A stretch of DNA of 64,000 bases from Sphingopyxis sp. H050. GTDB taxonomy: Bacteria; Pseudomonadota; Alphaproteobacteria; Sphingomonadales; Sphingomonadaceae. Under the pieces are notes generated by a model. That model saw only the letters and a list, made by a program, of their open reading frames with translations, was not told the DNA's origin and made no database searches. The stretch is from positions 372,001 to 436,000 of the forward strand of contig NZ_LNRZ01000002.1 in the NCBI RefSeq assembly GCF_001468265.1, read 5' to 3'. A program made the translations under genes and the position numbers. Shown piece by piece: positions 1 to 64,000 of this stretch. Position 1 is the stretch's first letter; each line of letters starts with the position of its first letter.

Positions 1-31
1 GAAGAGGCGCATGCGCGACTATGTGGGCGGC

Positions 32-964
32 ATGAACGCTCCCGCACAGCCCCCCGTTCCCGCGCAGCGCCAGCGCAAGCCCGACTGGATTCGCGTCAAG
101 GCGCCGACCAGTCCCGGTTATGCTGAAACCAAGCGGCTGATGCGCGACCTCAACCTGCATACGGTGTGCGAGGAAGCAGCGTGCCCGAACATCGGCGAAT
201 GCTGGACGAAGAAGCACGCGACGGTGATGATTCTCGGGGACACCTGCACGCGCGCCTGCGCTTTCTGCAACGTCAAGACCGGCATGCCGCGCCCCGTCGA
301 CCTGCTCGAGCCCGAACATACGGCGGCCGCGGCGGCTAAGATGGGCCTGACGCACATCGTCATCACATCGGTCGACCGCGACGACCTGCCCGACGGCGGC
401 GCCAGCCAGTTCGTTAAGGTTATCCAGGCATTGCGCCGCGAAACCCCGCAGACGACGATCGAAATTCTGACGCCGGACTTTCGCAACAAGCCCGAAAGTG
501 CGGTCGCTGCGATCGTCGATGCGCGGCCGGACGTCTATAATCACAATCTCGAAACCGTGCCGCGGCTCTATCCGACCATCCGCCCGGGTGCGCGCTACTA
601 TGCGTCGCTCCGCCTGCTCGAAAGCGTCAAGCGCCGCGATCCTTCGATCTTCACCAAGTCGGGGATCATGATGGGCCTCGGCGAGGAGCGGATGGAGGTC
701 CATCAGGTGATGGACGATATGCGCAGCGCCGACATCGATTTCATGACGATGGGCCAGTATCTTCAGCCGACGCCGAAGCACGCCAAGGTCGTCGACTTCG
801 TGACCCCGCAGGCGTTCGACGCCTATGCGCAGATCGCGCGCGCCAAGGGCTTCCTTCAGGTCGCCTCGTCGCCGCTCACGCGCTCCAGCTATCACGCCGG
901 CGACGATTTCGAACGGATGCGCGCGGCGCGCGAAGCGCAGCTGGCGCGCGCCAAGGCGGACTGA
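32..964 (+). CDS. lipA: Lipoyl synthase
   Basis: Radical SAM enzyme that inserts two sulfurs into octanoyl groups on the E2/H proteins of the 2-oxoacid dehydrogenase and glycine cleavage complexes, in the cytoplasm. With this start (310 residues) the auxiliary-cluster motif CX4CX5C is at C46, C51 and C57 and the radical-SAM motif CX3CX2C (CTRACAFC) is at C72, C76 and C79; the C-terminal RSSY that ligates the auxiliary cluster is present. Length and motif order are standard for LipA. An in-frame ATG at 11 sits 3 nt behind an AAGAGG and could be the real start, adding seven residues. The next gene begins 7 nt after the stop, so the two are probably co-transcribed. Identity is near certain; only the start is open. 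Confidence 0.96.
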
Positions 965-971
965 CCGGGTT

Positions 972-1451
972 TTGCCGCGGCACCAAGAGACGCGCGAGCT
1001 GCCGTACAGCGCCGAACAGATGTTCGCGCTGGTTACCGACATCGCGCGCTATCCCGAGTTCCTGCCCTGGGTGATCGCGCTCCGCGTCCGCAGCGACACC
1101 GAGGATCAGGCGGTCGCCGACATGATCGTCGGCTTCAAGGGCCTGCGTGAGAGCTTCTCGTGCCGCGTCCACAAGGAACGGCCGCGCCTCGTGACCGTCA
1201 GCTATATCGACGGACCGATGAAGCACCTCGAAAATGAATGGCATTTCGCGCCGCTCGAAAACGGTGGCTGCCGCGTCGATTTCATGGTCGACTTCTCATT
1301 CCGCAGCCGCGTGTTCGAAACGCTCGCCGGGCAGATGTTCGACAAGGCGCTCCGCAAGATGATCGCCGCGTTCGAAACGCGGGCAGGGGAGCTTTACGGC
1401 GCCGGAAGCGCAATATCCTCCGACGGTCGCAGCGCGTCCCTTTCGGGCTGA
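972..1451 (+). CDS. COQ10/RatA-like SRPBCC (START) domain protein
   Basis: Small START/SRPBCC-fold protein (159 residues) of the COQ10/RatA family, thought to bind ubiquinone or a related polyprenyl lipid and support respiration; it is the family that usually follows lipA in alphaproteobacteria. The family signature near the N-terminus (SAEQMFALVTDIARYPEFLP) and the conserved WHFAPL and DFSFRSRVFE segments are visible. The start is taken as TTG at 972, since the frame upstream lies inside lipA and reads as non-protein; there is no ATG at the expected place. The last 58 bases overlap the end of cinA on the other strand, so the Ser/Gly-rich tail (SAISSDGRSASLSG) is antisense to coding sequence. 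E. coli RatA was described as a ribosome-association toxin, but a lipid chaperone role is more likely here. Confidence 0.88.
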   Translation: MPRHQETRELPYSAEQMFALVTDIARYPEFLPWVIALRVRSDTEDQAVADMIVGFKGLRESFSCRVHKERPRLVTVSYIDGPMKHLENEWHFAPLENGGCRVDFMVDFSFRSRVFETLAGQMFDKALRKMIAAFETRAGELYGAGSAISSDGRSASLSG

Positions 1452-1957
1452 AGCAGGTCGAGTGCAAAGAGAGTCGCGGCCTGGCGGATCGCGGCGCGGT
1501 CGGTCGCTTGGAACTGCACACGCTGGGTGAAATAATCGTCGGGATCCTGGCCGCGAAGCGCGCGTGCGAAGACGACAAGGCCCACTGGCTTGCGTTCCGA
1601 CCCGCCGCCGGGGCCCGCGATTCCGGTGATGGCCACCGCGACATCGGCGTCGCTGTTCGCCAGCGCGCCGGCGGCCATCGCCCATGCCGTCGCCAGCGCT
1701 ACCTCGCCGAAGGTTTCGAGTATCTCGCTGCTGACATCGAGTTGCTTTTGCTTGGCGTCGGCCGAGTAAGTGATGAACCCCGCGGAAAAGACGTCCGAGC
1801 TTCCGGCAATGTCGGTCAGCGCGGCGCTGACCATGCCGCCGGTGCAGCTTTCGGCGACGGCAATCCGTCTGCCCACCGCACGGTTCGCGGCGAGGACAGC
1901 CGCGGCCAGTTGATCGCGCTCGGCAAGGCGCGCTTCTGCGTCGAAAACCACTCTCAA
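1394..1957 (-). CDS. pncC: CinA C-terminal family nicotinamide-nucleotide amidase
   Basis: Stand-alone CinA C-terminal domain (187 residues) that deamidates nicotinamide mononucleotide to nicotinate mononucleotide in pyridine-nucleotide recycling. The family blocks AESCTGG, followed by SGFITY-like SAGFITYS, and TGIAGPGGGSERKPVG are all present; no N-terminal MoCF/COG1058 domain is attached, as is usual for PncC. It begins at an ATGA overlap with the stop of ispDF (1954-1957), which fixes the start and implies translational coupling. The 3' end converges on and overlaps the COQ10-like gene by 58 bp. Confidence 0.9.
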   Translation of the reverse strand: MRVVFDAEARLAERDQLAAAVLAANRAVGRRIAVAESCTGGMVSAALTDIAGSSDVFSAGFITYSADAKQKQLDVSSEILETFGEVALATAWAMAAGALANSDADVAVAITGIAGPGGGSERKPVGLVVFARALRGQDPDDYFTQRVQFQATDRAAIRQAATLFALDLLQPERDALRPSEDIALPAP

Positions 1958-3129
1958 TTCTCCGGAAGTTCCAAGGTCGCTACGGCCTGGGCGGCGATCC
2001 CCTCGCGGCGGCCGGTGAAGCCCAGCCGCTCGGTCGTTGTCGCCTTCACACTAACGCGTTCGACCGGAATCGCAAGGATTTCGGCGATCCGCGCCCGGAT
2101 GGCGGGGCGGTGCGGGCCGATTTTCGGGGCTTCGGCGATGATCGTCAGGTCGACATGCGCGAGACGCCCGCCGCGCGCCGCGACTCGTCCGCCGGCGAAG
2201 GCGAGGAAGCGGTGCGACGCGGCGCCGCGCCATTGCGGGTCGCTGGGCGGAAAATGGTCGCCGATGTCGCCGTCGGCAAGCGCGCCGAGGATGGCGTCGG
2301 TGATCGCATGCAATGCAACGTCGGCATCGCTATGCCCTTCAAGTCCATGACTATGTTCGATTTCTATCCCGCCGATCCACAGCGGCTTGCCTGCAACGAG
2401 GCGGTGAACGTCATAGCCCATGCCGACCGCGGTTCGCATCGTTCCAGTTCCCAAAAGCCCCGCGAGGATCGCCATATCCTCGGCATATGTCAGTTTGTGG
2501 AGCCGGGCGTCGCCCGGCACGGCGGCAACGGCAATGCCAAGCCGCCGGACAAGCTGCGCATCGTCGGTCGCCGCCGCTTCTACGGCCGCGAGGTGCGCGC
2601 GTCTGAGGGTGCCGAGGCGGAACGCCTGCGGCGTCTGGACGCGCGCGAGGGCGCTGCGATCGACGACTTCTCCCGCTTCGCCATGCGCCTGTTCGACCAG
2701 CGTGTCGGGAACCGGCAAGGTCGGGATCGCCGCCTCGGCGGTTTCCAGCGCCGCGAGCAGGCGGTCGATCACGTCGGCCGTCAATCCGGGGCGCGCGGCG
2801 TCGTGCACGAGTACCAGCGCCTCGTCCTCCCAGCCGTCGAGGGCCTGCAAGGCATTGCCGACCGATTGCTGGCGCTCGACACCCGGATCGGCACAAATCC
2901 AGCCGTTCGAGATGCCATCCACCGCTGCCACGACGTCACCCTTCGCCACCAGCACGCCCAGCGAAATCGCCGGATGCGCGTCGAACGCATCGACGCTCCA
3001 ACGCAGAACGGCCTTGCCACCGAGCAATTCGATCTGCTTCGGTTGGTCGAAACCTGCGCGTTTGCCAGTGCCCCCGGCAAGCAGGATCGCGGCGACCCGC
3101 GGGGCAGGCAAAGGCGTGGACTCGGTCAT
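1954..3129 (-). CDS. ispDF: Bifunctional IspD/IspF (MEP pathway)
   Basis: Fusion of 2-C-methyl-D-erythritol 4-phosphate cytidylyltransferase (IspD, residues about 1-228) and 2,4-cyclodiphosphate synthase (IspF, from about M231), steps 3 and 5 of non-mevalonate isoprenoid synthesis. IspD shows LLAGGTGKRAG (nucleotide-binding loop) and VHDAARP; IspF shows the zinc ligands GYDVHRL and HSHGLEGHSDADV and the GDIGDHFPPSDP loop. This fusion is common in alphaproteobacteria. It is divergent from dusB with about 97 nt between the two starts, which must hold promoters for both. cinA follows with a 4-nt overlap. Confidence 0.97.
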   Translation of the reverse strand: MTESTPLPAPRVAAILLAGGTGKRAGFDQPKQIELLGGKAVLRWSVDAFDAHPAISLGVLVAKGDVVAAVDGISNGWICADPGVERQQSVGNALQALDGWEDEALVLVHDAARPGLTADVIDRLLAALETAEAAIPTLPVPDTLVEQAHGEAGEVVDRSALARVQTPQAFRLGTLRRAHLAAVEAAATDDAQLVRRLGIAVAAVPGDARLHKLTYAEDMAILAGLLGTGTMRTAVGMGYDVHRLVAGKPLWIGGIEIEHSHGLEGHSDADVALHAITDAILGALADGDIGDHFPPSDPQWRGAASHRFLAFAGGRVAARGGRLAHVDLTIIAEAPKIGPHRPAIRARIAEILAIPVERVSVKATTTERLGFTGRREGIAAQAVATLELPEN

Positions 3130-3157
3130 CAGCCGCGCCGGTTAGCGCAGCCGCGCC

Positions 3158-3186
3158 TTGCGGGAAAGCCGCTTAGCGTGTAGGGG
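3158..3186 (+). promoter_or_regulatory. Candidate -35/-10 promoter for dusB-ntrBC
   Basis: TTGCGG at 3158-3163, a 17-nt spacer and TAGGGG at 3181-3186, about 40 nt before the dusB ATG. The same arrangement (TTGCAA-N17-TAGGGG) precedes tRNA-Ser(CGA) at 41272-41300, which supports it as a housekeeping promoter form in this genome. Read by eye only. Confidence 0.4.
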
Positions 3187-3226
3187 CTGCTCAAAATTTA
3201 GGCAATTCGAACGAAAGCTTCCCGCC

Positions 3227-4225
3227 ATGGCGCCGCTGCGGCCCATTCAGATCGGCAACATCACCATCGCGGATCCCGTGATCCTCGCGCCGATGACGGG
3301 CGTCTCCGACCTGCCGTTCCGCAAGCTCGTGCGCTATTACGGCTCGGGGCTGAACGTCACCGAGATGATCGCCAGCCAGGCCGCGATCCGTGAAACGCGC
3401 CAGTCGATCCAGAAGGCGGCTTGGGACCCGGTCGAGGAGCCGGTATCGATGCAGCTGGTCGGTTGCACTCCCTATGAAATGGGTGAGGCGGCGAAGCTCA
3501 ACGAGGATCGCGGCGCGGCGATCATCGACATCAACATGGGCTGCCCCGTGCGCAAGGTCACGAATGGCGATGCGGGCTCGGCGTTGATGCGCGACCTGAA
3601 ACTTGCCGCCGCGCTGATCGACAGCTGCGTCAAGGCGGTGTCGGTGCCGGTGACGGTCAAGATGCGCATGGGCTGGGACCACGACAGCCTCAACGCCCCC
3701 GAACTCGCCCATATCGCCGAGGATCTCGGTGCGAAGCTGGTCACGGTCCACGGCCGCACGCGCAACCAGATGTATCGCGGCGAGGCCGATTGGAGTTTCG
3801 TGCGCAAGGTTAAGGACGCGGTGTCGATCCCCGTCATCGTCAACGGCGACATCTGCTCGCCCGACGACGCCAAGGCCGCGCTCGCGCAGAGCGGCGCCGA
3901 CGGCGTGATGATCGGCCGCGGCGCTTATGGCCGGCCCTGGCTGCTCGGGCAGGTAATGGCCGCGCTGCGCGGCGAGGCCGAGCGGCCCGACCCCGGCCTC
4001 GACGAGCAATATGACGTCATTACATCGCACTACCGCGCGATGATTGATCATTATGGCGAGATGACGGGCGTCAACATGGCGCGCAAGCATCTCGGCTGGT
4101 ACGTCAAGGGGCTGCACGGCTCGGCCGAGTTCCGCAACAAGGTCAACCAGATCCCCGACAGCAAGGGCGTGCTCGACGCGCTGGAAGCCTTCTATGGCCC
4201 GCATTTGACCAAGGCGGCTGCGTGA
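3227..4225 (+). CDS. dusB: tRNA dihydrouridine synthase DusB
   Basis: FMN-dependent TIM-barrel enzyme (332 residues) that reduces uridines in the tRNA D-loop. The N-terminus ([14 protein letters not shown]), the catalytic-cysteine loop [10 protein letters not shown] (C106 with this start) and the C-terminal [11 protein letters not shown] that grips tRNA are typical; NifR3 is the old name and reflects the same linkage to ntrB/ntrC seen here and in rhizobia. The ATG at 3227 gives the usual N-terminus; earlier in-frame codons overlap the promoter region. The stop overlaps ntrB by GTGA (4222-4225), so the genes are translationally coupled. Confidence 0.97.
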
Positions 4226-5316
4226 GCGCGCTGACGTCGAGCATCCCGACGTTCGACCATGACGAGATTATCCAGTCGCACCCGATCGCCACGCTACTCA
4301 TCGACAAGGGCGGGGTGATTCTGTTCGTCAACGCCGCCGCCGAGCAGCTGTGCAACATCGGTCGCGCCGCAATGGTCGGGCGCGTCGTCTATGACGTGAT
4401 CGGTATGGATCGCGGTTATCGCCAGCGGATGAACGATCCCGCGACCTCCGCCCTCTTCGCGCACCGCGCCGAAATCTCGCTCGGCGGGCGCAAGTCGGCG
4501 TTCGTTGACATGCAGATGGTGCCCTATGGCCGCAGTGGGCATCGCATCCTGACGCTCGTTCCCTCGCAAAGCGATACCGAGCTGATGGGCGGCGCGATCG
4601 GACGTTCGGGACGCGCCGCGGGGGCGGCGGCGTCGATGCTGGCGCACGAGATCAAGAATCCGCTCGCGGGCATCAAGGGTGCGGCGCAGCTTCTCGCGCG
4701 CAAAACCGATACGAGCGGCGAACGTTTCACGTCTCTGATCTGCGCCGAGGTCGACCGGATCACGACGTTGATCGACCAGATGGAGCATTTCTCGCGCGGC
4801 CAGCCGATCGCGTGCGTTCCGCTCAACCTCTACCAACCGATCCATCAGGCGATGGAAACCGCGCGCGCGCGCCAGTTTCCCGGCGTTCGTTTCGCCGAGG
4901 ACTTCGACCCCTCGCTGCCGATGGTGCAGGGCAATCATGACGCCGTGGTCCAGATCCTATTGAACCTGATTACAAATGGTTGCGAGGCGATCGGTGGACG
5001 CGATGACGGCGTGGTCCGCATCGCCACGGCCTATCGTCACGGCCTCTCGATCGACAATGGCGACGGCCGCGGCCGCATTGCGCTGCCGATCGAGGTCAGC
5101 GTCAGCGACAATGGCCCCGGCGTGCCCGCCGACATCCGCGGCGACCTGTTCGATCCGTTCGTTACCACCAAGCGCGAAGGTAGGGGACTGGGCCTCGCCC
5201 TCGTCGCCAAGCTCGCCCGCGACATGGGCGGCACCGTCCAGCATATGCGCGACGGCGACTGGACACGCTTCCGCGTCCATCTGCCCGCCGTGCCCAAGCG
5301 GGGCCGCAGCGAATGA
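4222..5316 (+). CDS. ntrB: Nitrogen sensor histidine kinase NtrB
   Basis: Cytoplasmic histidine kinase (364 residues) that phosphorylates or dephosphorylates NtrC, normally under PII control in response to glutamine. A PAS domain occupies roughly residues 10-100 ([18 protein letters not shown]), followed by the HisKA motif [19 protein letters not shown] with H142 as phosphoacceptor and the HATPase N, G1 and G2 boxes ([26 protein letters not shown]). No transmembrane segment is seen, as expected. It starts with GTG inside a GTGA overlap with dusB and ends in an ATGA overlap with ntrC. Confidence 0.95.
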
Positions 5317-6728
5317 ACGGCAAGACGATCCTGCTCGTCGAGGATGATCCGGCGATTGCGCTGATCATCCGCGAGACGCTGACCGGCGAATGCGCGATCT
5401 TCGCCTCGGTTGCGAGCGTCGGCGAACGCAATGCCTGGCTGGCCGATAACCGCCCCGACCTGATCATTACCGACGTGGTGCTGCCCGATGGCGACGGGAT
5501 CGACTCGCTGCCCGGCGCGGGCGTCGATCCGCAGACGCCGGTGATCGTCCTGTCGGCGCAGAACACGCTCGATACCGCGGTGCGGGCGACCGGGATCGGC
5601 AGTTACGATTATCTGCCCAAACCTTTCGACCTCGAAGAGCTGACCGCCAGCGTCCGCGCCGCGCTAGAACGGAGCAACCAGCCGCCGACGAAAGCCGACT
5701 CAGGGCAAGCCGACAGCCACGGCCTCGTCGGCCGGGCACCCGCGATGCAGGCGGTATACCGGACGATCGCGCGCCTCGCGACGAACGACCTCGCGGTGCT
5801 GATCCTCGGCGAGTCCGGGACCGGCAAGGAAGTGGTGGCGCGGGCTATCCATGCCACCGGCCTGCGACGTACAGGGCCTTTCGTCGCCATCAACATGGCC
5901 GCCATCCCGCGCGAACTGATCGAAGCCGAGCTGTTCGGGCACGAGAAGGGCGCGTTTACAGGCGCCCACAGCCGCAATGCAGGCAGGTTCGAGCAGGCTG
6001 CCGGGGGCACGCTGTTCCTCGACGAAATCGGTGACATGCCGCTGGAGGCGCAGACGCGGCTGCTTCGCGTGCTCCAGACCAACGAATATTCGACCGTCGG
6101 CGGCAGTCAGGCGCTACGCGCCGACGTCCGCGTAATCGCGGCGACGCATCGCGACATGCGCACCCTCGTCGCCGACGGGCGGTTCCGTGAAGATCTCTTC
6201 TATCGCCTCAACGTCATTCCAGTGACTTTGCCGCCGCTGCGAGACCGGCGCAGCGACATCGCGGCCTTGGTGCGACATTTCGTCGACGCGGGGCGCCATT
6301 CGGGACTGCCCGATCGTCAGTTTGCGCCGGACGCGATGCAATTGCTTGAGCGGCACGACTGGCCCGGCAACGTACGCGAGCTCGGGAATGTGGTGCAGCG
6401 GCTCGCGGTGCTGTCGCGCGATACCGTTGTGGGGGTCCGTGATGTCGAGTCGGTGCTTCGGGAGAATGGCGAAGGCGTATCGATCGCGGAACCCGCCCAT
6501 CTCATAGCGCGCGCGATCGACGATTGGGCACGCGAAAAGCTGGCGGTTTCGGAGCATGACGGTGAAATTCACGAACAGCTGGAGGCGATCGTCGAGGCCG
6601 CGTTGCTTCGGCGCACGCTTCGCGAAGTTCGCGGCAATCAGCTGGAAGCCGCGCGACGGCTGGGTATCAATCGCAACACTTTGCGCAAAAGGCTCGGCCA
6701 GCTGGCCATCGATCCTTCCCACCCCTGA
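5313..6728 (+). CDS. ntrC: Nitrogen regulator NtrC, sigma-54 activator
   Basis: Response regulator (471 residues) that activates sigma-54 promoters of nitrogen-assimilation genes. The receiver has E10/D11/D12 and the phospho-accepting D54 (LIITDVVLPDGDG); the AAA+ domain has Walker A GESGTGKE, an intact GAFTGA sigma-54 contact loop at residues 213-218 and Walker B TLFLDE; the C-terminus is a Fis-type helix-turn-helix (GNQLEAARRLGINRNTLRKR). It is coupled to ntrB by ATGA. Its intact GAFTGA contrasts with ntrX downstream. Confidence 0.96.
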   Translation: MNGKTILLVEDDPAIALIIRETLTGECAIFASVASVGERNAWLADNRPDLIITDVVLPDGDGIDSLPGAGVDPQTPVIVLSAQNTLDTAVRATGIGSYDYLPKPFDLEELTASVRAALERSNQPPTKADSGQADSHGLVGRAPAMQAVYRTIARLATNDLAVLILGESGTGKEVVARAIHATGLRRTGPFVAINMAAIPRELIEAELFGHEKGAFTGAHSRNAGRFEQAAGGTLFLDEIGDMPLEAQTRLLRVLQTNEYSTVGGSQALRADVRVIAATHRDMRTLVADGRFREDLFYRLNVIPVTLPPLRDRRSDIAALVRHFVDAGRHSGLPDRQFAPDAMQLLERHDWPGNVRELGNVVQRLAVLSRDTVVGVRDVESVLRENGEGVSIAEPAHLIARAIDDWAREKLAVSEHDGEIHEQLEAIVEAALLRRTLREVRGNQLEAARRLGINRNTLRKRLGQLAIDPSHP

Positions 6729-6765
6729 CGATTTGATCGTCAAAAGCCTTCATATCGGCGCGCGG

Positions 6766-6789
6766 GCATAGATTGTGTGTTTTCTATGC
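6766..6789. repeat. Inverted repeat upstream of ntrY
   Basis: GCATAGA (6766-6772) and TCTATGC (6783-6789) form a perfect 7-bp inverted repeat with a 10-nt AT-rich spacer, 26 nt before the ntrY ATG at 6816, in the only real gap between ntrC and ntrY. It does not match the NtrC consensus TGCAC-N5-GTGCA. A candidate operator, judged by position only. Confidence 0.3.
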
Positions 6790-6815
6790 AACATGTTTGT
6801 CGTAACGCGGCAACA

Positions 6816-9107
6816 ATGGAGCATGCCGCCTCCCTGACCCCAGAAAGTGATTCCGACGCGCCGGACGCGCGTCCAAGCGGCTGGCAATTTGCGGTTCCGG
6901 AATATTATACGCTGGCGATCATCGTCAGCGTAGCGGTTGCGACCTATATTTTCGTGACCGGCGACGCGCAGAGCGAGCGGCTGCTGACGCCGGCGCTCGT
7001 CGCCGCGATCATGGTCGTCAATCTCGTGCCCGCGATGGCGCTTATCGTGCTCGTGGGCAGCCGGATCGCGCGCGCGCGCGCGGTCCGCTCGATGGCGGGC
7101 GGCAACGGACGGCTGCACGTTCGCTTGGTCGCGTTGTTCTCCCTGATCGCCGCGACGCCGACCTTGCTCGTCGTGATCTTCGCATCGCTGCTGTTCCAGT
7201 TCGGCGTCGACTTCTGGTTCTCCGACCGGTCGCGCGGGATGTTCGAGAATGCGGCGAGCCTAGCCGAGGGCTATTATCAGGAAAATCAACGCCAGGTGGG
7301 AGCCAACACCTTTGCGATGGCCACCGACCTTGGCAAGAGCCTTACCCAGTTCCCGATCGATAGCCCGGCCTTCACCAACTATTATCTTCAGCAGGTCGTC
7401 GTCCGCAGCCTCAATGAATCGGCGGTGATCGAGATCGGCAAGGATGGCGTCGCGCGAACCGCAGCGGCGATCAATCCCGACAATCGCGCTGCCGAAAATC
7501 GTCTAAGCGCGACGATGATCCAGCGCCTCAACGCCGGCGAAGACGTCGTCGTCGTCCGTCAGGCGAATCGGATCGAGGCCGCGACGAGGCTGCCTGGAAC
7601 AAATCGCGCTTATGTCTATGCTTCGCGAGATACCAATGTGCCCGGCTTCCAGCAGTCCGCGCGGGCAAGCGCGGTGTTGGCCGATTATAACGACCTGTTC
7701 GAGCGATCGCAGCAGCTGCAGCTACGCTTCAACGGTGCGCTCTATCTCGGTTCGCTGTTGCTCTTGGCTCTTGCCGTGATTGCCGCGATCGTCGTCGCTG
7801 ACCGCATCGTGCGTCCTCTTGGCACGCTGATTGGCGCGACCCGCACGGCTGCTGGCGGCGACCTCTCGGTCCGCGTCACGCCGCCCGCGCGCGACGACGA
7901 AATTGCGGTGCTGACCCGCGCTTTCAACCGCATGACCGAGCAACTCGAAGGCCAGACGGGCGCGCTCGTCAGCGTCAACGAACAGCTCGAAACCCGGCGC
8001 AGCTTCATCGAGGCGGTGCTGAGCGGCGTGTCGTCGGCGGTCGTGTCGGTCGACGCCGGTCACCGCATCTTGCTCGCCAATGCGGCGGCGGAGCAGCTGA
8101 TCGGGCAGAGCGCGAGCGATTTGACCGGGCAGCCGCTGGCCGATGTCGCGCCCGAGCTGGCGCGACTGCTCACGGGCGAGGAACGCGAGGGAATCGTCCA
8201 GCTCGCGCGGCGTGAGGGGGAACCGGCGACCTTGGCCGCCAAGGCGGTCGCACAGGGCGACGGCTTCGTGCTGAGTTTTGAGGACATTACTCAGCAATTG
8301 CTCGACCAGCGCCGCGCGGCCTGGTCCGATGTTGCACGACGTATCGCGCACGAAATCAAGAACCCGCTGACCCCGATCCAGCTTGCCGCCGAGCGTCTGC
8401 AACGCCGGTTCGGCACGAAGGTCGAGGGAGACGAAGCCACCTTCAAGCGCCTCACCGACACGATCATCCGGCAGGTCCATGATATGCGGCGCATGGTTGA
8501 CGAGTTTTCCAGCTTCGCCCGCATGCCAAAGCCGACATTTGGGGTCGAGGATGTCCGCGATATCCTGAAGCAGACAGTATTCCTGTTCGAAGTCGCCAAG
8601 CCCGATATCGCTTTCAGCGTCAAAACCCCGAACGAAATCGAGCCTCTCGTGTGCGATCGCCGGCTGCTGTCGCAGGCCTTCACGAACATCATCAAAAATG
8701 CGGTCGAGGCGATTGAAGAAAATTCGAAAACCGGCGCGCCGCCGCCGATCGGTCATATTCGTGCGGAGCTCGACATCGGCCAGGGCGATGCGATCGTCAT
8801 ACGCGTTACAGACGACGGGATTGGGCTGCCCGAAGCGCGCGATGCGATTGCCGAACCCTATATGACGACGCGTCAGGGCGGAACCGGCCTGGGCCTCGCG
8901 ATCGTCAAGAAGATCGTCGAACAACATTATGGCGAGCTTGATTTCTGCGACAATCCTGAAGGGCGGGGGACGTGCGTGACGCTGAGCTTCCATCCCGATC
9001 GGCTGCGGCCGCTCGCGGGAACGGGCGGAGAAATGGGTGCAGGACAGGGTGAATCGGTACCCGGACGTGTCCGGAACCGTCAGGATAGAGAAGATCATGG
9101 CGCTTGA
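6816..9107 (+). CDS. ntrY: Nitrogen/redox sensor histidine kinase NtrY
   Basis: Membrane-bound histidine kinase (763 residues from ATG 6816) partnering NtrX. Residues about 20-110 hold hydrophobic segments (YYTLAIIVSVAVATYIFV, LVAAIMVVNLVPAMALIVLV and LFSLIAATPTLLVVIFASLL), a periplasmic sensor of about 170 residues follows, then another TM (LYLGSLLLLALAVIAAIVVA) and HAMP, a PAS domain near AVLSGVSSAVVSVDAGHRIL, HisKA with H512 in [17 protein letters not shown], and HATPase motifs NIIKNAVEAI, DDGIGLP and GTGLGLAIV. A GTG at 6777 or ATG at 6786 could extend the N-terminus. The gene overlaps ntrX by 11 nt. Known roles of NtrYX elsewhere include nitrogen, redox and envelope control. Confidence 0.94.
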   Translation: MEHAASLTPESDSDAPDARPSGWQFAVPEYYTLAIIVSVAVATYIFVTGDAQSERLLTPALVAAIMVVNLVPAMALIVLVGSRIARARAVRSMAGGNGRLHVRLVALFSLIAATPTLLVVIFASLLFQFGVDFWFSDRSRGMFENAASLAEGYYQENQRQVGANTFAMATDLGKSLTQFPIDSPAFTNYYLQQVVVRSLNESAVIEIGKDGVARTAAAINPDNRAAENRLSATMIQRLNAGEDVVVVRQANRIEAATRLPGTNRAYVYASRDTNVPGFQQSARASAVLADYNDLFERSQQLQLRFNGALYLGSLLLLALAVIAAIVVADRIVRPLGTLIGATRTAAGGDLSVRVTPPARDDEIAVLTRAFNRMTEQLEGQTGALVSVNEQLETRRSFIEAVLSGVSSAVVSVDAGHRILLANAAAEQLIGQSASDLTGQPLADVAPELARLLTGEEREGIVQLARREGEPATLAAKAVAQGDGFVLSFEDITQQLLDQRRAAWSDVARRIAHEIKNPLTPIQLAAERLQRRFGTKVEGDEATFKRLTDTIIRQVHDMRRMVDEFSSFARMPKPTFGVEDVRDILKQTVFLFEVAKPDIAFSVKTPNEIEPLVCDRRLLSQAFTNIIKNAVEAIEENSKTGAPPPIGHIRAELDIGQGDAIVIRVTDDGIGLPEARDAIAEPYMTTRQGGTGLGLAIVKKIVEQHYGELDFCDNPEGRGTCVTLSFHPDRLRPLAGTGGEMGAGQGESVPGRVRNRQDREDHGA

Positions 9108-10476
9108 TATTTTGATCGTCGACGACGAGCGCGACATTTGCGAGCTCGTCGCGGGCGTCATGGAAGACGAAGGCTATGAGGCGCGCACGGCGTCCGATAG
9201 CGACGCGGCGCTCGAGGCGATCCGCCAGCGCCGGCCATCGCTCGCGCTGATCGACGTGTGGTTGCAGGGGTCGCGGCTCGACGGGTTGGGCCTTGTCGAG
9301 GCGATCAAGGCGTTCGACCCGACCTTGCCGATCATCGTGATTTCCGGGCACGGCGGACTCGACACTGCGGTCGCCGCGATCCGCCGCGGGGCATTCGACT
9401 TCATCGAAAAGCCCTTTGAGGCCGAGCGCCTGCTCCATCTCGTCTCGCGTGCTACCGAGAATGAGCGGCTGAAGTTCGAATATGAACAGCTCCGCGAAAA
9501 AGCCGGCCCGGCCGACGAACTGACCGGGACCAGCGCCTCGATCAACAACGTCCGCGCGACGCTCAAGCGCGTCGCCGGGACGGGCAGCCGCGTCCTGATC
9601 ACCGGAGCGCCGGGCGTAGGGAAGGAGGTTGCCGCACGCGTTCTCCATGGCTGGAGCGGGCGCCATAATGCTCCTTTCCGCGTCATTTCATCGGCACGGA
9701 TGGATCCTGAAACGGTCGAGACAGAGCTGTTCGGATCCGAAGCCGAGGACGGCTCGATCCGCGTCGGGCTGCTTGAACAGGCGCATGGCGGCACGCTGTT
9801 TCTCGACGAGGTCGCCGATATGCCGATCACGACGCAGGGCAAAATCCTGCGCGTCCTGACCGATCAGAGCTTCACGCGCGTCGGCGGGCGGACGATGATC
9901 CGCGTCGACGTTCGCATCATCTCGGGGTCGGCGCGCGACCTGACGACGGAAATAGCCGAGAGCCGCTTCCGCGAGGATCTCTATTACCGGCTCAACGTTG
10001 TGCCGGTGCATATTCCGCCGTTACGCGAGCGCCGCGACGATATTGCCAGCCTCTGCGATCATTTTGTCCGCCGCTATGCTGCGGATCGCCGCGTTCCGCC
10101 GCCCGAAATCAGCTCGGAGGCGATGGCCGCGCTGCAGGCGCACGATTGGCCCGGCAACGTCCGCGAACTCCGCAACGTGATCGAGCGCGTGATGATCCTC
10201 GCGCCGAGCGACCGCCTTGGCCGGATTGATGCGGACATGCTGCCCGGTGAGCTGGTCCGCGGTGGCACCGATATCTTGCCGAACACCGAATCGATCACCG
10301 CGATCCCGCTGAAGGAGGCGCGCGAAAATTTCGAGCGCGAGTATCTGCGTATTCAGATCAACCGTTTTTCGGGCAATATTTCCCGCACCGCAACCTTCAT
10401 CGGGATGGAGCGTTCGGCGCTGCATCGGAAGCTCAAACTGCTCGGGTTGACGGAAAATCCGGATAGCGAGGGCTGA
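9097..10476 (+). CDS. ntrX: Response regulator NtrX, no GAFTGA loop
   Basis: Partner of NtrY (459 residues). Receiver with D9/D10 and phospho-acceptor D53; AAA+ domain with Walker A GAPGVGKE (G170-E177) and Walker B TLFLDEVADMP; C-terminal Fis-type helix-turn-helix ending SRTATFIGMERSALHRKLKL. Between ELFGSE (210-215) and R222 the GAFTGA loop that contacts sigma-54 is missing, the sequence running ELFGSEAEDGSIRVGLLEQ. The protein therefore probably does not act as a sigma-54 activator; NtrX proteins acting on sigma-70 promoters are known in alphaproteobacteria. The ATG at 9097 follows GGATAGAG and lies within the end of ntrY. Confidence 0.94.
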   Translation: MALDILIVDDERDICELVAGVMEDEGYEARTASDSDAALEAIRQRRPSLALIDVWLQGSRLDGLGLVEAIKAFDPTLPIIVISGHGGLDTAVAAIRRGAFDFIEKPFEAERLLHLVSRATENERLKFEYEQLREKAGPADELTGTSASINNVRATLKRVAGTGSRVLITGAPGVGKEVAARVLHGWSGRHNAPFRVISSARMDPETVETELFGSEAEDGSIRVGLLEQAHGGTLFLDEVADMPITTQGKILRVLTDQSFTRVGGRTMIRVDVRIISGSARDLTTEIAESRFREDLYYRLNVVPVHIPPLRERRDDIASLCDHFVRRYAADRRVPPPEISSEAMAALQAHDWPGNVRELRNVIERVMILAPSDRLGRIDADMLPGELVRGGTDILPNTESITAIPLKEARENFEREYLRIQINRFSGNISRTATFIGMERSALHRKLKLLGLTENPDSEG

Positions 10477-10536
10477 CGGCTTTGCGCTAGACCTGCGGCG
10501 GCGTTTGCCGCATATTACCAGCGTAAAAAGTGAAAA

Positions 10537-10572
10537 GATGCCGAGGCAAGCGGCATCAAGACCGCGGCTAAG
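10537..10572 (+). promoter_or_regulatory. Two hairpins in the hfq leader
   Basis: GATGCCG (10537-10543) pairs with CGGCATC (10551-10557) around a 7-nt loop, and immediately after it GCGGC-TAA-GCCGC forms a second short stem followed by CAAAAAC. Both lie in the roughly 120-nt gap between ntrX and hfq, just before the hfq ribosome-binding site. A regulatory role, for example Hfq autocontrol, is inference. Confidence 0.35.
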
Positions 10573-10595
10573 CCGCCAAAAACATGGAGACAAAT

Positions 10596-11099
10596 ATGTC
10601 CGATAAAAACCAGAACCTCCAGGATATTTTCCTCAACGCCCTCCGCCGCAGCAAAACCCCAGTGACGATGTTTCTCGTCAAGGGCGTGAAGCTCCAGGGC
10701 ATCATCACCTGGTTCGACAATTTCTCGCTTCTGCTCCGCCGCGACGGCCAGTCGCAGCTCGTCTACAAGCATGCGATATCGACAGTCATGCCGTCGCATG
10801 ATTTCGATCTGTCGCTGCTTGGCGACGCAGTCCACAATCCAGCGCCGGCCAAGGGCAAGGCGCTGCAGGACGTGTTCCTGAACGCGGTGCGCAAGTCGGA
10901 CGAATCGGTGACGATGTTTCTCGTCAACGGCGTGATGCTGCAGGGCGATATTGTGGCGTTCGACCTGTTCTGTATGCTGCTCGAGCGCGAGCGCCAGGTG
11001 CAGCTCGTCTACAAGCATGCGATTTCCACCGTTCAGCCGAATGGCCCCATCAACCTCACCGACAACGGCGATGAGGATGGCGACGGCGGCGACGCCTGA
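10596..11099 (+). CDS. hfq: Tandem two-domain RNA chaperone Hfq
   Basis: 167-residue Hfq, about twice the usual 80. Two Sm domains lie in tandem: domain 1 ([20 protein letters not shown] ... [12 protein letters not shown]) matches normal alphaproteobacterial Hfq closely, including Q of [16 protein letters not shown] and YKHA; domain 2 ([20 protein letters not shown] ... [12 protein letters not shown]) keeps LQD and YKHAISTV but has diverged in the middle ([20 protein letters not shown]) and at the rim (RKSDES for RRSKTP). An acidic DGDEDGDGG-type tail follows. A hexamer-like ring would need three such chains. The start at 10596 has GGAG 6 nt upstream; an in-frame ATG at 10584 overlaps that site. 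hflX follows 9 nt later, the usual hfq-hflX pairing. I recall two-domain Hfq being reported for Novosphingobium. Confidence 0.95.
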
Positions 11100-11108
11100 T
11101 TTGACGTC

Positions 11109-12449
11109 ATGATCGACAGCGAAGGCGAGGTTACGCGCGGCGCCGCCGCGTTGCTGGTTGTGCCTGAATGGCATAGCCAGCGGCTACCGCGCGACCTCGA
11201 TGCGCGCGTCGAGGAGGCGAAGGGCCTGGCTTTGGCGATCGGGTTGGATGTCGTCGCGGCGCACCCGCTGCGACTGCGCCAGACACGCGCGGCGACCTTG
11301 CTCGGCGTCGGTCAGATCGAGGCGATCAAGCCCGACATCGCGGCGCACGGCGTGCAACTGGTGATCGTCGATGCCCCGCTGACGCCGATCCAGCAACGCA
11401 ATCTCGAAACCGAGTTCGGCGCCAAGGTGATTGACCGCACGGGATTGATCCTCGAAATCTTCGGCGAACGTGCTGCGACTGCCGAAGGGCGGTTGCAGGT
11501 CGAACTCGCGCATCTCGACTATCAGGCGGGGCGACTGGTGCGCAGCTGGACCCACCTCGAGCGCCAGCGCGGTGGCTTCGGCTTCCTCGGAGGTCCGGGC
11601 GAAACGCAGATCGAGGCCGACCGCCGGATGATCCGCAACCGCATGGCGCGCATTCGCAAACAGCTGGAGGATGCACGGCGGACTCGGCAACTGCAGCGAT
11701 CGAAGCGTCAACGAGCACCTTGGCCCGTGATTGCGTTGGTCGGCTATACCAATGCTGGAAAATCGACATTTTTCAATCGCCTGACGGGAAGTGACGTCAT
11801 GGCGGAAGATCTGCTGTTCGCGACACTCGACCCGACGATGCGCGAGATTCGGCTGCCGGGCATCGACAAGGCGATCCTGTCGGACACCGTCGGCTTTGTG
11901 TCGGATCTGCCGACCGAGCTTGTCGCAGCCTTCCGCGCAACGCTTGAAGAAGTCACCACCGCCGATCTGATCGTCCATGTTCGCGATATCGTCCATCCCG
12001 ACAGCGACGCGCAGTACGACGACGTTCGGGCAATCCTCGAGTCGCTGGGCGTCAACGGCTCGCAGAACGGGGAGGGGGAGGACACGGCCGATGCCGTCCC
12101 CCAAATCGAAATCTGGAACAAGATTGATACCGCCGATCCTGATCGCCGCGTCCAGATCGAGGAAATGGCGGCGCGGCGCCTCGACGTCGCTGTCATCTCG
12201 GCGGTCACCGGCGAGGGCGTCGAGGTGGCGCGAACGCTCATGGCGTCACAATTGACCGCGCAGCACCGCGTCGAGCGCATCTTCCTCGGCTTCGATCAGG
12301 GCGAGGCCATGGCATGGCTGCACGCGCGTGGTGAGGTGCTGTCGGATGAGGTCGACGGCGAAGGGCATATGCTGACCGTGCGGCTGGATCCCGCAGACCG
12401 GGCGCGGTTCGAGCGCCTGTGGCCGCTCAGGAGCGCTCCGACGCCTTGA
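11109..12449 (+). CDS. hflX: Ribosome-associated GTPase HflX
   Basis: GTPase (446 residues) that splits or rescues stalled 70S ribosomes, especially under heat stress. The N-terminal HflX subdomain (residues about 20-200) contains the glycine-rich GGFGFLGGPGETQIE segment and a coiled basic helix; the G domain carries G1 GYTNAGKST, G3 DTVGFVSDLP and G4 NKID. It lies 9 nt after hfq and reads as the same operon. Its last 23 nt overlap the convergent mazG. Confidence 0.96.
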   Translation: MIDSEGEVTRGAAALLVVPEWHSQRLPRDLDARVEEAKGLALAIGLDVVAAHPLRLRQTRAATLLGVGQIEAIKPDIAAHGVQLVIVDAPLTPIQQRNLETEFGAKVIDRTGLILEIFGERAATAEGRLQVELAHLDYQAGRLVRSWTHLERQRGGFGFLGGPGETQIEADRRMIRNRMARIRKQLEDARRTRQLQRSKRQRAPWPVIALVGYTNAGKSTFFNRLTGSDVMAEDLLFATLDPTMREIRLPGIDKAILSDTVGFVSDLPTELVAAFRATLEEVTTADLIVHVRDIVHPDSDAQYDDVRAILESLGVNGSQNGEGEDTADAVPQIEIWNKIDTADPDRRVQIEEMAARRLDVAVISAVTGEGVEVARTLMASQLTAQHRVERIFLGFDQGEAMAWLHARGEVLSDEVDGEGHMLTVRLDPADRARFERLWPLRSAPTP

Positions 12450-13209
12450 CCGCCTGCCAATGGGCTTCGAGCGTATCGAGCGAAAGGTCGGCGATCGCCG
12501 GGCCGGCTAGCCGCTCGACAGCCTGAAAGCGCCGCGCGAACTTGTCGTTGGCAGCGCGTAGCGCGCCCTCGGCGTCGACGCCAAGGTGGCGGGCATAGTT
12601 GACCACCGCGAACAACAGGTCGCCGATCTCTTCTGCCCGTGCTGCATCATCAGGTGCTGCTACGACTTCAGCGAGTTCTTCGGCAATCTTGGCTCGCGGG
12701 CCGTCAGCATCCGGCCAGTCGAAGCCGACCCGGGCGGCACGACCCTGTAGCTTCTGCGACCGCAGCAACGCCGGCAGCGACAAGGCGACGCCGTCGAGCG
12801 CGCTTTTTGGGCCGCCGCTGGCGCGCTCGGCAGCCTTGATGGCTTCCCATTGGCCGCGGACGTCGCCCGTCTTGGCGTCACCGAAAATGTGCGGATGCCG
12901 GCGTTCCATCTTGTCGCTGATCGCGGTTGCGACGTCGTCGAAGCCGAACAGGCCTTTGTCGGTCGCGATCTGACTGTGAAAGACGACCTGAAGCAACAGA
13001 TCGCCGAGTTCGTCGCAAATGGCCGCCGGGTCCCCGCCATCGATCGCGTCGGCGACCTCATAGGCTTCCTCGATCGTGTAAGGCGCGATCGTCGCGAAAT
13101 CCTGAGCCAAATCCCATTCGCAGCCGCCGTCCGGGTCACGCAGCCTTGCCATCACGCCAAGGAGGCGGTCGATAGGGGATTGCGTTGCGGAAACCTGTGC
13201 CTCGGCCAT
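12427..13209 (-). CDS. mazG: Nucleoside triphosphate pyrophosphohydrolase MazG
   Basis: All-alpha NTP pyrophosphohydrolase (260 residues) that removes non-canonical NTPs and can lower ppGpp. Two MazG repeats are visible; the first contains CEWDLAQDFATIAPYTIEEAYEVADAI and the metal-binding EELGD-like DELGDLLLQVVFH, the second EEIGDLLFAVVNYARHLGVD. It is the last gene of the long minus-strand run from mltB and sits behind an AT-rich palindrome (13221-13234), so it may have its own promoter. Its 3' end overlaps hflX by 23 nt on the opposite strand. Confidence 0.95.
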   Translation of the reverse strand: MAEAQVSATQSPIDRLLGVMARLRDPDGGCEWDLAQDFATIAPYTIEEAYEVADAIDGGDPAAICDELGDLLLQVVFHSQIATDKGLFGFDDVATAISDKMERRHPHIFGDAKTGDVRGQWEAIKAAERASGGPKSALDGVALSLPALLRSQKLQGRAARVGFDWPDADGPRAKIAEELAEVVAAPDDAARAEEIGDLLFAVVNYARHLGVDAEGALRAANDKFARRFQAVERLAGPAIADLSLDTLEAHWQAVKASERS

Positions 13210-13220
13210 CTAATTATCCG

Positions 13221-13234
13221 ATAATATATATTAT
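13221..13234. promoter_or_regulatory. AT-rich palindrome upstream of mazG
   Basis: ATAATATATATTAT is a perfect 14-bp palindrome 12 nt before the mazG start, in a 60-nt AT-rich patch that is unlike its GC-rich surroundings. It contains TATAAT-like hexamers on either strand, so it may be the mazG -10 region, an operator, or both. Confidence 0.35.
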
Positions 13235-13272
13235 GTTAAACTTATATGGCGGTGGGGGACCGAAGATTTCCT

Positions 13273-13455
13273 TTATCCCCCTCGCGCCGCCTGGAATGTC
13301 CAGATCGCCAGAAAGACCACCGCGAAAATCGCCGCCCACGCCAATGCCATCTTGATCCCGTCGGCCAGTTTGATCCGGCGCACGAGCAGCGCGCTCAATA
13401 CCAGCGCGAAAGCTCCAGCGAACCATATCAGATCGACCGCAGTATCTCCGTTCAT
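13273..13455 (-). CDS. 60-residue two-helix membrane protein
   Basis: Small protein with two hydrophobic helices (DLIWFAGAFALVLSALLV and MALAWAAIFAVVFLAIWTF) joined by a basic loop RRIKLADGIK. Its ATG forms an ATGA overlap with the stop of the MBL hydrolase gene upstream (13452-13455), strong evidence that it is translated. I do not recognise a named family; the second helix and its lead-in (KMALAWAAIFAVVF) resemble, from memory, the N-terminal membrane region of alphaproteobacterial TIGR02281-type aspartic proteases, so it could be a truncated relative. No function is claimed. It ends 64 nt before the mazG start. Confidence 0.75.
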   Translation of the reverse strand: MNGDTAVDLIWFAGAFALVLSALLVRRIKLADGIKMALAWAAIFAVVFLAIWTFQAARGG

Positions 13456-14216
13456 AACTGAACCTCCAACCCGTCATAGCCGGGTTCGACGCCCGGCGGC
13501 AGTTCCGCCGCAAGGTCGTTATAATCCATCGTATTGTCCATATGGGTGATGATCGCGCGCGGATTGCCGACTTTGGCGAGGCCCTCCAGCGTCATGGCAA
13601 GATGCGGATGCGTCGGATGCGGATAACGGCGCAGCGCATCGATCACGAACAGGTCGACGCCCTGAAAAAAATCGACCATTTCATCGGTAAATTTAGAAAA
13701 ATCCGTCGCATAAGCAATGCGGTGCGCACCGTCGCTGAAGATAAGGCCAGTTGCCTTGATCGGCCCGTGCGGCATCTCGATCGCCGAAACCTCGATCGGA
13801 CCGATCGATTGATGGTCGTGCAGATCGACGGGGTCGACCGACGCCGGATAGCCGGCATTCCCGGCAAAGGCATAGGTAAAGCGCCATTTGAGGATGTCGA
13901 TGACATGATCGCGTGCATAGACCGGCACCGCTGAGCGGCGCAGATGCATCACCTGGCGCAGATCGTCGAGCCCATGGGTATGGTCGGCATGCTCGTGCGT
14001 CCAGATGACCGCGTCGATGTCGCCGATGCCGGCGTCCAGCAACTGAAGCCGCATATCGGGGCTGGTGTCGACGAGGATGCGAAAGCCGCCCAGCGACACC
14101 ATGATCGAGGCGCGACTGCGTAGGTTGCGCGGATTGTCGGGGTCGCAGGCGCCCCAGTCGTTGCCGATCCGCGGCACGCCGGAAGACGTCCCGCAACCGA
14201 GGATTCTCAGCTTCAT
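13452..14216 (-). CDS. MBL-fold metallo-hydrolase, PhnP-like
   Basis: Metallo-beta-lactamase-fold hydrolase (254 residues). The N-terminus LRILGCGTSSGVPRIG and the zinc motif HEHADHTHGLDD are clear, followed by later ligands in EMPHGPIK, YATDFSKF and THMDNTMDY. It resembles the PhnP cyclic phosphodiesterase branch, but the true substrate cannot be read from sequence, and no phosphonate genes are near. The ATG at 14216 begins the fold directly. It lies 13 nt after tatD and overlaps the small membrane protein by ATGA; the tatD-MBL pairing next to metG is a frequent bacterial arrangement. Confidence 0.9.
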   Translation of the reverse strand: MKLRILGCGTSSGVPRIGNDWGACDPDNPRNLRSRASIMVSLGGFRILVDTSPDMRLQLLDAGIGDIDAVIWTHEHADHTHGLDDLRQVMHLRRSAVPVYARDHVIDILKWRFTYAFAGNAGYPASVDPVDLHDHQSIGPIEVSAIEMPHGPIKATGLIFSDGAHRIAYATDFSKFTDEMVDFFQGVDLFVIDALRRYPHPTHPHLAMTLEGLAKVGNPRAIITHMDNTMDYNDLAAELPPGVEPGYDGLEVQL

Positions 14217-14229
14217 AAGCCCCGCGACG

Positions 14230-15006
14230 TCATGGCGCGGCCTTATTGAAAAGTGAGTAGAAATTGGCACTCGTCGCTGCCCCGAGCGCTCCCTCGTCTT
14301 CGCCGCGCAGCGCCGCGAGGAACGCCAGCGTATCCGCGACAAAGGCCGGCTCGCCGGTCTTGCCGCGGTGCGGGACGGGGGCGAGGAAGGGGGAGTCGGT
14401 TTCGATCAGCAGCCGGTCCTGCGGTAGCCATTTGGCGGTTGCCTGGAGCTCGGCGGCATTCTTGAACGTCACGATCCCTGATATCGAGATATAAAGGCCA
14501 AGATCGAGCGCCTGGCGCGCGAAATCGTCGCTCGCGGTGAAGCAGTGAATTACGCCGGGGAAGGCCTCCCTGCCCATCTCCTCGCCCAACAGCGCCAGCG
14601 TATCGGCCTCGGCATCGCGCGTGTGAACGATAACGGGCAGGCCCGTTTGCTGCGACGCATGAATATGGCGGCGAAAACTGTCTTGTTGCCGCGTGCGATC
14701 GCTCTTGTCGTAATAATAGTCGAGTCCGGTTTCGCCGATCCCGATTACGCGCGGATGTGCGGCGCGCTCGACGAGCTTCGCGGTATCGACGTCGGGATGA
14801 TGGTCGGCGTCGTGCGGATGGATGCCGACGCTGGCCCATACATCGTCGTTCGCTTCGGCGGCTGCGAGTACGTCGTCCCATTCGCTTTCGCGTGTCGCGA
14901 TGTTCAGCATCGCGGTCACGCCGCGGTCGCGGGCGCGCGACAGCACGTCGTCCTGCTGCTCGGCAAGCCCCTTGTAATTGAGGTGGCAGTGCGAATCGAC
15001 GAGCAT
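14230..15006 (-). CDS. tatD: TatD family hydrolase
   Basis: Metal-dependent TIM-barrel hydrolase (258 residues) of the TatD DNase/3'-5' exonuclease family. Metal ligands are seen in DSHCHL, GETGLDYYY, VIVHTRDA, HCFTAS and ETDSPFLAP. The ATG at 15006 shares one base with the metG stop (TGATG), so it is coupled to metG. Likely roles are nucleic-acid quality control or repair; the Tat-secretion link in the name is historical. Confidence 0.95.
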   Translation of the reverse strand: MLVDSHCHLNYKGLAEQQDDVLSRARDRGVTAMLNIATRESEWDDVLAAAEANDDVWASVGIHPHDADHHPDVDTAKLVERAAHPRVIGIGETGLDYYYDKSDRTRQQDSFRRHIHASQQTGLPVIVHTRDAEADTLALLGEEMGREAFPGVIHCFTASDDFARQALDLGLYISISGIVTFKNAAELQATAKWLPQDRLLIETDSPFLAPVPHRGKTGEPAFVADTLAFLAALRGEDEGALGAATSANFYSLFNKAAP

Positions 15007-16580
15007 CAGGCCTCCCCTTCCCCGTCTCCCTCGGGCAGTTCGAGACGGGGGAAGATGGGGACGGGCTGGCCGACCGCGAAACCGCTGCTGGCCAGTCTCG
15101 TAAACCACTCGGCGTCGTCGAGCGCGCCAAAATCGCGCGCGTCGGAGGCAATGCCCATCTGGTCGAGCAACTTGTCGGCCGCTGCGGGCACCACCGGGCG
15201 GATCGCAATTGCGAGCGTACGGACAGCTTGGAAAAGAGTCATCAGCACTGCGCGCATCCGCTCGGGATCGGTCTTACGAAGCGCCCAGGGCGCCTGTGCA
15301 TCGACATACTGGTTGCAGGCGAATACCGCGCGAATCCAGTCCTCGATGCCGATGGAAAATGCCAATTGGTCGAACTCGCGCGGCAGGCGTTCGCTTGCCA
15401 TTGCATACAGGTCAGCGAGCAGATCGGTATCGTCTTGAGCCGGCGCATAGTCAGCCGAAAGCTTGCCATCCAAATTCTTGAAAATCATCGACAAGCTGCG
15501 CTGCGCCAGATTGCCGAAGCTGTTGGCGAGGTCGGCATTGGCGGTGCGCACGATCGCTTCGGCCGAATAGCTGCCGTCCTGGCCGAAGCTGACTTCGCGG
15601 AGCAGGTAATAGCGCAGCGCATCGACGCCGAAGCGCTCGGCGAGTTCCATGGGATCCACGACGTTGCCCAGCGATTTCGACATCTTCTCGCCGCGATTGA
15701 GCAGGAAGCCGTGACCGAACACCTGCCTGGGCAATGGCAAATTCGCGCTCATCAGGAAGGCCGGCCAGTAAACCGTATGAAAACGAACGATATCCTTGCC
15801 GATCATATGGATATTTGCCGGCCAGAATTTGCCCCATTCGCTATCCGGATCGGGGTAGCCGAGCGCCGACATATAGGTCGTCAGCGCATCGACCCATACG
15901 TACATCACATGCCCCGGCGAGTCCGGGACCGGCACGCCCCAGTCGAAGCTGGTGCGCGAGACGCTGAGATCCTTGAGACCGCCCTCGACGAAGCGCAGCA
16001 CCTCGTTGCGGCGGCTTTCGGGGCGGATGAAGTCGGGATTGTTGTTGTAGAGCGCGAGCAGCTTGTCCTGATAGGCCGACAGGCGGAAAAACCAGCTTTC
16101 CTCCACGGTCCATTCGACCGGCGTGCCTTGCGGCGAGAGTTTGGCCTCCCCTTCTCCCGGCACGAGTTCGCTCTCGTCGTAAAAGGCCTCGTCGCGAACC
16201 GAATACCAGCCCTCGTAGCGATCAAGATACAGATCGCCATTCGCCTCCATCGCCCGCCACAGAGCCTGCGAAGCAGCGTGGTGCGAGCCATCTGATGTTC
16301 GCATGAAATGGTCGAAGCTGATATTCAGCTTGGCATACATCTCACGGAAATATCCTGACATTTCGTCAGCGAGATCAATCGTCGCCCGCCCTTGGTCGCG
16401 CGCGGTCTGATACATCTTCAGCCCATGCTCGTCGGTGCCGGTGGTCAGCCGCACGTCGCGGCCACGGGCGCGCTGGAATCGCGCCATCGCATCGGTCGCG
16501 ATCGCCTCATAAGCGTGGCCGATGTGGGGACGGCCGTTAGGGTAGCTGATGGCAGTGGTGATATAAAATGGTTCGGACAT
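15006..16580 (-). CDS. metG: Methionyl-tRNA synthetase, short form
   Basis: Class I aminoacyl-tRNA synthetase (524 residues) charging tRNA-Met. HIGH-type signature PNGRPHIGHAYE near residue 14-25 and KMSKS in NRGEKMSKSLGN are both present; the anticodon-binding domain follows. There is no C-terminal tRNA-binding (Arc1p-like) domain and the zinc-knuckle cysteines of the long E. coli form are absent, which makes it the short MetG2-type common in alphaproteobacteria. It leads the metG-tatD-MBL set and follows holB by 38 nt. Confidence 0.97.
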   Translation of the reverse strand: MSEPFYITTAISYPNGRPHIGHAYEAIATDAMARFQRARGRDVRLTTGTDEHGLKMYQTARDQGRATIDLADEMSGYFREMYAKLNISFDHFMRTSDGSHHAASQALWRAMEANGDLYLDRYEGWYSVRDEAFYDESELVPGEGEAKLSPQGTPVEWTVEESWFFRLSAYQDKLLALYNNNPDFIRPESRRNEVLRFVEGGLKDLSVSRTSFDWGVPVPDSPGHVMYVWVDALTTYMSALGYPDPDSEWGKFWPANIHMIGKDIVRFHTVYWPAFLMSANLPLPRQVFGHGFLLNRGEKMSKSLGNVVDPMELAERFGVDALRYYLLREVSFGQDGSYSAEAIVRTANADLANSFGNLAQRSLSMIFKNLDGKLSADYAPAQDDTDLLADLYAMASERLPREFDQLAFSIGIEDWIRAVFACNQYVDAQAPWALRKTDPERMRAVLMTLFQAVRTLAIAIRPVVPAAADKLLDQMGIASDARDFGALDDAEWFTRLASSGFAVGQPVPIFPRLELPEGDGEGEA

Positions 16581-16618
16581 GCGCGCGCCTTAGCGGGTGG
16601 TGCGCAGAAGGGGAAGCG

Positions 16619-17605
16619 TCAGCGCGCGGCCTGCCCTTGCCGCGGCGCCAGATCGGCGAGACAGTTGCCGATCTCGAAGCCGACCATCGCGCCGTCATAA
16701 GAACCGCGGATCGCGTCGCGCGCATTGCGCTGGATGCGATCCCATTGCGCGAGCACCGGCGCGACATCTTCGATGGGCCGTTCGCGCGCAAGCTGGGAAA
16801 CCAGCGCCGGCACGATGTCGATCACAAGTTCGAGCCTTGCGCGGTTGCTCGTGCCGCCTACTTCGCGGGCGAGCGCTTCGCGCAGGCGGTTGCCTGGATC
16901 GCCGCTCGAAGCGATCGCGAGCAGCTTTTTCTCCATGCCGGACACGTCGCTGTCGATCAGGGCGAGCGCTTTGCCGGGTACGCCGCCCGCCGCGGCGGCG
17001 ATCGCGCGCACCTCGCTCATGTCGAGCATCGAACGCTGTTCGTGCAGCCACGATGCCATGACGTCACCGCTAACAGGTTGAAACCGCAATGTTCTGCATC
17101 GCGAGCGGATCGTCGGCAGCAACCGTCCCGGTGAATGGCTGACGAGCAGGAACAATGTCTGCGCCGGCGGTTCTTCGAGCGTCTTGAGCAACGCGTTGGC
17201 GCCGTCGGTCTCCAGATCATCGACAGCATCGACGATGATCACGCGCCAGTCGCCCAGCGACAGCGACAGGTGCAGGCGGCGGATGACCCCGCGCACCTGA
17301 TCGATCGTGATGTTGCGCGCGAGTTCCTTGCCCTTATCCTTTACCTGGCGTGTCAGGCGGATGATCTCGGGATGATTGCCCGCCTCGACGAGTTTGTTCG
17401 CCGCTGCATCTCCTGGATCGTCGAGCGTCGCCACCTGATCGCCGCCGCCGCGGCCGTGGGTCGCCAGAAAACGTGCCACCCGTGCAGCAAAACTGCCCTT
17501 CCCCATCCCCTGCGGGCCGGCGAGCAGCCAGGCGTGATGCTGACGCCCGGCGTGCCACGCCTCCAGGAAGGACTTCTCGGCGTCGTCATGACCAATCATA
17601 GCCAT
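16619..17605 (-). CDS. holB: DNA polymerase III subunit delta prime
   Basis: AAA+ clamp-loader subunit (328 residues). It has the degenerate nucleotide loop LAGPQGMGKGSFAARVA, the sensor-like LLKTLEEPPAQTLFLLVSHSPGRLLPTIRSRC with the clamp-loader SRC motif, and an alpha-helical C-terminal collar domain. ATG 17605 is taken as the start; ATG 17599 would give an ATGA overlap with the tmk stop and is equally plausible. The tmk-holB pairing is widespread and ties dTTP supply to replisome assembly. Confidence 0.94.
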   Translation of the reverse strand: MAMIGHDDAEKSFLEAWHAGRQHHAWLLAGPQGMGKGSFAARVARFLATHGRGGGDQVATLDDPGDAAANKLVEAGNHPEIIRLTRQVKDKGKELARNITIDQVRGVIRRLHLSLSLGDWRVIIVDAVDDLETDGANALLKTLEEPPAQTLFLLVSHSPGRLLPTIRSRCRTLRFQPVSGDVMASWLHEQRSMLDMSEVRAIAAAAGGVPGKALALIDSDVSGMEKKLLAIASSGDPGNRLREALAREVGGTSNRARLELVIDIVPALVSQLARERPIEDVAPVLAQWDRIQRNARDAIRGSYDGAMVGFEIGNCLADLAPRQGQAAR

Positions 17606-18222
17606 GGTGCCAGCTCATCCATGATCGCCGCGGTCACGGCGTCCGCCGGTCTACCGGCATCGACCACGCGCCAGCGATCGGGTTCGGCGGCGGCCATTTC
17701 GGCAAAGCGCGCGGCCAGACGTGCCTGATAGTCAGCGGGTTTGCTGCCCATCCGGTCGGCACCCGCGGCGTCGCGCACCGCAAGGCGCCTCGCAGCCTCG
17801 CCTTCGTGCAGCGTTAGCAGAAAGGTCCGGTCGGGGAGCAGGCCTTGCGAGCCGAAACCATGGAGCGTCAGCAGGTCGGCATCGGTAATGCCGCCGCCGC
17901 CGCCCTGATAGGCGCGGCTCGAATCGACGAAGCGGTCGCACAGTACCCACGCGCCGCGTTTGAGCGCCGGGCGGATCGTCCGTGCGACATGATCGGCTCG
18001 CGCGGCTGCAAACAGCAGGGCTTCGCTCCGCGCATCCCAGCGGTCGTCGCTTCCTTCCATCAACAGCGTGCGGATCGCTTCCGCGCCCGCGCTGCCGCCG
18101 GGTTCGCGTGTCGCAACGACCTCGACACCACGCGCTTCTAGAGCAGCCGTCAGCGCGCGCAGCTGGGTGGATTTGCCAACCCCTTCCCCGCCCTCAAGCG
18201 TGATGAAGCGTCCGCGCGTCAT
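17596..18222 (-). CDS. tmk: Thymidylate kinase
   Basis: P-loop kinase (208 residues) making dTDP from dTMP. Walker A is EGGEGVGKST, the dTMP-binding segment is DRFVDSSRAYQGGGG, and the lid region contains RDAAGADRMGSK. Standard length. It lies 83 nt downstream of the carboxypeptidase gene and overlaps holB by 4-10 nt depending on the holB start. Confidence 0.96.
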   Translation of the reverse strand: MTRGRFITLEGGEGVGKSTQLRALTAALEARGVEVVATREPGGSAGAEAIRTLLMEGSDDRWDARSEALLFAAARADHVARTIRPALKRGAWVLCDRFVDSSRAYQGGGGGITDADLLTLHGFGSQGLLPDRTFLLTLHEGEAARRLAVRDAAGADRMGSKPADYQARLAARFAEMAAAEPDRWRVVDAGRPADAVTAAIMDELAPWL

Positions 18223-18305
18223 TCGGCTATCGCGTCGATGTGGTGCCGCCCGTGCATGGTCTGGCGGTAGCCGCCCGCATGGCCTTTGTCATCAGGGCGT
18301 GGACG

Positions 18306-19268
18306 TCACTTTCTTGCTTTGGCTGCTGCGGCACGCCTTGCTTCTGCAATAGCTGGCGCATTTCCCTGCGCGAAGCCCCAGGTCATCAGCCGCTCGGCCT
18401 CCTCGCGGCGCGCCTTCTCGCTCGGCAGGCCCGCGACGACCATAATCAGGCGCCGCCCGTCGCGCTTGGCCGAGCCCAGGAAGCAATAGCCGGCTTCCGA
18501 CGTGTGCCCGGTTTTGAGCCCGTCGGCGCCGACGAAGCGGCCAAGGATCGGATTGCGGTTGGCCTGGACGATCGGTTTGCCATCGGGTGCGGAGCCATGC
18601 TGGAGTTTGGGAATCGCGAAATAACGCGCATAGCCAGCAGGGTGATCGCGGATCAGCCGGTCGGCGAGCAGGATCAGATCGCCCGCGCTGACCTTCGTCA
18701 CGCCGGCATCGGGCCAGCCGCTAGGGGTGCCAAAACTACTCGAAGACATTCCAAGCTTGCTCGCTACGCCATTCATTCTTTTAGAAAAGGCTTCCTCGCC
18801 ACCATCGATCCCGACTGCGAGGACTGCGGCGGCATCATTGCCGGACACGGTGATCAGGCCTTTGAGCAAGTCGTCGACTGAGACCTTCTCGCCGGGGCGC
18901 AGGAACATGCTGGAACTGCGCGAGCGCGCGCTCCATTTCTTCCAGGTTGCATTGTCGACGGTGAACAGGGTGTCGCGCGACAATTGCCCCTTTTTAATCA
19001 GGTCCAGCACGACGTAGGCGGTCATCACCTTGGCCATCGACGCCGGCGTAAAGCGCTTGTCGGCACCTCGCGAGAAGAGAATCTGGCCCGAATCCAAATC
19101 CTTCAGCATCACGATCGGCGCTTGCGTGATATAGGGCGCGCGCGCAGCCGGTGCGCTCTTCGGCTTCGCGTCGCCCGCCGAAGCCGCTGGAAAGGCGGTC
19201 AGGAGCGCGATTGCAGCGAGCATCGCGCCGGTCGCCTTGGCAGCCGCCGAGCGCGCGCGCAGCTTCAT
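18306..19268 (-). CDS. D-alanyl-D-alanine carboxypeptidase (PBP5 family), short
   Basis: Serine peptidase (320 residues) that trims the terminal D-Ala of peptidoglycan pentapeptides in the periplasm. A signal peptide ends near ASAGDA (residue 31). The active-site motifs are S77-M-A-K80, SGN in ITVSGNDAAA and KTG in GLKTGHTSEAGY. After the transpeptidase domain only an Ala/Arg/Lys-rich tail remains: the C-terminal PBP5 beta domain and amphipathic anchor are missing, so it may be soluble or held by other proteins. It overlaps rlpA by ATGA, placing it with two other peptidoglycan genes. Confidence 0.93.
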   Translation of the reverse strand: MKLRARSAAAKATGAMLAAIALLTAFPAASAGDAKPKSAPAARAPYITQAPIVMLKDLDSGQILFSRGADKRFTPASMAKVMTAYVVLDLIKKGQLSRDTLFTVDNATWKKWSARSRSSSMFLRPGEKVSVDDLLKGLITVSGNDAAAVLAVGIDGGEEAFSKRMNGVASKLGMSSSSFGTPSGWPDAGVTKVSAGDLILLADRLIRDHPAGYARYFAIPKLQHGSAPDGKPIVQANRNPILGRFVGADGLKTGHTSEAGYCFLGSAKRDGRRLIMVVAGLPSEKARREEAERLMTWGFAQGNAPAIAEARRAAAAKARK

Positions 19269-20275
19269 CGGTCGCGGACCACCGCAGCGTCGCGGAAACC
19301 CTTGGCCTTGGCCTTGCCAAGCGCGGTTTTGGCATCGGCATCAGTTGCGAACGGACCCATGCGGACGCGCCAGAGATTGCCGACCTTGCGTACGCTGCCG
19401 CCGACTGACTTCGCCGCCGCATTGGCGTTCGCTTCGCTGCTGAACGCGCCGACCTGGACCGCATAGGAGCCATCCGTCGCTGCCGGCTTGGAGGCCGGAG
19501 CAGGCTTGGCGGGAGCGACCTTCGTCGCCGCAGCCGGCTTTGGCGCGGGCTTGGATTCGGGCTTCTTTGCACCGGCTTTCTCGATGACAAGGCGATCGTC
19601 ACCCGGTTTCGCGTTTCCCGACGCAATCGGAGCCGCCGGTTCGGTCGCAACGGCGGTCTTCGGCGCCGGCTGGGCCTTGAGTTTGTTACGCAGGATCGAC
19701 AACAGCGAATCGGGCGTCGCGATCCGCTCGGGTACTGGGTTTCCACTGCGCAGCTGAGTGCGTTCGGCCATCGGCGGATAGGTACGGCGGACGCGCACGG
19801 CGGCGGTTCCACCTTCCGAAATTCCCAGTTGTTCGGCCGCGCCGCGCGACAGGTCGATCAGCCGGTCGCCCGCCATCGGCCCGCGATCGTTGACGCGGAC
19901 CAGGATCGTTCGTCCGGTATCGAGCGCGGTCACCTCGACATAGCTCGGCAGCGGCAGCGTCTTGTGCGCCGCACTGACCGCGCCGGGATTGAAGGTCTCG
20001 TCATTCGCCGTCGCCCGCCCTGCGCGCTCTTCGCCATACCAGCTGGCATAGCCGACCTCGTCATAATCGGTGACGTCGGCGGGCGTGTAGGTGACGCCCG
20101 CTACGGTGTAGGGTTCGCCAATTTTGACGGGCCCGTCGCCGCTGACGGCCATCGGCGCTGGTGTGGGACCGGCATTAGGACCGCCTTCACGCTTGCCGTC
20201 GAAACTTCCGCAACCGGCCAGTAGCAGCGCCGCTGCTCCCGCCATCAAGCCCCCGCCCCTAACGATCGATTTCAT
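19265..20275 (-). CDS. rlpA: RlpA septal lytic transglycosylase, SPOR lipoprotein
   Basis: Outer-membrane lipoprotein (336 residues) that cleaves denuded glycan strands at the septum. The lipobox LLAGC puts the acylated cysteine at C22; the double-psi beta-barrel RlpA domain (about 80-170) shows GYASWYGEERAGRATANDE and VRVNDRGPMAGDRLIDLSRG, with the catalytic-type E and D conserved. A Pro/Ala/Lys-rich linker leads to a C-terminal SPOR domain (YAVQVGAFSSEANANAAAKS) that binds denuded septal peptidoglycan. Start at 20275; the 5' end overlaps the mltB-like gene by 17 nt. Confidence 0.95.
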   Translation of the reverse strand: MKSIVRGGGLMAGAAALLLAGCGSFDGKREGGPNAGPTPAPMAVSGDGPVKIGEPYTVAGVTYTPADVTDYDEVGYASWYGEERAGRATANDETFNPGAVSAAHKTLPLPSYVEVTALDTGRTILVRVNDRGPMAGDRLIDLSRGAAEQLGISEGGTAAVRVRRTYPPMAERTQLRSGNPVPERIATPDSLLSILRNKLKAQPAPKTAVATEPAAPIASGNAKPGDDRLVIEKAGAKKPESKPAPKPAAATKVAPAKPAPASKPAATDGSYAVQVGAFSSEANANAAAKSVGGSVRKVGNLWRVRMGPFATDADAKTALGKAKAKGFRDAAVVRDR

Positions 20276-21323
20276 CCGCCAGCAACCCCACAGACAGTGC
20301 GTAAAAATTGGAACAATTATAGTCCAATATCGCACGATAGTTACCGGTCAGCAAATAAGCGGTCTTTCCGGGGCCGTCGGGTTCGAGCAGCGTCGCCTGC
20401 ACCTGTCCATCAGGCCAGCGGCCGCCGAGGGTCTGGAAGCCGTCGGCGCGCCATTCTGCCATGCTCCGCCAGCGGCTGTACCGCGCAAAGACGCGTGGGC
20501 AGCGGGTCGGCTGCAGGCGGCTTGCCATCGCGGTGCGATTATATCCCGCGGGCACTTGGACCGCGACCCCCCACGGCTGCCCCGCACGCCAGCCGGCGCG
20601 GCGCAGATAGGCGCCAATAGATTCGATCGCATCGGCCTCGCTCGACCAGATGCGCGCCACGCCGTCGCCGTCGCCATCCTCGGCAACGTCGAGATAGACC
20701 GATGGCAGGAATTGCGGATAGCCGAACGCGCCCGCCCAGCTGCCCTTCAGTACGTCGCGCGGTACACCCTTCTGGACCATCTCGAGCGTCGCGAGAAATT
20801 CGGGCTCGAACAGGCTGCGGCGGCGCCCTTCATAGGCGAGCGTTACCAGCGCCTCCGGAAGATCGAAGCTTCCGGTCACTTGACCATAGGCGGTTTCATG
20901 ACCGTAGATAGCGATCATGATGCTCGTCGGCACCCCGGTGCGTTGCTCTATGCGGGACAGCAGCGGCAGCAACCGGTCGTGGACGCGGCGGCCACCGCCA
21001 ATGCGCGCGGCGTCGACATGCTTGGCCTTATACGGCGCGAAATTGGGGATCGGCGTGTCGTTGCTTGGCGGTGCGCCCAGATTGTCCCGGTCGAGCGCGA
21101 CCACGCGTTGATTGTAGCGAAGCCCGGCCGTCACCCGATCGAACGTCGCGCGCGTAACGCCGCGCGCCTGTGCCTTGGGCCACAGCGACTGGACATAGGC
21201 GTCGAAGCCCGCGTCGCCGCTTTGCGCGTGGAGCGGCACCGAGGCTGCCATCGTCCACGCCGACAGGACGATACCGGCCAATCCGAAAAGACGTCCGATT
21301 CTGAAAGTGCTAGCGCGTGTCAT
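20259..21323 (-). CDS. mltB: Lytic murein transglycosylase, MltB family (SLT_2)
   Basis: Periplasmic transglycosylase (354 residues) of the MltB/SLT_2 family. The signal peptide ends near VPLHAQ; the catalytic glutamate lies in IAIYGHETAYGQVTG, and SWAGAFGYPQFLPS and DGDGDGVARIW are family blocks. No C-terminal peptidoglycan-binding domain follows. The ATG at 21323 has GGTGGGA directly upstream; ATGs at 21335 and 21386 are alternatives. It is the first gene of a three-gene wall-remodelling set (mltB, rlpA, carboxypeptidase) heading the long minus-strand run. Confidence 0.92.
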   Translation of the reverse strand: MTRASTFRIGRLFGLAGIVLSAWTMAASVPLHAQSGDAGFDAYVQSLWPKAQARGVTRATFDRVTAGLRYNQRVVALDRDNLGAPPSNDTPIPNFAPYKAKHVDAARIGGGRRVHDRLLPLLSRIEQRTGVPTSIMIAIYGHETAYGQVTGSFDLPEALVTLAYEGRRRSLFEPEFLATLEMVQKGVPRDVLKGSWAGAFGYPQFLPSVYLDVAEDGDGDGVARIWSSEADAIESIGAYLRRAGWRAGQPWGVAVQVPAGYNRTAMASRLQPTRCPRVFARYSRWRSMAEWRADGFQTLGGRWPDGQVQATLLEPDGPGKTAYLLTGNYRAILDYNCSNFYALSVGLLADEIDR

Positions 21324-21440
21324 CGTCCCACCCATAGGGATTGTCTGACACAGATGCACGCGGCTTGGCCACCCCCTGCTTGGCACGTCGCGGGATAGGC
21401 TGAGTCTTATGCGCGATGGACCGAGTCGGGCAGGTTTCGC

Positions 21441-21468
21441 TTGCCGACTTGGCGCGGCGCGCTATGGC
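21441..21468 (+). promoter_or_regulatory. Candidate promoter of tRNA-Ser(UGA)
   Basis: TTGCCG (21441-21446), 16 nt, then TATGGC (21463-21468), about 10 nt before the mature tRNA 5' end at 21478. Position and hexamers fit a housekeeping promoter; read by eye. Confidence 0.4.
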
Positions 21469-21477
21469 GGCGCGCGC

Positions 21478-21567
21478 GGACAGGTGGCCGAGTGGTTTAA
21501 GGCAGCGGTCTTGAAAACCGCCGTGGGTGCAAGCTCACCGTGGGTTCGAATCCCACCCTGTCCGCCA
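21478..21567 (+). tRNA. tRNA-Ser (anticodon UGA)
   Basis: 90-nt class II tRNA with encoded CCA. Acceptor GGACAGG (21478-21484) pairs with CCTGTCC (21557-21563), discriminator G at 21564, CCA 21565-21567. The anticodon stem GCGGT/ACCGC encloses CTTGAAA with TGA at 21512-21514. The long variable arm (CGTGGGTGCAAGCTCACCG) and T-arm GTGGG-TTCGAAT-CCCAC are typical of serine tRNAs. It reads UCA and, by wobble, UCG. The opposite-strand oxygenase gene ends 2 nt after the CCA. Confidence 0.97.
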
Positions 21568-21569
21568 CA

Positions 21570-22277
21570 TCAAGCCGCGTCGTGAAAGATGATCCCCAAG
21601 GTGAAGCGCTCGCCTCGCCGAATTTCGCTGACGCCATGGCGCAGCTTAACGCGATAGGTGCCGCGCGTTCCGGTACGCGGGGCTTGATTGACGGCAAAGA
21701 TCAGGGCGTCGCCCTGTTGCAGCGGTATGACATGCGGCCGAGACTGCATCCGCGGGCGTTGTTCGCTGATGACGAACTCGCCGCCCTCGAAATCCGTCCC
21801 CGGCTGGGAGAGCAGAATCGCGACTTGAAGGGGGAAATGCACCGCGCCGTACAGATCCTGGTGGAGGCAATTATAGTCGCCTGCGCCGTACCGGAGGATC
21901 AGAGGCGTCGGCCGCGACTGCCCCGCCAGGGCACATTGGGCAAGAAAAGTGGCATGCTCGGCCGGATATGGCGTCGGCGGACCCAGCTTCGCGGCCCATT
22001 GGTTCGCGAGCACGGCGAGCGGCGGATAGAAGGCCGCGCGCAATGCCGCGATCGGGTCGGGCAAGGGATGGCGGAAATAGCGGTACTCGCCGCGGCCGAA
22101 GCCGTGCCGTTGCATGACCACCGTGCTGCGATAGCGCGCATCGTCGCCGTAAGCCGATCGGAGCGCAGCGCACTCGTCGCGGCCCAGCAACCGCGGCAGG
22201 ATGTGCCATCCCTTCTCTTCCATGTTCTGCGCGAGTGCGGTCTGGTCCAGCATGGCCGCGCGATTGGCCAAAAGCAT
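21570..22277 (-). CDS. 2OG-Fe(II) oxygenase family protein
   Basis: 235-residue protein of the 2-oxoglutarate/Fe(II) dioxygenase superfamily. The metal motif HxD is in YNCLHQDLYG; the distal His and the 2OG-binding Arg are probably in RHGVSEIRRGERFTLGIIFH. The GGEFVISEQRP strand is typical of the prolyl-hydroxylase-like branch. The start at 22277 is preceded by AGGA; the longer frame upstream is rich in basic residues and unlike protein. Substrate unknown; protein or nucleic-acid hydroxylation are both possible. It is divergent from the autotransporter and ends against tRNA-Ser. Confidence 0.88.
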   Translation of the reverse strand: MLLANRAAMLDQTALAQNMEEKGWHILPRLLGRDECAALRSAYGDDARYRSTVVMQRHGFGRGEYRYFRHPLPDPIAALRAAFYPPLAVLANQWAAKLGPPTPYPAEHATFLAQCALAGQSRPTPLILRYGAGDYNCLHQDLYGAVHFPLQVAILLSQPGTDFEGGEFVISEQRPRMQSRPHVIPLQQGDALIFAVNQAPRTGTRGTYRVKLRHGVSEIRRGERFTLGIIFHDAA

Positions 22278-22459
22278 GAGGAATCCTTTCGACGGTTGTC
22301 CGATGCCCTGCCAGTAGCTGGATCGCCTCGCTGCCACGCCCCGTTTCTTGCGCTGAAAATTTCGCGGCCCAGATTTTTTCAAGGCGTCGCCAAAGCGTCT
22401 CCGTCTTGTGATCAACCCCGGAGCCCCCCGCCCGGGTTACGATCAAAAGAGGGAATTTC

Positions 22460-25400
22460 ATGCGCAAGACTTTGCTGGCCTCCACCTGCTTGGCCGCGAT
22501 CATCACCACGCCCGTCCATGCCCAAACCACCATCACCACGGCGACGACTGCCCCCGTCCGGACCTCGACGATCCGTTCGGGCGCGCCCGACGACATCCGG
22601 ATCACCTCGGCTGGGTCCGTGCGCCCGACCACCGGTACGGCCGTTACGGTGGACAGCAACAATCGCGTTACCAACGAAGGTGCGATCGAAATCGTCAATC
22701 GCGACGGTGCGACCGGGATTTTTGCGAATGCGGGTACGAGCGGCGGCATCACCAATGCCGCCGGCGGCCGGATCGTGATCGACGAAAGCTATGCGCCGAC
22801 CGATATCGACAACGACGGCGATATCGACGGTGCCTTCGCGATCGGCAGCAACCGCACCGGCATCGCGACCGGCGGCGCCTTCACGGGTAATATCGTCAAC
22901 AGCGGAACGATCACGATCGAGGGAAATAACTCGGCGGGCATTCGCCTGGGCGGCGCGCTGACCGGGAATTTCACCAATGACGGAACGACGACGGTCTTGG
23001 GCGACAATGCGCTCGGCGTCGGGCTTCAGGACGTCACCGGCAATGTTCGCCTCGCCGGGACGATCACCGCCACGGGGCAGAACGCCACCGCCGCGCGGCT
23101 CGCCGGAAATGTGAATGGCGCGGTAGTCCTGCAGGGTACGCTGACGGCCACGGGGTATCGCTATACGACCGTTCCGTCGAACCCCGATCGGCTCGATGCG
23201 GACGATTTGCTGCTTGGTGGCCCGGCTGTGTCGATCGAGGGCAACGTGACCGGGGGCATCATCGTCGCCGTCCCGCCCCGTGACAGCCGCGCTGATGACA
23301 ATGATGAGGATCGCGACGGAATTCCGGACGATCGCGAAGGTTCGGGTGCCATCCGCTCGTTCGGCTCGGCTCCCGCGCTGCGCATCGGTTCTTCGACGCA
23401 GGATATCGCGGTCGGCCCGATTTCCGGGACGGGCACCGGTTTCGGGCTGATCGTGGATGGTACGGTCACCGGCAACGGGCTCTATGCCGGTCGCGACGCG
23501 ACGGCGATTCAGATCGGCGGAATGGGGCGCAATGTCTCCATCGCCGGCGGTGTCAGCATCGGCGGTACCGTGGCGGCCCTGTCCAACGGGGCATCGGCGA
23601 CCGCGATCCGCGTCGGCGGCGGCACGTCGGCACCGGAACTACGCGTGGCCGGCCGGGTCGAGGCATCGGGCGGCAACGCCGCGGCGGCGATCACGACCGG
23701 TGTTCTGATCGAGGCCGGCGGCAACGTCGCCCTGATCCGCAATAGCGGAACGATCTCGGCCCGCGCCGGCGGCGACAATGGCACCGCCCGCGCCATCGTC
23801 GATCTTTCCGGCAATGTCGGAGGAATCGAAAACGCGGGGACGATCAGCGCCACCGGCGCGCTTGCGTCGTCGGATCGTAATGTCGCGATCGACCTGTCCG
23901 CCAACGGCAATGGCACGACCATCCGGCAGACCGCCGTGGCGGCCGGGATCGCCGCGCCGAGCATCGTCGGCGATATCCGGCTCGGCGGCGGCAACGACAT
24001 CTTCGACATCGCCGACGGCACGGTTCGCGGGAACAGCTATTTCGGCGGCGGCAACAACCGCCTGTTGCTGTCGGGCGATGCCGTCTACACGGGCAATGCA
24101 CGCTTCGGCGGCGGGAACGACATGATGGCGCTGGTGGGGACGTCGGTCTTCACCGGCACCGCCGATTTCGGCGGCGGCAGCGACACGCTGACCATCGGCG
24201 GATCGTCGCGCTTTGCCGGCCGGCTGGCCAATTCGCAGGGCCTGGCGGTCTCGGTCGATGGCGGGACCTTCGAGATCGGCGGGGCAGCGGCGATCACGTC
24301 GTTGGCGGTGAGCAACCGCGGGGCGGTATCGGTCATGCTTGATCGGGGTGCGGAAGGAACCGCTCTCAACGTCAGCGGCAACGCCAGCTTTGGCGCGGAC
24401 TCGCGGCTGGTTCTTCGTCTGCGCAACATCGAGAACGCCGAGGGATCGCATGTGGTCCTGACCGCGGGCTCGATCACCGGCGCCAGCAATCTGACCGCTT
24501 CCTCGACGCTGCTGCCGTTCCTCTACAATGGCACGCTCAGCTCCACCGCCAACCAACTGACTGTCAACGTGACGCGCAAGAGCGTCGCGGACCTTGGTCT
24601 CAATCGCTCCGAAGGCGGTGCCTTCAATGCGGTGATCGACGCGGTCTCGGCCGATCAGAAGATCGAGGATGTGTTCCTGGGCATCACCGACGGCGACCAG
24701 TTCCGCAATCAGCTGAGCCAGATGCTCCCCGAGCATGAGGGCGGCGTTTTCGAAACCGTCACGTCTGGTTCGCGGGCCCTGTCGCGCTCGCTTCAGGATC
24801 CGACTGCGCCCTACCAGGATGAGGGCAAGTGGGGCTATTGGGTCAACCAGGCCGTTTGGGGCACGTCGAAAGGCATTGGCAACACGGCAGGTTATGACGT
24901 CAGCGGCTGGGGCCTCTCGCTCGGCGGCGAAATCAAGTCGAACGTCGGCAGCTTCGGCGCATCGGTCGCCTTCCTCAGCGGCAAGGACGGAAACAGCAGC
25001 AACGAGAGCGAAGTGACCTCCAGCCAGTTCGAAGGTGCGCTGCACTGGCGCCTCGCCTCGAACGGCTGGCTCGCGAGCGCCCGGGTCTCGGGCGCGCCGA
25101 TCAGTATGAAGGGCTCGCGCGTCTTCGTCGCCGGTACGGGCGCCGAGAGGATCGAAAAGACGATGAGGGGCAAGTGGGACGCGACCTTGTGGTCGGCATC
25201 CGGTTCGCTCGCGAAGGACGCTCGGGTCGGCGGCCTTACGCTGCGTCCGGCGGTCGCGGTGGATTATTTCAAGCTCAAGGAAGACGGTTATCAGGAGACG
25301 GGCGGCGGCGACGCGCTCGACCTGAAGGTGCTCGGCCGCGACAGCGACGAATTGTCGGTAACGGGGACGATGACCGTCGGCCTCGAATTCGGCGGCGCCG

Positions 25401-25663
25401 ACCAATATGACGGTTGGACCCGCTTCGAGCTTGAGGGCGGCCGCCGCCAGATCGTCAGCGGCACGCTGGGCACGACGACAGCGTCCTTCAAGGACGGCAC
25501 GCCCTTCACCCTTACTCCAGAGGATCGCACGAGCGGCTGGGTCGGCCGTCTCCGCGGCATCGTCGGTAATTCGGCCTTCCAGGTCGGCGGCGAAGTGTCT
25601 GCGGAAGAACAGCAAAGCCACATCGGCTGGGCGTTCCGTGCGAGCCTGCGGGTCGGCCTCTAG
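22460..25663 (+). CDS. Autotransporter outer-membrane beta-barrel protein
   Basis: 1067-residue type Va autotransporter. Signal peptide 1-22 (LLASTCLAAIITTPVHA), a passenger of about 750 residues built of short Gly/Asn/Thr-rich beta-helix repeats (NSGTITIEGNNSAGI, NDGTTTVLGDNALGV), and a C-terminal beta-barrel of about 280 residues ending in WAFRASLRVGL. Two acidic loops look like calcium sites: D115-D123 (DIDNDGDIDG) and D279-D286 (DDNDEDRDG). A run of GGGND-type repeats starts at G509, G529, G550 and G571. AGAGGG lies 8 nt before the ATG. Ligand or host role is unknown; adhesion or aggregation is the usual role of such passengers. It precedes an ECF sigma/FecR/TonB set on the same strand but 237 nt away. 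Confidence 0.92.
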   Translation: MRKTLLASTCLAAIITTPVHAQTTITTATTAPVRTSTIRSGAPDDIRITSAGSVRPTTGTAVTVDSNNRVTNEGAIEIVNRDGATGIFANAGTSGGITNAAGGRIVIDESYAPTDIDNDGDIDGAFAIGSNRTGIATGGAFTGNIVNSGTITIEGNNSAGIRLGGALTGNFTNDGTTTVLGDNALGVGLQDVTGNVRLAGTITATGQNATAARLAGNVNGAVVLQGTLTATGYRYTTVPSNPDRLDADDLLLGGPAVSIEGNVTGGIIVAVPPRDSRADDNDEDRDGIPDDREGSGAIRSFGSAPALRIGSSTQDIAVGPISGTGTGFGLIVDGTVTGNGLYAGRDATAIQIGGMGRNVSIAGGVSIGGTVAALSNGASATAIRVGGGTSAPELRVAGRVEASGGNAAAAITTGVLIEAGGNVALIRNSGTISARAGGDNGTARAIVDLSGNVGGIENAGTISATGALASSDRNVAIDLSANGNGTTIRQTAVAAGIAAPSIVGDIRLGGGNDIFDIADGTVRGNSYFGGGNNRLLLSGDAVYTGNARFGGGNDMMALVGTSVFTGTADFGGGSDTLTIGGSSRFAGRLANSQGLAVSVDGGTFEIGGAAAITSLAVSNRGAVSVMLDRGAEGTALNVSGNASFGADSRLVLRLRNIENAEGSHVVLTAGSITGASNLTASSTLLPFLYNGTLSSTANQLTVNVTRKSVADLGLNRSEGGAFNAVIDAVSADQKIEDVFLGITDGDQFRNQLSQMLPEHEGGVFETVTSGSRALSRSLQDPTAPYQDEGKWGYWVNQAVWGTSKGIGNTAGYDVSGWGLSLGGEIKSNVGSFGASVAFLSGKDGNSSNESEVTSSQFEGALHWRLASNGWLASARVSGAPISMKGSRVFVAGTGAERIEKTMRGKWDATLWSASGSLAKDARVGGLTLRPAVAVDYFKLKEDGYQETGGGDALDLKVLGRDSDELSVTGTMTVGLEFGGADQYDGWTRFELEGGRRQIVSGTLGTTTASFKDGTPFTLTPEDRTSGWVGRLRGIVGNSAFQVGGEVSAEEQQSHIGWAFRASLRVGL

Positions 25664-25682
25664 CCCCCTCGGCTGGCCCGCA

Positions 25683-25723
25683 GCAAGGGGGAAGCACCCT
25701 CCCTACCCCCGCTTCCCCCTTGC
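25683..25723 (+). terminator. 13-bp inverted repeat after the autotransporter
   Basis: GCAAGGGGGAAGC (25683-25695) and GCTTCCCCCTTGC (25711-25723) are perfect reverse complements around a 15-nt loop, 20 nt after the autotransporter stop. No T-run follows, so it is either a Rho-type or weak terminator or an mRNA 3'-end stabiliser. The rest of the gap to the sigma-factor gene shows nothing recognisable. Confidence 0.45.
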
Positions 25724-25900
25724 CAAGGCTCGATATGAAAGAAGCAGATGCAGCGACAGGCGTTCAACTTTTCAGACACTCGCCCGCCTGCATCGGGCGG
25801 AAGCGGCGCCCTGCGGTTGCATGGGCGCCGCTTGCCGCTATATGGCGGCGTCATCGGGGGGCCGAATGGCGTGCGACATTGGCTCGCGCGCCAAAAGAAT

Positions 25901-26443
25901 ATGGCGTTCCAAAGCAAGCAATCGATGACCGAGGCGAATGACCGGACCGACGCTCTGCAGGGCATCGAGGGCGTATTGCTCGCCAACCGGACGCGCATCG
26001 TGCGTTTTCTGCAGGTGCGCGGCGCGGGGGATGCCGCTGAGGATCTGTTCCAGGATTTGTGGATGCGCCTGACCGAACGCCGCGCCGGCCCGATCGCCGA
26101 TCCGCTGTCCTATGCAATGCGCGCCGCAAACAATCTGATGCTCGACCGCTATCGCTCGGCGCGCCAAAGCGAATTGCGCGATCAAGCTTGGACGGACGCG
26201 AACAGTGCAGGAGACCCCTCGGCCGAGCGGGCGCTGATTTCGCGCGAGCAGCTCGCGCTGATCGAACAGGCCATCGTAGCCACCGGCGAGCGTCCCGCAC
26301 GCATCTTCCGCCGGTTTCGTATGGACGGTGTTCCGCAGCGTGAAATCGCCGGAGAGCTGGGGATCAGTCTCAGCACGGTCGAGGCCGATCTGCGCAAGGT
26401 CTATGCGGCCATCGCCGCCGCACGGAGACAGTTCGATGCATGA
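25901..26443 (+). CDS. ECF sigma factor, FecI-like
   Basis: RNA polymerase sigma factor of the extracytoplasmic-function class (180 residues). Region 2 is GDAAEDLFQDLWMRLTERR with YAMRAANNLMLDRYRSARQS; region 4 is RIFRRFRMDGVPQREIAGELGISLSTVEADLRKVYAAI. A FecR anti-sigma gene overlaps its 3' end by 8 nt and a TonB receptor with a signalling domain follows, so it is a FecI-type sigma directed by outer-membrane substrate binding. Start is either ATG 25901 or ATG 25925; neither has a strong ribosome-binding site. Confidence 0.9.
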   Translation: MAFQSKQSMTEANDRTDALQGIEGVLLANRTRIVRFLQVRGAGDAAEDLFQDLWMRLTERRAGPIADPLSYAMRAANNLMLDRYRSARQSELRDQAWTDANSAGDPSAERALISREQLALIEQAIVATGERPARIFRRFRMDGVPQREIAGELGISLSTVEADLRKVYAAIAAARRQFDA

Positions 26444-27371
26444 GGAGGCGAAAACGGCAGCCGAAGCGCGGGCGATCGACTGGGTCATCCGCCAGCGCGA
26501 TCCGGCATTTGACGATTGGGACGGCTTTGCCGACTGGCTTGCCGAGGATACCGGACACGCAGAGATCTACGACGCGCTCGCAATGCTCGACGAGGATCTT
26601 GAGAATTTGCCGCGCGAGGCCGAGCCATCGGTCGTGATCTATCCCGAACAACCTCGGCGCCCGTCGCGCCGGATGTGGTTCGGTGGAGCGATCGCGGCGG
26701 CACTGGTAGCCGCGATCACACTTCCCAACATCGGCCTCTTTGGCGATCCGAACCGCATCGAGACGATGGCGGGCGAGCATCGCACGGTTGCTCTTTCCGA
26801 TGGATCCAAGATCGAGATCAACGGGGCGTCGGTCTTAACGCTCGATGAAGAGCGTCCGCGTTTTGCTCGACTGAAATCTGGCGAGGCGATGTTCCATATC
26901 GTCCACCACGATGACGATCCGTTCGTTGTCGAGGCGGGCGGCGCGCGTATCGTTGACCTGGGTACTGCCTTCAACGTCGTACGCCGCGATCGCCAGACGT
27001 CGGTCGCGGTGTCCGAAGGCGTCGTGCTCTACAATCCCGGTCGCGAAAAGGTCCGGGTTGTCGCCGGACAGGCGATCGATGCACGCGACGGCGACAGCAA
27101 GGTGCCGGAAGTGCGCGCCATCGATGTAGCCAATGTCGGCGGCTGGCGTTCGGGTCTCCTGGTCTATAACGGCGCGCCGCTTTCGGTGGTCGCCGAGGAT
27201 CTGAAGCGCACGGCGGGGATTGAGATCGACATAGCGCCGGAGGCCGCGTTATCCTCATTCCGCGGCGCACTGATCATCGACAAGGATCTCGCGCGCACCG
27301 TCGCCGATCTGGCTGCCTTGTCGGGCACAAAGGCCGAACGGCGCGGCGATGGCTGGGTGCTGACGCGTTAG
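26436..27371 (+). CDS. FecR-type anti-sigma factor
   Basis: Inner-membrane signal transducer (311 residues). The cytoplasmic N-terminal DUF4880 region (AIDWVIRQRDPAFDDWDGFADWLAEDTGHAEIYD, quoted in part: WVIRQRDPAFDDWDGF) binds the sigma factor, one TM helix (MWFGGAIAAALVAAITLPNI) follows at about residues 83-102, and a periplasmic FecR domain (TVALSDGSKIEINGAS, VEAGGARIVDLGTAFNVV) leads to a C-terminal STN-like segment. The ATG at 26436 overlaps the sigma gene by 8 nt. The TonB receptor starts 2 nt after the stop, making a three-gene operon. Confidence 0.92.
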   Translation: MHEEAKTAAEARAIDWVIRQRDPAFDDWDGFADWLAEDTGHAEIYDALAMLDEDLENLPREAEPSVVIYPEQPRRPSRRMWFGGAIAAALVAAITLPNIGLFGDPNRIETMAGEHRTVALSDGSKIEINGASVLTLDEERPRFARLKSGEAMFHIVHHDDDPFVVEAGGARIVDLGTAFNVVRRDRQTSVAVSEGVVLYNPGREKVRVVAGQAIDARDGDSKVPEVRAIDVANVGGWRSGLLVYNGAPLSVVAEDLKRTAGIEIDIAPEAALSSFRGALIIDKDLARTVADLAALSGTKAERRGDGWVLTR

Positions 27372-27373
27372 GC

Positions 27374-29860
27374 ATGGCGGGGCGGTTCTCCCCTGCACTG
27401 GCGCTCGCGCTGCTGGCCTTGCCTGCGCAGGCGATGGCGGCCGAGGAGCGCAGCTTCGACGTTCCGCGAGGAGCGCTTTCCGCCAGCCTGCCTCAGCTCA
27501 GCCGTCAAGCCGGGGTCAGCATCAGCGTCGTCGATGGGCGCCTTTGGCAGATAGATGTCAAGCCGGTGCGTGGCCGCATGAGCATAGAGGCGGCGATCAA
27601 GCGCTTGCTGTCGGGAACCGACGCGCGCGCGGTTCGCGTCAGCGCGACGAGCTGGCGGATCGAGAGCCGTCCTGCGCCACCTCGCATGGTGCGCCGGCCT
27701 GCGCCGCCGCGGCTCGCGCCGCGGCCAAAGCCTGATCTCGATCGGGATCATGTCGCCGCGGCGAGCGACGAGATTATCGTTACCGCCACGAAGACCGACC
27801 TGCCCTACTCGCGCTTTGCGGGCGTGGCGACGCAGCTCAGCGGCGAGGATCTGGCTTTCGGCGGCGAGCGCGGAACGGAATCCATCCTGTCGCGCATGGC
27901 GACCGTGTCTTCGACCCATCTTGGCTCGGGGCGCAACAAGCTGTTCATCCGTGGCATCGCCGATTCCAGCTTTACCGGGCCGACCCAAGCTACGGTCGGT
28001 CAGTATCTCGGCGATGTCCGGCTGAGCTACAACGCGCCAGACCCGGACCTTCGCCTCTACGACATCGATAGCGTCGAGATTCTCGAGGGACCGCAGGGGA
28101 CGTTGTACGGCGCGGGTTCGCTCGGCGGGATCATCCGGACGGTTCCCAAGGCCCCCGAGCCCGGCAGGCAGAGAGTACAGGCGATCGCGGGCTTTTCGCT
28201 GACCCAGCATGGCGATCCCGGTGGCGACATCGCGGCGATCGCGAACCTGCCGGTGGGCGAAGCGCATGCGCTGCGGCTCGTCGGCTATATGATCTCCGAT
28301 GGCGGCTATATCGATAATCCGCTCCGGGGGCAGAAAGACGTGAATCGCGTTCACGTCCGCGGCGGCCGCGGCACCTTGCGGCTTGACCCCGGCAATGATT
28401 GGACCATCGACATCGGCGGCGTCTATCAAGCGATAACCGCCGAAGACGCGCAATATGCCGACAAGGATGCGTCGCCGTTGACGCGCAGTTCGATGGTCGA
28501 ACAGAATTCGTCCGCGCGCTACGCGATGGGTACGCTTGTCGTCATGAAAGATTGGGACGACCTGCATTTTCAGTCGTCCAATGCCTATGTCGATCATCGC
28601 TTGTTCGAGCGGTTCGACGCCAGCCTGCCCGCCCATCAGACGGGCGGTGAGGAGGGGAATGGCGGCGCGCTCGGCACGGTCGATGTGGCCCGCCTGTTCG
28701 CACCGATTCAGATTGTTCCCATGGGCGACGTGCCCCGGGTGCTCGACCAGCGCAACGCGACGCGCATGTTCGTCAGCGAAAGCCGCCTGTCACGCCCTTA
28801 TCATGATGGGTTGGGCTGGGTTATCGGCGCGAGCTTCATCGACAATCGCGCGCGGCAGAACCGCCAATATGCCTATGGACCGCTTCGCGCGACCCTGCCC
28901 GGCGTATCAAACCGGATCACCGAATTCACCGGCTATGCCGAAGCCACCGTCGAACTGATCCCCGATCTGACCGCCTCGGGCGGACTTCGCCTGTCGCATG
29001 CCAAGCTGGGAGGTGAAGCCGAGGGCGTGTCGTTCGCGTTGGCGCAGGCAAACCGAGCAACGACGGCATCGCGCACCGAAACCGACCTTCTTCCCTCCTT
29101 TTCCCTGCTCGCGACGCCGTTCGATACGGTCCGGCTCTATGCACGCTATCAGGAAGGGTTCCGCCCCGGCGGCTTGGCTGTCGATGGCGATTTCGTGCGG
29201 CGATTTCTCAACGATCAGGTCCGTACCTGGGAGGCCGGGGTGCGCTTCGGGGACCGAGGGCGCAACCTGCTCGACGCCAGCCTCTCGATCTCGCACAGCC
29301 GCTGGCGGAATATCCAGGCCGACTTCATCGACGGGAACGGTTTTCCGACCACCACCAATATCGGCGATGGCCGCATCACCAGCCTGTCGGGCGCGATTGC
29401 GGTCCGGCCGACATCAAAACTGACGTTCGATCTGGGCGCCGTATACAACCACAGCCGCGTCGACGATCTCTCGCCGCAGATCCTCGCGGTATTCGCCACC
29501 GCCCCCGCGCGCCTCGGCCGCATTCCCAATGTTGCGAGTCACGCCGTGCGCGGGTCGATCACCTATGCGACCGTCATCGGCGATCAGGATTTCCGCGCGA
29601 ACGGCTGGGCCAATTATATCGGACCCTCGCGGCTCGGCATCGGGCCGGTGCTCGGCGAGCGCCAAGGCGACTATATCGACACGGGCCTCGCGATGCGCGT
29701 CGGGAGCGAGCGGCGCGGTCTGTCGCTTACCCTCACCAATCTGTTCGATTCGCGCGGCAACCGCTTCTCGCTCGGCACCCCGTTTGTCGAGGGCAACGGG
29801 GGGTTCCTGACCCCGCTGCGGCCCCGTACGCTTCGGCTCGCCATCGACGTCGCGTACTGA
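27374..29860 (+). CDS. TonB-dependent receptor with signalling STN domain
   Basis: Outer-membrane transducer (828 residues). Signal peptide ends near AQAMAA (residue 23); an STN domain (about 27-100, FDVPRGALSASLPQLSRQAG) passes the substrate signal to FecR; a Pro/Arg linker leads to the TonB box region (DEIIVTATK), plug (SGRNKLFIRGIADSSF, VEILEGPQGTLYGAGSLGG) and a 22-strand barrel ending in LRPRTLRLAIDVAY. The substrate is not readable; STN receptors in sphingomonads are used for siderophores and also plant glycans. The operon structure says its ligand induces transcription through the upstream sigma factor. Confidence 0.93.
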   Translation: MAGRFSPALALALLALPAQAMAAEERSFDVPRGALSASLPQLSRQAGVSISVVDGRLWQIDVKPVRGRMSIEAAIKRLLSGTDARAVRVSATSWRIESRPAPPRMVRRPAPPRLAPRPKPDLDRDHVAAASDEIIVTATKTDLPYSRFAGVATQLSGEDLAFGGERGTESILSRMATVSSTHLGSGRNKLFIRGIADSSFTGPTQATVGQYLGDVRLSYNAPDPDLRLYDIDSVEILEGPQGTLYGAGSLGGIIRTVPKAPEPGRQRVQAIAGFSLTQHGDPGGDIAAIANLPVGEAHALRLVGYMISDGGYIDNPLRGQKDVNRVHVRGGRGTLRLDPGNDWTIDIGGVYQAITAEDAQYADKDASPLTRSSMVEQNSSARYAMGTLVVMKDWDDLHFQSSNAYVDHRLFERFDASLPAHQTGGEEGNGGALGTVDVARLFAPIQIVPMGDVPRVLDQRNATRMFVSESRLSRPYHDGLGWVIGASFIDNRARQNRQYAYGPLRATLPGVSNRITEFTGYAEATVELIPDLTASGGLRLSHAKLGGEAEGVSFALAQANRATTASRTETDLLPSFSLLATPFDTVRLYARYQEGFRPGGLAVDGDFVRRFLNDQVRTWEAGVRFGDRGRNLLDASLSISHSRWRNIQADFIDGNGFPTTTNIGDGRITSLSGAIAVRPTSKLTFDLGAVYNHSRVDDLSPQILAVFATAPARLGRIPNVASHAVRGSITYATVIGDQDFRANGWANYIGPSRLGIGPVLGERQGDYIDTGLAMRVGSERRGLSLTLTNLFDSRGNRFSLGTPFVEGNGGFLTPLRPRTLRLAIDVAY

Positions 29861-29884
29861 ACGGCGACGCCGACGGCTTGCCGA

Positions 29885-31024
29885 TCATTCCGCGAGCGTG
29901 ATCTGCTCGAAGCGGTCGAGGTGATAGTCGGCGTTGCCGAACTGGCTTTCGATCATCGTTGCGCGCTTGAAATAATGGCCGATTGCCAGCTCCTGCGTGA
30001 TGCCGATGCCCCCGTGGGTCTGGATCGCATTCTGGCCGACGAACTTCGCGCCGCGCGCAACCTTGTTCTTCGCCGCCGATACCGCCGCCTTACGCTCGTT
30101 TGCCGGCAGGCCCAGCTTCAGCGTGCCCATAATCGTCATCGACCGCGCCTGCTCCACCTCCATGAACATGTCGACCATGCGGTGCTGAAGGACCTGAAAT
30201 TTGGCGATCGGAACGCCGAACTGCTTGCGCTGCTGCGTATATTCCAGCGTACCATCGTGCAGCTTTTGCATCACGCCGGTCGCCTCGGCGCAGACCGCGA
30301 CGGTGGCTTCATCGACGATCTGTTCGATCAGGGGCAGCGCCGCGCCTTCGCCGCCAAGCAAAGCGTCGGCGGGGATCGTGACATTCTCGAAGTAAATTTC
30401 CGACGCGCGGCTGCCGTCGACCGTGGGATAGTCGCGGCGGACGATGCCGGGAAGATTGGCGTCGATCAGGAACAGCGAAACACCGTCCGCGTCGCGCTGG
30501 CCGCCACCGGTGCGCGCGGTGACGAGCAGGTGCGTTGCCCACGGCGCGGCATAGACGACGCCCTTGTGACCGTTCAGCACATAGCCCGCGCCGTCCTTCT
30601 TCGCGGTCGTGCGAAGATTGGCGAGGTCGTAACGACCCTGCGGCTCGGCATAGGCGAAGGCGACGATGACGTTGCCGGCGATGATTTCGGGGATGAACTT
30701 CTCGGCTTGCGCGCCGCCGACCGCTTTCAGCGCGCCGCCGGCGATGACAACGGTGGGGAGATAAGGCTCGATACCGAGCACCTTGCCCAGTTCTTCCATG
30801 ACGATCGCATTTTCCAGCGCGCCGCCGCCGAGGCCGCCATGCTCTTCGGCGAAAGCCGCGCCGAGCATGCCGAGTTCCTGCGCAAGGGCGGTCCAGATCG
30901 CTGGGTCGCGACCCGCGTCGCTGTTGATGAACTTCTGGCGCGTGTCGAAATCATAGGTGTCGGCCAGAAAGCGCGACAGCGTGTCGCGGATCATGTCCTG
31001 CGTTTCGGTGTAGGTGAAATCCAT
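29885..31024 (-). CDS. Acyl-CoA dehydrogenase family protein (subunit 1)
   Basis: FAD flavoprotein fold (379 residues) of the acyl-CoA dehydrogenase family: N-terminal helical domain, central beta domain (AYAEPQGRYDLANLRTTA, GYVLNGHKGVVYAAPWA) and C-terminal helices (GAKFVGQNAIQTHGGIGITQELAIGHYFKR). The C-terminus lacks the YEGT/YGGS-xEIQ catalytic loop and ends GNADYHLDRFEQITLAE. A second family member lies upstream on the same strand, and such unequal pairs can form alpha2-beta2 enzymes in sterol and polyketide-like degradation (established for ChsE1-ChsE2). The native acyl-CoA is unknown. A palindromic repeat lies between the two genes. Confidence 0.9.
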   Translation of the reverse strand: MDFTYTETQDMIRDTLSRFLADTYDFDTRQKFINSDAGRDPAIWTALAQELGMLGAAFAEEHGGLGGGALENAIVMEELGKVLGIEPYLPTVVIAGGALKAVGGAQAEKFIPEIIAGNVIVAFAYAEPQGRYDLANLRTTAKKDGAGYVLNGHKGVVYAAPWATHLLVTARTGGGQRDADGVSLFLIDANLPGIVRRDYPTVDGSRASEIYFENVTIPADALLGGEGAALPLIEQIVDEATVAVCAEATGVMQKLHDGTLEYTQQRKQFGVPIAKFQVLQHRMVDMFMEVEQARSMTIMGTLKLGLPANERKAAVSAAKNKVARGAKFVGQNAIQTHGGIGITQELAIGHYFKRATMIESQFGNADYHLDRFEQITLAE

Positions 31025-31047
31025 TGTTTATATTCCCTAGCTTCACC

Positions 31048-31113
31048 GTCACCCCGGCGAAGGCCGGGGTCTCAAGGCCGCGAGGCCGAGATTCCGGCCT
31101 TCGCCGGAATGAC
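31048..31113. repeat. REP-like palindromic repeat, family A, copy 1
   Basis: Two opposed 26-nt arms (31048-31073 and 31088-31113) share the core CCGGCGAAGGCCGG; each arm is itself nearly palindromic. It sits between the two acyl-CoA dehydrogenase genes. A second copy with the same layout is at 53866-53939. This matches intergenic repeats I associate with sphingomonads. Confidence 0.8.
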
Positions 31114-31126
31114 GCGGATTATTGGA

Positions 31127-32320
31127 TCAGAGGCCGAGCACCATCTTTGCGATGATGTTGCGCTGAATCTCGTTCGATCCCCCGTAAATCGTCGTCTTGC
31201 GCATGTTGAAATAGGTCGGCGCAGCGCGATGTGCGTAATCGGGACCGATCGGATGCTCGTTATCGCCTTCGCCGAAGCCGCGAAAATAGGGCGCGCCATA
31301 ATGGCCGACGGCTTCGAGCGTCAGCTCGGTCAGTCGCTGCTGGATTTCCGAGCCCTTGATCTTGAGCAGGCTCGATTCGGGGCCAGGCCCCTTGCCCGCA
31401 TTGGCGCCGGCAAGGCTGCGCAACTCGGTGAATTCGAGCGCGGTCAGGTCGACCTCGAGTTCGGCGATCTTGCGCTTGAAGAAGGGATTTTGAAGCAGCG
31501 GCTTGTCGCCGTCGAGTTCGGTACGGGCGATCGACTTGACCTTTTCGACCCCGCGCTTCGATGCGGCGACGCCGGCAATGCCGGTGCGTTCGTGCGCCAG
31601 CAGGAACTTGGCGCAGGTCCAGCCTTTGTTCTCCTCATAGACGCGCTGCGACTGCGGCACGCGGACATCCTCCAGCCACACCTCATTCACCTCATGCTCC
31701 CCGCCCAGCGTGATGATCGGGCGCACGGTGATGCCGGGCGACTTCATGTCGATCAGGAGGAAGCTGATGCCTTCCTGCTGCTTGGCCTCCTTGTCCGTAC
31801 GGACGAGGAAGAAGCCCCAGTCGGCATATTGCGCCATCGTCGTCCACGTCTTCTGGCCGTTGACGATATAGTCGTCGCCGTCGGGAACCGCCGTCGTGCG
31901 GAGCGAGGCAAGGTCCGAACCCGAGCCGGGTTCCGAATAGCCTTGGCACCACCAATCCTCGCCCGACAGGATGCGCGGCAGGAAATAGGCCTTCTGTTCG
32001 GGCGTGCCGAAGGTGTAGATCACCGGGCCGACCATCGCGAGGCCGAAGGGCATCAGGCGGATGCAGTCGGCGCGTGCGGTCTCTTCGGACCAGATGAACC
32101 GCTGTGTCGGGGTCCAGCCGGTGCCGCCATATTCGACCGGCCAAGCGGGCGCGACCCAGCCCTTCTTGTAGAGCACCTTGTGCCATGCGAGGAAATCTTC
32201 TTTGCTGAGCTCTTCGCCCTCATCCTGCTTCCCGCGAAGCTCGGCGGGATAATTCTCGGCGATGAACTCGCGCACTTCTGTCTGGAAGGCGATATCTTCC
32301 GGGCTGAATTCCATATCCAT
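31127..32320 (-). CDS. Acyl-CoA dehydrogenase family protein (subunit 2)
   Basis: 397-residue flavoprotein of the acyl-CoA dehydrogenase family. The central motif is WWCQGYSEPGSGSDLASLRT with VNGQKTWTTMAQYADW (FAD binding), and the C-terminus carries TTIYGGSNEIQRNIIAKMVLGL in part (YGGSNEIQRNII). The residue matching Glu376 of medium-chain enzymes is Gly; the Glu in LLAHERTGIAG is a candidate base at the isovaleryl-type position. ATG 32320 follows GGGAG by 9 nt. Together with the downstream gene it may form one heteromeric enzyme. A LiuR-like operator lies 41 nt upstream. Confidence 0.92.
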   Translation of the reverse strand: MDMEFSPEDIAFQTEVREFIAENYPAELRGKQDEGEELSKEDFLAWHKVLYKKGWVAPAWPVEYGGTGWTPTQRFIWSEETARADCIRLMPFGLAMVGPVIYTFGTPEQKAYFLPRILSGEDWWCQGYSEPGSGSDLASLRTTAVPDGDDYIVNGQKTWTTMAQYADWGFFLVRTDKEAKQQEGISFLLIDMKSPGITVRPIITLGGEHEVNEVWLEDVRVPQSQRVYEENKGWTCAKFLLAHERTGIAGVAASKRGVEKVKSIARTELDGDKPLLQNPFFKRKIAELEVDLTALEFTELRSLAGANAGKGPGPESSLLKIKGSEIQQRLTELTLEAVGHYGAPYFRGFGEGDNEHPIGPDYAHRAAPTYFNMRKTTIYGGSNEIQRNIIAKMVLGL

Positions 32321-32346
32321 TGCGATTCTCCCAAGGGCACTGGCGC

Positions 32347-32376
32347 CTTTATAGAAGGCGCTCACGTTTACGTAAA
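32347..32376 (-). promoter_or_regulatory. LiuR/MerR-like operator with promoter for the acyl-CoA dehydrogenase pair
   Basis: On the minus strand TTTACGTAAACGTGAG (32376-32361) matches the palindrome TTTACGT-NN-ACGTAAA at 14 of 16 positions; I recall this as the site of LiuR, the MerR-type regulator of branched-chain amino acid and fatty-acid catabolism. A TATAAA (32352-32347) lies 17 nt after TTTACG, so the site overlaps the -35 and spacer as MerR-type sites do. The rest of the gap 32377-32528 shows nothing. Confidence 0.5.
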
Positions 32377-32528
32377 GGTAAGTTGCGAACCGCAACCATT
32401 GCAGCGAGACTGCGCCGACCGCCGTGGCTTGTCCAGCGGGTCAACCGGGAAAATGACGATGCGCGGAGCTATCGCGCCAATGGCGACGGGTCCATGCGGG
32501 GAGAGGCGCGAGCGGTGCGGCGAAAAGG

Positions 32529-33407
32529 CTAGGCGCGGGTCAGGACGATGACCGCGCCGTCGCTGGCATAGGCGCTGCGGCGCTCCGCGATCGACAGCAT
32601 CACAGGAATGGCGGCGCCTTCGCGGGTTACCAGCATCGACGCGATGCGCGCCGGTTCGCCGGAGCGGAACACCTCCTCCAAGGCTTCGGCAAAGCCCTGA
32701 CGGTATGCGACCGCAAGCAGCGCGGAAAAGCGAACCCTTCGGATCGCTGCGGCATCGACCCCGACCATTGCCGTCAGCGCGTCATTGGCATCCTCGATGG
32801 CTTCGCGCACCGAAATGCAAGCCCGCCCCACGCTGCCTTGCGCCTCGATCGCGACCGCAAGCGCGCGATGGATGTCGTTGCTCGCCATGCCTTCCATCAC
32901 CGAGCTGATATCGCGCAACATGATCGCGCCGCCGACCGGCAACGGCACCAGGTCGACGCGCGTCCAATGCCGCGGCCGAAGCAGACCCGGGACCTCGCCC
33001 GAAAAGCGTTCGCGATAATCGATCATCCGGTTGATGTGGCTGAGCAGGACGCTCCCGCGTAGGCCGGGAATCGTATCGGCGAGAGGCTTTCCAGAAACAT
33101 CGGCGGCCGCACATTCGATCATATCGCTCGCTGCCGGATTGAGCGTCGCGATCCGCAAGGCCCGATCGACGATGATCACGCCGTCGCGTGTCGCCTCGAA
33201 CACGCTGGGGAGCGAGGCTTGCACTTGATCCTGCCCGCAGCCGCCGCCGTCCAGCCGCCGATAGTCGTCGAGCGAGATCAGCACATGTGCGTCCCTGCCA
33301 TGATGCGTTACGACAACGGGCTTGCGCGCCGCCTGCAAGCGCCAGCTTGCGAAGCCCCTGATGAATTCCGCCGCCGACACGCGCTGCGGCTCCTGCGCAC
33401 TTGCCAC
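32529..33407 (-). CDS. PAS-domain regulator with Phd/YefM-like N-terminus
   Basis: 292-residue soluble protein. Residues about 8-52 (RVSAAEFIRGFASWRLQAAR, then PVVVTHHGRDAHVLISLDDYRRL) read like a Phd/YefM antitoxin DNA-binding domain: the xSAxEF start, the turn VVxTxHGRxxxVLxSLDDYxRL and the spacing fit. Two PAS-like domains follow (SLPSVFEATRDGVIIVDRAL at about 66, and IEDANDALTAMVGVDAAAIR at about 200). No toxin gene is adjacent. GTG 33407 is preceded by AGGAGG at 5 nt and is preferred to TTG 33455. It lies next to, and on the same strand as, the acyl-CoA dehydrogenase genes. A sensory transcription regulator is the best guess. Confidence 0.8.
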   Translation of the reverse strand: MASAQEPQRVSAAEFIRGFASWRLQAARKPVVVTHHGRDAHVLISLDDYRRLDGGGCGQDQVQASLPSVFEATRDGVIIVDRALRIATLNPAASDMIECAAADVSGKPLADTIPGLRGSVLLSHINRMIDYRERFSGEVPGLLRPRHWTRVDLVPLPVGGAIMLRDISSVMEGMASNDIHRALAVAIEAQGSVGRACISVREAIEDANDALTAMVGVDAAAIRRVRFSALLAVAYRQGFAEALEEVFRSGEPARIASMLVTREGAAIPVMLSIAERRSAYASDGAVIVLTRA

Positions 33408-33497
33408 CCCTGCCTCCTCTATTGCCTCTCCTCCCTTATTTGCAGGCCGCGGCAAGCGGTGGCCGGAATGTCGATCCGTTCCGGCATCGATCCGGCG

Positions 33498-35126
33498 TCA
33501 GACCAGCTTGGCCTTGCCGCAGCGCAGGGCATTTACGCGGGCGTCGGCCTCGCCGATATGGACGCCGAGCGTGCCGGTGATGCTCTGGAGCAGCCCGTCG
33601 AGCACCGGGGCCGCAGCGCTGACGGTCGCGCCGACGAGAGACGACAGCGAATTCGCGTTGATTCCGCGGCCGAGGACATTGACCTTGAGGTCGATCCGGT
33701 CGGCGAGCGATTTGGCGGCGCCCGCTACCAGTCCGGTGCTCTCGACCGTCCTGACCCTGCCCGCATCGATGTCGGCGCGGGAGAAGGGGGCGGGCTTTTC
33801 ATTGAGATCGGACAGAACCAGCTCTGCCTTGCCCTCGACATTGGCGAGGGGCAGCTTGAGGAGCTTGGCCGGCCCGGGATCGACCTTTCGCTGCATGTCC
33901 TGGAAATCGCCGTTGCCGACCTTGCCGATTGCGAGCGTGGCGGGAGAGGTCGTGACGCCCAGCGCCACCGCGGTGCTGCCAATATTCGCGCAATCGATGT
34001 CGGTGATGCGCGCCGCCGCCGAACCAAGTTCGGCGAACACCGGGATTTCGACGGTGGCGAGCGGCGTCGCGACCTTGGCGTCCAGCTTGATCCGGACCTG
34101 CGCGGTGCGGACGACCACCTGATTGTTGTCGGTGATCGCGATCAGCGGCGAATGCGCCGGCGACTCACCGATCAGGAGTGCAACGTTGACGGCCGTTCCG
34201 CCGGGCAATCCCGCAGCGACCGACAGATCGACCTGTCGGTTCGCGTTGGCAAGCAGAAGCATCGAACGCACGAGGCTGAGGGCATTGACGTTCACCGGAT
34301 TGGCCTCATCGACGCGAATGCCTGACGAACGCGGGCCGAGATCGATTGCGCGCGATGGGAACAGCCCGGTCGGAACGGCGCTTGCCGCCAATTTGCCGAT
34401 CGCGCGCGCGGCGTCGCCGTCGCTGGACTTTGCCAGCGCCGACAGGACTTGCGGCAGCGTCGCCCGCGCATCGAGCGTCTGGCCAAAGGTCAGCACGTCG
34501 GCATCGAGTTCGGCGCGGAGCGCATCGGAGAAGGCGAGCAGGTCGATGTCGGCGTTCGCGAGCGCATTATAATCCATGACCGACAGATTGACCTGACTTC
34601 CGGTCAGCGCCGACAGCACCGCGTTGGGAACGCCGCCGTGCACCGCCGCCACGCGCGAGCCCAGCGAAAAGGCGGCATAGCCACGCCGCGCTCCGGTCGC
34701 CGACGCGCCGATGACGCTTTCATCGCGCCCGGTCAGGAAGCTGCCGAAATAGAGCGGGCGGTCGCGCGTCAGGCGGATACGAACGGCGTTGGGCGACGCA
34801 CCACCGGGGGTGAAGCGCTGTTCGGCCTGGATGCCTGGATCGGGCGTGTAGGTGCCGGGCGTCAGCGCAGCAATGCGGATACCGCAATCGCAGTTCGCGG
34901 CGATGATCCGTTCGGCCGCGGCGCGTTCTCCACCCGGACGCGCTGCTGCCGCGAGCGCTGCGGCATCGGCGATACCCTGAAGCTTGCGGCGGTCGAGATA
35001 ATGCGAGCCGAGATCGACCGCAAGCGCGGCCGAGCCAATGAGCATGGTCAAGGCGGCGGCCGAGGCGATGCTGATGCTCGCGCGGCAGTCGCGCCGGAGG
35101 GTCCGAAAGAAACGGGTCAGTTTCAT
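33498..35126 (-). CDS. TadG-like pseudopilin-associated protein
   Basis: 542-residue protein with a TadE/TadG-type N-terminus: basic lead RFFRTLRRDCRAS, then one hydrophobic helix SIASAAALTMLIGSAALAVDLG and the DRRKLQGIADAAALAAAA motif seen in TadG. The rest is a long periplasmic region (DUF2134-like) rich in Ala and Leu, with cysteines in ANCDCG and DCANIG. No complete vWA MIDAS is recognised. The start is ATG 35126, 2 nt after the tadE stop. No other Flp/Tad pilus gene (cpaF, tadB, tadC, rcpC) is in the window. Confidence 0.85.
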   Translation of the reverse strand: MKLTRFFRTLRRDCRASISIASAAALTMLIGSAALAVDLGSHYLDRRKLQGIADAAALAAAARPGGERAAAERIIAANCDCGIRIAALTPGTYTPDPGIQAEQRFTPGGASPNAVRIRLTRDRPLYFGSFLTGRDESVIGASATGARRGYAAFSLGSRVAAVHGGVPNAVLSALTGSQVNLSVMDYNALANADIDLLAFSDALRAELDADVLTFGQTLDARATLPQVLSALAKSSDGDAARAIGKLAASAVPTGLFPSRAIDLGPRSSGIRVDEANPVNVNALSLVRSMLLLANANRQVDLSVAAGLPGGTAVNVALLIGESPAHSPLIAITDNNQVVVRTAQVRIKLDAKVATPLATVEIPVFAELGSAAARITDIDCANIGSTAVALGVTTSPATLAIGKVGNGDFQDMQRKVDPGPAKLLKLPLANVEGKAELVLSDLNEKPAPFSRADIDAGRVRTVESTGLVAGAAKSLADRIDLKVNVLGRGINANSLSSLVGATVSAAAPVLDGLLQSITGTLGVHIGEADARVNALRCGKAKLV

Positions 35127-35128
35127 GA

Positions 35129-35551
35129 TCAATCCACCGGCAGTTCGAAAGTCGCACGCGCGCGGATGATATTGCCGGGCGACGGGACGAACGACGATCG
35201 GAGGAAGCTGACTTCCGGAACGGTGTAGGCGACCGCAACGGTCACAGCTTCGCTGGTTTCCGACACCGCAACCGCGCGCGTCGCGGGCGAAAAGCCGTCG
35301 ATGCTCGCCATGCTGCGGTCGACTGCACGCGCAGCGATAGCGCGCCGCTCGGCGGGGTCGAGCCCGACGATCGCCGCGCGTGCGCCGTCGTTCGCCGACT
35401 GTTGTACCGCATGCGCCAGCATGAAATATTGGCCATAGACCAATATGCCCATGGCGAGCGCGAGGAAGAGCGGCAGCACGAGCGCCATCTCGACGATGGC
35501 GGCGGCGCGCTCGTTGCGGCAGAGCCGCGCAAGAAAAATGGAACCCTTCAT
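35129..35551 (-). CDS. TadE family pilus assembly protein
   Basis: 140-residue pseudopilin of the Flp/Tad system. The processed-helix signature is NERAAAIVEMALVLPLFLALAMGILVYGQ in part (AAAIVEMALVLPLFLALA), with the conserved Glu of the class III prepilin motif; the rest is a small periplasmic domain. ATG 35551 gives the usual short basic N-terminus; ATG 35563 is possible. It pairs with the tadG-like gene 2 nt downstream. Confidence 0.88.
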   Translation of the reverse strand: MKGSIFLARLCRNERAAAIVEMALVLPLFLALAMGILVYGQYFMLAHAVQQSANDGARAAIVGLDPAERRAIAARAVDRSMASIDGFSPATRAVAVSETSEAVTVAVAYTVPEVSFLRSSFVPSPGNIIRARATFELPVD

Positions 35552-35710
35552 GCGTCGCACCATGGCGCGGCGGCGATGAAGGTGACGTCGCAGTCTCGCG
35601 ACAATGAATTTACATAATTTGCGAACGGGAAAGTGCGGCAAAACGTCGAAAAAGCGAAGTCGTCACCGCCGCGTTAATCGCGCGGCGACGACCCGATGGC
35701 GAAAATGCGA

Positions 35711-36595
35711 TTATTCGGCAGGCTCTTCGGCCGCGAGCTTGTCCTGCGTGCGCAGGTCGAAATCCGACGCGTCGTGACGCTCGTGAAGCTGACTCGCGGG
35801 ATCGCCCATTACGCGATTGACCATCCGGCCGCGTTTTACTGCGGGGCGCTCGGCGATCTGATCGGTCCAGCGGATGACATTCTTATACTCCTGGACCTGC
35901 AAAAACTCGCCGGCGTCATAAACGAGCCCTTTGACCAGCGCGCCGTACCAGGGCCAGATCGCCATGTCGGCGATCGTATAGTCGGTGCCCGCGATATATT
36001 CGCTCTCGGCCAGGCGCCGGTCGAGCACGTCGAGCTGGCGCTTCACTTCCATCGCGTAGCGGTTGATCGGATATTCCTGCTTCGTCGGTGCATAGGCATA
36101 GAAATGGCCGAAACCGCCACCGAGGAACGGCGCGCTGCCCATCTGCCACGTCAGCCACGACAGCGTCTCCGCGCGCTTCGCGGTCTCGGTGGGCAAGAAG
36201 GCGCCGAACTTTTCGGCAAGATGGATCAGGATCGCGCCCGATTCGAACACGCGGATCGGCTCGGGGCCGCTGCGGTCGACGAGGACCGGGATCTTGCTGT
36301 TCGGATTGGCGGCGACATAGCCGCTCGAAAACTGGTCGCCGTCGCCGATCTTGATGAGCCAGGCGTCATATTCTGCGCCGTTATGCCCCGCCGCGAGCAG
36401 CTCCTCGAGCAGCACGGTGACCTTCACGCCATTGGGGGTGCCGAGCGAATAGAGCTGGAGCGGATGCTTGCCGACCGGTAGCTCCTTGTCATGCGTCGGG
36501 CCAGCGATCGGGCGGTTGATGTTCGCAAAGCGCCCGCCGCTCTCCTTGTCCCAGGTCCAGATTTTGGGCGGCACATATTCGGTCTGGTCGGTCAT
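35711..36595 (-). CDS. yghU: YghU-type glutathione S-transferase (disulfide-bond oxidoreductase)
   Basis: 294-residue nu-class GST that uses two glutathiones for disulfide-bond and organic-peroxide reduction rather than conjugation. The N-terminal extension KIWTWDKESGGRFANINRPIAGPTHD in part (GGRFANINRPIAGPT) holding the catalytic Thr/Asn region, the thioredoxin fold (LQLYSLGTPNGVKVTVLLEE, NPNSKIPVLVD, ESGAILIHLAEK) and the C-terminal helical domain (YTIADMAIWPWYGALV) are all seen. AGGAG lies 7 nt before ATG 36595. Confidence 0.93.
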   Translation of the reverse strand: MTDQTEYVPPKIWTWDKESGGRFANINRPIAGPTHDKELPVGKHPLQLYSLGTPNGVKVTVLLEELLAAGHNGAEYDAWLIKIGDGDQFSSGYVAANPNSKIPVLVDRSGPEPIRVFESGAILIHLAEKFGAFLPTETAKRAETLSWLTWQMGSAPFLGGGFGHFYAYAPTKQEYPINRYAMEVKRQLDVLDRRLAESEYIAGTDYTIADMAIWPWYGALVKGLVYDAGEFLQVQEYKNVIRWTDQIAERPAVKRGRMVNRVMGDPASQLHERHDASDFDLRTQDKLAAEEPAE

Positions 36596-36669
36596 GGGCG
36601 ACTCCTGCGCTAGATTTTGTACTGACCGGTATTTAATCACCTGGCGCGACGCCGTCCAGCAGTCGCCGC

Positions 36670-37848
36670 TCAAATAATCCTTTGGGCGCGCAAAGCCGAA
36701 ATCGCGTCGGCGCTGTAACCAATTTCGGCGAGGATCGCAGCGCTATGTTCGCCCAGCTGCGGTGCCTGCGCCGCAATTCGTTTCGCGCTGGCGGACAGGG
36801 TAATGGGTGCTCGGATGAGGGGGATGTCTTGGCCCGCGCCGGGGTAGGTGACCGGCTCGACCAGACCCATGGCCGCGACTTGGGGCTGATCCAGCGCCTC
36901 GCTCGATCGCAGCACCGGCGCTGCGGGCACGCGGGCAGCGCCGAGTTCGGCGATGGCGTCGGCGCTGGTGCGGTCGATGCACCATTGCTGCATGATGACG
37001 CTGAGCTCCTCGCCATTGTCGCCGCGCAATATGTCGCTGGCGTAGCGCGGATCATCGACCAATCCGGGTCGGCCCACCAGCTCCGCCCAGCGCGCGAAAA
37101 TGCCACCGCCGACGATCTGCGTGACGATCCAGCCATCGCGGGTGCGGAAAATATCGGTGGGGCCGGAGCTAAAGCTGCGGTTGCCGATTGGCTGGCGTTC
37201 GATACCGTTCAGCGCGTAATCGATCGTGAGCGAGTTCGTCATCGCAAGCGCGGTGCCCAGCAGCGATCCCGAGACGCATTGCCCGTTGCCCGTCGTCTCG
37301 CGCTCGCGCAGCGCGACCATGACGCCGAACGCCGTGTGCAGCGCGGTCCCGAAGTCGACGAAATTGACCTGTGCGCGATAAGGCTGGTCGGGCGTGCCGG
37401 TCAGATGCACCGATCCCGACATCGCCTGACCGACTGCATCGAAACCAACATTCTTCGCCAGCGGCCCCTCGCTGCCGAAGGCCGACGCGGTCGCCAGAAT
37501 GATGCGCGGATTGATCGCCGACAGGCTGTCATAGTCGAGGCCGAGCTTAACGAGCGCCTCGTGCGGCAGGTTGGCGACGACGACATCGGCGGTTTCGACG
37601 AGCCGTCGCACGATCTCGCGGCCTTCGGGACTGCCCGGTTTCAATGTCAGGCAGCGCTTGCCCCGGTTCATCTGCATGAACATCGCGCCTGAACCGTCAT
37701 CTGCGACGGGTACGGTGTAGCGATCGTCGTTGCCCCCGGGCGCCTCGATGCGAATGACGTCGGCGCCATAATCGCCGAGCAGCGCCGCGCAATAGGGGCC
37801 GGCGATATAGCGGCCGAAATCGAGCACCCTTATTCCCGTCAACGGCAC
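36670..37848 (-). CDS. CaiB/BaiF (class III CoA transferase) family protein
   Basis: 392-residue member of the class III CoA-transferase family. N-terminus LTGIRVLDFGRYIAGPYCAALLGDYGADVIRIEAPGG in part (FGRYIAGPYCAALLGDYGAD), then CLTLKPGSPEGR and the GNGQCVSGSLLGTALAM segment. In active formyl-CoA transferase-type enzymes an Asp stands where G198 is here, so transfer through an aspartyl intermediate is doubtful. GTG 37848 follows GGAGGA at 6 nt and starts the fold; the upstream frame is low-complexity and non-protein. It may act on acyl-CoAs together with the nearby acyl-CoA dehydrogenases. Confidence 0.88.
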   Translation of the reverse strand: MPLTGIRVLDFGRYIAGPYCAALLGDYGADVIRIEAPGGNDDRYTVPVADDGSGAMFMQMNRGKRCLTLKPGSPEGREIVRRLVETADVVVANLPHEALVKLGLDYDSLSAINPRIILATASAFGSEGPLAKNVGFDAVGQAMSGSVHLTGTPDQPYRAQVNFVDFGTALHTAFGVMVALRERETTGNGQCVSGSLLGTALAMTNSLTIDYALNGIERQPIGNRSFSSGPTDIFRTRDGWIVTQIVGGGIFARWAELVGRPGLVDDPRYASDILRGDNGEELSVIMQQWCIDRTSADAIAELGAARVPAAPVLRSSEALDQPQVAAMGLVEPVTYPGAGQDIPLIRAPITLSASAKRIAAQAPQLGEHSAAILAEIGYSADAISALRAQRII

Positions 37849-37988
37849 ATCCGTCCTCCCCCGATCATTATCTGTACGCGGCGCTAGCAGCCGCCTGTCG
37901 ACCGTGCCAGTCCTTCGTCGAAACCTGTCCTTGCATGTTCGCCCCTGCGCCATATGGTCGGCGGATAATTTCAACAGGGGATAATTTC

Positions 37989-40900
37989 ATGGCGCGCTTC
38001 GCTTTCGCCCTCGCGGCGATTTTGGCCTGTTCGACCTCGGTCTGGGCGCAAACCGCGCCGCCCGCCGCCGACACAAAGCCCGAGAAATGGGACGTGAACG
38101 CGCCGCCCGGCATGACGACGCACAAGGTGCCGATCGCGGTCGACGAGGGCAGCTGGATGAACGTCGACGTCGCGCCCGACGGCCGCACAATCGCCTTCGA
38201 CCTGCTCGGCGACATCTACACCATGCTGATCGAGGGCGGCCCGCCGACGCGCATCGCCGAGGGTCTCGCCTATGAGCATCAGCCGCGCTTCTCGCCCGAC
38301 GGCAAGCGCATCGCCTTCGTCTCCGATCGCGGCGGCGGCGACAATATCTGGCTGATGAACCGCGACGGCAGCGACAAGCGCCAGCTCAGCAAGGAAGAAT
38401 TCCGCCTGCTCAACCAGCCGAGCTGGAGCCCCGATGGCCAGTTCATCGTCGCCAAGAAGCATTTCACCACCGGGCGCTCGCTGGGTACTGGCGAGGTCTG
38501 GATGTATCACGTCTCGGGCGGTGCGGGCGTACCACTCGTGAAGAAGCCGAATGAGCGGCATCAGAAGGAACTTGGCGAGCCGACCTTCGCGCCCGACGGC
38601 AAGGGCGTCTATTACACCCGCAACGTCACCGCGGGGCCGATCTTCGAATATGCGCAGGACAGCAACGGCGACTTGTTCCACATCGAACGCTACGACCTGA
38701 ACGATGGCGATGTCACGACTGTCGCTGCGGGCGCGGGCGGCGCGGTGCGCCCATCGCCCTCGCCCGACGGCAGAAAGCTCGCTTATGTCCGCCGCGAGGC
38801 GGGCGGGTCGAAACTCTATGTGAAAGATCTGGCGTCGGGCGCCGAAAAGAAGGTGTATGACGCGCTCGACCAGGACGTACAGGAAACCTGGGCGGTCACC
38901 GGCGTCTATCCGAACATGAGCTGGACTCCCGATAGCAAGGATGTCGTCTTCTGGGCCGGCGGCAAGCTCCGCCGCGTCGGAGCTGCGGGCGGCGACGCGC
39001 GCGTCATTCCGTTCAGCGTGAGCGACGACCGCGTCATCATCGACGCGACCCACCCGACGGTCGAGGTCGCGCCCGACCGGTTCGAAACGAAGATGCCACG
39101 CTGGGCCGAGGTGTCGCCCGACGGCCGCACCATCGTCTTCGAAACATTGGGCAAGCTCTGGACCAAACCGGCCGCCGGCGGCGCGGTGCGACGGCTGACG
39201 GCGGCGAAGGACGATGCGTTCGAACTCTGGCCGAGCTGGTCGCGCGACGGCAAGTCGATCGTGTTCGTGCGCTGGACCGACGCGGGGCTGGGCGAGATCC
39301 ATGTTATCGGCGCGGGCGGCGGATCGTCGCGGAAGGTGACCGCCGCGCCCGGTCATTATGCCGAACCCCGCTTCTCGCCCGACGGCAGGATCATCGCCTT
39401 CGAGCGCCGCGCAGGCGGCGGACTGCGGTCCGAGCGTTTTGGCGACAATCCGGGCATCTATCGCATCGCCGCGACCGGCGGGACGGCGGAGCGCGTCAGC
39501 GACAATGGCGCCAAGCCGCAATTCGGCGCCGCGAACGACCGGATTTTCATGGTGGCGGCGTCGGACGGCAAGAACCAGCTGATCAGCACCGATCTCAGCG
39601 GGCAGGACAAGCGCGTCCACGCGAGCGGCGATCTGGTGAGCGACTATGAGGTATCGCCCGACGGCCGCACCCTCGCCTTCCGCCAGAATTACGACGCTTA
39701 TGTCACCCCGCTGATGCCGGGCGGGCAGGATGTGTCGCTGTCGACCTCCGGCGGCGCGATGCCGGTGACGCGGGTCAGTGGCAGCGGAGCCGACTTCATC
39801 CATTGGTCCGACGGCGGCAAGCGCCTCCACTGGACGCGCGGCCCGTCGCTGTTCAGCGCCGATCTCGGCAGCTTTTTCGCCAATGCTCCCGCAGGCGACG
39901 ACAAGCCCGCCAAGTTCAGCCCGCCCACGTCAGGGATTTCCCTGGCGATGACGCAGGCGGCCTCGAAGCATAAGGGCACCGTCGTCATCACCGGCGCGAA
40001 GATCGTCACGATGGCGGGCGCCGACGGCGGGGTGATCGAAAATGGCGCCATCCTCATCGAGGGTGACCGTATTGCCGCAGTGGGTCCGGCGGGCGCGATC
40101 ACCGTTCCCGCAGGCGCCGTGACAGTCGATGCCGCGGGCAAGACGATCGTTCCCGGCTTTGTCGATGCCCACGCGCACGGCCCGCATGGCGACGACGAAC
40201 TGGTGCCGCAGCAGAACTGGTCGGAAATCGCAAATCTCGCCATGGGGACGACGACGAGCCACAACCCCTCTTCGCGCGCGTCCGAAATCTTCGTTTCGTC
40301 AGAGATGCAGCGCGCCGGCCTGATCCTCGCCCCGCGCATCTTCTCGACCGGCGAGATCATCTATGGTGCCAAGGCCGCGGGCATTTACGCCGAGATCAAC
40401 AGCTATGAGGATGCCGTCGCCCACGTCCGCCGCCTCAAGGTACAGGGCGCGCATAGCGTCAAAAACTATAACCAGCCGCGGCGCGAGCAGCGCCAGATGG
40501 TTGTGAAGGCGGCGCAAGCCGAAGGCATGGAGGTCGTGCCCGAAGGCGGCTCGCTCTACACGATGGATGTCACCCTGATCCAGGACGGCAATTCGACCGT
40601 CGAGCACAACATCCCGCTCCACACCTTCTACAAGGATCTGGTGCAGCTTTGGGGTCAGACCAAGACCGACTACACCCCGACGCTCGTCGTCACCTATGGC
40701 GGCCCCGCGGGCGACCCCTATTGGCGCGCGCATACCAACGTCTGGGAGCAGCCGATCCTCTCGCGCCACGCGCCTCCGACGGAACTGGCGGCGAACAACA
40801 AGCGCCGCGTGATTGCGCCCGAGGGCGATTATGTCGACGATGATTCGGCGCGCGAGGCAAAGAAAATTGCCGACGCGGGCCGCATGGTCTCCATCGGCGC

Positions 40901-41225
40901 GCACGGCCAGCAGGCCGGCCTCGGCGCGCATTGGGAAATCTGGTCGTTCGTGCGCGGCGGGTGGAGTAATATCGACGCGCTGCGCGCCGCCACGATCATG
41001 CCCGCCACCTCGCTGGGCTATGCAAAGGATGTCGGCTCGCTCGAGCCGGGCAAGCTCGCCGATATGCTGATTCTCGATGCCGATCCGACGCAGGACATCC
41101 GCAATACCGAGAAGATCCACCGCGTGATGCTGGGCGGGCGGCTGTACGATCCGCTGACGATGAACGAGGTCGATACCGGCAATCGCAAGCGCCAGCCCTA
41201 TTGGTGGGAAGCCGACAAACCCTGA
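37989..41225 (+). CDS. Secreted beta-propeller (PD40/TolB-like) amidohydrolase fusion
   Basis: 1078 residues with a signal peptide (FALAAILACSTSVWA). Residues about 50-650 are a TolB/PD40 propeller with repeated blades of the form FSPDGKRIAFVSDRGG, WSPDGQFIVAKKHF, FSPDGRIIAFERRAGG and SPDGRTLAFRQNY. The C-terminal 400 residues are an amidohydrolase: PGFVDAHAHGPHGDDELVPQ, GTTTSHNPSS, a GSLYTMDVTLIQDGNSTVEH segment with conserved His, and the closing GKLADMLILDADP. The HxH metal pair is HAH. Such fusions are annotated as amidohydrolases of unknown substrate; dipeptide, lactone or amide hydrolysis in the periplasm is possible. AGGGG lies 8 nt before the ATG. Confidence 0.9.
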   Translation: MARFAFALAAILACSTSVWAQTAPPAADTKPEKWDVNAPPGMTTHKVPIAVDEGSWMNVDVAPDGRTIAFDLLGDIYTMLIEGGPPTRIAEGLAYEHQPRFSPDGKRIAFVSDRGGGDNIWLMNRDGSDKRQLSKEEFRLLNQPSWSPDGQFIVAKKHFTTGRSLGTGEVWMYHVSGGAGVPLVKKPNERHQKELGEPTFAPDGKGVYYTRNVTAGPIFEYAQDSNGDLFHIERYDLNDGDVTTVAAGAGGAVRPSPSPDGRKLAYVRREAGGSKLYVKDLASGAEKKVYDALDQDVQETWAVTGVYPNMSWTPDSKDVVFWAGGKLRRVGAAGGDARVIPFSVSDDRVIIDATHPTVEVAPDRFETKMPRWAEVSPDGRTIVFETLGKLWTKPAAGGAVRRLTAAKDDAFELWPSWSRDGKSIVFVRWTDAGLGEIHVIGAGGGSSRKVTAAPGHYAEPRFSPDGRIIAFERRAGGGLRSERFGDNPGIYRIAATGGTAERVSDNGAKPQFGAANDRIFMVAASDGKNQLISTDLSGQDKRVHASGDLVSDYEVSPDGRTLAFRQNYDAYVTPLMPGGQDVSLSTSGGAMPVTRVSGSGADFIHWSDGGKRLHWTRGPSLFSADLGSFFANAPAGDDKPAKFSPPTSGISLAMTQAASKHKGTVVITGAKIVTMAGADGGVIENGAILIEGDRIAAVGPAGAITVPAGAVTVDAAGKTIVPGFVDAHAHGPHGDDELVPQQNWSEIANLAMGTTTSHNPSSRASEIFVSSEMQRAGLILAPRIFSTGEIIYGAKAAGIYAEINSYEDAVAHVRRLKVQGAHSVKNYNQPRREQRQMVVKAAQAEGMEVVPEGGSLYTMDVTLIQDGNSTVEHNIPLHTFYKDLVQLWGQTKTDYTPTLVVTYGGPAGDPYWRAHTNVWEQPILSRHAPPTELAANNKRRVIAPEGDYVDDDSAREAKKIADAGRMVSIGAHGQQAGLGAHWEIWSFVRGGWSNIDALRAATIMPATSLGYAKDVGSLEPGKLADMLILDADPTQDIRNTEKIHRVMLGGRLYDPLTMNEVDTGNRKRQPYWWEADKP

Positions 41226-41271
41226 TCGCCGATCAATCCCGGCGGCGGATTGCGATTTTGTGACGAGAGGG

Positions 41272-41300
41272 TTGCAAGTGTCGCGAGCCGCCGCTAGGGG
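41272..41300 (+). promoter_or_regulatory. Candidate promoter of tRNA-Ser(CGA)
   Basis: TTGCAA (41272-41277), 17 nt, TAGGGG (41295-41300), 17 nt before the tRNA 5' end at 41317. Same layout as the dusB promoter candidate. Confidence 0.45.
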
Positions 41301-41316
41301 CGTCCACTCTCAGCGA

Positions 41317-41406
41317 GGAGAGTTGGCTGAGTGGTCGAAAGCGTCGCACTCGAAATGCGAAGTGCCGGCAACGGTACCGAGGGTTCGAATCCCTCACTCT
41401 CCTCCA
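41317..41406 (+). tRNA. tRNA-Ser (anticodon CGA)
   Basis: 90-nt class II tRNA with encoded CCA. Acceptor GGAGAGT (41317-41323) pairs with ACTCTCC (41396-41402). The anticodon stem TCGCA/TGCGA encloses CTCGAAA, anticodon CGA at 41351-41353, reading UCG. Long variable arm (AGTGCCGGCAACGGTACC region) and T-arm GAGGG-TTCGAAT-CCCTC are normal. The discriminator base before CCA is T (41403), whereas tRNA-Ser(UGA) in this window has G. A short T-run (41408-41411) follows. Confidence 0.96.
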
Positions 41407-41471
41407 TTTTTCTCTGATTTCGACCCCTATGTCACCGCCCCGGCGCCCGGCCGAGGCGGTGGGCAACGTCG

Positions 41472-42095
41472 TTATCTGATGGTGACGAGCGACGGCGCCG
41501 CAAGCGCGCCGATGACTGCCCCGACGATCAGGAACAGCACGATATACACGACCACGACGACGACCGTGTAGACGAGCGCCTTGTCCTGCGGGACTTTCAT
41601 CAGCACCGGCAGGCCGAGGTAAAGAAGATACAGCCCATAAAGCGCGAACAGAAGGCCGATGACGGCCAAGGCCGGCAGAATGCCGAAGATGCCGCCGACC
41701 CAGCCTGCGGTCGCTGAATAGGCCGCGACCTTGAGCGCCTGCACCTGATTTTTTTCGCCACCGAAGTTCGGAGCGATGCCGTCGATCACCAGCGCCAGAA
41801 TGAAAATCGTCGCTAGCGACAGGCCGTAAGACACAATCGCCGACACGAGCGCGCCCGCTAGCGGCGGATGATAGGTCACGCCGAATACTGTTATTCCGAA
41901 CACCTGGCCGCCGATGAGGCTGGCCAGCGGGCCGATCGCGGCCAGCAGCACGACATAGGGAATGTAGATCGACTGCGTCGTCGCGGGTTCGGCCGCAATG
42001 ACCGGCCAGGTTTCCTTTGGTTTCAGCAGGATATTCTTCGCGCGCTCGACAATCCCCGAGGCCGGGCCGGCAAGGTTGGGTGGTACGTCGGTCAT
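41472..42095 (-). CDS. Yip1-domain membrane protein
   Basis: 207-residue inner-membrane protein with a Yip1 domain. A soluble N-terminus (GIVERAKNILLKPKETWPVIAAE) is the standard lead; five hydrophobic segments follow (IYIPYVVLLAAIGPLASLI, LVSAIVSYGLSLATIFILAL, WVGGIFGILPALAVIGLLFA, LYGLYLLYLGLPVLM, VYTVVVVVVYIVLFLIVGAVIG in part). Function in bacteria is unknown. Start at ATG 42095 after GGAGACGC; no operon partner. Confidence 0.88.
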   Translation of the reverse strand: MTDVPPNLAGPASGIVERAKNILLKPKETWPVIAAEPATTQSIYIPYVVLLAAIGPLASLIGGQVFGITVFGVTYHPPLAGALVSAIVSYGLSLATIFILALVIDGIAPNFGGEKNQVQALKVAAYSATAGWVGGIFGILPALAVIGLLFALYGLYLLYLGLPVLMKVPQDKALVYTVVVVVVYIVLFLIVGAVIGALAAPSLVTIR

Positions 42096-42281
42096 GGAAT
42101 GCGTCTCCCCTTGGTCAAAGACGGCCCGCAACCCGATCCGGTCGCGCGGTGGCCCAAGGAGCAAGCTAGCCCGATAGGCCAACGCATCTGTAACCTTCAT
42201 CACAGTCCGGATTCGGCCTGCCGCGGTCGGGTGCCAATGTAACGGACTTGAAACAGGCGTAAATAGCCATAGATTGACGAT

Positions 42282-42668
42282 ATGACGTCAAAAGCCTCTT
42301 CAGATTTCCAGGATTCGGTCCCGCCGCACGGTCACGCACCGCTGATCGAACGCGCGCGTTTCGCGCCGGGCGATATCGTCAAGCACCGCATGTTCGACTT
42401 TCGCGGCGTGGTGTTCGACGTCGATCCCGTCTTCGCGAACAGCGACGAATGGTATGAAGCCATTCCCGAGGAAATCCGCCCGGCCAAGGAACAGCCCTAT
42501 TATCACCTGCTGGCCGAGAACGACGATTCGTCGTATATCGCCTATGTCAGCCAGCAGAATCTGGTCAGCGATGCAGAGCATGGTCCTGTCGACCATCCGC
42601 AGATCGATGCGATGTTCGACGGGCTGGTGAAGGGCCGCTACCGCGTCCGCTCAATTCACAGGCATTAA
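42282..42668 (+). CDS. hspQ: Heat shock protein HspQ
   Basis: 128-residue HspQ (YccV) family protein, an adaptor that activates Lon and in E. coli was first described as a hemimethylated-DNA binding protein. The conserved core is RFAPGDIVKHRMFDFRGVVFDVDPVF in part (GDIVKHRMFDFRGVVFDVDP), EEIRPAKEQPYYHLLAENDD and IAYVSQQNLV. It has about 25 extra N-terminal residues compared with E. coli. Its stop overlaps the convergent ABC permease gene by 4 nt. Confidence 0.94.
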   Translation: MTSKASSDFQDSVPPHGHAPLIERARFAPGDIVKHRMFDFRGVVFDVDPVFANSDEWYEAIPEEIRPAKEQPYYHLLAENDDSSYIAYVSQQNLVSDAEHGPVDHPQIDAMFDGLVKGRYRVRSIHRH

Positions 42669-43537
42669 GCCTTCAGCTTCCATCCCGAAACGAGCAGGCG
42701 ATAGGTGATCGCACCCAGCACCGCGTTCACCGCGATCAGGAACAGCGCGGCAGTCATCACCGGGTTTGCGATCGTCGCGTCAACCGTGCCGATAAAGCCA
42801 TAACGAAAGCCCATGATCGCGTAATAGACTGGGTTCGCGTGCGCGACTGTCTGAAACCAGGGCGCGAGACGGTCGATCGAATAGAAAGTGCCCGAAAGCA
42901 GCGCCAGCGGCGTGACGACGAAATTGGTCACCGCGGCGGCGTGGTCGAACTTCTCGGCCCAGACCGAGGTGATGAGGCCGAGGAAGCCCATCATCATCGC
43001 GCCGAGGACGCCAAACAAGGCCACCGCCCACAGATGGTCGGGACCGACATGGACGCCGGGCCAGAGCAGCATCGCGAGCCAGAGCGCAAAGCCCACAAGG
43101 ATGGCGCGTGTTACCGCCGCGCCGATCAGCGCCATGATCAGCTCGCCGACGCCGAGCGGCGGCATCAGATAGTCGACAATCGTCCCCTGGATTTTGCCGA
43201 CGAGCAGCGAGAAGCTGGAATTGGCAAAGCTGTTCTGCAGCATCGCCATCATGATCAGCCCTGGCGCGATGAAGTCTGCAAAGGGCACGCCAATGACGGT
43301 CCGGCCCGCTCCGCCGAGCGCGACGGTGAAAATGACGAGAAAAAGGAGGGTGGTGATCGCCGGGGCCCAGATAGTTTGGAGCTGGACCTTGAAAAAGCGC
43401 CGCACCTCCTTGACATATAGGGCCTGCAGGCCCGGCACGTTCAGTGCCCGGATGTGCGGGACGCCCGGTTCGGCGAATGCCGGCGCCGCGGCGCTATTTG
43501 CCGAGTCGGGGCGCGAAATTTGGGGCTGGTCGTTCAT
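42665..43537 (-). CDS. ABC-2 type transporter permease
   Basis: 290-residue permease of the ABC-2 family (DrrB/NodJ-like). Six hydrophobic segments are visible after a 35-residue soluble N-terminus, from ITTLLFLVIFTVALGG to TAALFLIAVNAVLGAITY, with the family block NFVVTPLALLSGTFYSIDRLP-like (TPLALLSGTFYSIDRLAPWF). No ATPase gene adjoins it: gcrA lies divergently upstream and hspQ converges downstream, so its ATPase must be elsewhere. Start ATG 43537. Confidence 0.9.
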   Translation of the reverse strand: MNDQPQISRPDSANSAAAPAFAEPGVPHIRALNVPGLQALYVKEVRRFFKVQLQTIWAPAITTLLFLVIFTVALGGAGRTVIGVPFADFIAPGLIMMAMLQNSFANSSFSLLVGKIQGTIVDYLMPPLGVGELIMALIGAAVTRAILVGFALWLAMLLWPGVHVGPDHLWAVALFGVLGAMMMGFLGLITSVWAEKFDHAAAVTNFVVTPLALLSGTFYSIDRLAPWFQTVAHANPVYYAIMGFRYGFIGTVDATIANPVMTAALFLIAVNAVLGAITYRLLVSGWKLKA

Positions 43538-43649
43538 GGCGTTCTCGCCTATCGCCTCCCCGATCTTACCGCAAGCTGGGCAGTGACGGTGCCGGTCCTT
43601 TCGGGATCGCCGAAGCCGCCCGCTGCGTGAATGATGAGGAATATAGAAG

Positions 43650-44333
43650 ATGTCATGGACCGACGAGCGCATCGAAAGCCTGCGCAACATGTGGGAAAAG
43701 GGCCTGACCGCCAGTCAGATCGCTGACGAGCTCGGCGGGGTCAGCCGCAACGCCGTGATCGGCAAGGCGCACCGCCTAGGCCTGAAATCGCGTCCCTCGC
43801 CCGTCAAGGCGACCGAGAAAGTGGCGAAGCCCGCCAAGGCGCCCGCTGCGCCGAAACCGGTGACGCCGGCCCCTGCGCCGCGCGCCGCCACGCCCATCCA
43901 GCCGCGCCCGGCTCCGGCCGCGCCGAAGCCGGACCAGCGGCCCGCAGCCAACGCTCCGGACGAAGACGGCGTGCAGGCCGCTCCGAAGCCCGACGCGCCG
44001 CGCATCGTTTCGATCGGCCCCGGCGGCTTCATCCGTCAGGGGCCCGGCGACCAGCAGGCGCCGATTCCGCCCGCGCCGCCGCGCCGCCTGGTGCCCGCGA
44101 AGCCGAGCCCCGAGATTGCCGACAAGACTAGCCTGCTCGATCTCAACGACCGCATCTGCCGCTGGCCGATGGGGCATCCGGGCGAGCCGGATTTCCATTT
44201 CTGCGGCGAGCAGGTGAACCCCGGATTCCCCTATTGCGTTGAGCATTGCGGCCGTGCCTATCAGGCGCAGCTGCCCCGCGGCACGCGCCGGCCGCCCCCG
44301 CCCCCGCCGTTCGGTGGTCCCCGGGTTCGTTAA
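43650..44333 (+). CDS. gcrA: Cell-cycle regulator GcrA
   Basis: 227-residue GcrA, the alphaproteobacterial regulator that binds sigma-70 holoenzyme and acts at promoters methylated by CcrM. The N-terminal helix-turn-helix domain (MSWTDERIESLRNMWEKGLT, GVSRNAVIGKAHRLGL) is followed by a long Ala/Pro/Lys linker (about 50-165) and the sigma-interacting C-terminal domain with CRWPMGHPGEPDFHFCGEQV and PYCVEHCGRAY. The linker is longer than in Caulobacter. No GANTC site is seen in the 110-nt upstream gap. Confidence 0.96.
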   Translation: MSWTDERIESLRNMWEKGLTASQIADELGGVSRNAVIGKAHRLGLKSRPSPVKATEKVAKPAKAPAAPKPVTPAPAPRAATPIQPRPAPAAPKPDQRPAANAPDEDGVQAAPKPDAPRIVSIGPGGFIRQGPGDQQAPIPPAPPRRLVPAKPSPEIADKTSLLDLNDRICRWPMGHPGEPDFHFCGEQVNPGFPYCVEHCGRAYQAQLPRGTRRPPPPPPFGGPRVR

Positions 44334-44343
44334 GACGCGCGCG

Positions 44344-44739
44344 TTGAGGGCTTTCGCGCAGGACTTCCCCTTTGCCCAAGCGCTCGGCCTGCAGATGGTC
44401 GAGCGCGGCGACGGCCGCTGCGTGATGGCGATCGATATCGAAAGGGCGCAACATTTCAGCCCGCAAGGCGCCGCGCATGGCGGCGTCGCCTACTCGCTGG
44501 CGGATTCGGCGATGGGCGGCGCGCTTACCAGCCTGCTGCCCGAGGATCTTTGGTGCGCGACGCTCGAGATCAAGTTCAATTACCACGCGCGCGTGGTTGA
44601 GGGGCGGCTGACCTGCGAGGCGACCGTCGTGCATCGGGGCAAGCGGATCGCCAATATCGACGCGCGTCTCTATCAGCACGATCGTCTGGTCAGCAGTGCG
44701 AACGGCAATTTCGCTATCTTCCCTGCCCCCGCTGCATAG
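44344..44739 (+). CDS. PaaI-type hotdog thioesterase
   Basis: 131-residue hotdog-fold thioesterase of the PaaI/YbgC-type superfamily, hydrolysing an unknown acyl-CoA. The catalytic block is HFSPQGAAHGGVAYSLADSAMGGALTS; the core continues with TLEIKFNYHARVVEGRL and ATVVHRGKRIANIDARLY. No good ATG exists; TTG 44344 (10 nt after the gcrA stop) or GTG 44314 (overlapping gcrA) are the likely starts. It shares a bidirectional terminator with the facing beta-barrel gene. Confidence 0.88.
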   Translation: MRAFAQDFPFAQALGLQMVERGDGRCVMAIDIERAQHFSPQGAAHGGVAYSLADSAMGGALTSLLPEDLWCATLEIKFNYHARVVEGRLTCEATVVHRGKRIANIDARLYQHDRLVSSANGNFAIFPAPAA

Positions 44740-44745
44740 GCGAAA

Positions 44746-44771
44746 GGCGCCGGGTCTTGCGACCCGACGCC
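44746..44771. terminator. Hairpin terminator between thioesterase and barrel gene
   Basis: GGCGCCGGGTC (44746-44756), loop TTGC, GACCCGACGCC (44761-44771): an 11-bp stem with one mismatch, followed by CTCCTTTTCG on the plus strand and GCCTTTCGCC on the minus strand. It lies between two convergent genes and can serve both. Confidence 0.65.
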
Positions 44772-44794
44772 CTCCTTTTCGCTCCCGAGAGAGG

Positions 44795-45628
44795 TCAGAA
44801 GCGAAAGCTGACCGTTCCGCGGATGCTGTGCGTGCGAAAGTTCGGATCGCTGCGCTTGATGTCCGTTCCCCCGCCGTTGAGCAGGAACGGATTGGTCGGC
44901 GCCGCCGTGCCGGGGCCGACGTTGACCGTGTAGTCATTGTCCTTGACGTCGGTGTAGAGATATTCGAGCCCGATCCCGATGTTGTTCGTCACCATCAGTT
45001 CGGCGCCGCCGCCGGCAGCATAGCCCCAAGCGTTTGTACGGCCGTTGTCGGCGAAGCTGTTTGCGGTGTTGGTCGTCGTGAACCGGTTGTCCAGCTTTGC
45101 ATAGGCGCCGCCGCCGGTCACATAGAAGAGCGCGCCGCCGCCGGGCGTGTAACCGAGGCGCAGACGGGCACTAGCTTGGTAATCGGCCTCGCGGCTCATC
45201 GTGTAGCTGGCCGGCGTGGTTGAAAAACCGCTGACGCTGTCGCGGGCTTCGCTACGGCCACCCTCGATGAGGGCGCCGACGACAAAATTGCCCATCCGCT
45301 TGTCAAAACCGAGGCGGCCGAAATATTCCGGACCATCCTTGTCGTTGCGGCAGCTAAGGTTGGCGGTGCTGGTTGCGGCGCCGTTACAAAAGCCGGGTGA
45401 GAAGGCGTTGGCGCCTGCCGCCGTATTGACGGTGTCGCCATAGGTGCCGTCGCGGTTGGTGTCGAAGAGCAAAGTCGATCCTCGGTCATTGCCTTGGATC
45501 GTACCGCCGGCGCCGATGCTGATGTACGGACCGTCGAAGTCGCCGGAGGTATCGCGATTATCCTGCGCGATGGCAGGCGCGGCCAGCAAGGAAGCCGCCG
45601 AAGCGGCGAGGAGAGCTGCGAATTTCAT
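44795..45628 (-). CDS. Small outer-membrane beta-barrel (OmpA/porin-like) protein
   Basis: 277 residues with a signal peptide (ALLAASAASLLAAPAIAQ), then alternating beta strands ending in the aromatic motif HSIRGTVSFRF of outer-membrane barrels. GYTPGGGALFYVTGGGAY and NNIGIGLEYLYTDVKDNDY are typical of 8-stranded Omp25/Opa-like proteins of alphaproteobacteria. A DTNRDGTYGD loop near residue 57 is calcium-loop-like, and two cysteines (CNG and SCRND) lie in an extracellular loop. GGAG precedes the ATG by 9 nt. Confidence 0.88.
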   Translation of the reverse strand: MKFAALLAASAASLLAAPAIAQDNRDTSGDFDGPYISIGAGGTIQGNDRGSTLLFDTNRDGTYGDTVNTAAGANAFSPGFCNGAATSTANLSCRNDKDGPEYFGRLGFDKRMGNFVVGALIEGGRSEARDSVSGFSTTPASYTMSREADYQASARLRLGYTPGGGALFYVTGGGAYAKLDNRFTTTNTANSFADNGRTNAWGYAAGGGAELMVTNNIGIGLEYLYTDVKDNDYTVNVGPGTAAPTNPFLLNGGGTDIKRSDPNFRTHSIRGTVSFRF

Positions 45629-45752
45629 TATGTTTCTCCACTTTTTGAATGACTTTACAGTCAACGCCGAAACACCCGGATTTCTTCCAGGTTCCTTCGC
45701 GTGGCTAAAACAGGACGAGTGGAGTGGGGCGCCGGACCCCAAAACCGCGCTT

Positions 45753-45782
45753 GCCAGCGGCCTTTCCGGCCCCGTATAGCCT
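45753..45782 (+). promoter_or_regulatory. Candidate promoter of parE
   Basis: TTGCCA (45753-45758), 18 nt, TATAGC (45777-45782). The -10 ends only 4 nt before the ATG at 45787, so transcription would start at or very near the start codon, giving a leaderless mRNA; no Shine-Dalgarno sequence is seen. Confidence 0.4.
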
Positions 45783-45786
45783 GATC

Positions 45787-47766
45787 ATGAGTCACGATTT
45801 GTTCGAGGGCAGCCAGCCCGCAGCCGACAGCTATAACGCCTCGCAGATCGAGGTGCTGGAGGGCCTCGAACCCGTCCGCCGTCGCCCAGGGATGTACATC
45901 GGCGGCACCGACGAACGCGCGCTGCACCATCTGGCGGCCGAAGTCATCGACAACAGCATGGACGAAGCGGTCGCCGGCCATGCGACGCGCATCGAAATCA
46001 CCCTCGACGTCGGCAATCGCTTGACCGTCGTCGACAATGGCCGCGGCATGCCGGTCGATCCGCACCCGAAATTCCCCGGAAAATCGGCGCTCGAAGTTAT
46101 CATGACGATGCTCCACTCGGGCGGCAAGTTCGAGGGCAAGGCCTATGCCACCTCCGGTGGCTTGCACGGTGTCGGCGTCAGCGTAGTCAACGCGCTGTCG
46201 ATTGAAACCGTTATCGAAGTTGCGCGCTCCAAGCAGCTGTATCGCCAAACTTTTTCTCAGGGCGCGCCGCAAGGCCCGCTCGAGGAGCTGGGTCCCACGC
46301 CGAACCGCCGTGGCACCAGCGTCTCCTTCATTCCCGACGCTGCGATCTTCGGGGAGCACGGGCGGTTCAAGCCGCAGCGCCTCTATCGCATGGCGCGATC
46401 CAAGGCCTATTTGTTTGCCGGCGTCGAGATCCGCTGGAAATGCGCGCCCGAACTGATCGGCGACGATACCCCCGCCGAAGCGGTGTTCCAGTTTCCCGGC
46501 GGCCTTGCCGATCACCTGAAGGAACAGATCGGCAGCCGAGAATGCGCGACCGCCGAGCCCTTCGTCGGACGACAGGATTTTCCGGGCGATCAGGGGCGGG
46601 CTGAATGGGCGATCGCCTGGCCGCTGTGGTCGGACGGCAACTATAGCTGGTATTGCAACACCATCCCCACCCCCGCGGGCGGCACGCACGAGGCCGGGCT
46701 GCGCTCGGCGCTCACCAAGGGTCTGCGCGCGTTCGGTGAACTGATCGGGCAGAAGAAGGCCGCGCAAATCACCGCCGAGGATGTGTTCAACTGCGGCGAG
46801 ATGATGTTGTCGGTGTTCATCCGCGATCCGCAGTTCCAGAGTCAGACCAAGGACCGGCTATCGAGCCCCGAAGCGACCCGCCTTACCGAAAATGCGGTGC
46901 GCGATCATTTCGACCATTTCCTGTCGGACAATATGGACCGCGGCCGCGCGCTGCTTGGCCTGATCCTCGAGCGCATGGACGAGCGCCTGAAGCGCAAGGC
47001 CGAGCGTGAGGTGAAGCGCAAAACCGCGACCAGCGGCCGCAAGCTGCGGCTACCAGGAAAGCTGACAGACTGCGCGAATGATGGCCCAGAAGGCACTGAA
47101 TTATTTATCGTTGAGGGCGACAGCGCCGGGGGCAGCGCCAAGCAGGCGCGCGACCGGAAGACGCAGGCGATCCTGCCGATCCGCGGTAAAATCCTGAATG
47201 TGGCGAGTGCCAGCGCCGACAAGATCCGCGCCAACCAGGAGATCGCCGATCTGGCGCTCGCGCTGGGGTGCGGAATGCGCAAGGATTGCGACGCCGACCG
47301 GCTGCGCTACGAAAAGATCGTCATCATGACCGACGCCGATGTTGACGGCGCTCACATTGCCACGCTTTTGATGACATTCTTCTTTCAGGAGATGCCCGAC
47401 ATCGTCCGCGAGGGTCATGTTTACCTGGCACAGCCTCCGCTTTACCGGCTAACCGCCGGCGCGACCTCGGCCTATGCCCGCGACGATGCGCATCGCGCCG
47501 AGCTCGAGGCAACGGTCTTCAAGAGCAAGCGTGTCGAGGTGGGCCGGTTCAAGGGGCTCGGTGAGATGAACCCGAACCAGCTCAAGGAAACGACCATGGA
47601 CCCGCAAACCCGCAGTTTGCTTCGGGTTACGCTGCCGCAGGAATATGAGGAGCGGCATCAGGTCAAGGATCTGGTCGACCGGCTGATGGGCAAGCACCCC
47701 GAGCATCGCTTCCAGTTCATCCAGGCGAATGCCGCGACGCTCGATGAAGCGGCGATCGACGCCTGA
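45787..47766 (+). CDS. parE: DNA topoisomerase IV subunit B
   Basis: ATPase subunit of topoisomerase IV (659 residues), which decatenates replicated chromosomes with ParC. GHKL motifs are EVIDNSMDEA, DNGRGMP and TSGGLHGVGVSVVNALS; the TOPRIM domain shows EGDSAGGSAKQARDRKTQAI in part and the metal DADVDGAHI; the C-terminus GEMNPNQLKETTMDP is typical. Length (about 650) and the absence of a GyrB insertion favour ParE over GyrB. Confidence 0.96.
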   Translation: MSHDLFEGSQPAADSYNASQIEVLEGLEPVRRRPGMYIGGTDERALHHLAAEVIDNSMDEAVAGHATRIEITLDVGNRLTVVDNGRGMPVDPHPKFPGKSALEVIMTMLHSGGKFEGKAYATSGGLHGVGVSVVNALSIETVIEVARSKQLYRQTFSQGAPQGPLEELGPTPNRRGTSVSFIPDAAIFGEHGRFKPQRLYRMARSKAYLFAGVEIRWKCAPELIGDDTPAEAVFQFPGGLADHLKEQIGSRECATAEPFVGRQDFPGDQGRAEWAIAWPLWSDGNYSWYCNTIPTPAGGTHEAGLRSALTKGLRAFGELIGQKKAAQITAEDVFNCGEMMLSVFIRDPQFQSQTKDRLSSPEATRLTENAVRDHFDHFLSDNMDRGRALLGLILERMDERLKRKAEREVKRKTATSGRKLRLPGKLTDCANDGPEGTELFIVEGDSAGGSAKQARDRKTQAILPIRGKILNVASASADKIRANQEIADLALALGCGMRKDCDADRLRYEKIVIMTDADVDGAHIATLLMTFFFQEMPDIVREGHVYLAQPPLYRLTAGATSAYARDDAHRAELEATVFKSKRVEVGRFKGLGEMNPNQLKETTMDPQTRSLLRVTLPQEYEERHQVKDLVDRLMGKHPEHRFQFIQANAATLDEAAIDA

Positions 47767-47776
47767 GGAGGCGGAG

Positions 47777-49090
47777 ATGCGTGGGACATGGCAGGCTGCA
47801 GTAGCGGCGGGATGGCTGGCCCTAGCGGCGCCCCTCGCCGTTTCAGCGCAGACCCCTGAAATCCCTGCGACCGCCACGAGCGCTTTCGACGAACGCGCCG
47901 CTCAATTGCCCGATGTTATCAATGGCAACATTGCTTTCACGGACTATTTTGCGCCCTCTTTTCAAACTGCGTTGCCCGAAGCCCAGTTCAAGGCGACGAG
48001 TGAGGGTCTGCTCGCGCGATATGGGCGGGCGCTGGCCGTCGCGAGGGCCTTATCGCCCAACGGCCAGTCGGGAACGCTCCAGCTTCGCTTCGAGAAAGGC
48101 GTCGCGACGGTGCTGCTCGATGCGGGAAAGGCCCCGGATACCCGCGTCACCGGATTGCGGTTCACGGGCTTCACGATGGCAGACGACAGCCTTGCGCAGG
48201 TTGCGGCCGAGTTGGCCGCCCTGCCCGGCCAGACAGGCTTTCTGGTCGCCGAAATCGACGAACGGGCCGTCAAGCCTATCGCCGGGGCCAATGCCGACCG
48301 CCAATTCGCGGTCGGCTCCACGTTCAAGCTCTATATTCTGGACGAGTTGGCGGCGCAGATCGCCGCGGGAAAGCGCCGCTGGGCCGATGTCGTGCCGCTC
48401 TCGCACCTCAGCTTTTCGTCGGTGGCCACCGCGAACTGGCCGAAGGACACACCCGTCACGCTGCAAACCCTCGCAAACTGGATGATTTCGGTCAGCGACA
48501 ATGGCGCGGCCGATACACTGCTTCACCTGCTTGGTCGCGACGCGATCGAAGCGCGGATGCGCGCCGCGGGGCACGCCGATCCGTCGCGCAACATCCCCTT
48601 CCTCTCAACCGTCGAGGCATTCGCCCTCAAGGGCAATAATTTCGCCGATTTGCGCGAGGCTTTCATCAAGGGTGACGATCGCGACCAGCGCAGGCTGATC
48701 GACCGGAACCGCGAACGGCTGATTCTGGCCAATGTTGACGGCGTCAGCTTTGTGCAGGGACCGCGGTTTGTGGACGATCTGGAGTGGTTTTCGTCGCCGA
48801 ACGACATCGCCCGCCTGATGATCGACCTTCGCGCGCGCGGATCGGAACCGATGATGACCGCGCTTGCAATCAACAATGGCGTGGGGCCGGTCGCCGCCGA
48901 ACCGTGGCGCTATCTTGGTTATAAAGGCGGCTCGGAAAATGGCGTCATCTCGATGAGCCTGCTCGGACAGCGCAAATCGGACAGCAAATGGATGGTCGTG
49001 ACCGCGAGCTGGAACAACCCGGCGGCCAATGTTGACAGCAATCACTTTGCTTCGTTGGTGACGCGACTGCTCGATCTGGCGGCCAAATAG
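47777..49090 (+). CDS. Secreted class-A-like beta-lactamase-fold serine hydrolase
   Basis: 437 residues, signal peptide ending near AVSAQ. An N-terminal domain of about 110 residues (FTDYFAPSFQTALPEAQFKA) precedes a beta-lactamase-like domain with S181-T-F-K184, S240-D-N242 and K383-G-G. The spacing SxxK to SDN (59) matches class A enzymes (60), but SDN to KGG is about 143 against the usual 104, so there is an insertion. True beta-lactamase activity is uncertain; peptidase or esterase roles are possible. AGGAGG is 5 nt before ATG 47777, and the gene follows parE by 10 nt. Confidence 0.85.
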   Translation: MRGTWQAAVAAGWLALAAPLAVSAQTPEIPATATSAFDERAAQLPDVINGNIAFTDYFAPSFQTALPEAQFKATSEGLLARYGRALAVARALSPNGQSGTLQLRFEKGVATVLLDAGKAPDTRVTGLRFTGFTMADDSLAQVAAELAALPGQTGFLVAEIDERAVKPIAGANADRQFAVGSTFKLYILDELAAQIAAGKRRWADVVPLSHLSFSSVATANWPKDTPVTLQTLANWMISVSDNGAADTLLHLLGRDAIEARMRAAGHADPSRNIPFLSTVEAFALKGNNFADLREAFIKGDDRDQRRLIDRNRERLILANVDGVSFVQGPRFVDDLEWFSSPNDIARLMIDLRARGSEPMMTALAINNGVGPVAAEPWRYLGYKGGSENGVISMSLLGQRKSDSKWMVVTASWNNPAANVDSNHFASLVTRLLDLAAK

Positions 49091-49094
49091 GCGA

Positions 49095-49886
49095 TCAGGC
49101 CGTCAGCGCCGCGACGAGCGCCTTCACCTTCGCCTGCCGCCACTGCGGCGTGGGCGCAACGAGCCAATAGCCGCGCTTCACGGCGAAGGCTTCACGCACC
49201 AGCCGCACGCGGCCTGAGGCGATATCGGCCTCGGCGAGCATCGCGGGGACATTCGCCTGTCCCAGTCCGTTCGCGGCCGCATCGATGGCCAGACCGGCAT
49301 CGCCGAGCCGCAATGCCGGCTCGCCCTCATCGACCGGGCAGCCGGGCCAGGCAATGAGCGTATCGCTCTCGCTCCCCGGCCCCGCGACGGTGACCATCGT
49401 CGCCTCGGCCAGCGGCACGCCCTCATGCTCCCCTGCCCCGTCGGTCCAGAAAATCGCCAGGTCCAGATTCGCCTCGGTAAAATCGATGCCGCCGTCAGCC
49501 GATACCAGTGTGAAACGCACGTCGGGCGCCTGCTGGCTGTAACGCGCGAGCCGCGGAGCGAGCCATTTGGCGGTCAGATCGCGCGGCGCGGCGATGGTCA
49601 GCGACTGCGACGACTGCCCCGCCTGCATCGCCCGCACCGACTCCTCGAACTGCAGGAAACCCTGGCGCAGCGCATCGAGGCCGGCATTGGCCTCTCCGGT
49701 CAACTCCAGCCCCTTCGGCGTGCGGCGGAAGAGAACGACGCCGAGCATATCCTCGAGCGCGCGAATCTGTTGCCCGACCGCCGCAGGCGTGACCGCGAGT
49801 TCGTCGGCGGCGCGCGTAAAGCTCAGATGCCGGGCAGCGGCATCGAAGACGCGAAGCGCGTTGAGGGGCAGGTGCGTGCGCTTCAT
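49095..49886 (-). CDS. LysR-type regulator, GcvA-like
   Basis: 263-residue LysR family regulator. The winged helix-turn-helix is LPLNALRVFDAAARHLSFTR with AVTPAAVGQQIRALEDMLG; LNALRAFEAAARHLSF-type starts are the GcvA/AmpR branch. The C-terminal ligand domain (LTIAAPRDLTAKWLAPRLAR) is somewhat short. It is coupled to apaG by ATGA at the end of a leuB-metZ-apaG-lysR run, but faces the beta-lactamase-like gene tail to tail, 4 nt apart. Its target cannot be told from sequence. Confidence 0.92.
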   Translation of the reverse strand: MKRTHLPLNALRVFDAAARHLSFTRAADELAVTPAAVGQQIRALEDMLGVVLFRRTPKGLELTGEANAGLDALRQGFLQFEESVRAMQAGQSSQSLTIAAPRDLTAKWLAPRLARYSQQAPDVRFTLVSADGGIDFTEANLDLAIFWTDGAGEHEGVPLAEATMVTVAGPGSESDTLIAWPGCPVDEGEPALRLGDAGLAIDAAANGLGQANVPAMLAEADIASGRVRLVREAFAVKRGYWLVAPTPQWRQAKVKALVAALTA

Positions 49887-50293
49887 GACGCGGTCGCAGG
49901 CGCCACGAGCGGGAAATGCGGGATGGCGACGAGGATCTGCGATCCGTCGCCGAGCTCCATCGTATAGCTACCGACCATCGACCCCTCGGGGGTCGGCAGC
50001 GGGCAACCCGAAACATAGTCGAAAGCGCCGCCCGGCGGGATCAGCGGTTGTTCACCGACGACACCTTCGCCCTCGACCTCGCTCACCTGTCCGCGGCCGT
50101 CGCTGATCCGCCAATGACGGGTCAGCAGTTGCGCGGTGGCCTCGCCGTGATTTTCGACGCGGACATGATAGGCCCAGAACCAGCGGCCGAGCGCCGGATG
50201 CGACTGTTCGGGCAGGTAGCTGACCGACACCCGCACGGTGATCGCCCCCGTGGTGGCCGAAAAAGGAAAGAAGGAGTCGATCATCACGCCCAT
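49883..50293 (-). CDS. apaG: ApaG protein
   Basis: 136-residue ApaG/DUF525 fibronectin-III-like beta-sandwich, annotated as a Co/Mg efflux-related protein though the biochemical role is unclear. The family core (ITVRVSVSYLPEQSHPALGR, WFWAYHVRVENHGEATAQLL, GVVGEQPLIPPGGAFDYVSG) is well kept. It sits 8 nt after metZ and overlaps the lysR gene by ATGA. Confidence 0.95.
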   Translation of the reverse strand: MGVMIDSFFPFSATTGAITVRVSVSYLPEQSHPALGRWFWAYHVRVENHGEATAQLLTRHWRISDGRGQVSEVEGEGVVGEQPLIPPGGAFDYVSGCPLPTPEGSMVGSYTMELGDGSQILVAIPHFPLVAPATAS

Positions 50294-50301
50294 AGCGTCG
50301 C

Positions 50302-51507
50302 CTAAAGCCCGACCTTGGTCAATGCCTGGTCCAGATCGGCGATCACGTCGCGCGGATCTTCCAGCCCGATGTTGATGCGCAGCATCCCCTCGACCACGCC
50401 CATATCGGCACGGGCTTCGGCGCTAACGCCATAGTGGGTGGTCGATGCGGGATGGCAGCACAGGCTGACCGCATCGCCGATATTGTTGCTGATATCGACG
50501 AGTTCGAGCGCGTTGAGCATTGCCATCGCCTGCGCGCGGTCTTCGAGAATGAAGGAGAAGATCGGGCCGCACGCCTCCATCTGGCTCATCGCCAGATTAT
50601 GCTGCGGATGGCTCGAAAGGCCGGGGTGCAGGATTTTCGGCACCCGGCTTTCGACGAATTTCCCGACGGCGAGCGCATTTTCCGACTGGCGTCGCGCGCG
50701 CAGGTCGAGCGTCTCGAGACCCTTCAGCACCACCCACGCATTGAACGGCGACAGGTTCGGCCCGGTGTTGCGCTGGAACGGCAACAGCACGTCGTCGATA
50801 AACGTCGCAGTCCCGCAGACAGCTCCAGCCAGTACGCGGCCCTGGCCGTCCATCAGCTTTGTCGCCGAATACGCCACCACGTCGGCCCCGAAATCGAGCG
50901 GCCGTTGAAGCGCGCTGGTCGCGAAAGCATTGTCGACGACCGTCGTGATGCCATGCGCCCTAGCAAGCTCGCACACGAATTTCAGGTCGACGATGTCCAT
51001 CGTCGGGTTCGCAGGCGTTTCGAAGAAGAAGACTTTGGTGTTTGACTTGATTGCCTTTTCCCAGGCATCATTGTCGCGGCCGTCGACGACAGTGGTCTCG
51101 ATAGCGAAGCGCGGACATAGGCTGTCGATCAGCCAGCGGCACGAGCCGAACGCCGCCTTGGCCGCGACGATATGGTCGCCCGCCGACAGCTGACACAGCA
51201 AAGCGGTGGTCATCGCCGCCATGCCGGTCGCCTGCGCGCGGCACGCCTCGGCGCCCTCCATCAGCGCGATGCGCTCCTCGAGCATCGCGACAGTTGGATT
51301 CTGCAAGCGCGAATAGGTCATGCCGGGAGCCTCCCCGGCAAAGCGCGCCGCAACTTCCTCGGCGCTGTCGTAGGTGTAGCCCGAGGTGAGGAACAGCGCC
51401 TCCGACGTCTCGCCATGCTCGCTGCGCCAAGTGCCGCCGCGCACCGCCTGGGTCGCGGGATGCCAGTTCTTCGTCTTGCTGCGATCGAAACCGGTGGTCT
51501 TCTTCAT
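50302..51507 (-). CDS. metZ: O-succinylhomoserine sulfhydrylase
   Basis: PLP enzyme (401 residues) making homocysteine from O-succinylhomoserine and sulfide. The PLP lysine is K217 in VAYSATKLMDGQGR; YSRLQNPTV, ACRAQATGMAAMTTALL and ETPANPTMDIVDL are MetZ-like. MetZ is preferred over MetB or MetY by the Q-G-R and TNWHPATQAVRGG-like N-terminus (NWHPATQAVRGGT). leuB lies 4 nt upstream, linking methionine and leucine synthesis genes. No SAM-II-type leader is possible in that gap. Confidence 0.93.
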   Translation of the reverse strand: MKKTTGFDRSKTKNWHPATQAVRGGTWRSEHGETSEALFLTSGYTYDSAEEVAARFAGEAPGMTYSRLQNPTVAMLEERIALMEGAEACRAQATGMAAMTTALLCQLSAGDHIVAAKAAFGSCRWLIDSLCPRFAIETTVVDGRDNDAWEKAIKSNTKVFFFETPANPTMDIVDLKFVCELARAHGITTVVDNAFATSALQRPLDFGADVVAYSATKLMDGQGRVLAGAVCGTATFIDDVLLPFQRNTGPNLSPFNAWVVLKGLETLDLRARRQSENALAVGKFVESRVPKILHPGLSSHPQHNLAMSQMEACGPIFSFILEDRAQAMAMLNALELVDISNNIGDAVSLCCHPASTTHYGVSAEARADMGVVEGMLRINIGLEDPRDVIADLDQALTKVGL

Positions 51508-51511
51508 CGCC

Positions 51512-52558
51512 TTATCCGTTCAAAGCCGCCACGACCGCGTCACCCAGGGCCGTCGTGCTCATGTTTCCGCCAAGATCGGCGCCGCGGCAACCGTCGGCGA
51601 GTATTTTCGCCACCGCGGCCTCGATCCGCGCCGCGCTCGTCTCGTCGCCGCCCGAATGGCGGAGCAGCATGGCGAGCGACAGGATCATCGCCAGCGGGTT
51701 GGCGACGCCCCTGCCGGCGATGTCGGGCGCGCTGCCATGGATCGGCTCATACAGCCCCTGCATGCCTTCGCTCAAGGATGCCGATGCGAGCAATCCGATC
51801 GACCCAACGCACATCGATGCCTGGTCGGACAGGATGTCCCCGAACAGATTTCCCGTCACGACGACGTCGAACTGGCCCGGATTGCGCACCAGCTGCATCG
51901 CGGCATTGTCCACATACATGTGGTTGAGCGCGACGTCGGGATAATCCTTCGCAACTTCGATCACCACATCGCGCCAGAGCTGCGAGGTTTCGAGCACATT
52001 CGCCTTGTCGACCGAACACAGCCGCTTCTGACGGCCCTGCGCCGCCTTGAACGCGACATGGGCGATACGGCGCACTTCGCTCTCGCTGTACGACATGACG
52101 TCATAGCCTTCGCGTTCGCCGCTGGCGGTCGTGCGCGTGCCCTTCTCGCCGAAATAGACGTCACCGTTGAGCTCACGGACGATCAGCAGGTCGATCGCCG
52201 AGGCGACTTCGGGCCGGAGCGCCGAGCTGTCTTCGAGACCCGCGAACAGCTTGGCGGGGCGGAGATTGGCGAACAGCCCGAGTTCCGACCGCAAGCCGAG
52301 GATTGCCTGTTCGGGGCGAAGATGGCGTTCGACAGCATCGAAGCGCGGGTCCCCGACCGCGCCAAAGAGGATGGCGTCGGCTGCCTTCGCCTTGGCGAGC
52401 GTTTCGGGAGGCAGCGGATGGCCCGTGGTCTCATAGGCGACCCCGCCGACCAGCGCGCGGTCAAGCGTCACCGGCAGTGCGAGCGCCGCGAGGACCTTTT
52501 CGGCCTCCGCCATGATCTCCGGACCGATACCGTCGCCGGCCAACAGCAGGATTTTCAA
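51512..52558 (-). CDS. leuB: 3-isopropylmalate dehydrogenase
   Basis: NAD-dependent decarboxylating dehydrogenase (348 residues), third step of leucine synthesis. N-terminus [20 protein letters not shown], the substrate loop [22 protein letters not shown], the catalytic Tyr/Lys region ([24 protein letters not shown]), and the metal-binding [14 protein letters not shown] and [15 protein letters not shown]. First gene of the leuB-metZ-apaG run; 170 nt upstream holds a palindromic repeat. Confidence 0.97.
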
Positions 52559-52586
52559 CGCCTATGCCTTTCCCGTCTAAAAAGCA

Positions 52587-52675
52587 CCGTTCGCCCTGAA
52601 CTTGTCGAAGGGCCGCTCTTTTCTTCTGGCGCCGTCGAGGGGAGGACGGTGCTTCGACAAGCTCAGCACAAACGG
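52587..52675. repeat. Palindromic repeat, family B (TTGTCGAAG core)
   Basis: Two opposed 29-nt arms, 52587-52615 and 52647-52675, share the core CTTGTCGAAG (CCTGAACTTGTCGAAGGG and its near complement GCTTCGACAAGCTCAGCA). It fills much of the 170-nt gap between leuB and recO. Unlike family A in sequence; the core matches a repeat I know to be frequent in sphingomonad genomes. Confidence 0.8.
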
Positions 52676-52728
52676 AATGGGGCGGATGGCCTTGGTTTGA
52701 TGCTGCCGCTCTAGACAGCGGCCGCGCG

Positions 52729-53466
52729 TCACGCAACCGCCCTGCCCAGCCGTCCAACCAATCTTTCCCTTACGCCAGCCAAGTCGCGGTTGCGGCCGTC
52801 GAGGACGTCGCGGTCGAGGAAATGGCCGGTGATCGTCAGGCCGTCGAGCACCTCGGCGAGCGACGGGCTGGCATCCGCGCCGTGCAGGAAAGCGGGGAGC
52901 GGGAACATCCGCGCTTCATACCCTGCCGCAGCCGCCCCGCTCACGGCCGCGCCGGTTTTCGGGCTGACGAACGCCAGATCGTCGCGCGAACCCGTCGCGA
53001 CGCACTCCTCCAGATTAAGGCCGAAGCCGAGTTCGGCGAGCAGCAGCAGTTCGTACCGCGCGAGGGCGGCCGCCCATTGGCGTGCCGATGCTGCGACCCC
53101 GATCGCCTCCAGCACTGCCGACAAAGCGCGGTAGAGCGCCGGATAGGGCTGACTTTCAGGCAAGGTCGCCGCCGTCAGGCTCGTGACCCAGTCGATCGCC
53201 GCGACCGCCAGCGGCTCGGCCAGCAGCGGCGCGCGGCTCGCCAGCAATTCTGCGGTTGCTCCCGCCAGCTGCTCCTCGGTCCGCGAACGCAGCTCAAGCG
53301 CTACCAAATTGCCTGGCATCAATATCGGACGCAACCGCCGCGAGCGGCCGCCACGGACATAGCCCGCGACCAGCCCCGCCTCCTGCGTCAGCGCGCGCAG
53401 GATTGCGCCATGCTCGCCATGCGCGCGGACCGCGCAGACGATGGCGTCGGCGGTCAGGCTGGCCAA
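52729..53466 (-). CDS. recO: DNA repair protein RecO
   Basis: 245-residue recombination mediator that loads RecA with RecR. The N-terminal OB-fold begins with [20 protein letters not shown] and [23 protein letters not shown] in part, and the C-terminal helical domain contains [23 protein letters not shown]. Only one of the zinc-site cysteine pair is seen clearly (ECVATGS), which is common in this group. It overlaps the thioesterase gene upstream by 13 nt. Confidence 0.92.
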
Positions 53467-53846
53467 AGCACCAGCTGCGTCTGCGTCACCAGCGCGACCT
53501 CGGCGCCTTCTTCGGTGCGGATGCGCGTTTGCCAGACCGACAGCCGCTTGCCGATCTTCACCGGGGTCGCTTCGCCGACAAGCATCGTGCCGACCGGGCC
53601 GCCGCCCAGAAAGTTGGTCTTGCTCTCGATCGTCGTCGTCCCGCTCGCGCCCTCGGGCAGCGTCAGGAACGCGCCGACGGCGCCGAGGCAGTCGGCAAAG
53701 GCCATGATCGCGCCGCCATGGACGATCCCGCCCGCGGTGCAGATTTCGGGTCGTACCGGCAGCTTGCCCGCGACGCGCTCCGTGCTGCCTTCATGGATGG
53801 TGACGCCCAGCGTTCCCGCGAGCGGCATGCTTGCCGCGAAATCCAT
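53454..53846 (-). CDS. Hotdog thioesterase, PaaI family
   Basis: 130-residue PaaI-type thioesterase. The catalytic segment is [22 protein letters not shown] and the core continues [20 protein letters not shown] and [20 protein letters not shown] second, unrelated paralogue is at 44344. It leads a two-gene unit with recO; AGGAGG precedes the ATG by 6 nt. Acyl-CoA substrate unknown. Confidence 0.92.
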
Positions 53847-53865
53847 ATGCTATCCTCCTGGTTCG

Positions 53866-53939
53866 TTACCCCGGCGAAGCCCGGGGTCTCGCCGATGCGT
53901 CCTGATGCAAGGGAGAGATCCCGGCCTTCGCCGGGGTGA
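53866..53939. repeat. REP-like palindromic repeat, family A, copy 2
   Basis: Opposed arms at 53866-53890 and 53915-53939, with the core CCGGCGAAGCCCGG on one side and CCGGCCTTCGCCGG on the other. Same layout as copy 1 at 31048-31113. It lies between the uvrC 3' end and the thioesterase start. Confidence 0.8.
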
Positions 53940-53950
53940 CAAAGCGATAT

Positions 53951-55885
53951 TCAGCTCCCCGGATTGTAGAAATCATAGACCGCCTGCGCGACTCCTGCAC
54001 TGACCCCGGGGGCCTTTTTCAGATCCTCCAGACTCGCACTGCGGATCGCGCGCGCGGTGCCGAAGTGCATCAGCAGCGCCTTCTTGCGCGCCGGACCGAT
54101 GCCCGGCACCTCGTCGAGCGGCGACGATCCCATCGCCTTCGCACGCTTTTGCCGGTGCGCGCCGATGGCGAAGCGATGCGCTTCGTCGCGCAAGCGCTGG
54201 ATATAGAAGAGCACGGCGTTGTTCGTCGGCAGCGTGAATTCGCGGCCGTCGGGCAGGTAGAAGGTCTCGCGCCCGGCGTTGCGATCGGGTCCCTTGGCGA
54301 CGCCCACATAGGGTAGATCGTCGATTCCAAGCTCAGCGAGCACCGATCCTGCCGCCGACACCTGCCCCTTGCCGCCATCGATCAGAACGAGGTCGGGCCA
54401 TTCACCCTTGGTGCGCTCAGGATCTTCTTCGATCGCGCGCGCGAACCGGCGCTGGAAGACCTCGCGCATCATCGCGAAATCGTCGCCCGGCTGGGTTTCG
54501 GCGCGCTTGATGTTGAACTTGCGATACGCGCCCTTGATCCAGCCCTCGGGCCCCGCGACGACCATCGCGCCGAGCGCGTTGGTGCCCTGAATATGGCTGT
54601 TGTCGTAGATCTCGATGCGCTTCGGCACCTCGTCGAGGTCGAACAGGTCGGCAAGCTCACGGCCGAGCTTCGCTTGCGTGCTGCTCTCGGCGAGCCGCCG
54701 GTCGAGTTCCTCGCCCGCGTTGCGCACCGCCTGATCGAGCAGGCGTTTGCGGTTGCCGCGCTGCGGCACGCTGATCTCGACCTTGCGCCCGGCGATCTCG
54801 CTCAAGGCTTCGGCCAGCAATTCGGCCTCGTCGGGCTCGCGGTCGACGAGGATCGTCTTGGGCGGGGGCACGCCTTCGTAGAATTGCATCAGGAAGCTTT
54901 CGAGCACTTCGCCCTCAGGCACCCCGGCGACATGCGCAGGAAAGAAGCTGCGATGCCCCCAATTCTGTCCGCCGCGGATGAAAAAGCCTGCAATGCAGAG
55001 CTGTCCGCCCTTGGCGGCGAGCGCGAAGACGTCGGCATCGCCGAGCCCGTCGGCATGGACCGACTGCGTGCCCTGGATGAAGGTCAGCGACTTCAGCCGG
55101 TCGCGCAGCACAGCTGCCTGTTCGAAATCCATCGCCTCGGCCGCCTTGGTCATGGCGTCGCCGAGCCGCTTCTGCACCGCAGTCGAGCGGCCTTCGAGGA
55201 AGTCCTGCGCATCGCTCACCAGCCCGGCGTAATCCTCTTTCGAGATGCGATCGACGCATGGCGCCGAGCAGCGGCGGATTTGGTAAAGCAGGCACGGCCT
55301 CGAGCGATTGGAAAAGAAGCTGTCGGTGCAGCTTCTCAGCAAGAAAGTTTTTTGCAGCGCGTTGAGCGTCCGGCCCACCGACCCGGCGCTCGCGAACGGA
55401 CCATAGTAGCGCCCTTTGGCGCGCCGCGCGCCGCGATGCTTCTGGACGCGCGGAAAATCATGGTCGGTTCGCAGCAGGATAAAGGGAAAGCTTTTGTCGT
55501 CGCGCAACAGCACGTTGTACGGCGGGCGATAGCGCTTGATTAGCTGCGCCTCGAGCAGCAGCGCCTCGGCCTCGCTGTTCGTGGTGACGATCTCCATCGC
55601 GCGCGTCTGCGCGACCATGCGTTGCAGCCGCTGCGGCAGGCGTGCGACCTGCGTGTAATTGGTGACGCGGTTCTTCAGCGCGCGCGCCTTGCCGACGTAC
55701 AGCACCTCGCCGCGCGCATCGAGCATGCGATAGACGCCGGGTCGCACCGGCAGCTTTCGCACCACCGCGCGGATCGCCTCGGCGCCGCGTTCGAGGTCGG
55801 GCTTGTCGGCACCCTCGCCGTCGCCGCGGACGACATAGGCGGATTTCTCTTCGTTGAATCGGTCGGGAGCGTTCGGACGAACCAT
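53951..55885 (-). CDS. uvrC: Excinuclease ABC subunit C
   Basis: Dual-incision nuclease of nucleotide excision repair (644 residues). GIY-YIG domain (PGVYRMLDARGEVLYVGKA), UVR motif region (AAEAMDFEQAAVLRDRLKSL), RNase-H-like C-terminal nuclease (IEIYDNSHIQGTNALGAMVV, DLVLIDGGKGQVSAA), and a helix-hairpin-helix tail (LDEVPGIGPARKKALLMHFG). No SOS box of the GTTC-N7-GTTC form is seen upstream. Confidence 0.96.
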   Translation of the reverse strand: MVRPNAPDRFNEEKSAYVVRGDGEGADKPDLERGAEAIRAVVRKLPVRPGVYRMLDARGEVLYVGKARALKNRVTNYTQVARLPQRLQRMVAQTRAMEIVTTNSEAEALLLEAQLIKRYRPPYNVLLRDDKSFPFILLRTDHDFPRVQKHRGARRAKGRYYGPFASAGSVGRTLNALQKTFLLRSCTDSFFSNRSRPCLLYQIRRCSAPCVDRISKEDYAGLVSDAQDFLEGRSTAVQKRLGDAMTKAAEAMDFEQAAVLRDRLKSLTFIQGTQSVHADGLGDADVFALAAKGGQLCIAGFFIRGGQNWGHRSFFPAHVAGVPEGEVLESFLMQFYEGVPPPKTILVDREPDEAELLAEALSEIAGRKVEISVPQRGNRKRLLDQAVRNAGEELDRRLAESSTQAKLGRELADLFDLDEVPKRIEIYDNSHIQGTNALGAMVVAGPEGWIKGAYRKFNIKRAETQPGDDFAMMREVFQRRFARAIEEDPERTKGEWPDLVLIDGGKGQVSAAGSVLAELGIDDLPYVGVAKGPDRNAGRETFYLPDGREFTLPTNNAVLFYIQRLRDEAHRFAIGAHRQKRAKAMGSSPLDEVPGIGPARKKALLMHFGTARAIRSASLEDLKKAPGVSAGVAQAVYDFYNPGS

Positions 55886-55953
55886 GATTTTGCATGTAGG
55901 CGAGGACGATGCGACCCGCCATAGTGCACGAGGTAAAACATGGGAGGGGTCTT

Positions 55954-56673
55954 ATGGAACTTCGCGGCAAACTTGCTCTGGTTACGGGCGGCAGCGACGG
56001 GATCGGGCGCGAGATCGCGCTGCAATTGCAGGGCGCGGGCGCGGATGTGATCGTCACCGGGCGCTCGGCGGAAAAGCTGCAGGCGATGGCCTCGCTCGGC
56101 TTCGGGACGATTGCCGGCGATCTGTCGACGTCGGCGGGCGTCGATGCAGTCGTCAACGGCGTCGTCGGCAAGCCACTGGCGGTGCTCGTCAACAACGCCG
56201 GGGTCGGCAGCGACTATGAGCTCGACAAGCCCGAGACGCTCGACAACGCCGCGCATTGCATCCGCACCAATCTCGATGCGCCGATCGCGCTCTGCACACG
56301 ATTGCTGCCGACATTGCGCGCGCAACCGCAGGCGGCGATCGTCAATGTTACGTCCGGCCTCGCCATCGCGCCGCGTGCCGGCGGGTCGATCTATTGCGCG
56401 ACCAAGGCGGGGCTGCGCAGCTATACACAGGCGATCCGGCACCTTTTGAAGGACAGCAATGTCCGCGTGATCGAGGCGCTGCCGCCTGTTGTCGAAACCA
56501 ACATGACCGCGGCGCGCGGCGGCAAGAAGATGAGCGCGCATGATTGCGCCGCCGAGATCGTCGGCGGTATCCTGAGCGACAAGCGGGAGGTCAATGCCGG
56601 GATGGTGAAGATATTGCAGCTGGTGAACAGCATCTCGCCAGCGCTCGCGCGGCGGATCATGATCCGGTTCTGA
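55954..56673 (+). CDS. Short-chain dehydrogenase/reductase, DltE-like
   Basis: 239-residue Rossmann oxidoreductase. Cofactor motif VTGGSDGIGREIA, NNAGVG, active-site Ser in NVTSGLA and catalytic YxxxK in YCATKAG are all present; the TGRS turn suggests NADP. It resembles DltE-type SDRs but no dlt gene is near. GGGAGGGG lies 7 nt before the ATG. A GST gene follows 11 nt later. Confidence 0.92.
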   Translation: MELRGKLALVTGGSDGIGREIALQLQGAGADVIVTGRSAEKLQAMASLGFGTIAGDLSTSAGVDAVVNGVVGKPLAVLVNNAGVGSDYELDKPETLDNAAHCIRTNLDAPIALCTRLLPTLRAQPQAAIVNVTSGLAIAPRAGGSIYCATKAGLRSYTQAIRHLLKDSNVRVIEALPPVVETNMTAARGGKKMSAHDCAAEIVGGILSDKREVNAGMVKILQLVNSISPALARRIMIRF

Positions 56674-56684
56674 GGATCGTGCAG

Positions 56685-57329
56685 ATGATCACCCTTTATG
56701 GCGAGGGCCGTGGGTTTCGCGTCGCCTGGCTGCTGGAAGAGATGGGGCTCGCGTACCGGCTGCGGCAGGTCGACCTGCTCGATGGAGTCGAAAACGACAG
56801 CGAGTTTCTGGCAATCAATCCCGCCGGCTTCATTCCAGCGATCGTCGATGGCGATACGGTGATGGTCGAGTCGATCGCCATCATGGAATATCTGCTCGCG
56901 CGACATGGCCCCGGCCCGCTTGCGCCTTCACCGGGCGACGCCGACTTCCCCGCCTACCTCCAGTTTCTGCATATGGGCGAGGCGGGGCTGGCCGGCCCGA
57001 TCAACGCGATCGTCGCCACCCTCATCCTCGCGCCCGAGAGCGAGCGGGCGAACTGGACGACCAAATGGGCGCATGAAACATTTGAAAGCCGCCTCGGCCT
57101 CGTCAGCCGCCAATTGTCGACGACGCGTTATATCGCTGGCGACCGGTTAACCGCCGCCGACATCTCCGTGACTTACGCCTTGCAATTCGCCCAGCGCACG
57201 ATCGGCTATGCCTTGGGCGACGTCGAGCGCGCCTATGTCGCCCGGACCACCGCCCGCGAAGCCTATGCGCGCGCGATGGACCGATGCGCCGCCACCAAGG
57301 CGTGGGTCGCCGGCCTCACCATTCCCTAG
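56685..57329 (+). CDS. Glutathione S-transferase family protein
   Basis: 214-residue GST. Thioredoxin-like N-terminus with INPAGFIPAIVDGDTVMVES (cis-Pro in IPAIV) and C-terminal helices YIAGDRLTAADISVTYALQF with the N-capping DR-TAAD motif. Start ATG 56685 with GAGG 9 nt upstream; GTG 56679 is possible. It is co-oriented with the SDR and faces the atp operon across a shared terminator. Confidence 0.92.
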   Translation: MITLYGEGRGFRVAWLLEEMGLAYRLRQVDLLDGVENDSEFLAINPAGFIPAIVDGDTVMVESIAIMEYLLARHGPGPLAPSPGDADFPAYLQFLHMGEAGLAGPINAIVATLILAPESERANWTTKWAHETFESRLGLVSRQLSTTRYIAGDRLTAADISVTYALQFAQRTIGYALGDVERAYVARTTAREAYARAMDRCAATKAWVAGLTIP

Positions 57330-57344
57330 TCTCCAAAAGCAAAA

Positions 57345-57366
57345 CGCCCGCGGAAATCCGCGGGCG
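57345..57366. terminator. Bidirectional terminator between GST gene and atpF
   Basis: CGCCCGCGG-AAAT-CCGCGGGCG is a perfect 9-bp stem with a 4-nt loop, flanked by CTTGTTT on the plus side and TTTTGCTTTT on the minus side. It lies between convergent genes and ends both transcripts. Confidence 0.85.
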
Positions 57367-57391
57367 CCTTGTTTCAGCGATGCCGGAGGGC

Positions 57392-57934
57392 TCAGCCCTT
57401 GGTGACTGCCGCGATCGCGCTATCAACCAGCGCCTTGTCGGCCTTGGCGTCATGTTTGTCGGCAATCAGCCTGGCTGCGGCGTCGGTCGCCGCCTTGGCG
57501 GCCGCGGTGCGGACGTCGGCGAGCGCTGTGGCTTCGGCCGCGGCAATGCGGTCCTCGGCCATCTGCTTGCGGCGCGCGATCAGAGCGGTTGCATCTGTCT
57601 TCGCTTTGGCGACAAGCGCCTCGGCTTCGGCGTCGGCGCGGGCGCGCAGTTCGTCGGCTTCCTTGGCGGCGCGCGCGAGCTTCGCTTCATATTCGGCCTT
57701 CAGCGACTCCGCGTCGAGACGAAGCTGTTCGGCTTCCTTCAACTGCTTCGAAATCTCGGCAATCTTGTTGTCGAGCATGGCGGTTATCGCCGCCGGCACC
57801 TTCTTCCACAGCAGGATGCCGATGAACGCCAGCATGGCGATCGAGACCCAGACGGTCGCGTTCAGGCCGAACGCGGTCGGTTCCGCATGCGCTTCGCCAG
57901 CCGCTTCGGCCAGGAGAAACAGGACATCAGCCAT
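57392..57934 (-). CDS. atpF: ATP synthase Fo subunit b
   Basis: 180-residue peripheral-stalk subunit. One TM helix (VWVSIAMLAFIGILLWKKVP) follows a short periplasmic lead, then a long charged helix (SKQLKEAEQLRLDAESLKAE and onward) that pairs with b'. Overlaps atpF' by 8 nt; last gene of the Fo operon. Confidence 0.93.
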   Translation of the reverse strand: MADVLFLLAEAAGEAHAEPTAFGLNATVWVSIAMLAFIGILLWKKVPAAITAMLDNKIAEISKQLKEAEQLRLDAESLKAEYEAKLARAAKEADELRARADAEAEALVAKAKTDATALIARRKQMAEDRIAAAEATALADVRTAAAKAATDAAARLIADKHDAKADKALVDSAIAAVTKG

Positions 57935-58427
57935 GAAGCACCGCCTTTACCGCCGCCTTGGCGTCCGCCGTCGCGACCTTAGCACCCGACAGTTTGGCGA
58001 CGAGTTCGCTTGCTGCCTCCGCGGCGACCGATTCGATTTCGGCCATCGCCGACTTGCGGGCAGCGGCGACCTCGGCTTCCGCCGCGGCCAGCTTCTCACC
58101 AAGCTCGGCGTCGATCTTGGCGAGACGCTTTTCGGCGTCTTTCGCCGCCTTGTCCTTCGCATCGGCAACCGCCTTCTGCGCGGCGGCGCGGCTCGCGTCG
58201 CTTTGCTGGCGGTAGCTTTCCTCGAGGTTGTCGGCGGCTGCATGGGCCGCCTTCGCCGCCGCCAGATCGTCGGCAACCTTGCGGTCGCGCGCGTCCACCG
58301 TCGCTTCGATCTTGGGCAGCATGCCGCGGCCGATCACGACATAAATGCCGGCGAACACGACCAGCAGCCAGAAGAGCTGCGAGGCAAGATACCAATTGTC
58401 AGCGGTGAGCTGGGCTATCTGGGGCAT
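57927..58427 (-). CDS. atpF': ATP synthase Fo subunit b'
   Basis: 166-residue second stalk subunit. TM helix YLASQLFWLLVVFAGIYVVIG is near the N-terminus, the rest a continuous Ala/Lys/Glu coiled coil. Paired b and b' genes are typical of alphaproteobacteria and phototrophs. Its 3' end overlaps atpF by 8 nt. Confidence 0.93.
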   Translation of the reverse strand: MPQIAQLTADNWYLASQLFWLLVVFAGIYVVIGRGMLPKIEATVDARDRKVADDLAAAKAAHAAADNLEESYRQQSDASRAAAQKAVADAKDKAAKDAEKRLAKIDAELGEKLAAAEAEVAAARKSAMAEIESVAAEAASELVAKLSGAKVATADAKAAVKAVLHG

Positions 58428-58508
58428 GGAAGGCGAACCCTAAAATTTAAAACCTGCAGATGGTGCAGCCGGCCTCGCGGGGAGACCGGCGTCACCGGCT
58501 CGTCGAAA

Positions 58509-58736
58509 TCAGACGACGAAGAGCAGGATCATCGCAACGACGAACGCCAGCAGGCCGAGAAGCTCGGCTGCGGCGAAGCCGATGAAGAGGCGACCCTGCT
58601 GGCCGTCGGCGGCTGCAGGGTTGCGCAGCGCGCTTTCGAGGAAGCTGCCGAAGACATTACCCACGCCGATGGCGGCCATGCCGGCACCGATGGCGGCGAG
58701 ACCTGCACCGATCAGCTTTGCTGCTTCTGCGTCCAT
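58509..58736 (-). CDS. atpE: ATP synthase Fo subunit c
   Basis: 75-residue proteolipid hairpin: helix 1 with the GAGLAAIGAGMAAIGVGN glycine run, loop RNPAAADGQQ, helix 2 with the ion-binding E58 in FAAAELLGLLAFV. The residues around E58 lack the Na+-type ligands, so it carries protons. It lies about 40 nt after atpB and 80 nt before atpF', with no visible hairpin strong enough to be a terminator in that gap. Confidence 0.96.
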   Translation of the reverse strand: MDAEAAKLIGAGLAAIGAGMAAIGVGNVFGSFLESALRNPAAADGQQGRLFIGFAAAELLGLLAFVVAMILLFVV

Positions 58737-58776
58737 TATACTACTCCTTGGTGTAACCGTTTATCATCAAACGAAA

Positions 58777-59562
58777 TTAGTGAAGGTTGACCGCGTCGTT
58801 GATGTACAGCGAGGTCAACAGGGCGAAAACATAGGCCTGGATGCCGGCGACGAGCAGTTCGAGCGCGCTGATGCCAATCATCAGGGTGAAGCTGAGCACC
58901 GATACGACCGAGCCGATGACGATATTGTCGGCGTTGAAGCCGTTGATCACGAAGCCCGACAGCACCTTCAACAAGACGTGACCGGCGGTCATCGCGACGA
59001 AGAGACGCAGGCCGAGGCTGAAGGGGCGGATCATGAACGAAATGAACTCGATCACCGCGATAAAGGGGATCATCGGCAGCGGCGTGCCATGCGGCACGAA
59101 GAGCGAGAAAAAGTGCAGACCGTGGCGCCAGAAGCCGACGACGAGAACGATCGAGAAAGACAGCAGAGCGAGAACACCGGTGATCGCGATATGGCTCGTG
59201 ACGGTAAAGGGATGCACCCCAAGCACCCCGAGCGGCAGCATGCCGAGCAGGTTGCAGAAGAGGATGAACATGAACAGCGAGAAGACGTAGGGCGTATATT
59301 TGCGGCCCTCGGTGCCGATATTCGCCATCATCATGCTCGAAATGAAGCCGGTGAAGCCTTCGACGGCGGCCTGCCAGCGGCCGGGCACGAGCTGGCGGCG
59401 CATGCCGCCCCACATGAAGATGCCGAGGGCGACCGCCGCGATCACCATCCACAGCGCGCTGTTGGTGAACAGGACTTCGTGCCCGCCGAGGTTGAACCCG
59501 CCACCAAGCGGGGTCACTTCGAACTGGTGCATCGGGTCGATCTTGCCGGATTCCGCCGCCAC
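58777..59562 (-). CDS. atpB: ATP synthase Fo subunit a
   Basis: 261-residue stator subunit forming the proton half-channels. The essential Arg is in IRPFSLGLRLFVAMTAGH, and earlier helices include LFMFILFCNLLGMLPLG and HIAITGVLALLSFSIVLVVG. Position atpI-atpB-atpE is standard. Confidence 0.95.
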   Translation of the reverse strand: MAAESGKIDPMHQFEVTPLGGGFNLGGHEVLFTNSALWMVIAAVALGIFMWGGMRRQLVPGRWQAAVEGFTGFISSMMMANIGTEGRKYTPYVFSLFMFILFCNLLGMLPLGVLGVHPFTVTSHIAITGVLALLSFSIVLVVGFWRHGLHFFSLFVPHGTPLPMIPFIAVIEFISFMIRPFSLGLRLFVAMTAGHVLLKVLSGFVINGFNADNIVIGSVVSVLSFTLMIGISALELLVAGIQAYVFALLTSLYINDAVNLH

Positions 59563-59630
59563 TCTTCACTCCACGCGCATTGCGGGGCGGCGCATTCGGC
59601 CGTCCCGCGGAAATTTCCATTTGCGACCCG

Positions 59631-59960
59631 CTATTTGCGGGGCGTCGATGTCAGGCGAATGATGTTCCGGAACGCCACAACGATCCCCAGGAACAGCATC
59701 ACCAACAGACCCCAGGGCGACGTGCCGGCGAAGCGATCAATCAGCCAGCCAAACAGGCCGCCCCCGATCAATCCGCCCAGCAATTCGGCCAGAACGCGGT
59801 TGCCGAGCCGGTAATTGGCATCGGATTCCGGTCCGGCGTTCACCGCGGTCCGCTTCGCTTCTGCGGCTTCGGCCCGGTCCAATCGCTCTTCGAGCGAGAC
59901 CAGGCGCGAATCCTCCGAGCCAAGTTCCGGATCGCTGCCGTTCCCCGTCATCTGCGCCAT
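59631..59960 (-). CDS. atpI: ATP synthase assembly protein AtpI
   Basis: 109-residue protein with a charged N-terminal coiled coil (SLEERLDRAEAAEAKR) and two TM helices (ELLGGLIGGGLFGWLIDRFA, WGLLVMLFLGIVVAFRNII). AtpI-type proteins help assemble the c-ring. First gene of the Fo operon; ATG 59951 is an alternative start. Confidence 0.9.
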   Translation of the reverse strand: MAQMTGNGSDPELGSEDSRLVSLEERLDRAEAAEAKRTAVNAGPESDANYRLGNRVLAELLGGLIGGGLFGWLIDRFAGTSPWGLLVMLFLGIVVAFRNIIRLTSTPRK

Positions 59961-60008
59961 CCTCCTGAAACAAAACCGGAATATTCCGATTCAGCTTGCG
60001 AAAAAAGG

Positions 60009-60022
60009 CCCGAAAATTCGGG
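60009..60022 (-). promoter_or_regulatory. Hairpin and T-run in the atp leader
   Basis: On the minus strand CCCGAATTTTCGGG is followed at once by CCTTTTTTCGC, about 45 nt before the atpI ATG. It has the layout of a small intrinsic terminator (5-bp stem, then six T) inside the operon leader, suggesting attenuation. The stem is short, so this is tentative. Confidence 0.3.
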
Positions 60023-60041
60023 GGACCCCTAAGGCGCGGCC

Positions 60042-60070
60042 CGTTTAGGAACGACGCCAGATTAAGTCAA
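60042..60070 (-). promoter_or_regulatory. Candidate promoter of the atpIBEF'F operon
   Basis: Minus strand TTGACT (60070-60065), 17 nt, TAAACG (60047-60042), about 80 nt before the atpI ATG. The best -35/-10 pair in the gap 59961-60115. Confidence 0.45.
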
Positions 60071-60115
60071 TGCCTGCGCCATGCGCGGCATCAGTCTTTT
60101 CGCGGGCGCACAAAA

Positions 60116-60145
60116 ATGCCGCCGCGTTTAGGGGCGCGGCGGCAT
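60116..60145 (-). terminator. Rho-independent terminator of ydbH-ynbE-ydbL
   Basis: ATGCCGCCGCG (60116-60126) and CGCGGCGGCAT (60135-60145) form a perfect 11-bp stem with an 8-nt loop; reading the minus strand it is followed by TTTTTG. It lies 36 nt after the ydbL stop. Confidence 0.8.
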
Positions 60146-60180
60146 GGTCGGCCCCGAAAGGCCGGTATGATTATCGCCGA

Positions 60181-60576
60181 TCAGGGGCAGCGGCTGTCGC
60201 GTTCGGGCGGCCCGCTGTCGCGGGTCAGCCAGCGGCCGTCGGGGGTCTTGTATTTCTCCCCCGGCCTCGTCTTCAAAATCAGGTTGCACCCGGTGATGAA
60301 GGCGAATTGCTCGACAGTGCTGCCAGCCGGCGCGCCGCTGGTATAAGCCGCCTTGCGCTTGATATTGATGTCGCTGACGATGTCGCGCACCGCCGGGGTC
60401 GGGCTCGATACGAAGCCCAGATAGCCGTCGGGCTGCTCGCCGATAAGGCCGCCCGAGCGGGCGGCTTCATAAGCAGGATCGCGCTGCGCCATCGCCGGGG
60501 GTACGGCGATCGCAACCGCTGCCGTGACCGCAATAGCGGCCATCGCCCATCCTGCCGGTTTCAACTTTTTTACCAT
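60181..60576 (-). CDS. ydbL: YdbL family protein
   Basis: 131-residue periplasmic YdbL (DUF1318) protein. Signal peptide (AAIAVTAAVAIAVPPAMAQ) then GGLIGEQPDGYLG, the signature DINIKRKAAYTS, and a tail NLILKTRPGEKYKTPDGRWL matching E. coli YdbL. In E. coli YdbL supports the YdbH-YnbE bridge that moves phospholipids across the periplasm. Start ATG 60576; 16 nt after ynbE. Confidence 0.9.
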   Translation of the reverse strand: MVKKLKPAGWAMAAIAVTAAVAIAVPPAMAQRDPAYEAARSGGLIGEQPDGYLGFVSSPTPAVRDIVSDINIKRKAAYTSGAPAGSTVEQFAFITGCNLILKTRPGEKYKTPDGRWLTRDSGPPERDSRCP

Positions 60577-60592
60577 CGTCGTTCCTACCTCG

Positions 60593-60808
60593 TCAGAATA
60601 TTTCGCTATTCTGCTCAATGAGCCTCTTGGCGTCGCCATCCAGCTTGTACACGATTTCCTGCCGGATGTTGATGTTCAGGTTGATCTCGATTGGCTTGTC
60701 GGGGGTGTCGATCTGGACGCAGCCGGCAAGCGCCGCTGTTCCCATGATCACCGCCGCGCACCGAACACCGATACCTGGCCTCCTCGCTCCATTCTTCCTG
60801 GTCTTCAT
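60593..60808 (-). CDS. ynbE: YnbE family lipoprotein
   Basis: 71-residue outer-membrane lipoprotein. Lipobox TAALAGC then VQIDTPDKPIEINLNINIRQ and EIVYKLDGDAKRLIEQNSEIF in part, matching E. coli YnbE closely in its I-N-x-N-x-x-I core. Known YnbE multimers cap the YdbH groove at the outer membrane. ATGA overlap with ydbH. Confidence 0.93.
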   Translation of the reverse strand: MKTRKNGARRPGIGVRCAAVIMGTAALAGCVQIDTPDKPIEINLNINIRQEIVYKLDGDAKRLIEQNSEIF

Positions 60809-63800
60809 CGCACGGGCTCGCTTTCTGGGGGCTGAACGGTGGCTGCGCCGGATGTCGCGGCTTCTTGCTGTTGAATGAGCTGATTCAAATTCTGCTCGAT
60901 CCAGACTGTCGGGTCGTAGAGCCCCTTGGCCGATGTCACGAGCTGACGGAACGGTCCCTTGACCTTCACATTGAACACCAGCGGGATCTTGGCGATCTGG
61001 TTGGTCAGGAAGTTACGGGTGGCCCCCTCGCCCTGCCCTATGCCGCCGAAGCGAATATCGGTCACCATCTCGCCGTCCAGATTCCCGTTCAGGATGATCG
61101 AGAGATCGTCATATTTGAGGCTGCGTAGCGCGCCAAAGGCAAAATTGGCGATCGCGCCGAGGTTATGGTTCGACAATTCGCCGACATAGGCGAGCGTGCC
61201 GCCGCCATTGCGGGCGTCGATGCGGCCGTTCTCTATCCGCCCGCCGAGACCGTCGAAGACAACGGGAAGCGTCCCATCGAACTTGCCGGTCGCGTTGATA
61301 TTGTCGAAGCCGAAATTCTGGAGGAACACCGCTGCCTCGACCCCGACGAGGTCGAAGGTGAGCCGCCGCGGCTGATCGGCGTTGAAGTCGAGCGTCGTCG
61401 GATGAAGCAGCAGCTCTCCGCCCGCGAACGGCCAGCGTCCGCCCTCGACCTGAACGCGGTTGTCGCCAAGCAGCCTGTATTCGATCTCGCCGTCGACCAC
61501 CGGAATGCCCGGATTGATCTCCTTGATCTGCGCCTTCTGCCCCGGCCCCGTGCGCAGCCCGATCAGGTCGTCGAACATGATCGTCGTCGTCAGCCCGGTG
61601 ACCGGACCGAATGCCGCCGCGAGGTTGGTGTTGGCGGTCGCAAAGGTACCGCGGCTCGTCACGCCTGCCGGCGACCAGTCGATATGGCCGTCGCCGACCA
61701 CCGATCCCTGGACGTTCGCGACAACGCCGAGCGCAAGAGATGTCAGCTGATCGGGCTGAAAACCGTCATTGAAGCGAAGCTCACGGACGAACAGATCGGC
61801 CGAACCGGCGCCTTCGCCCAGGTGGTGACGGATCACCGTGTCGAGGATCTTGGTTCCGGTCTCGCGTTCCTGGAAGCCCGCGGCCGCATCGATGACGCCG
61901 TCGGCGAAGCGCAGCGAGGCATTGCTGCTGACGAGCGGCTGGAAGCGGGCGACGGGGGCCGAATCGGTCAGTGTCAGGCCTCCGTCGAGCGTCAGCACGC
62001 CCTTCGCAAAGCGCCACTGGCCTGCGATTTCGTCCATGTTCAGCGGGACCGCCCCGATTTTCCCGTTTGCGCTCGTCAGTTCGCCAGCCATCCCCTGCGC
62101 AGCCTTTCGGCCCGTGATTCGCTGGGCGGCGAAGCGCGTCACGCTGTCGCCCTGCCCCAGCCGTACATCGACCAGCGCCGCTGTCCAGCGCAGCGATGCG
62201 AGGTCGATTTCGGCGTTGCGGGCGTCGAAGGCGAAGGGGGACGATCCGCTCGTCCCGCGCAGGCGCAGGCCCGGCACGCGCACGAACCCGCGCAGTCCGC
62301 CTGGCCCGGCGCTCAGCAGGGGCGCACCGGGCCGGCTGCACAGGTCGACGCCGGTGCGGCCGAGCCGGAAACCCGACACCGCGATCCGGTCGATGCCAAC
62401 GCGGGTGCAGCCGCCATTGAGCGCGAGAGTGCCGGTCGGCGCCAGTGCCCCGGCGAGCGGAATGCTGAGGCCATCGACGCGCCCGCCCGCTAGCGGCCCG
62501 GACAGCTCGGCGCGGGTCACAAAGCGCAGGATGCTGCTCCGCCCACCGCCGGAGAAGCGGGTCGGCGCAAGCGCAAGCCGTGCGCCGCCCGCTTCGTATG
62601 TATCAAAGCTTGCCTCGCCCGACAGGACCCCATCGGCGTCGCGATCGAGCGCGATCGATCCCGACGGCAGATCGCCGCCGCCGAAGCTCCAGCGCCCGGT
62701 GGCGAGCACCGCGGGCTGATCCATGCCGAAGATATAGGTCAGGCGGCTGTCGGCGCTGCTGGTCAGGCGTGCGCCGCTTGCGCTGGTAAGTTCGAGGGCT
62801 GCAAACTCGACGCGAGCGTTCCTGCCCGCGCCTTTCAAAATGAAATCCGTTTTGCCACCGGCATCGCCCAGCATGCGCGCGGCGGCTGCGGTGGCGCGAT
62901 TGGCAAGCGGCCCGAACGGCGAGCCCTCGAGGCCCTTGGCGCTGTCGGCAATCGAACGCCGCAGCGCGGCGCTGCCGCTGGCGCGCGCAAAGCGGAAACT
63001 GCCTTCGGCCGAGGGCGCCTTGTCGCCGACGCGGGCTTTGGCTTCGAGATTGACCGACTGCGCCACGAAATCGGTGACCGCAAGGCGCGCCATGTCGGCG
63101 CTGAGGTCGAGGTTGGTCTGCGCCGCCGTTCCGGCGAAACGCGCCGCTACGCCCAGGCGATCGGCCGCAAAGCTGCCGCTGGACAGCGAACGCAGGCTGG
63201 CGTTGGCCGATCCGTCCCATCGCTTTAGATTCTCGGCGAATGCAACGTCGAGCGCGATCTGCGGCGACACGGCTGTAAAGCCGTCGCAGGTGATAGCGTC
63301 GCCGCGCAACGGCCCGGTGACGCGGGGCTTTATATTGCGGACCTCAACTGTCCCATAGAAGCTGATGTCGCGGCCGCTGCATCCGGCGGCGGCAATGGCG
63401 GGCGCGACCATGCCGAGCTTGCCGGTGAAGTCGCGGCGCAGGTTGCCGCTGCCGGCGAGCACCGCCCCCAAATTGCCCCACGGCGTATCCACGCGCGCCC
63501 GCCCGTCTGTGAGATGCACCCACAGGTCGGGCAAGGCGAAGGGCGTCGTGTCGGTCGGATCGCGGAATTTGTCGAGCGAGCCCAACGACAGCTGACCGTC
63601 AATGAAGCGGCCGTAGAGTCGTACGCCATCGGCACGTACGCCAGAAACATAAGGCCCGGACCAGCCATAACCGATCAACACTTCGAGATGCTTCGCGGTC
63701 AGATCCGGGCGCCGCGGGTCGCCGATGACGACGTTCGACAATCGCTCCGAGTGAATGCCGATCGAATCGATCGTATATGTCGCGGGAATGTCGCGGCTGG

Positions 63801-63957
63801 CGAACTGATCGCGGAGGACGCGGTCGGCAATCGGTTCGCGCGCCAGCCATGACGCCCCCACCAGCACAACGACCGCGCCCGCCGTGAGCCAGCGCTTCTT
63901 GAAGAATATCTTTCGGATGCGCCGCCGGCGCGGTGGCGGAGCCCTGTCTTCGCTCAT
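60805..63957 (-). CDS. ydbH: YdbH-type intermembrane lipid transport protein (AsmA-like)
   Basis: 1050-residue AsmA/TamB-superfamily protein, inner-membrane anchored by one N-terminal helix (WLTAGAVVVLVGASWLAREP) after a basic lead RRRRIRKIFFKKR. The remainder is a repeated beta-rich groove region (DLTAKHLEVLIGYGWSGPYV, ARLTSSADSRLTYIFGMDQP) ending in the conserved YdbH C-terminus GNLDGEMVTDIRFGGIGQGE and IPLVFNVKVKGPFRQLVTSA. Longer than E. coli YdbH (about 880). With ynbE and ydbL it should form an envelope-spanning lipid bridge. The ATG lies 43 nt from the window edge, so the promoter is only partly visible. Confidence 0.9.
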   Translation of the reverse strand: MSEDRAPPPRRRRIRKIFFKKRWLTAGAVVVLVGASWLAREPIADRVLRDQFASRDIPATYTIDSIGIHSERLSNVVIGDPRRPDLTAKHLEVLIGYGWSGPYVSGVRADGVRLYGRFIDGQLSLGSLDKFRDPTDTTPFALPDLWVHLTDGRARVDTPWGNLGAVLAGSGNLRRDFTGKLGMVAPAIAAAGCSGRDISFYGTVEVRNIKPRVTGPLRGDAITCDGFTAVSPQIALDVAFAENLKRWDGSANASLRSLSSGSFAADRLGVAARFAGTAAQTNLDLSADMARLAVTDFVAQSVNLEAKARVGDKAPSAEGSFRFARASGSAALRRSIADSAKGLEGSPFGPLANRATAAAARMLGDAGGKTDFILKGAGRNARVEFAALELTSASGARLTSSADSRLTYIFGMDQPAVLATGRWSFGGGDLPSGSIALDRDADGVLSGEASFDTYEAGGARLALAPTRFSGGGRSSILRFVTRAELSGPLAGGRVDGLSIPLAGALAPTGTLALNGGCTRVGIDRIAVSGFRLGRTGVDLCSRPGAPLLSAGPGGLRGFVRVPGLRLRGTSGSSPFAFDARNAEIDLASLRWTAALVDVRLGQGDSVTRFAAQRITGRKAAQGMAGELTSANGKIGAVPLNMDEIAGQWRFAKGVLTLDGGLTLTDSAPVARFQPLVSSNASLRFADGVIDAAAGFQERETGTKILDTVIRHHLGEGAGSADLFVRELRFNDGFQPDQLTSLALGVVANVQGSVVGDGHIDWSPAGVTSRGTFATANTNLAAAFGPVTGLTTTIMFDDLIGLRTGPGQKAQIKEINPGIPVVDGEIEYRLLGDNRVQVEGGRWPFAGGELLLHPTTLDFNADQPRRLTFDLVGVEAAVFLQNFGFDNINATGKFDGTLPVVFDGLGGRIENGRIDARNGGGTLAYVGELSNHNLGAIANFAFGALRSLKYDDLSIILNGNLDGEMVTDIRFGGIGQGEGATRNFLTNQIAKIPLVFNVKVKGPFRQLVTSAKGLYDPTVWIEQNLNQLIQQQEAATSGAATVQPPESEPVR

Positions 63958-64000
63958 GGGAACGCCGATGATGGAAACGCATCCGATGACGTCATGACGC

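Follow-up and report, generated by a model that had tools for sequence, protein, structure and literature searches.

Phd-PAS, a protein of Sphingopyxis sp. H050 in which a Phd/YefM antitoxin-type module is followed by two PAS domains, is probably (at a probability of about 0.6) a one-component regulator that controls neighbouring surface-adhesion genes through its antitoxin-type DNA-binding domain. Its gene lies in the window, the 64,000-nucleotide stretch of DNA analysed here (Table 1). The interpretation is based on observed features: the domains of the protein, its predicted fold, its conservation, the lack of an adjoining toxin gene, the recurrence of adhesin genes as neighbours, and a common upstream motif. 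A preliminary description of this DNA had proposed that a DNA-binding module was captured to make a one-component PAS regulator, perhaps of the adjacent acyl-CoA dehydrogenase genes. The joining of a Phd module to PAS domains without a toxin gene stood up to analysis, and such a toxin-less module joined to PAS sensors is probably a one-component regulator; the dehydrogenase target did not hold.

Table 1. Features of the Phd-PAS locus, in positions of the window
Feature	Positions	Strand	Remark
Acyl-CoA dehydrogenase	31127..32320	-	earlier suggested target; not supported
TTTACGTAAA palindrome at dehydrogenase promoter	32367..32376		apparently independent of Phd-PAS
Phd-PAS-PAS gene	32529..33407	-	292 aa, GTG start
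Second PAS domain, residues 194-291	32535..32828	-	PAS_9 match, AlphaFold2 model
First PAS domain, residues 76-166	32910..33182	-	PAS_4 match, AlphaFold2 model
Phd/YefM-like module, residues 8-52	33252..33386	-	Pfam/NCBIfam above cut-off, fold, conservation
TadG-like gene (Tad + Tad_C domains)	33498..35126	-	proposed target, probable co-transcribed partner
TadE-like gene	35129..35563	-	proposed target; PF07811 over cut-off
Motif CGCAAATTATGTAAA, candidate operator	35609..35623	-	46 bp (or slightly more) before tadE

The GTG start codon at 33407 is preceded by GAGGAGG, and the minus-strand reading frame ends at 32529. Domain searches agreed with the preliminary description, which had read a Phd/YefM pattern at about residues 8-52 and two PAS domains behind it. 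Pfam PF02604 (PhdYeFM_antitox) matched residues 19-52 at 31.3 bits (cut-off 29.8; E 1.8e-7) and NCBIfam TIGR01552 (phd_fam) matched residues 28-52 at 21.9 bits (cut-off 20.8); PAS_4 (E 6.5e-14) and PAS_9 (E 3.1e-7) likewise passed their cut-offs. The layout is that of a one-component regulator, with a sensor and a DNA-binding-type domain in one chain and no kinase or receiver domain among the Pfam matches of the 292 residues. A search against defence families gave no match.

The full-length AlphaFold2 model has a mean pLDDT of 90.4 and a pTM of 0.58, which leaves the arrangement of the domains uncertain, though the domains themselves are well predicted. Its N-terminal elements are strand 8-11, helices 12-17 and 19-26, strands 31-35 and 38-43, and helix 46-52, and two PAS folds lie at about 76-166 and 194-291. 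In the domain search and the model, residues 59-292 consist of helices and PAS domains and lack a C-terminal toxin-neutralising tail. Fold searches with the whole model gave PAS folds only among the matches listed, and the Phd part, residues 1-58, was therefore modelled separately (pLDDT 87.8). Comparison of this N-terminal model with PhdYeFM structures, a check named in the preliminary description, ranked antitoxin folds at the top, DNA-bound ones included. With Foldseek, Phd/YefM/RelB-type antitoxins made up the first 43 of the best 50 entries, at modest E values (best 1.2e-3, for 2a6q; none of the entries listed reaches 1e-3). With the VIA fold search, antitoxins were the first 24 of the best 50 entries, the best at Z 8.6 (2odk) and the first non-antitoxin at Z 3.4; P1 Phd on its operator (4zm0/4zm2) scored Z 7.4-7.5, and a YoeB-YefM-DNA complex Z 7.2. 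A sequence search of solved structures gave weak matches to RelB (E 0.003) and YefM (E 0.05), ranked below designed Pizza repeats that are themselves chance matches.

Conservation of the protein across 18 orthologues peaks in the Phd module, which argues that this module is more than a chance resemblance. Its mean pairwise identity is 0.92, with 30 of 45 residues invariant, compared to 0.66 for PAS1 and 0.68 for PAS2, and R17, F19, P30, H36, and G37 are invariant across 36 sequences down to 27% identity. A search for the Phd-PAS architecture, also suggested in the preliminary description, found that the fusion recurs: it is full-length in 58 of 80 Sphingopyxis genomes and present at distant loci as well. 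Two more Sphingopyxis genomes (G010 and G034) have a C-terminal match alone, to residues 174-291. A genome scan found 39 loci with 59-68% identity, of which 35 are in Sphingopyxis, and 11 further, more distant loci. Among 385 genomes of the class, every match at E 1e-15 from outside the family starts at model position 38 or later and so is PAS-only. Nine plasmid records matched, one of which, a Sphingobium megaplasmid homologue, covers >80% of the query and adjoins YadA and a chaperone-usher cluster. Eight stretches of viral contigs fit a pattern, and none was confirmed as a Phd-PAS relative. Shorter Phd-PAS fusions occur at two loci (L102 and L105), in Fulvimarina manganoxydans and Caulobacter ginsengisoli; that of F. 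manganoxydans has 169 residues and one PAS region by Pfam. Two Sphingopyxis genomes carry a second Phd-PAS copy (L051 and L153), which adjoins a TonB-receptor-like ORF (by eye) and not tad genes.

We next consider the neighbouring genes. The TadE/TadG-type neighbours in the window match PF07811, PF13400, and PF09977 above cut-off, and the gap from tadG to Phd-PAS is about 90 bp there, with a range of 87-125 bp when 16 Sphingopyxis loci (L035-L050) are included. TadG adjoins Phd-PAS in 16/16 of these loci, in the order CoA-transferase, GST, tadE, tadG, phdPAS, dehydrogenase 1, dehydrogenase 2, TonB receptor, FecR, FecI, judged over the stretches that were fetched. This order is kept across all 16, and synteny within the genus therefore cannot name the partner. 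Judged by its neighbours (GST, CoA-transferase, and dehydrogenases) and by the Flp and TadE matches, the locus does not hold a full Tad machine, which would comprise Flp pilin, ATPase, and platform genes; Flp matches lie on contig 5 and other TadE matches on contig 7 of the source genome. A scan of 32300-35800 for sigma-70-type promoters found none.

The same 58 of 80 Sphingopyxis genomes hold full-length Phd-PAS and TadG by comparison of the two lists, a co-occurrence that may be mere linkage, since one deletion at L054 (read by eye) removed the whole of tadG together with a piece of tadE and the N-terminus of Phd-PAS. At about 10350-10920 of L054, the start of tadE is fused to the second PAS domain in an open hybrid ORF (by eye). 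Among 397 genomes of the family (E 1e-40), Phd-PAS occurs in 53, this TadG subfamily in 42, and both in 33, counting in the 53 and the 33 one genome (G866) whose match begins at residue 59, so that the Phd part is absent there. Thus, 33/42 TadG-subfamily genomes also have Phd-PAS (Fisher p 3e-26, phylogeny ignored). Where TadG is present and the two genes are not adjacent, as judged from coordinates, 8/17 genomes have Phd-PAS, compared to 20/355 without TadG (p 6e-6, phylogeny again ignored).

Outside Sphingopyxis we counted 75 loci. Seven were dropped beforehand: L098 and L103 (short contig; 46 aa match), L101, L106, and L160 (the same places as L053, L097, and L104), and the Sphingopyxis paralogues L051 and L153. 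The shorter fusions L102 and L105 were included, and near-identical pairs were kept (e.g., L097/L100, L116/L117, L122/L124, L166/L167). Tad or YadA genes lie within 3 kb of Phd-PAS in 38 of the 75 loci, on the opposite strand in 31/38: a tadE-tadG pair in 23 (opposite strand in 16) and a YadA-type trimeric autotransporter in 15 (opposite strand in all 15). Pfam found TadE or Tad domains in 8/8 proteins tested from four distant Tad loci. Of the 15 YadA loci, 11 were tested with Pfam, and all 11 have a YadA anchor above cut-off (nine in one batch, 6/9 with a stalk domain too, plus L055 and L104); the call in L168, L171, L174, and L176 comes from a home-made profile alone, and the class includes L149 and L151 by manual addition. 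An adhesin neighbour was likewise present in 12 of 18 held-out loci fetched later (6 Tad and 6 YadA); the pattern itself had come from the first sets, and the held-out loci are new genomes, some of them closely related to those of the first sets. A quick maximum-likelihood tree, with support given by SH-aLRT alone, was built from 62 proteins. In it, the YadA-linked members identified by that stage, six in all, formed three separate pairs (SH-aLRT 100 each), two of which fall among Tad-linked relatives at joining forks with SH-aLRT 90 and 94.

An element like TGTAAAATACGCAAAA is common to the tadE upstream regions of 16 Sphingopyxis loci, and YGYAAAWTNYGYAAA, a pattern drafted with the site in view, has its single exact match in the 4.36 Mb genome at the tadE site. 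A motif matrix trained on these 16 regions only was scored against dinucleotide shuffles. For the tadE upstream regions of 13 distant Tad lineages, p was <0.05 in 9/13 and the combined p was 2e-10; this set excludes L117, L124, and L112, whose inclusion (16 loci) gives a combined p of 2e-11. By contrast, 134 upstream regions of other genes at the same loci gave 6.7% <0.05 and a median of 0.51, and in 2000 random draws of 13 control regions the Fisher statistic never exceeded 53, compared to 99 observed. The control had 100 shuffles per region and the tadE regions 400, which sets the floor of the control p at about 0.01; this inequality narrows the gap between 53 and 99 but does not close it. 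In six held-out loci the motif was weak (combined p 0.014; single p 0.15, 0.13, 0.21, 0.037, 0.025, and 0.84, the last from a region that is possibly misplaced). The palindrome YGYA-WWW-TRCR, proposed post hoc as the operator, was rejected, as it occurred in 0/6 held-out loci (0.03 expected by chance).

Unlinked tadE genes were examined from 15 fetched regions, 7 of which gave no TadE hit and dropped out. Where Phd-PAS lies elsewhere in the genome, five regions gave a combined p of 7e-4 (the motif was strong in two, marginal in one, and absent in two), compared to 0.28 for three regions from genomes without Phd-PAS. The YadA intergenic regions scored p 0.02, 0.065, 0.26, 0.12, 0.005, and 0.01, which is at most suggestive of the motif there. 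Upstream of Phd-PAS genes linked to rpoD (see below), 3/22 regions were <0.05 (combined p 0.02); start placement is crude for these genes, and we therefore make no motif claim for them. From sequence comparison, we consider it likely that tadE upstream regions have a cis element in common, and we hypothesize that Phd-PAS may recognise it, in which case the motif would be its operator. A strong hairpin, GCGGCGTCG...CGACGCCGC, is seen by eye between the motif and the tadE start in L038, L040, L043, and L050 among others, and is possibly a terminator or leader structure.

The motif results also bear on an alternative in which the Phd module serves only for dimerisation or protein interaction, and Phd-PAS acts on adhesins post-transcription or signals through some other partner. 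DNA binding by Phd-PAS is predicted only, the held-out motif result is weak, and some homologues adjoin rpoD instead of adhesin genes, all of which favour this alternative. We nevertheless judge it unlikely, because the best conserved part of the protein is the module with which Phd and YefM bind DNA, and because the upstream motif is common to tadE regions.

Neither a Tad nor a YadA neighbour was found in 37 of the 75 loci, 19 of which belong to a second Phd-PAS clade located directly downstream of dnaG-rpoD (genes named by eye). This clade comprises 22 loci (L128-L134, L136-L138, L140, and L142-L152), 21 of them of genus code g70, and its Phd module reads HRG, RRG, or QRG where seen, compared to HHG. 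The three clade members other than these 19 have a YadA-type neighbour, in addition to the six YadA-linked members in the tree. At L118, L119, and L120, Phd-PAS is present and the tad genes are absent or cut to a short match. L053 adjoins an outer-membrane-barrel-like ORF (by eye), and L123 adjoins an RTX-repeat protein (Pfam). At L175, a YadA gene lies 6 kb off, beyond a transposase-like ORF. The 19 of 22 rpoD-clade loci without an adhesin neighbour, together with the 18 loci outside the clade that have neither adhesin, speak for a general one-component regulator with its main targets elsewhere and with adhesin neighbours as retained linkage. This explanation is quite improbable in our estimate, in that orientation varies by genus, two unrelated adhesin classes recur, and an adhesin gene beyond 3 kb accompanies the lack of a near one in just 1 of the 75 stretches (L175; scored with home-made profiles, which missed two YadA genes).

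The preliminary description had also stated that no toxin gene adjoins Phd-PAS, and this was confirmed in the window, where the neighbours are the TadG-like gene on one side and an acyl-CoA dehydrogenase on the other. For contrast, we chose 10 stand-alone Phd-like genes among the genome-search hits. All 10 have a small ORF beginning within 10 bp of their end, and 9/10 of these ORFs match a toxin family: 5 PemK (all below the curated cut-off of that family), 1 Fic, and 3 PIN. The tenth has no Pfam match and resembles the PemK ones by eye. Elsewhere, the source genome has ParE matches and PIN-like and PemK-like ORFs. These, with the Phd fold, are what an orphan antitoxin neutralising an unlinked toxin, with the PAS domains as a stabilising tail, could draw on, but we find that explanation very improbable, given that the PAS domains sit where the toxin-binding tail would be, that the three stand-alone Phd genes of the genome each precede a PIN-like or PemK-like ORF of their own (by eye), and that the recurrent neighbours of the fusion are adhesin genes.

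Control of the downstream acyl-CoA dehydrogenases, as first suggested, has a very small chance of being correct, even though the dehydrogenase is the next gene on the same strand in the window and dehydrogenases lie downstream in 16/16 Sphingopyxis loci (L035-L050). The gap, about 130-210 bp in the window according to which start codon is used, ranges from 143 to 1520 bp in these loci and is 1.2-1.5 kb in 10/16; in both loci read, an opposite-strand gene for a metallo-beta-lactamase-fold hydrolase (by eye) fills it. This gene lies at about 8100-9180 in L035 and at 8530-9624 in L041, and is absent in the window. Moreover, the dehydrogenase promoter has its own palindrome, TTTACGTAAA, exact in 14/16 Sphingopyxis loci and the window, and kept in L054, which has lost the Phd module; this palindrome resembles LiuR-type operators. 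Finally, the link is absent beyond Sphingopyxis, as tblastn at 1e-10 found the dehydrogenase in 0/77 further loci.

For Phd-PAS as a regulator of adhesion genes, we propose the following mechanism. The N-terminal Phd/YefM module would dimerise and bind DNA near the promoter of the adjoining adhesion gene, here that of tadE-tadG and elsewhere those of yadA-type autotransporters. The two PAS domains, which occupy the place of the toxin-neutralising tail of an antitoxin, would sense a cytoplasmic signal and thereby change DNA binding. By analogy with YefM, Phd-PAS is probably a repressor, and the candidate site about 46 bp before tadE would suit repression. In Sphingopyxis, tadE and tadG precede the regulator gene on the same strand, and the latter, if co-transcribed, is probably the third gene of its target operon, so that Phd-PAS would also control itself; outside Sphingopyxis, the regulator is mostly encoded on the strand opposite to the adhesin gene. 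More tentatively, and at somewhat less than even odds, an antitoxin DNA-binding module may have been domesticated in Sphingomonadaceae into signal-sensing factors for adhesion that switched partners several times between Tad-type and YadA-type adhesins and act even when unlinked; this last proposal derives from the motif upstream of unlinked tadE genes where Phd-PAS lies elsewhere.

Antitoxins are usually viewed as one member of a pair that controls growth. In Phd-PAS, the DNA-binding half apparently parted from its toxin, was coupled to PAS sensors, and stayed conserved within one bacterial family, often beside adhesion genes. If Phd-PAS binds the promoters of those genes, it would define one-component regulators of a new class, show how parts of toxin-antitoxin systems can turn into ordinary transcription factors, and offer a way into surface attachment in sphingomonads. 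Both Phd/YefM domains and one-component regulators with PAS domains are already known; as far as titles and abstract openings in the open-licence literature show, a Phd-PAS protein has not been described, and the combination of Phd with PAS and its tie to two adhesin classes appear to be new.

Among known systems, alphaproteobacterial PHD-SMa0917 (PemK/MazF-like) toxin-antitoxin pairs are described in the 2009 toxin-antitoxin survey, from whose main text the word PAS is absent (PMC2701414). The stand-alone Phd relatives are similar to these pairs and include genes of 80-95 aa followed by PemK-like ORFs, which we infer to be of the SMa0917 type; Phd-PAS differs from the pairs, which have a toxin gene and no PAS. 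With the Phd/YefM antitoxins P1 Phd and E. coli YefM, Phd-PAS shares a family match and a predicted fold, including that of the DNA-bound structures 4zm0, 4zm2, and 6l8e, but it has no adjoining toxin, is 292 aa long, and has PAS domains in place of the neutralising tail. In the yefM-yoeB system, according to passages of PMC7730913, YefM N-termini bind palindromes overlapping the promoter; unlike for YefM, the candidate motif upstream at the Phd-PAS locus is not TGTACA. The order of a DNA-binding domain, PAS-A, and PAS-B recalls the bHLH-PAS factors (ARNT, BMAL1, and HIF), whose PAS folds match as well; their DNA-binding domain is unrelated, and the analogy is one of layout only. PpsR/CrtJ regulators have a helix-turn-helix (HTH) domain at the C-terminus. 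Phd-PAS is like them in joining PAS and a DNA-binding domain in one chain, and when the whole model was searched with Foldseek, the top match was PpsR lacking its HTH (4hh2, E 4e-14), but the DNA-binding part of Phd-PAS is N-terminal and of the Phd type, not an HTH.
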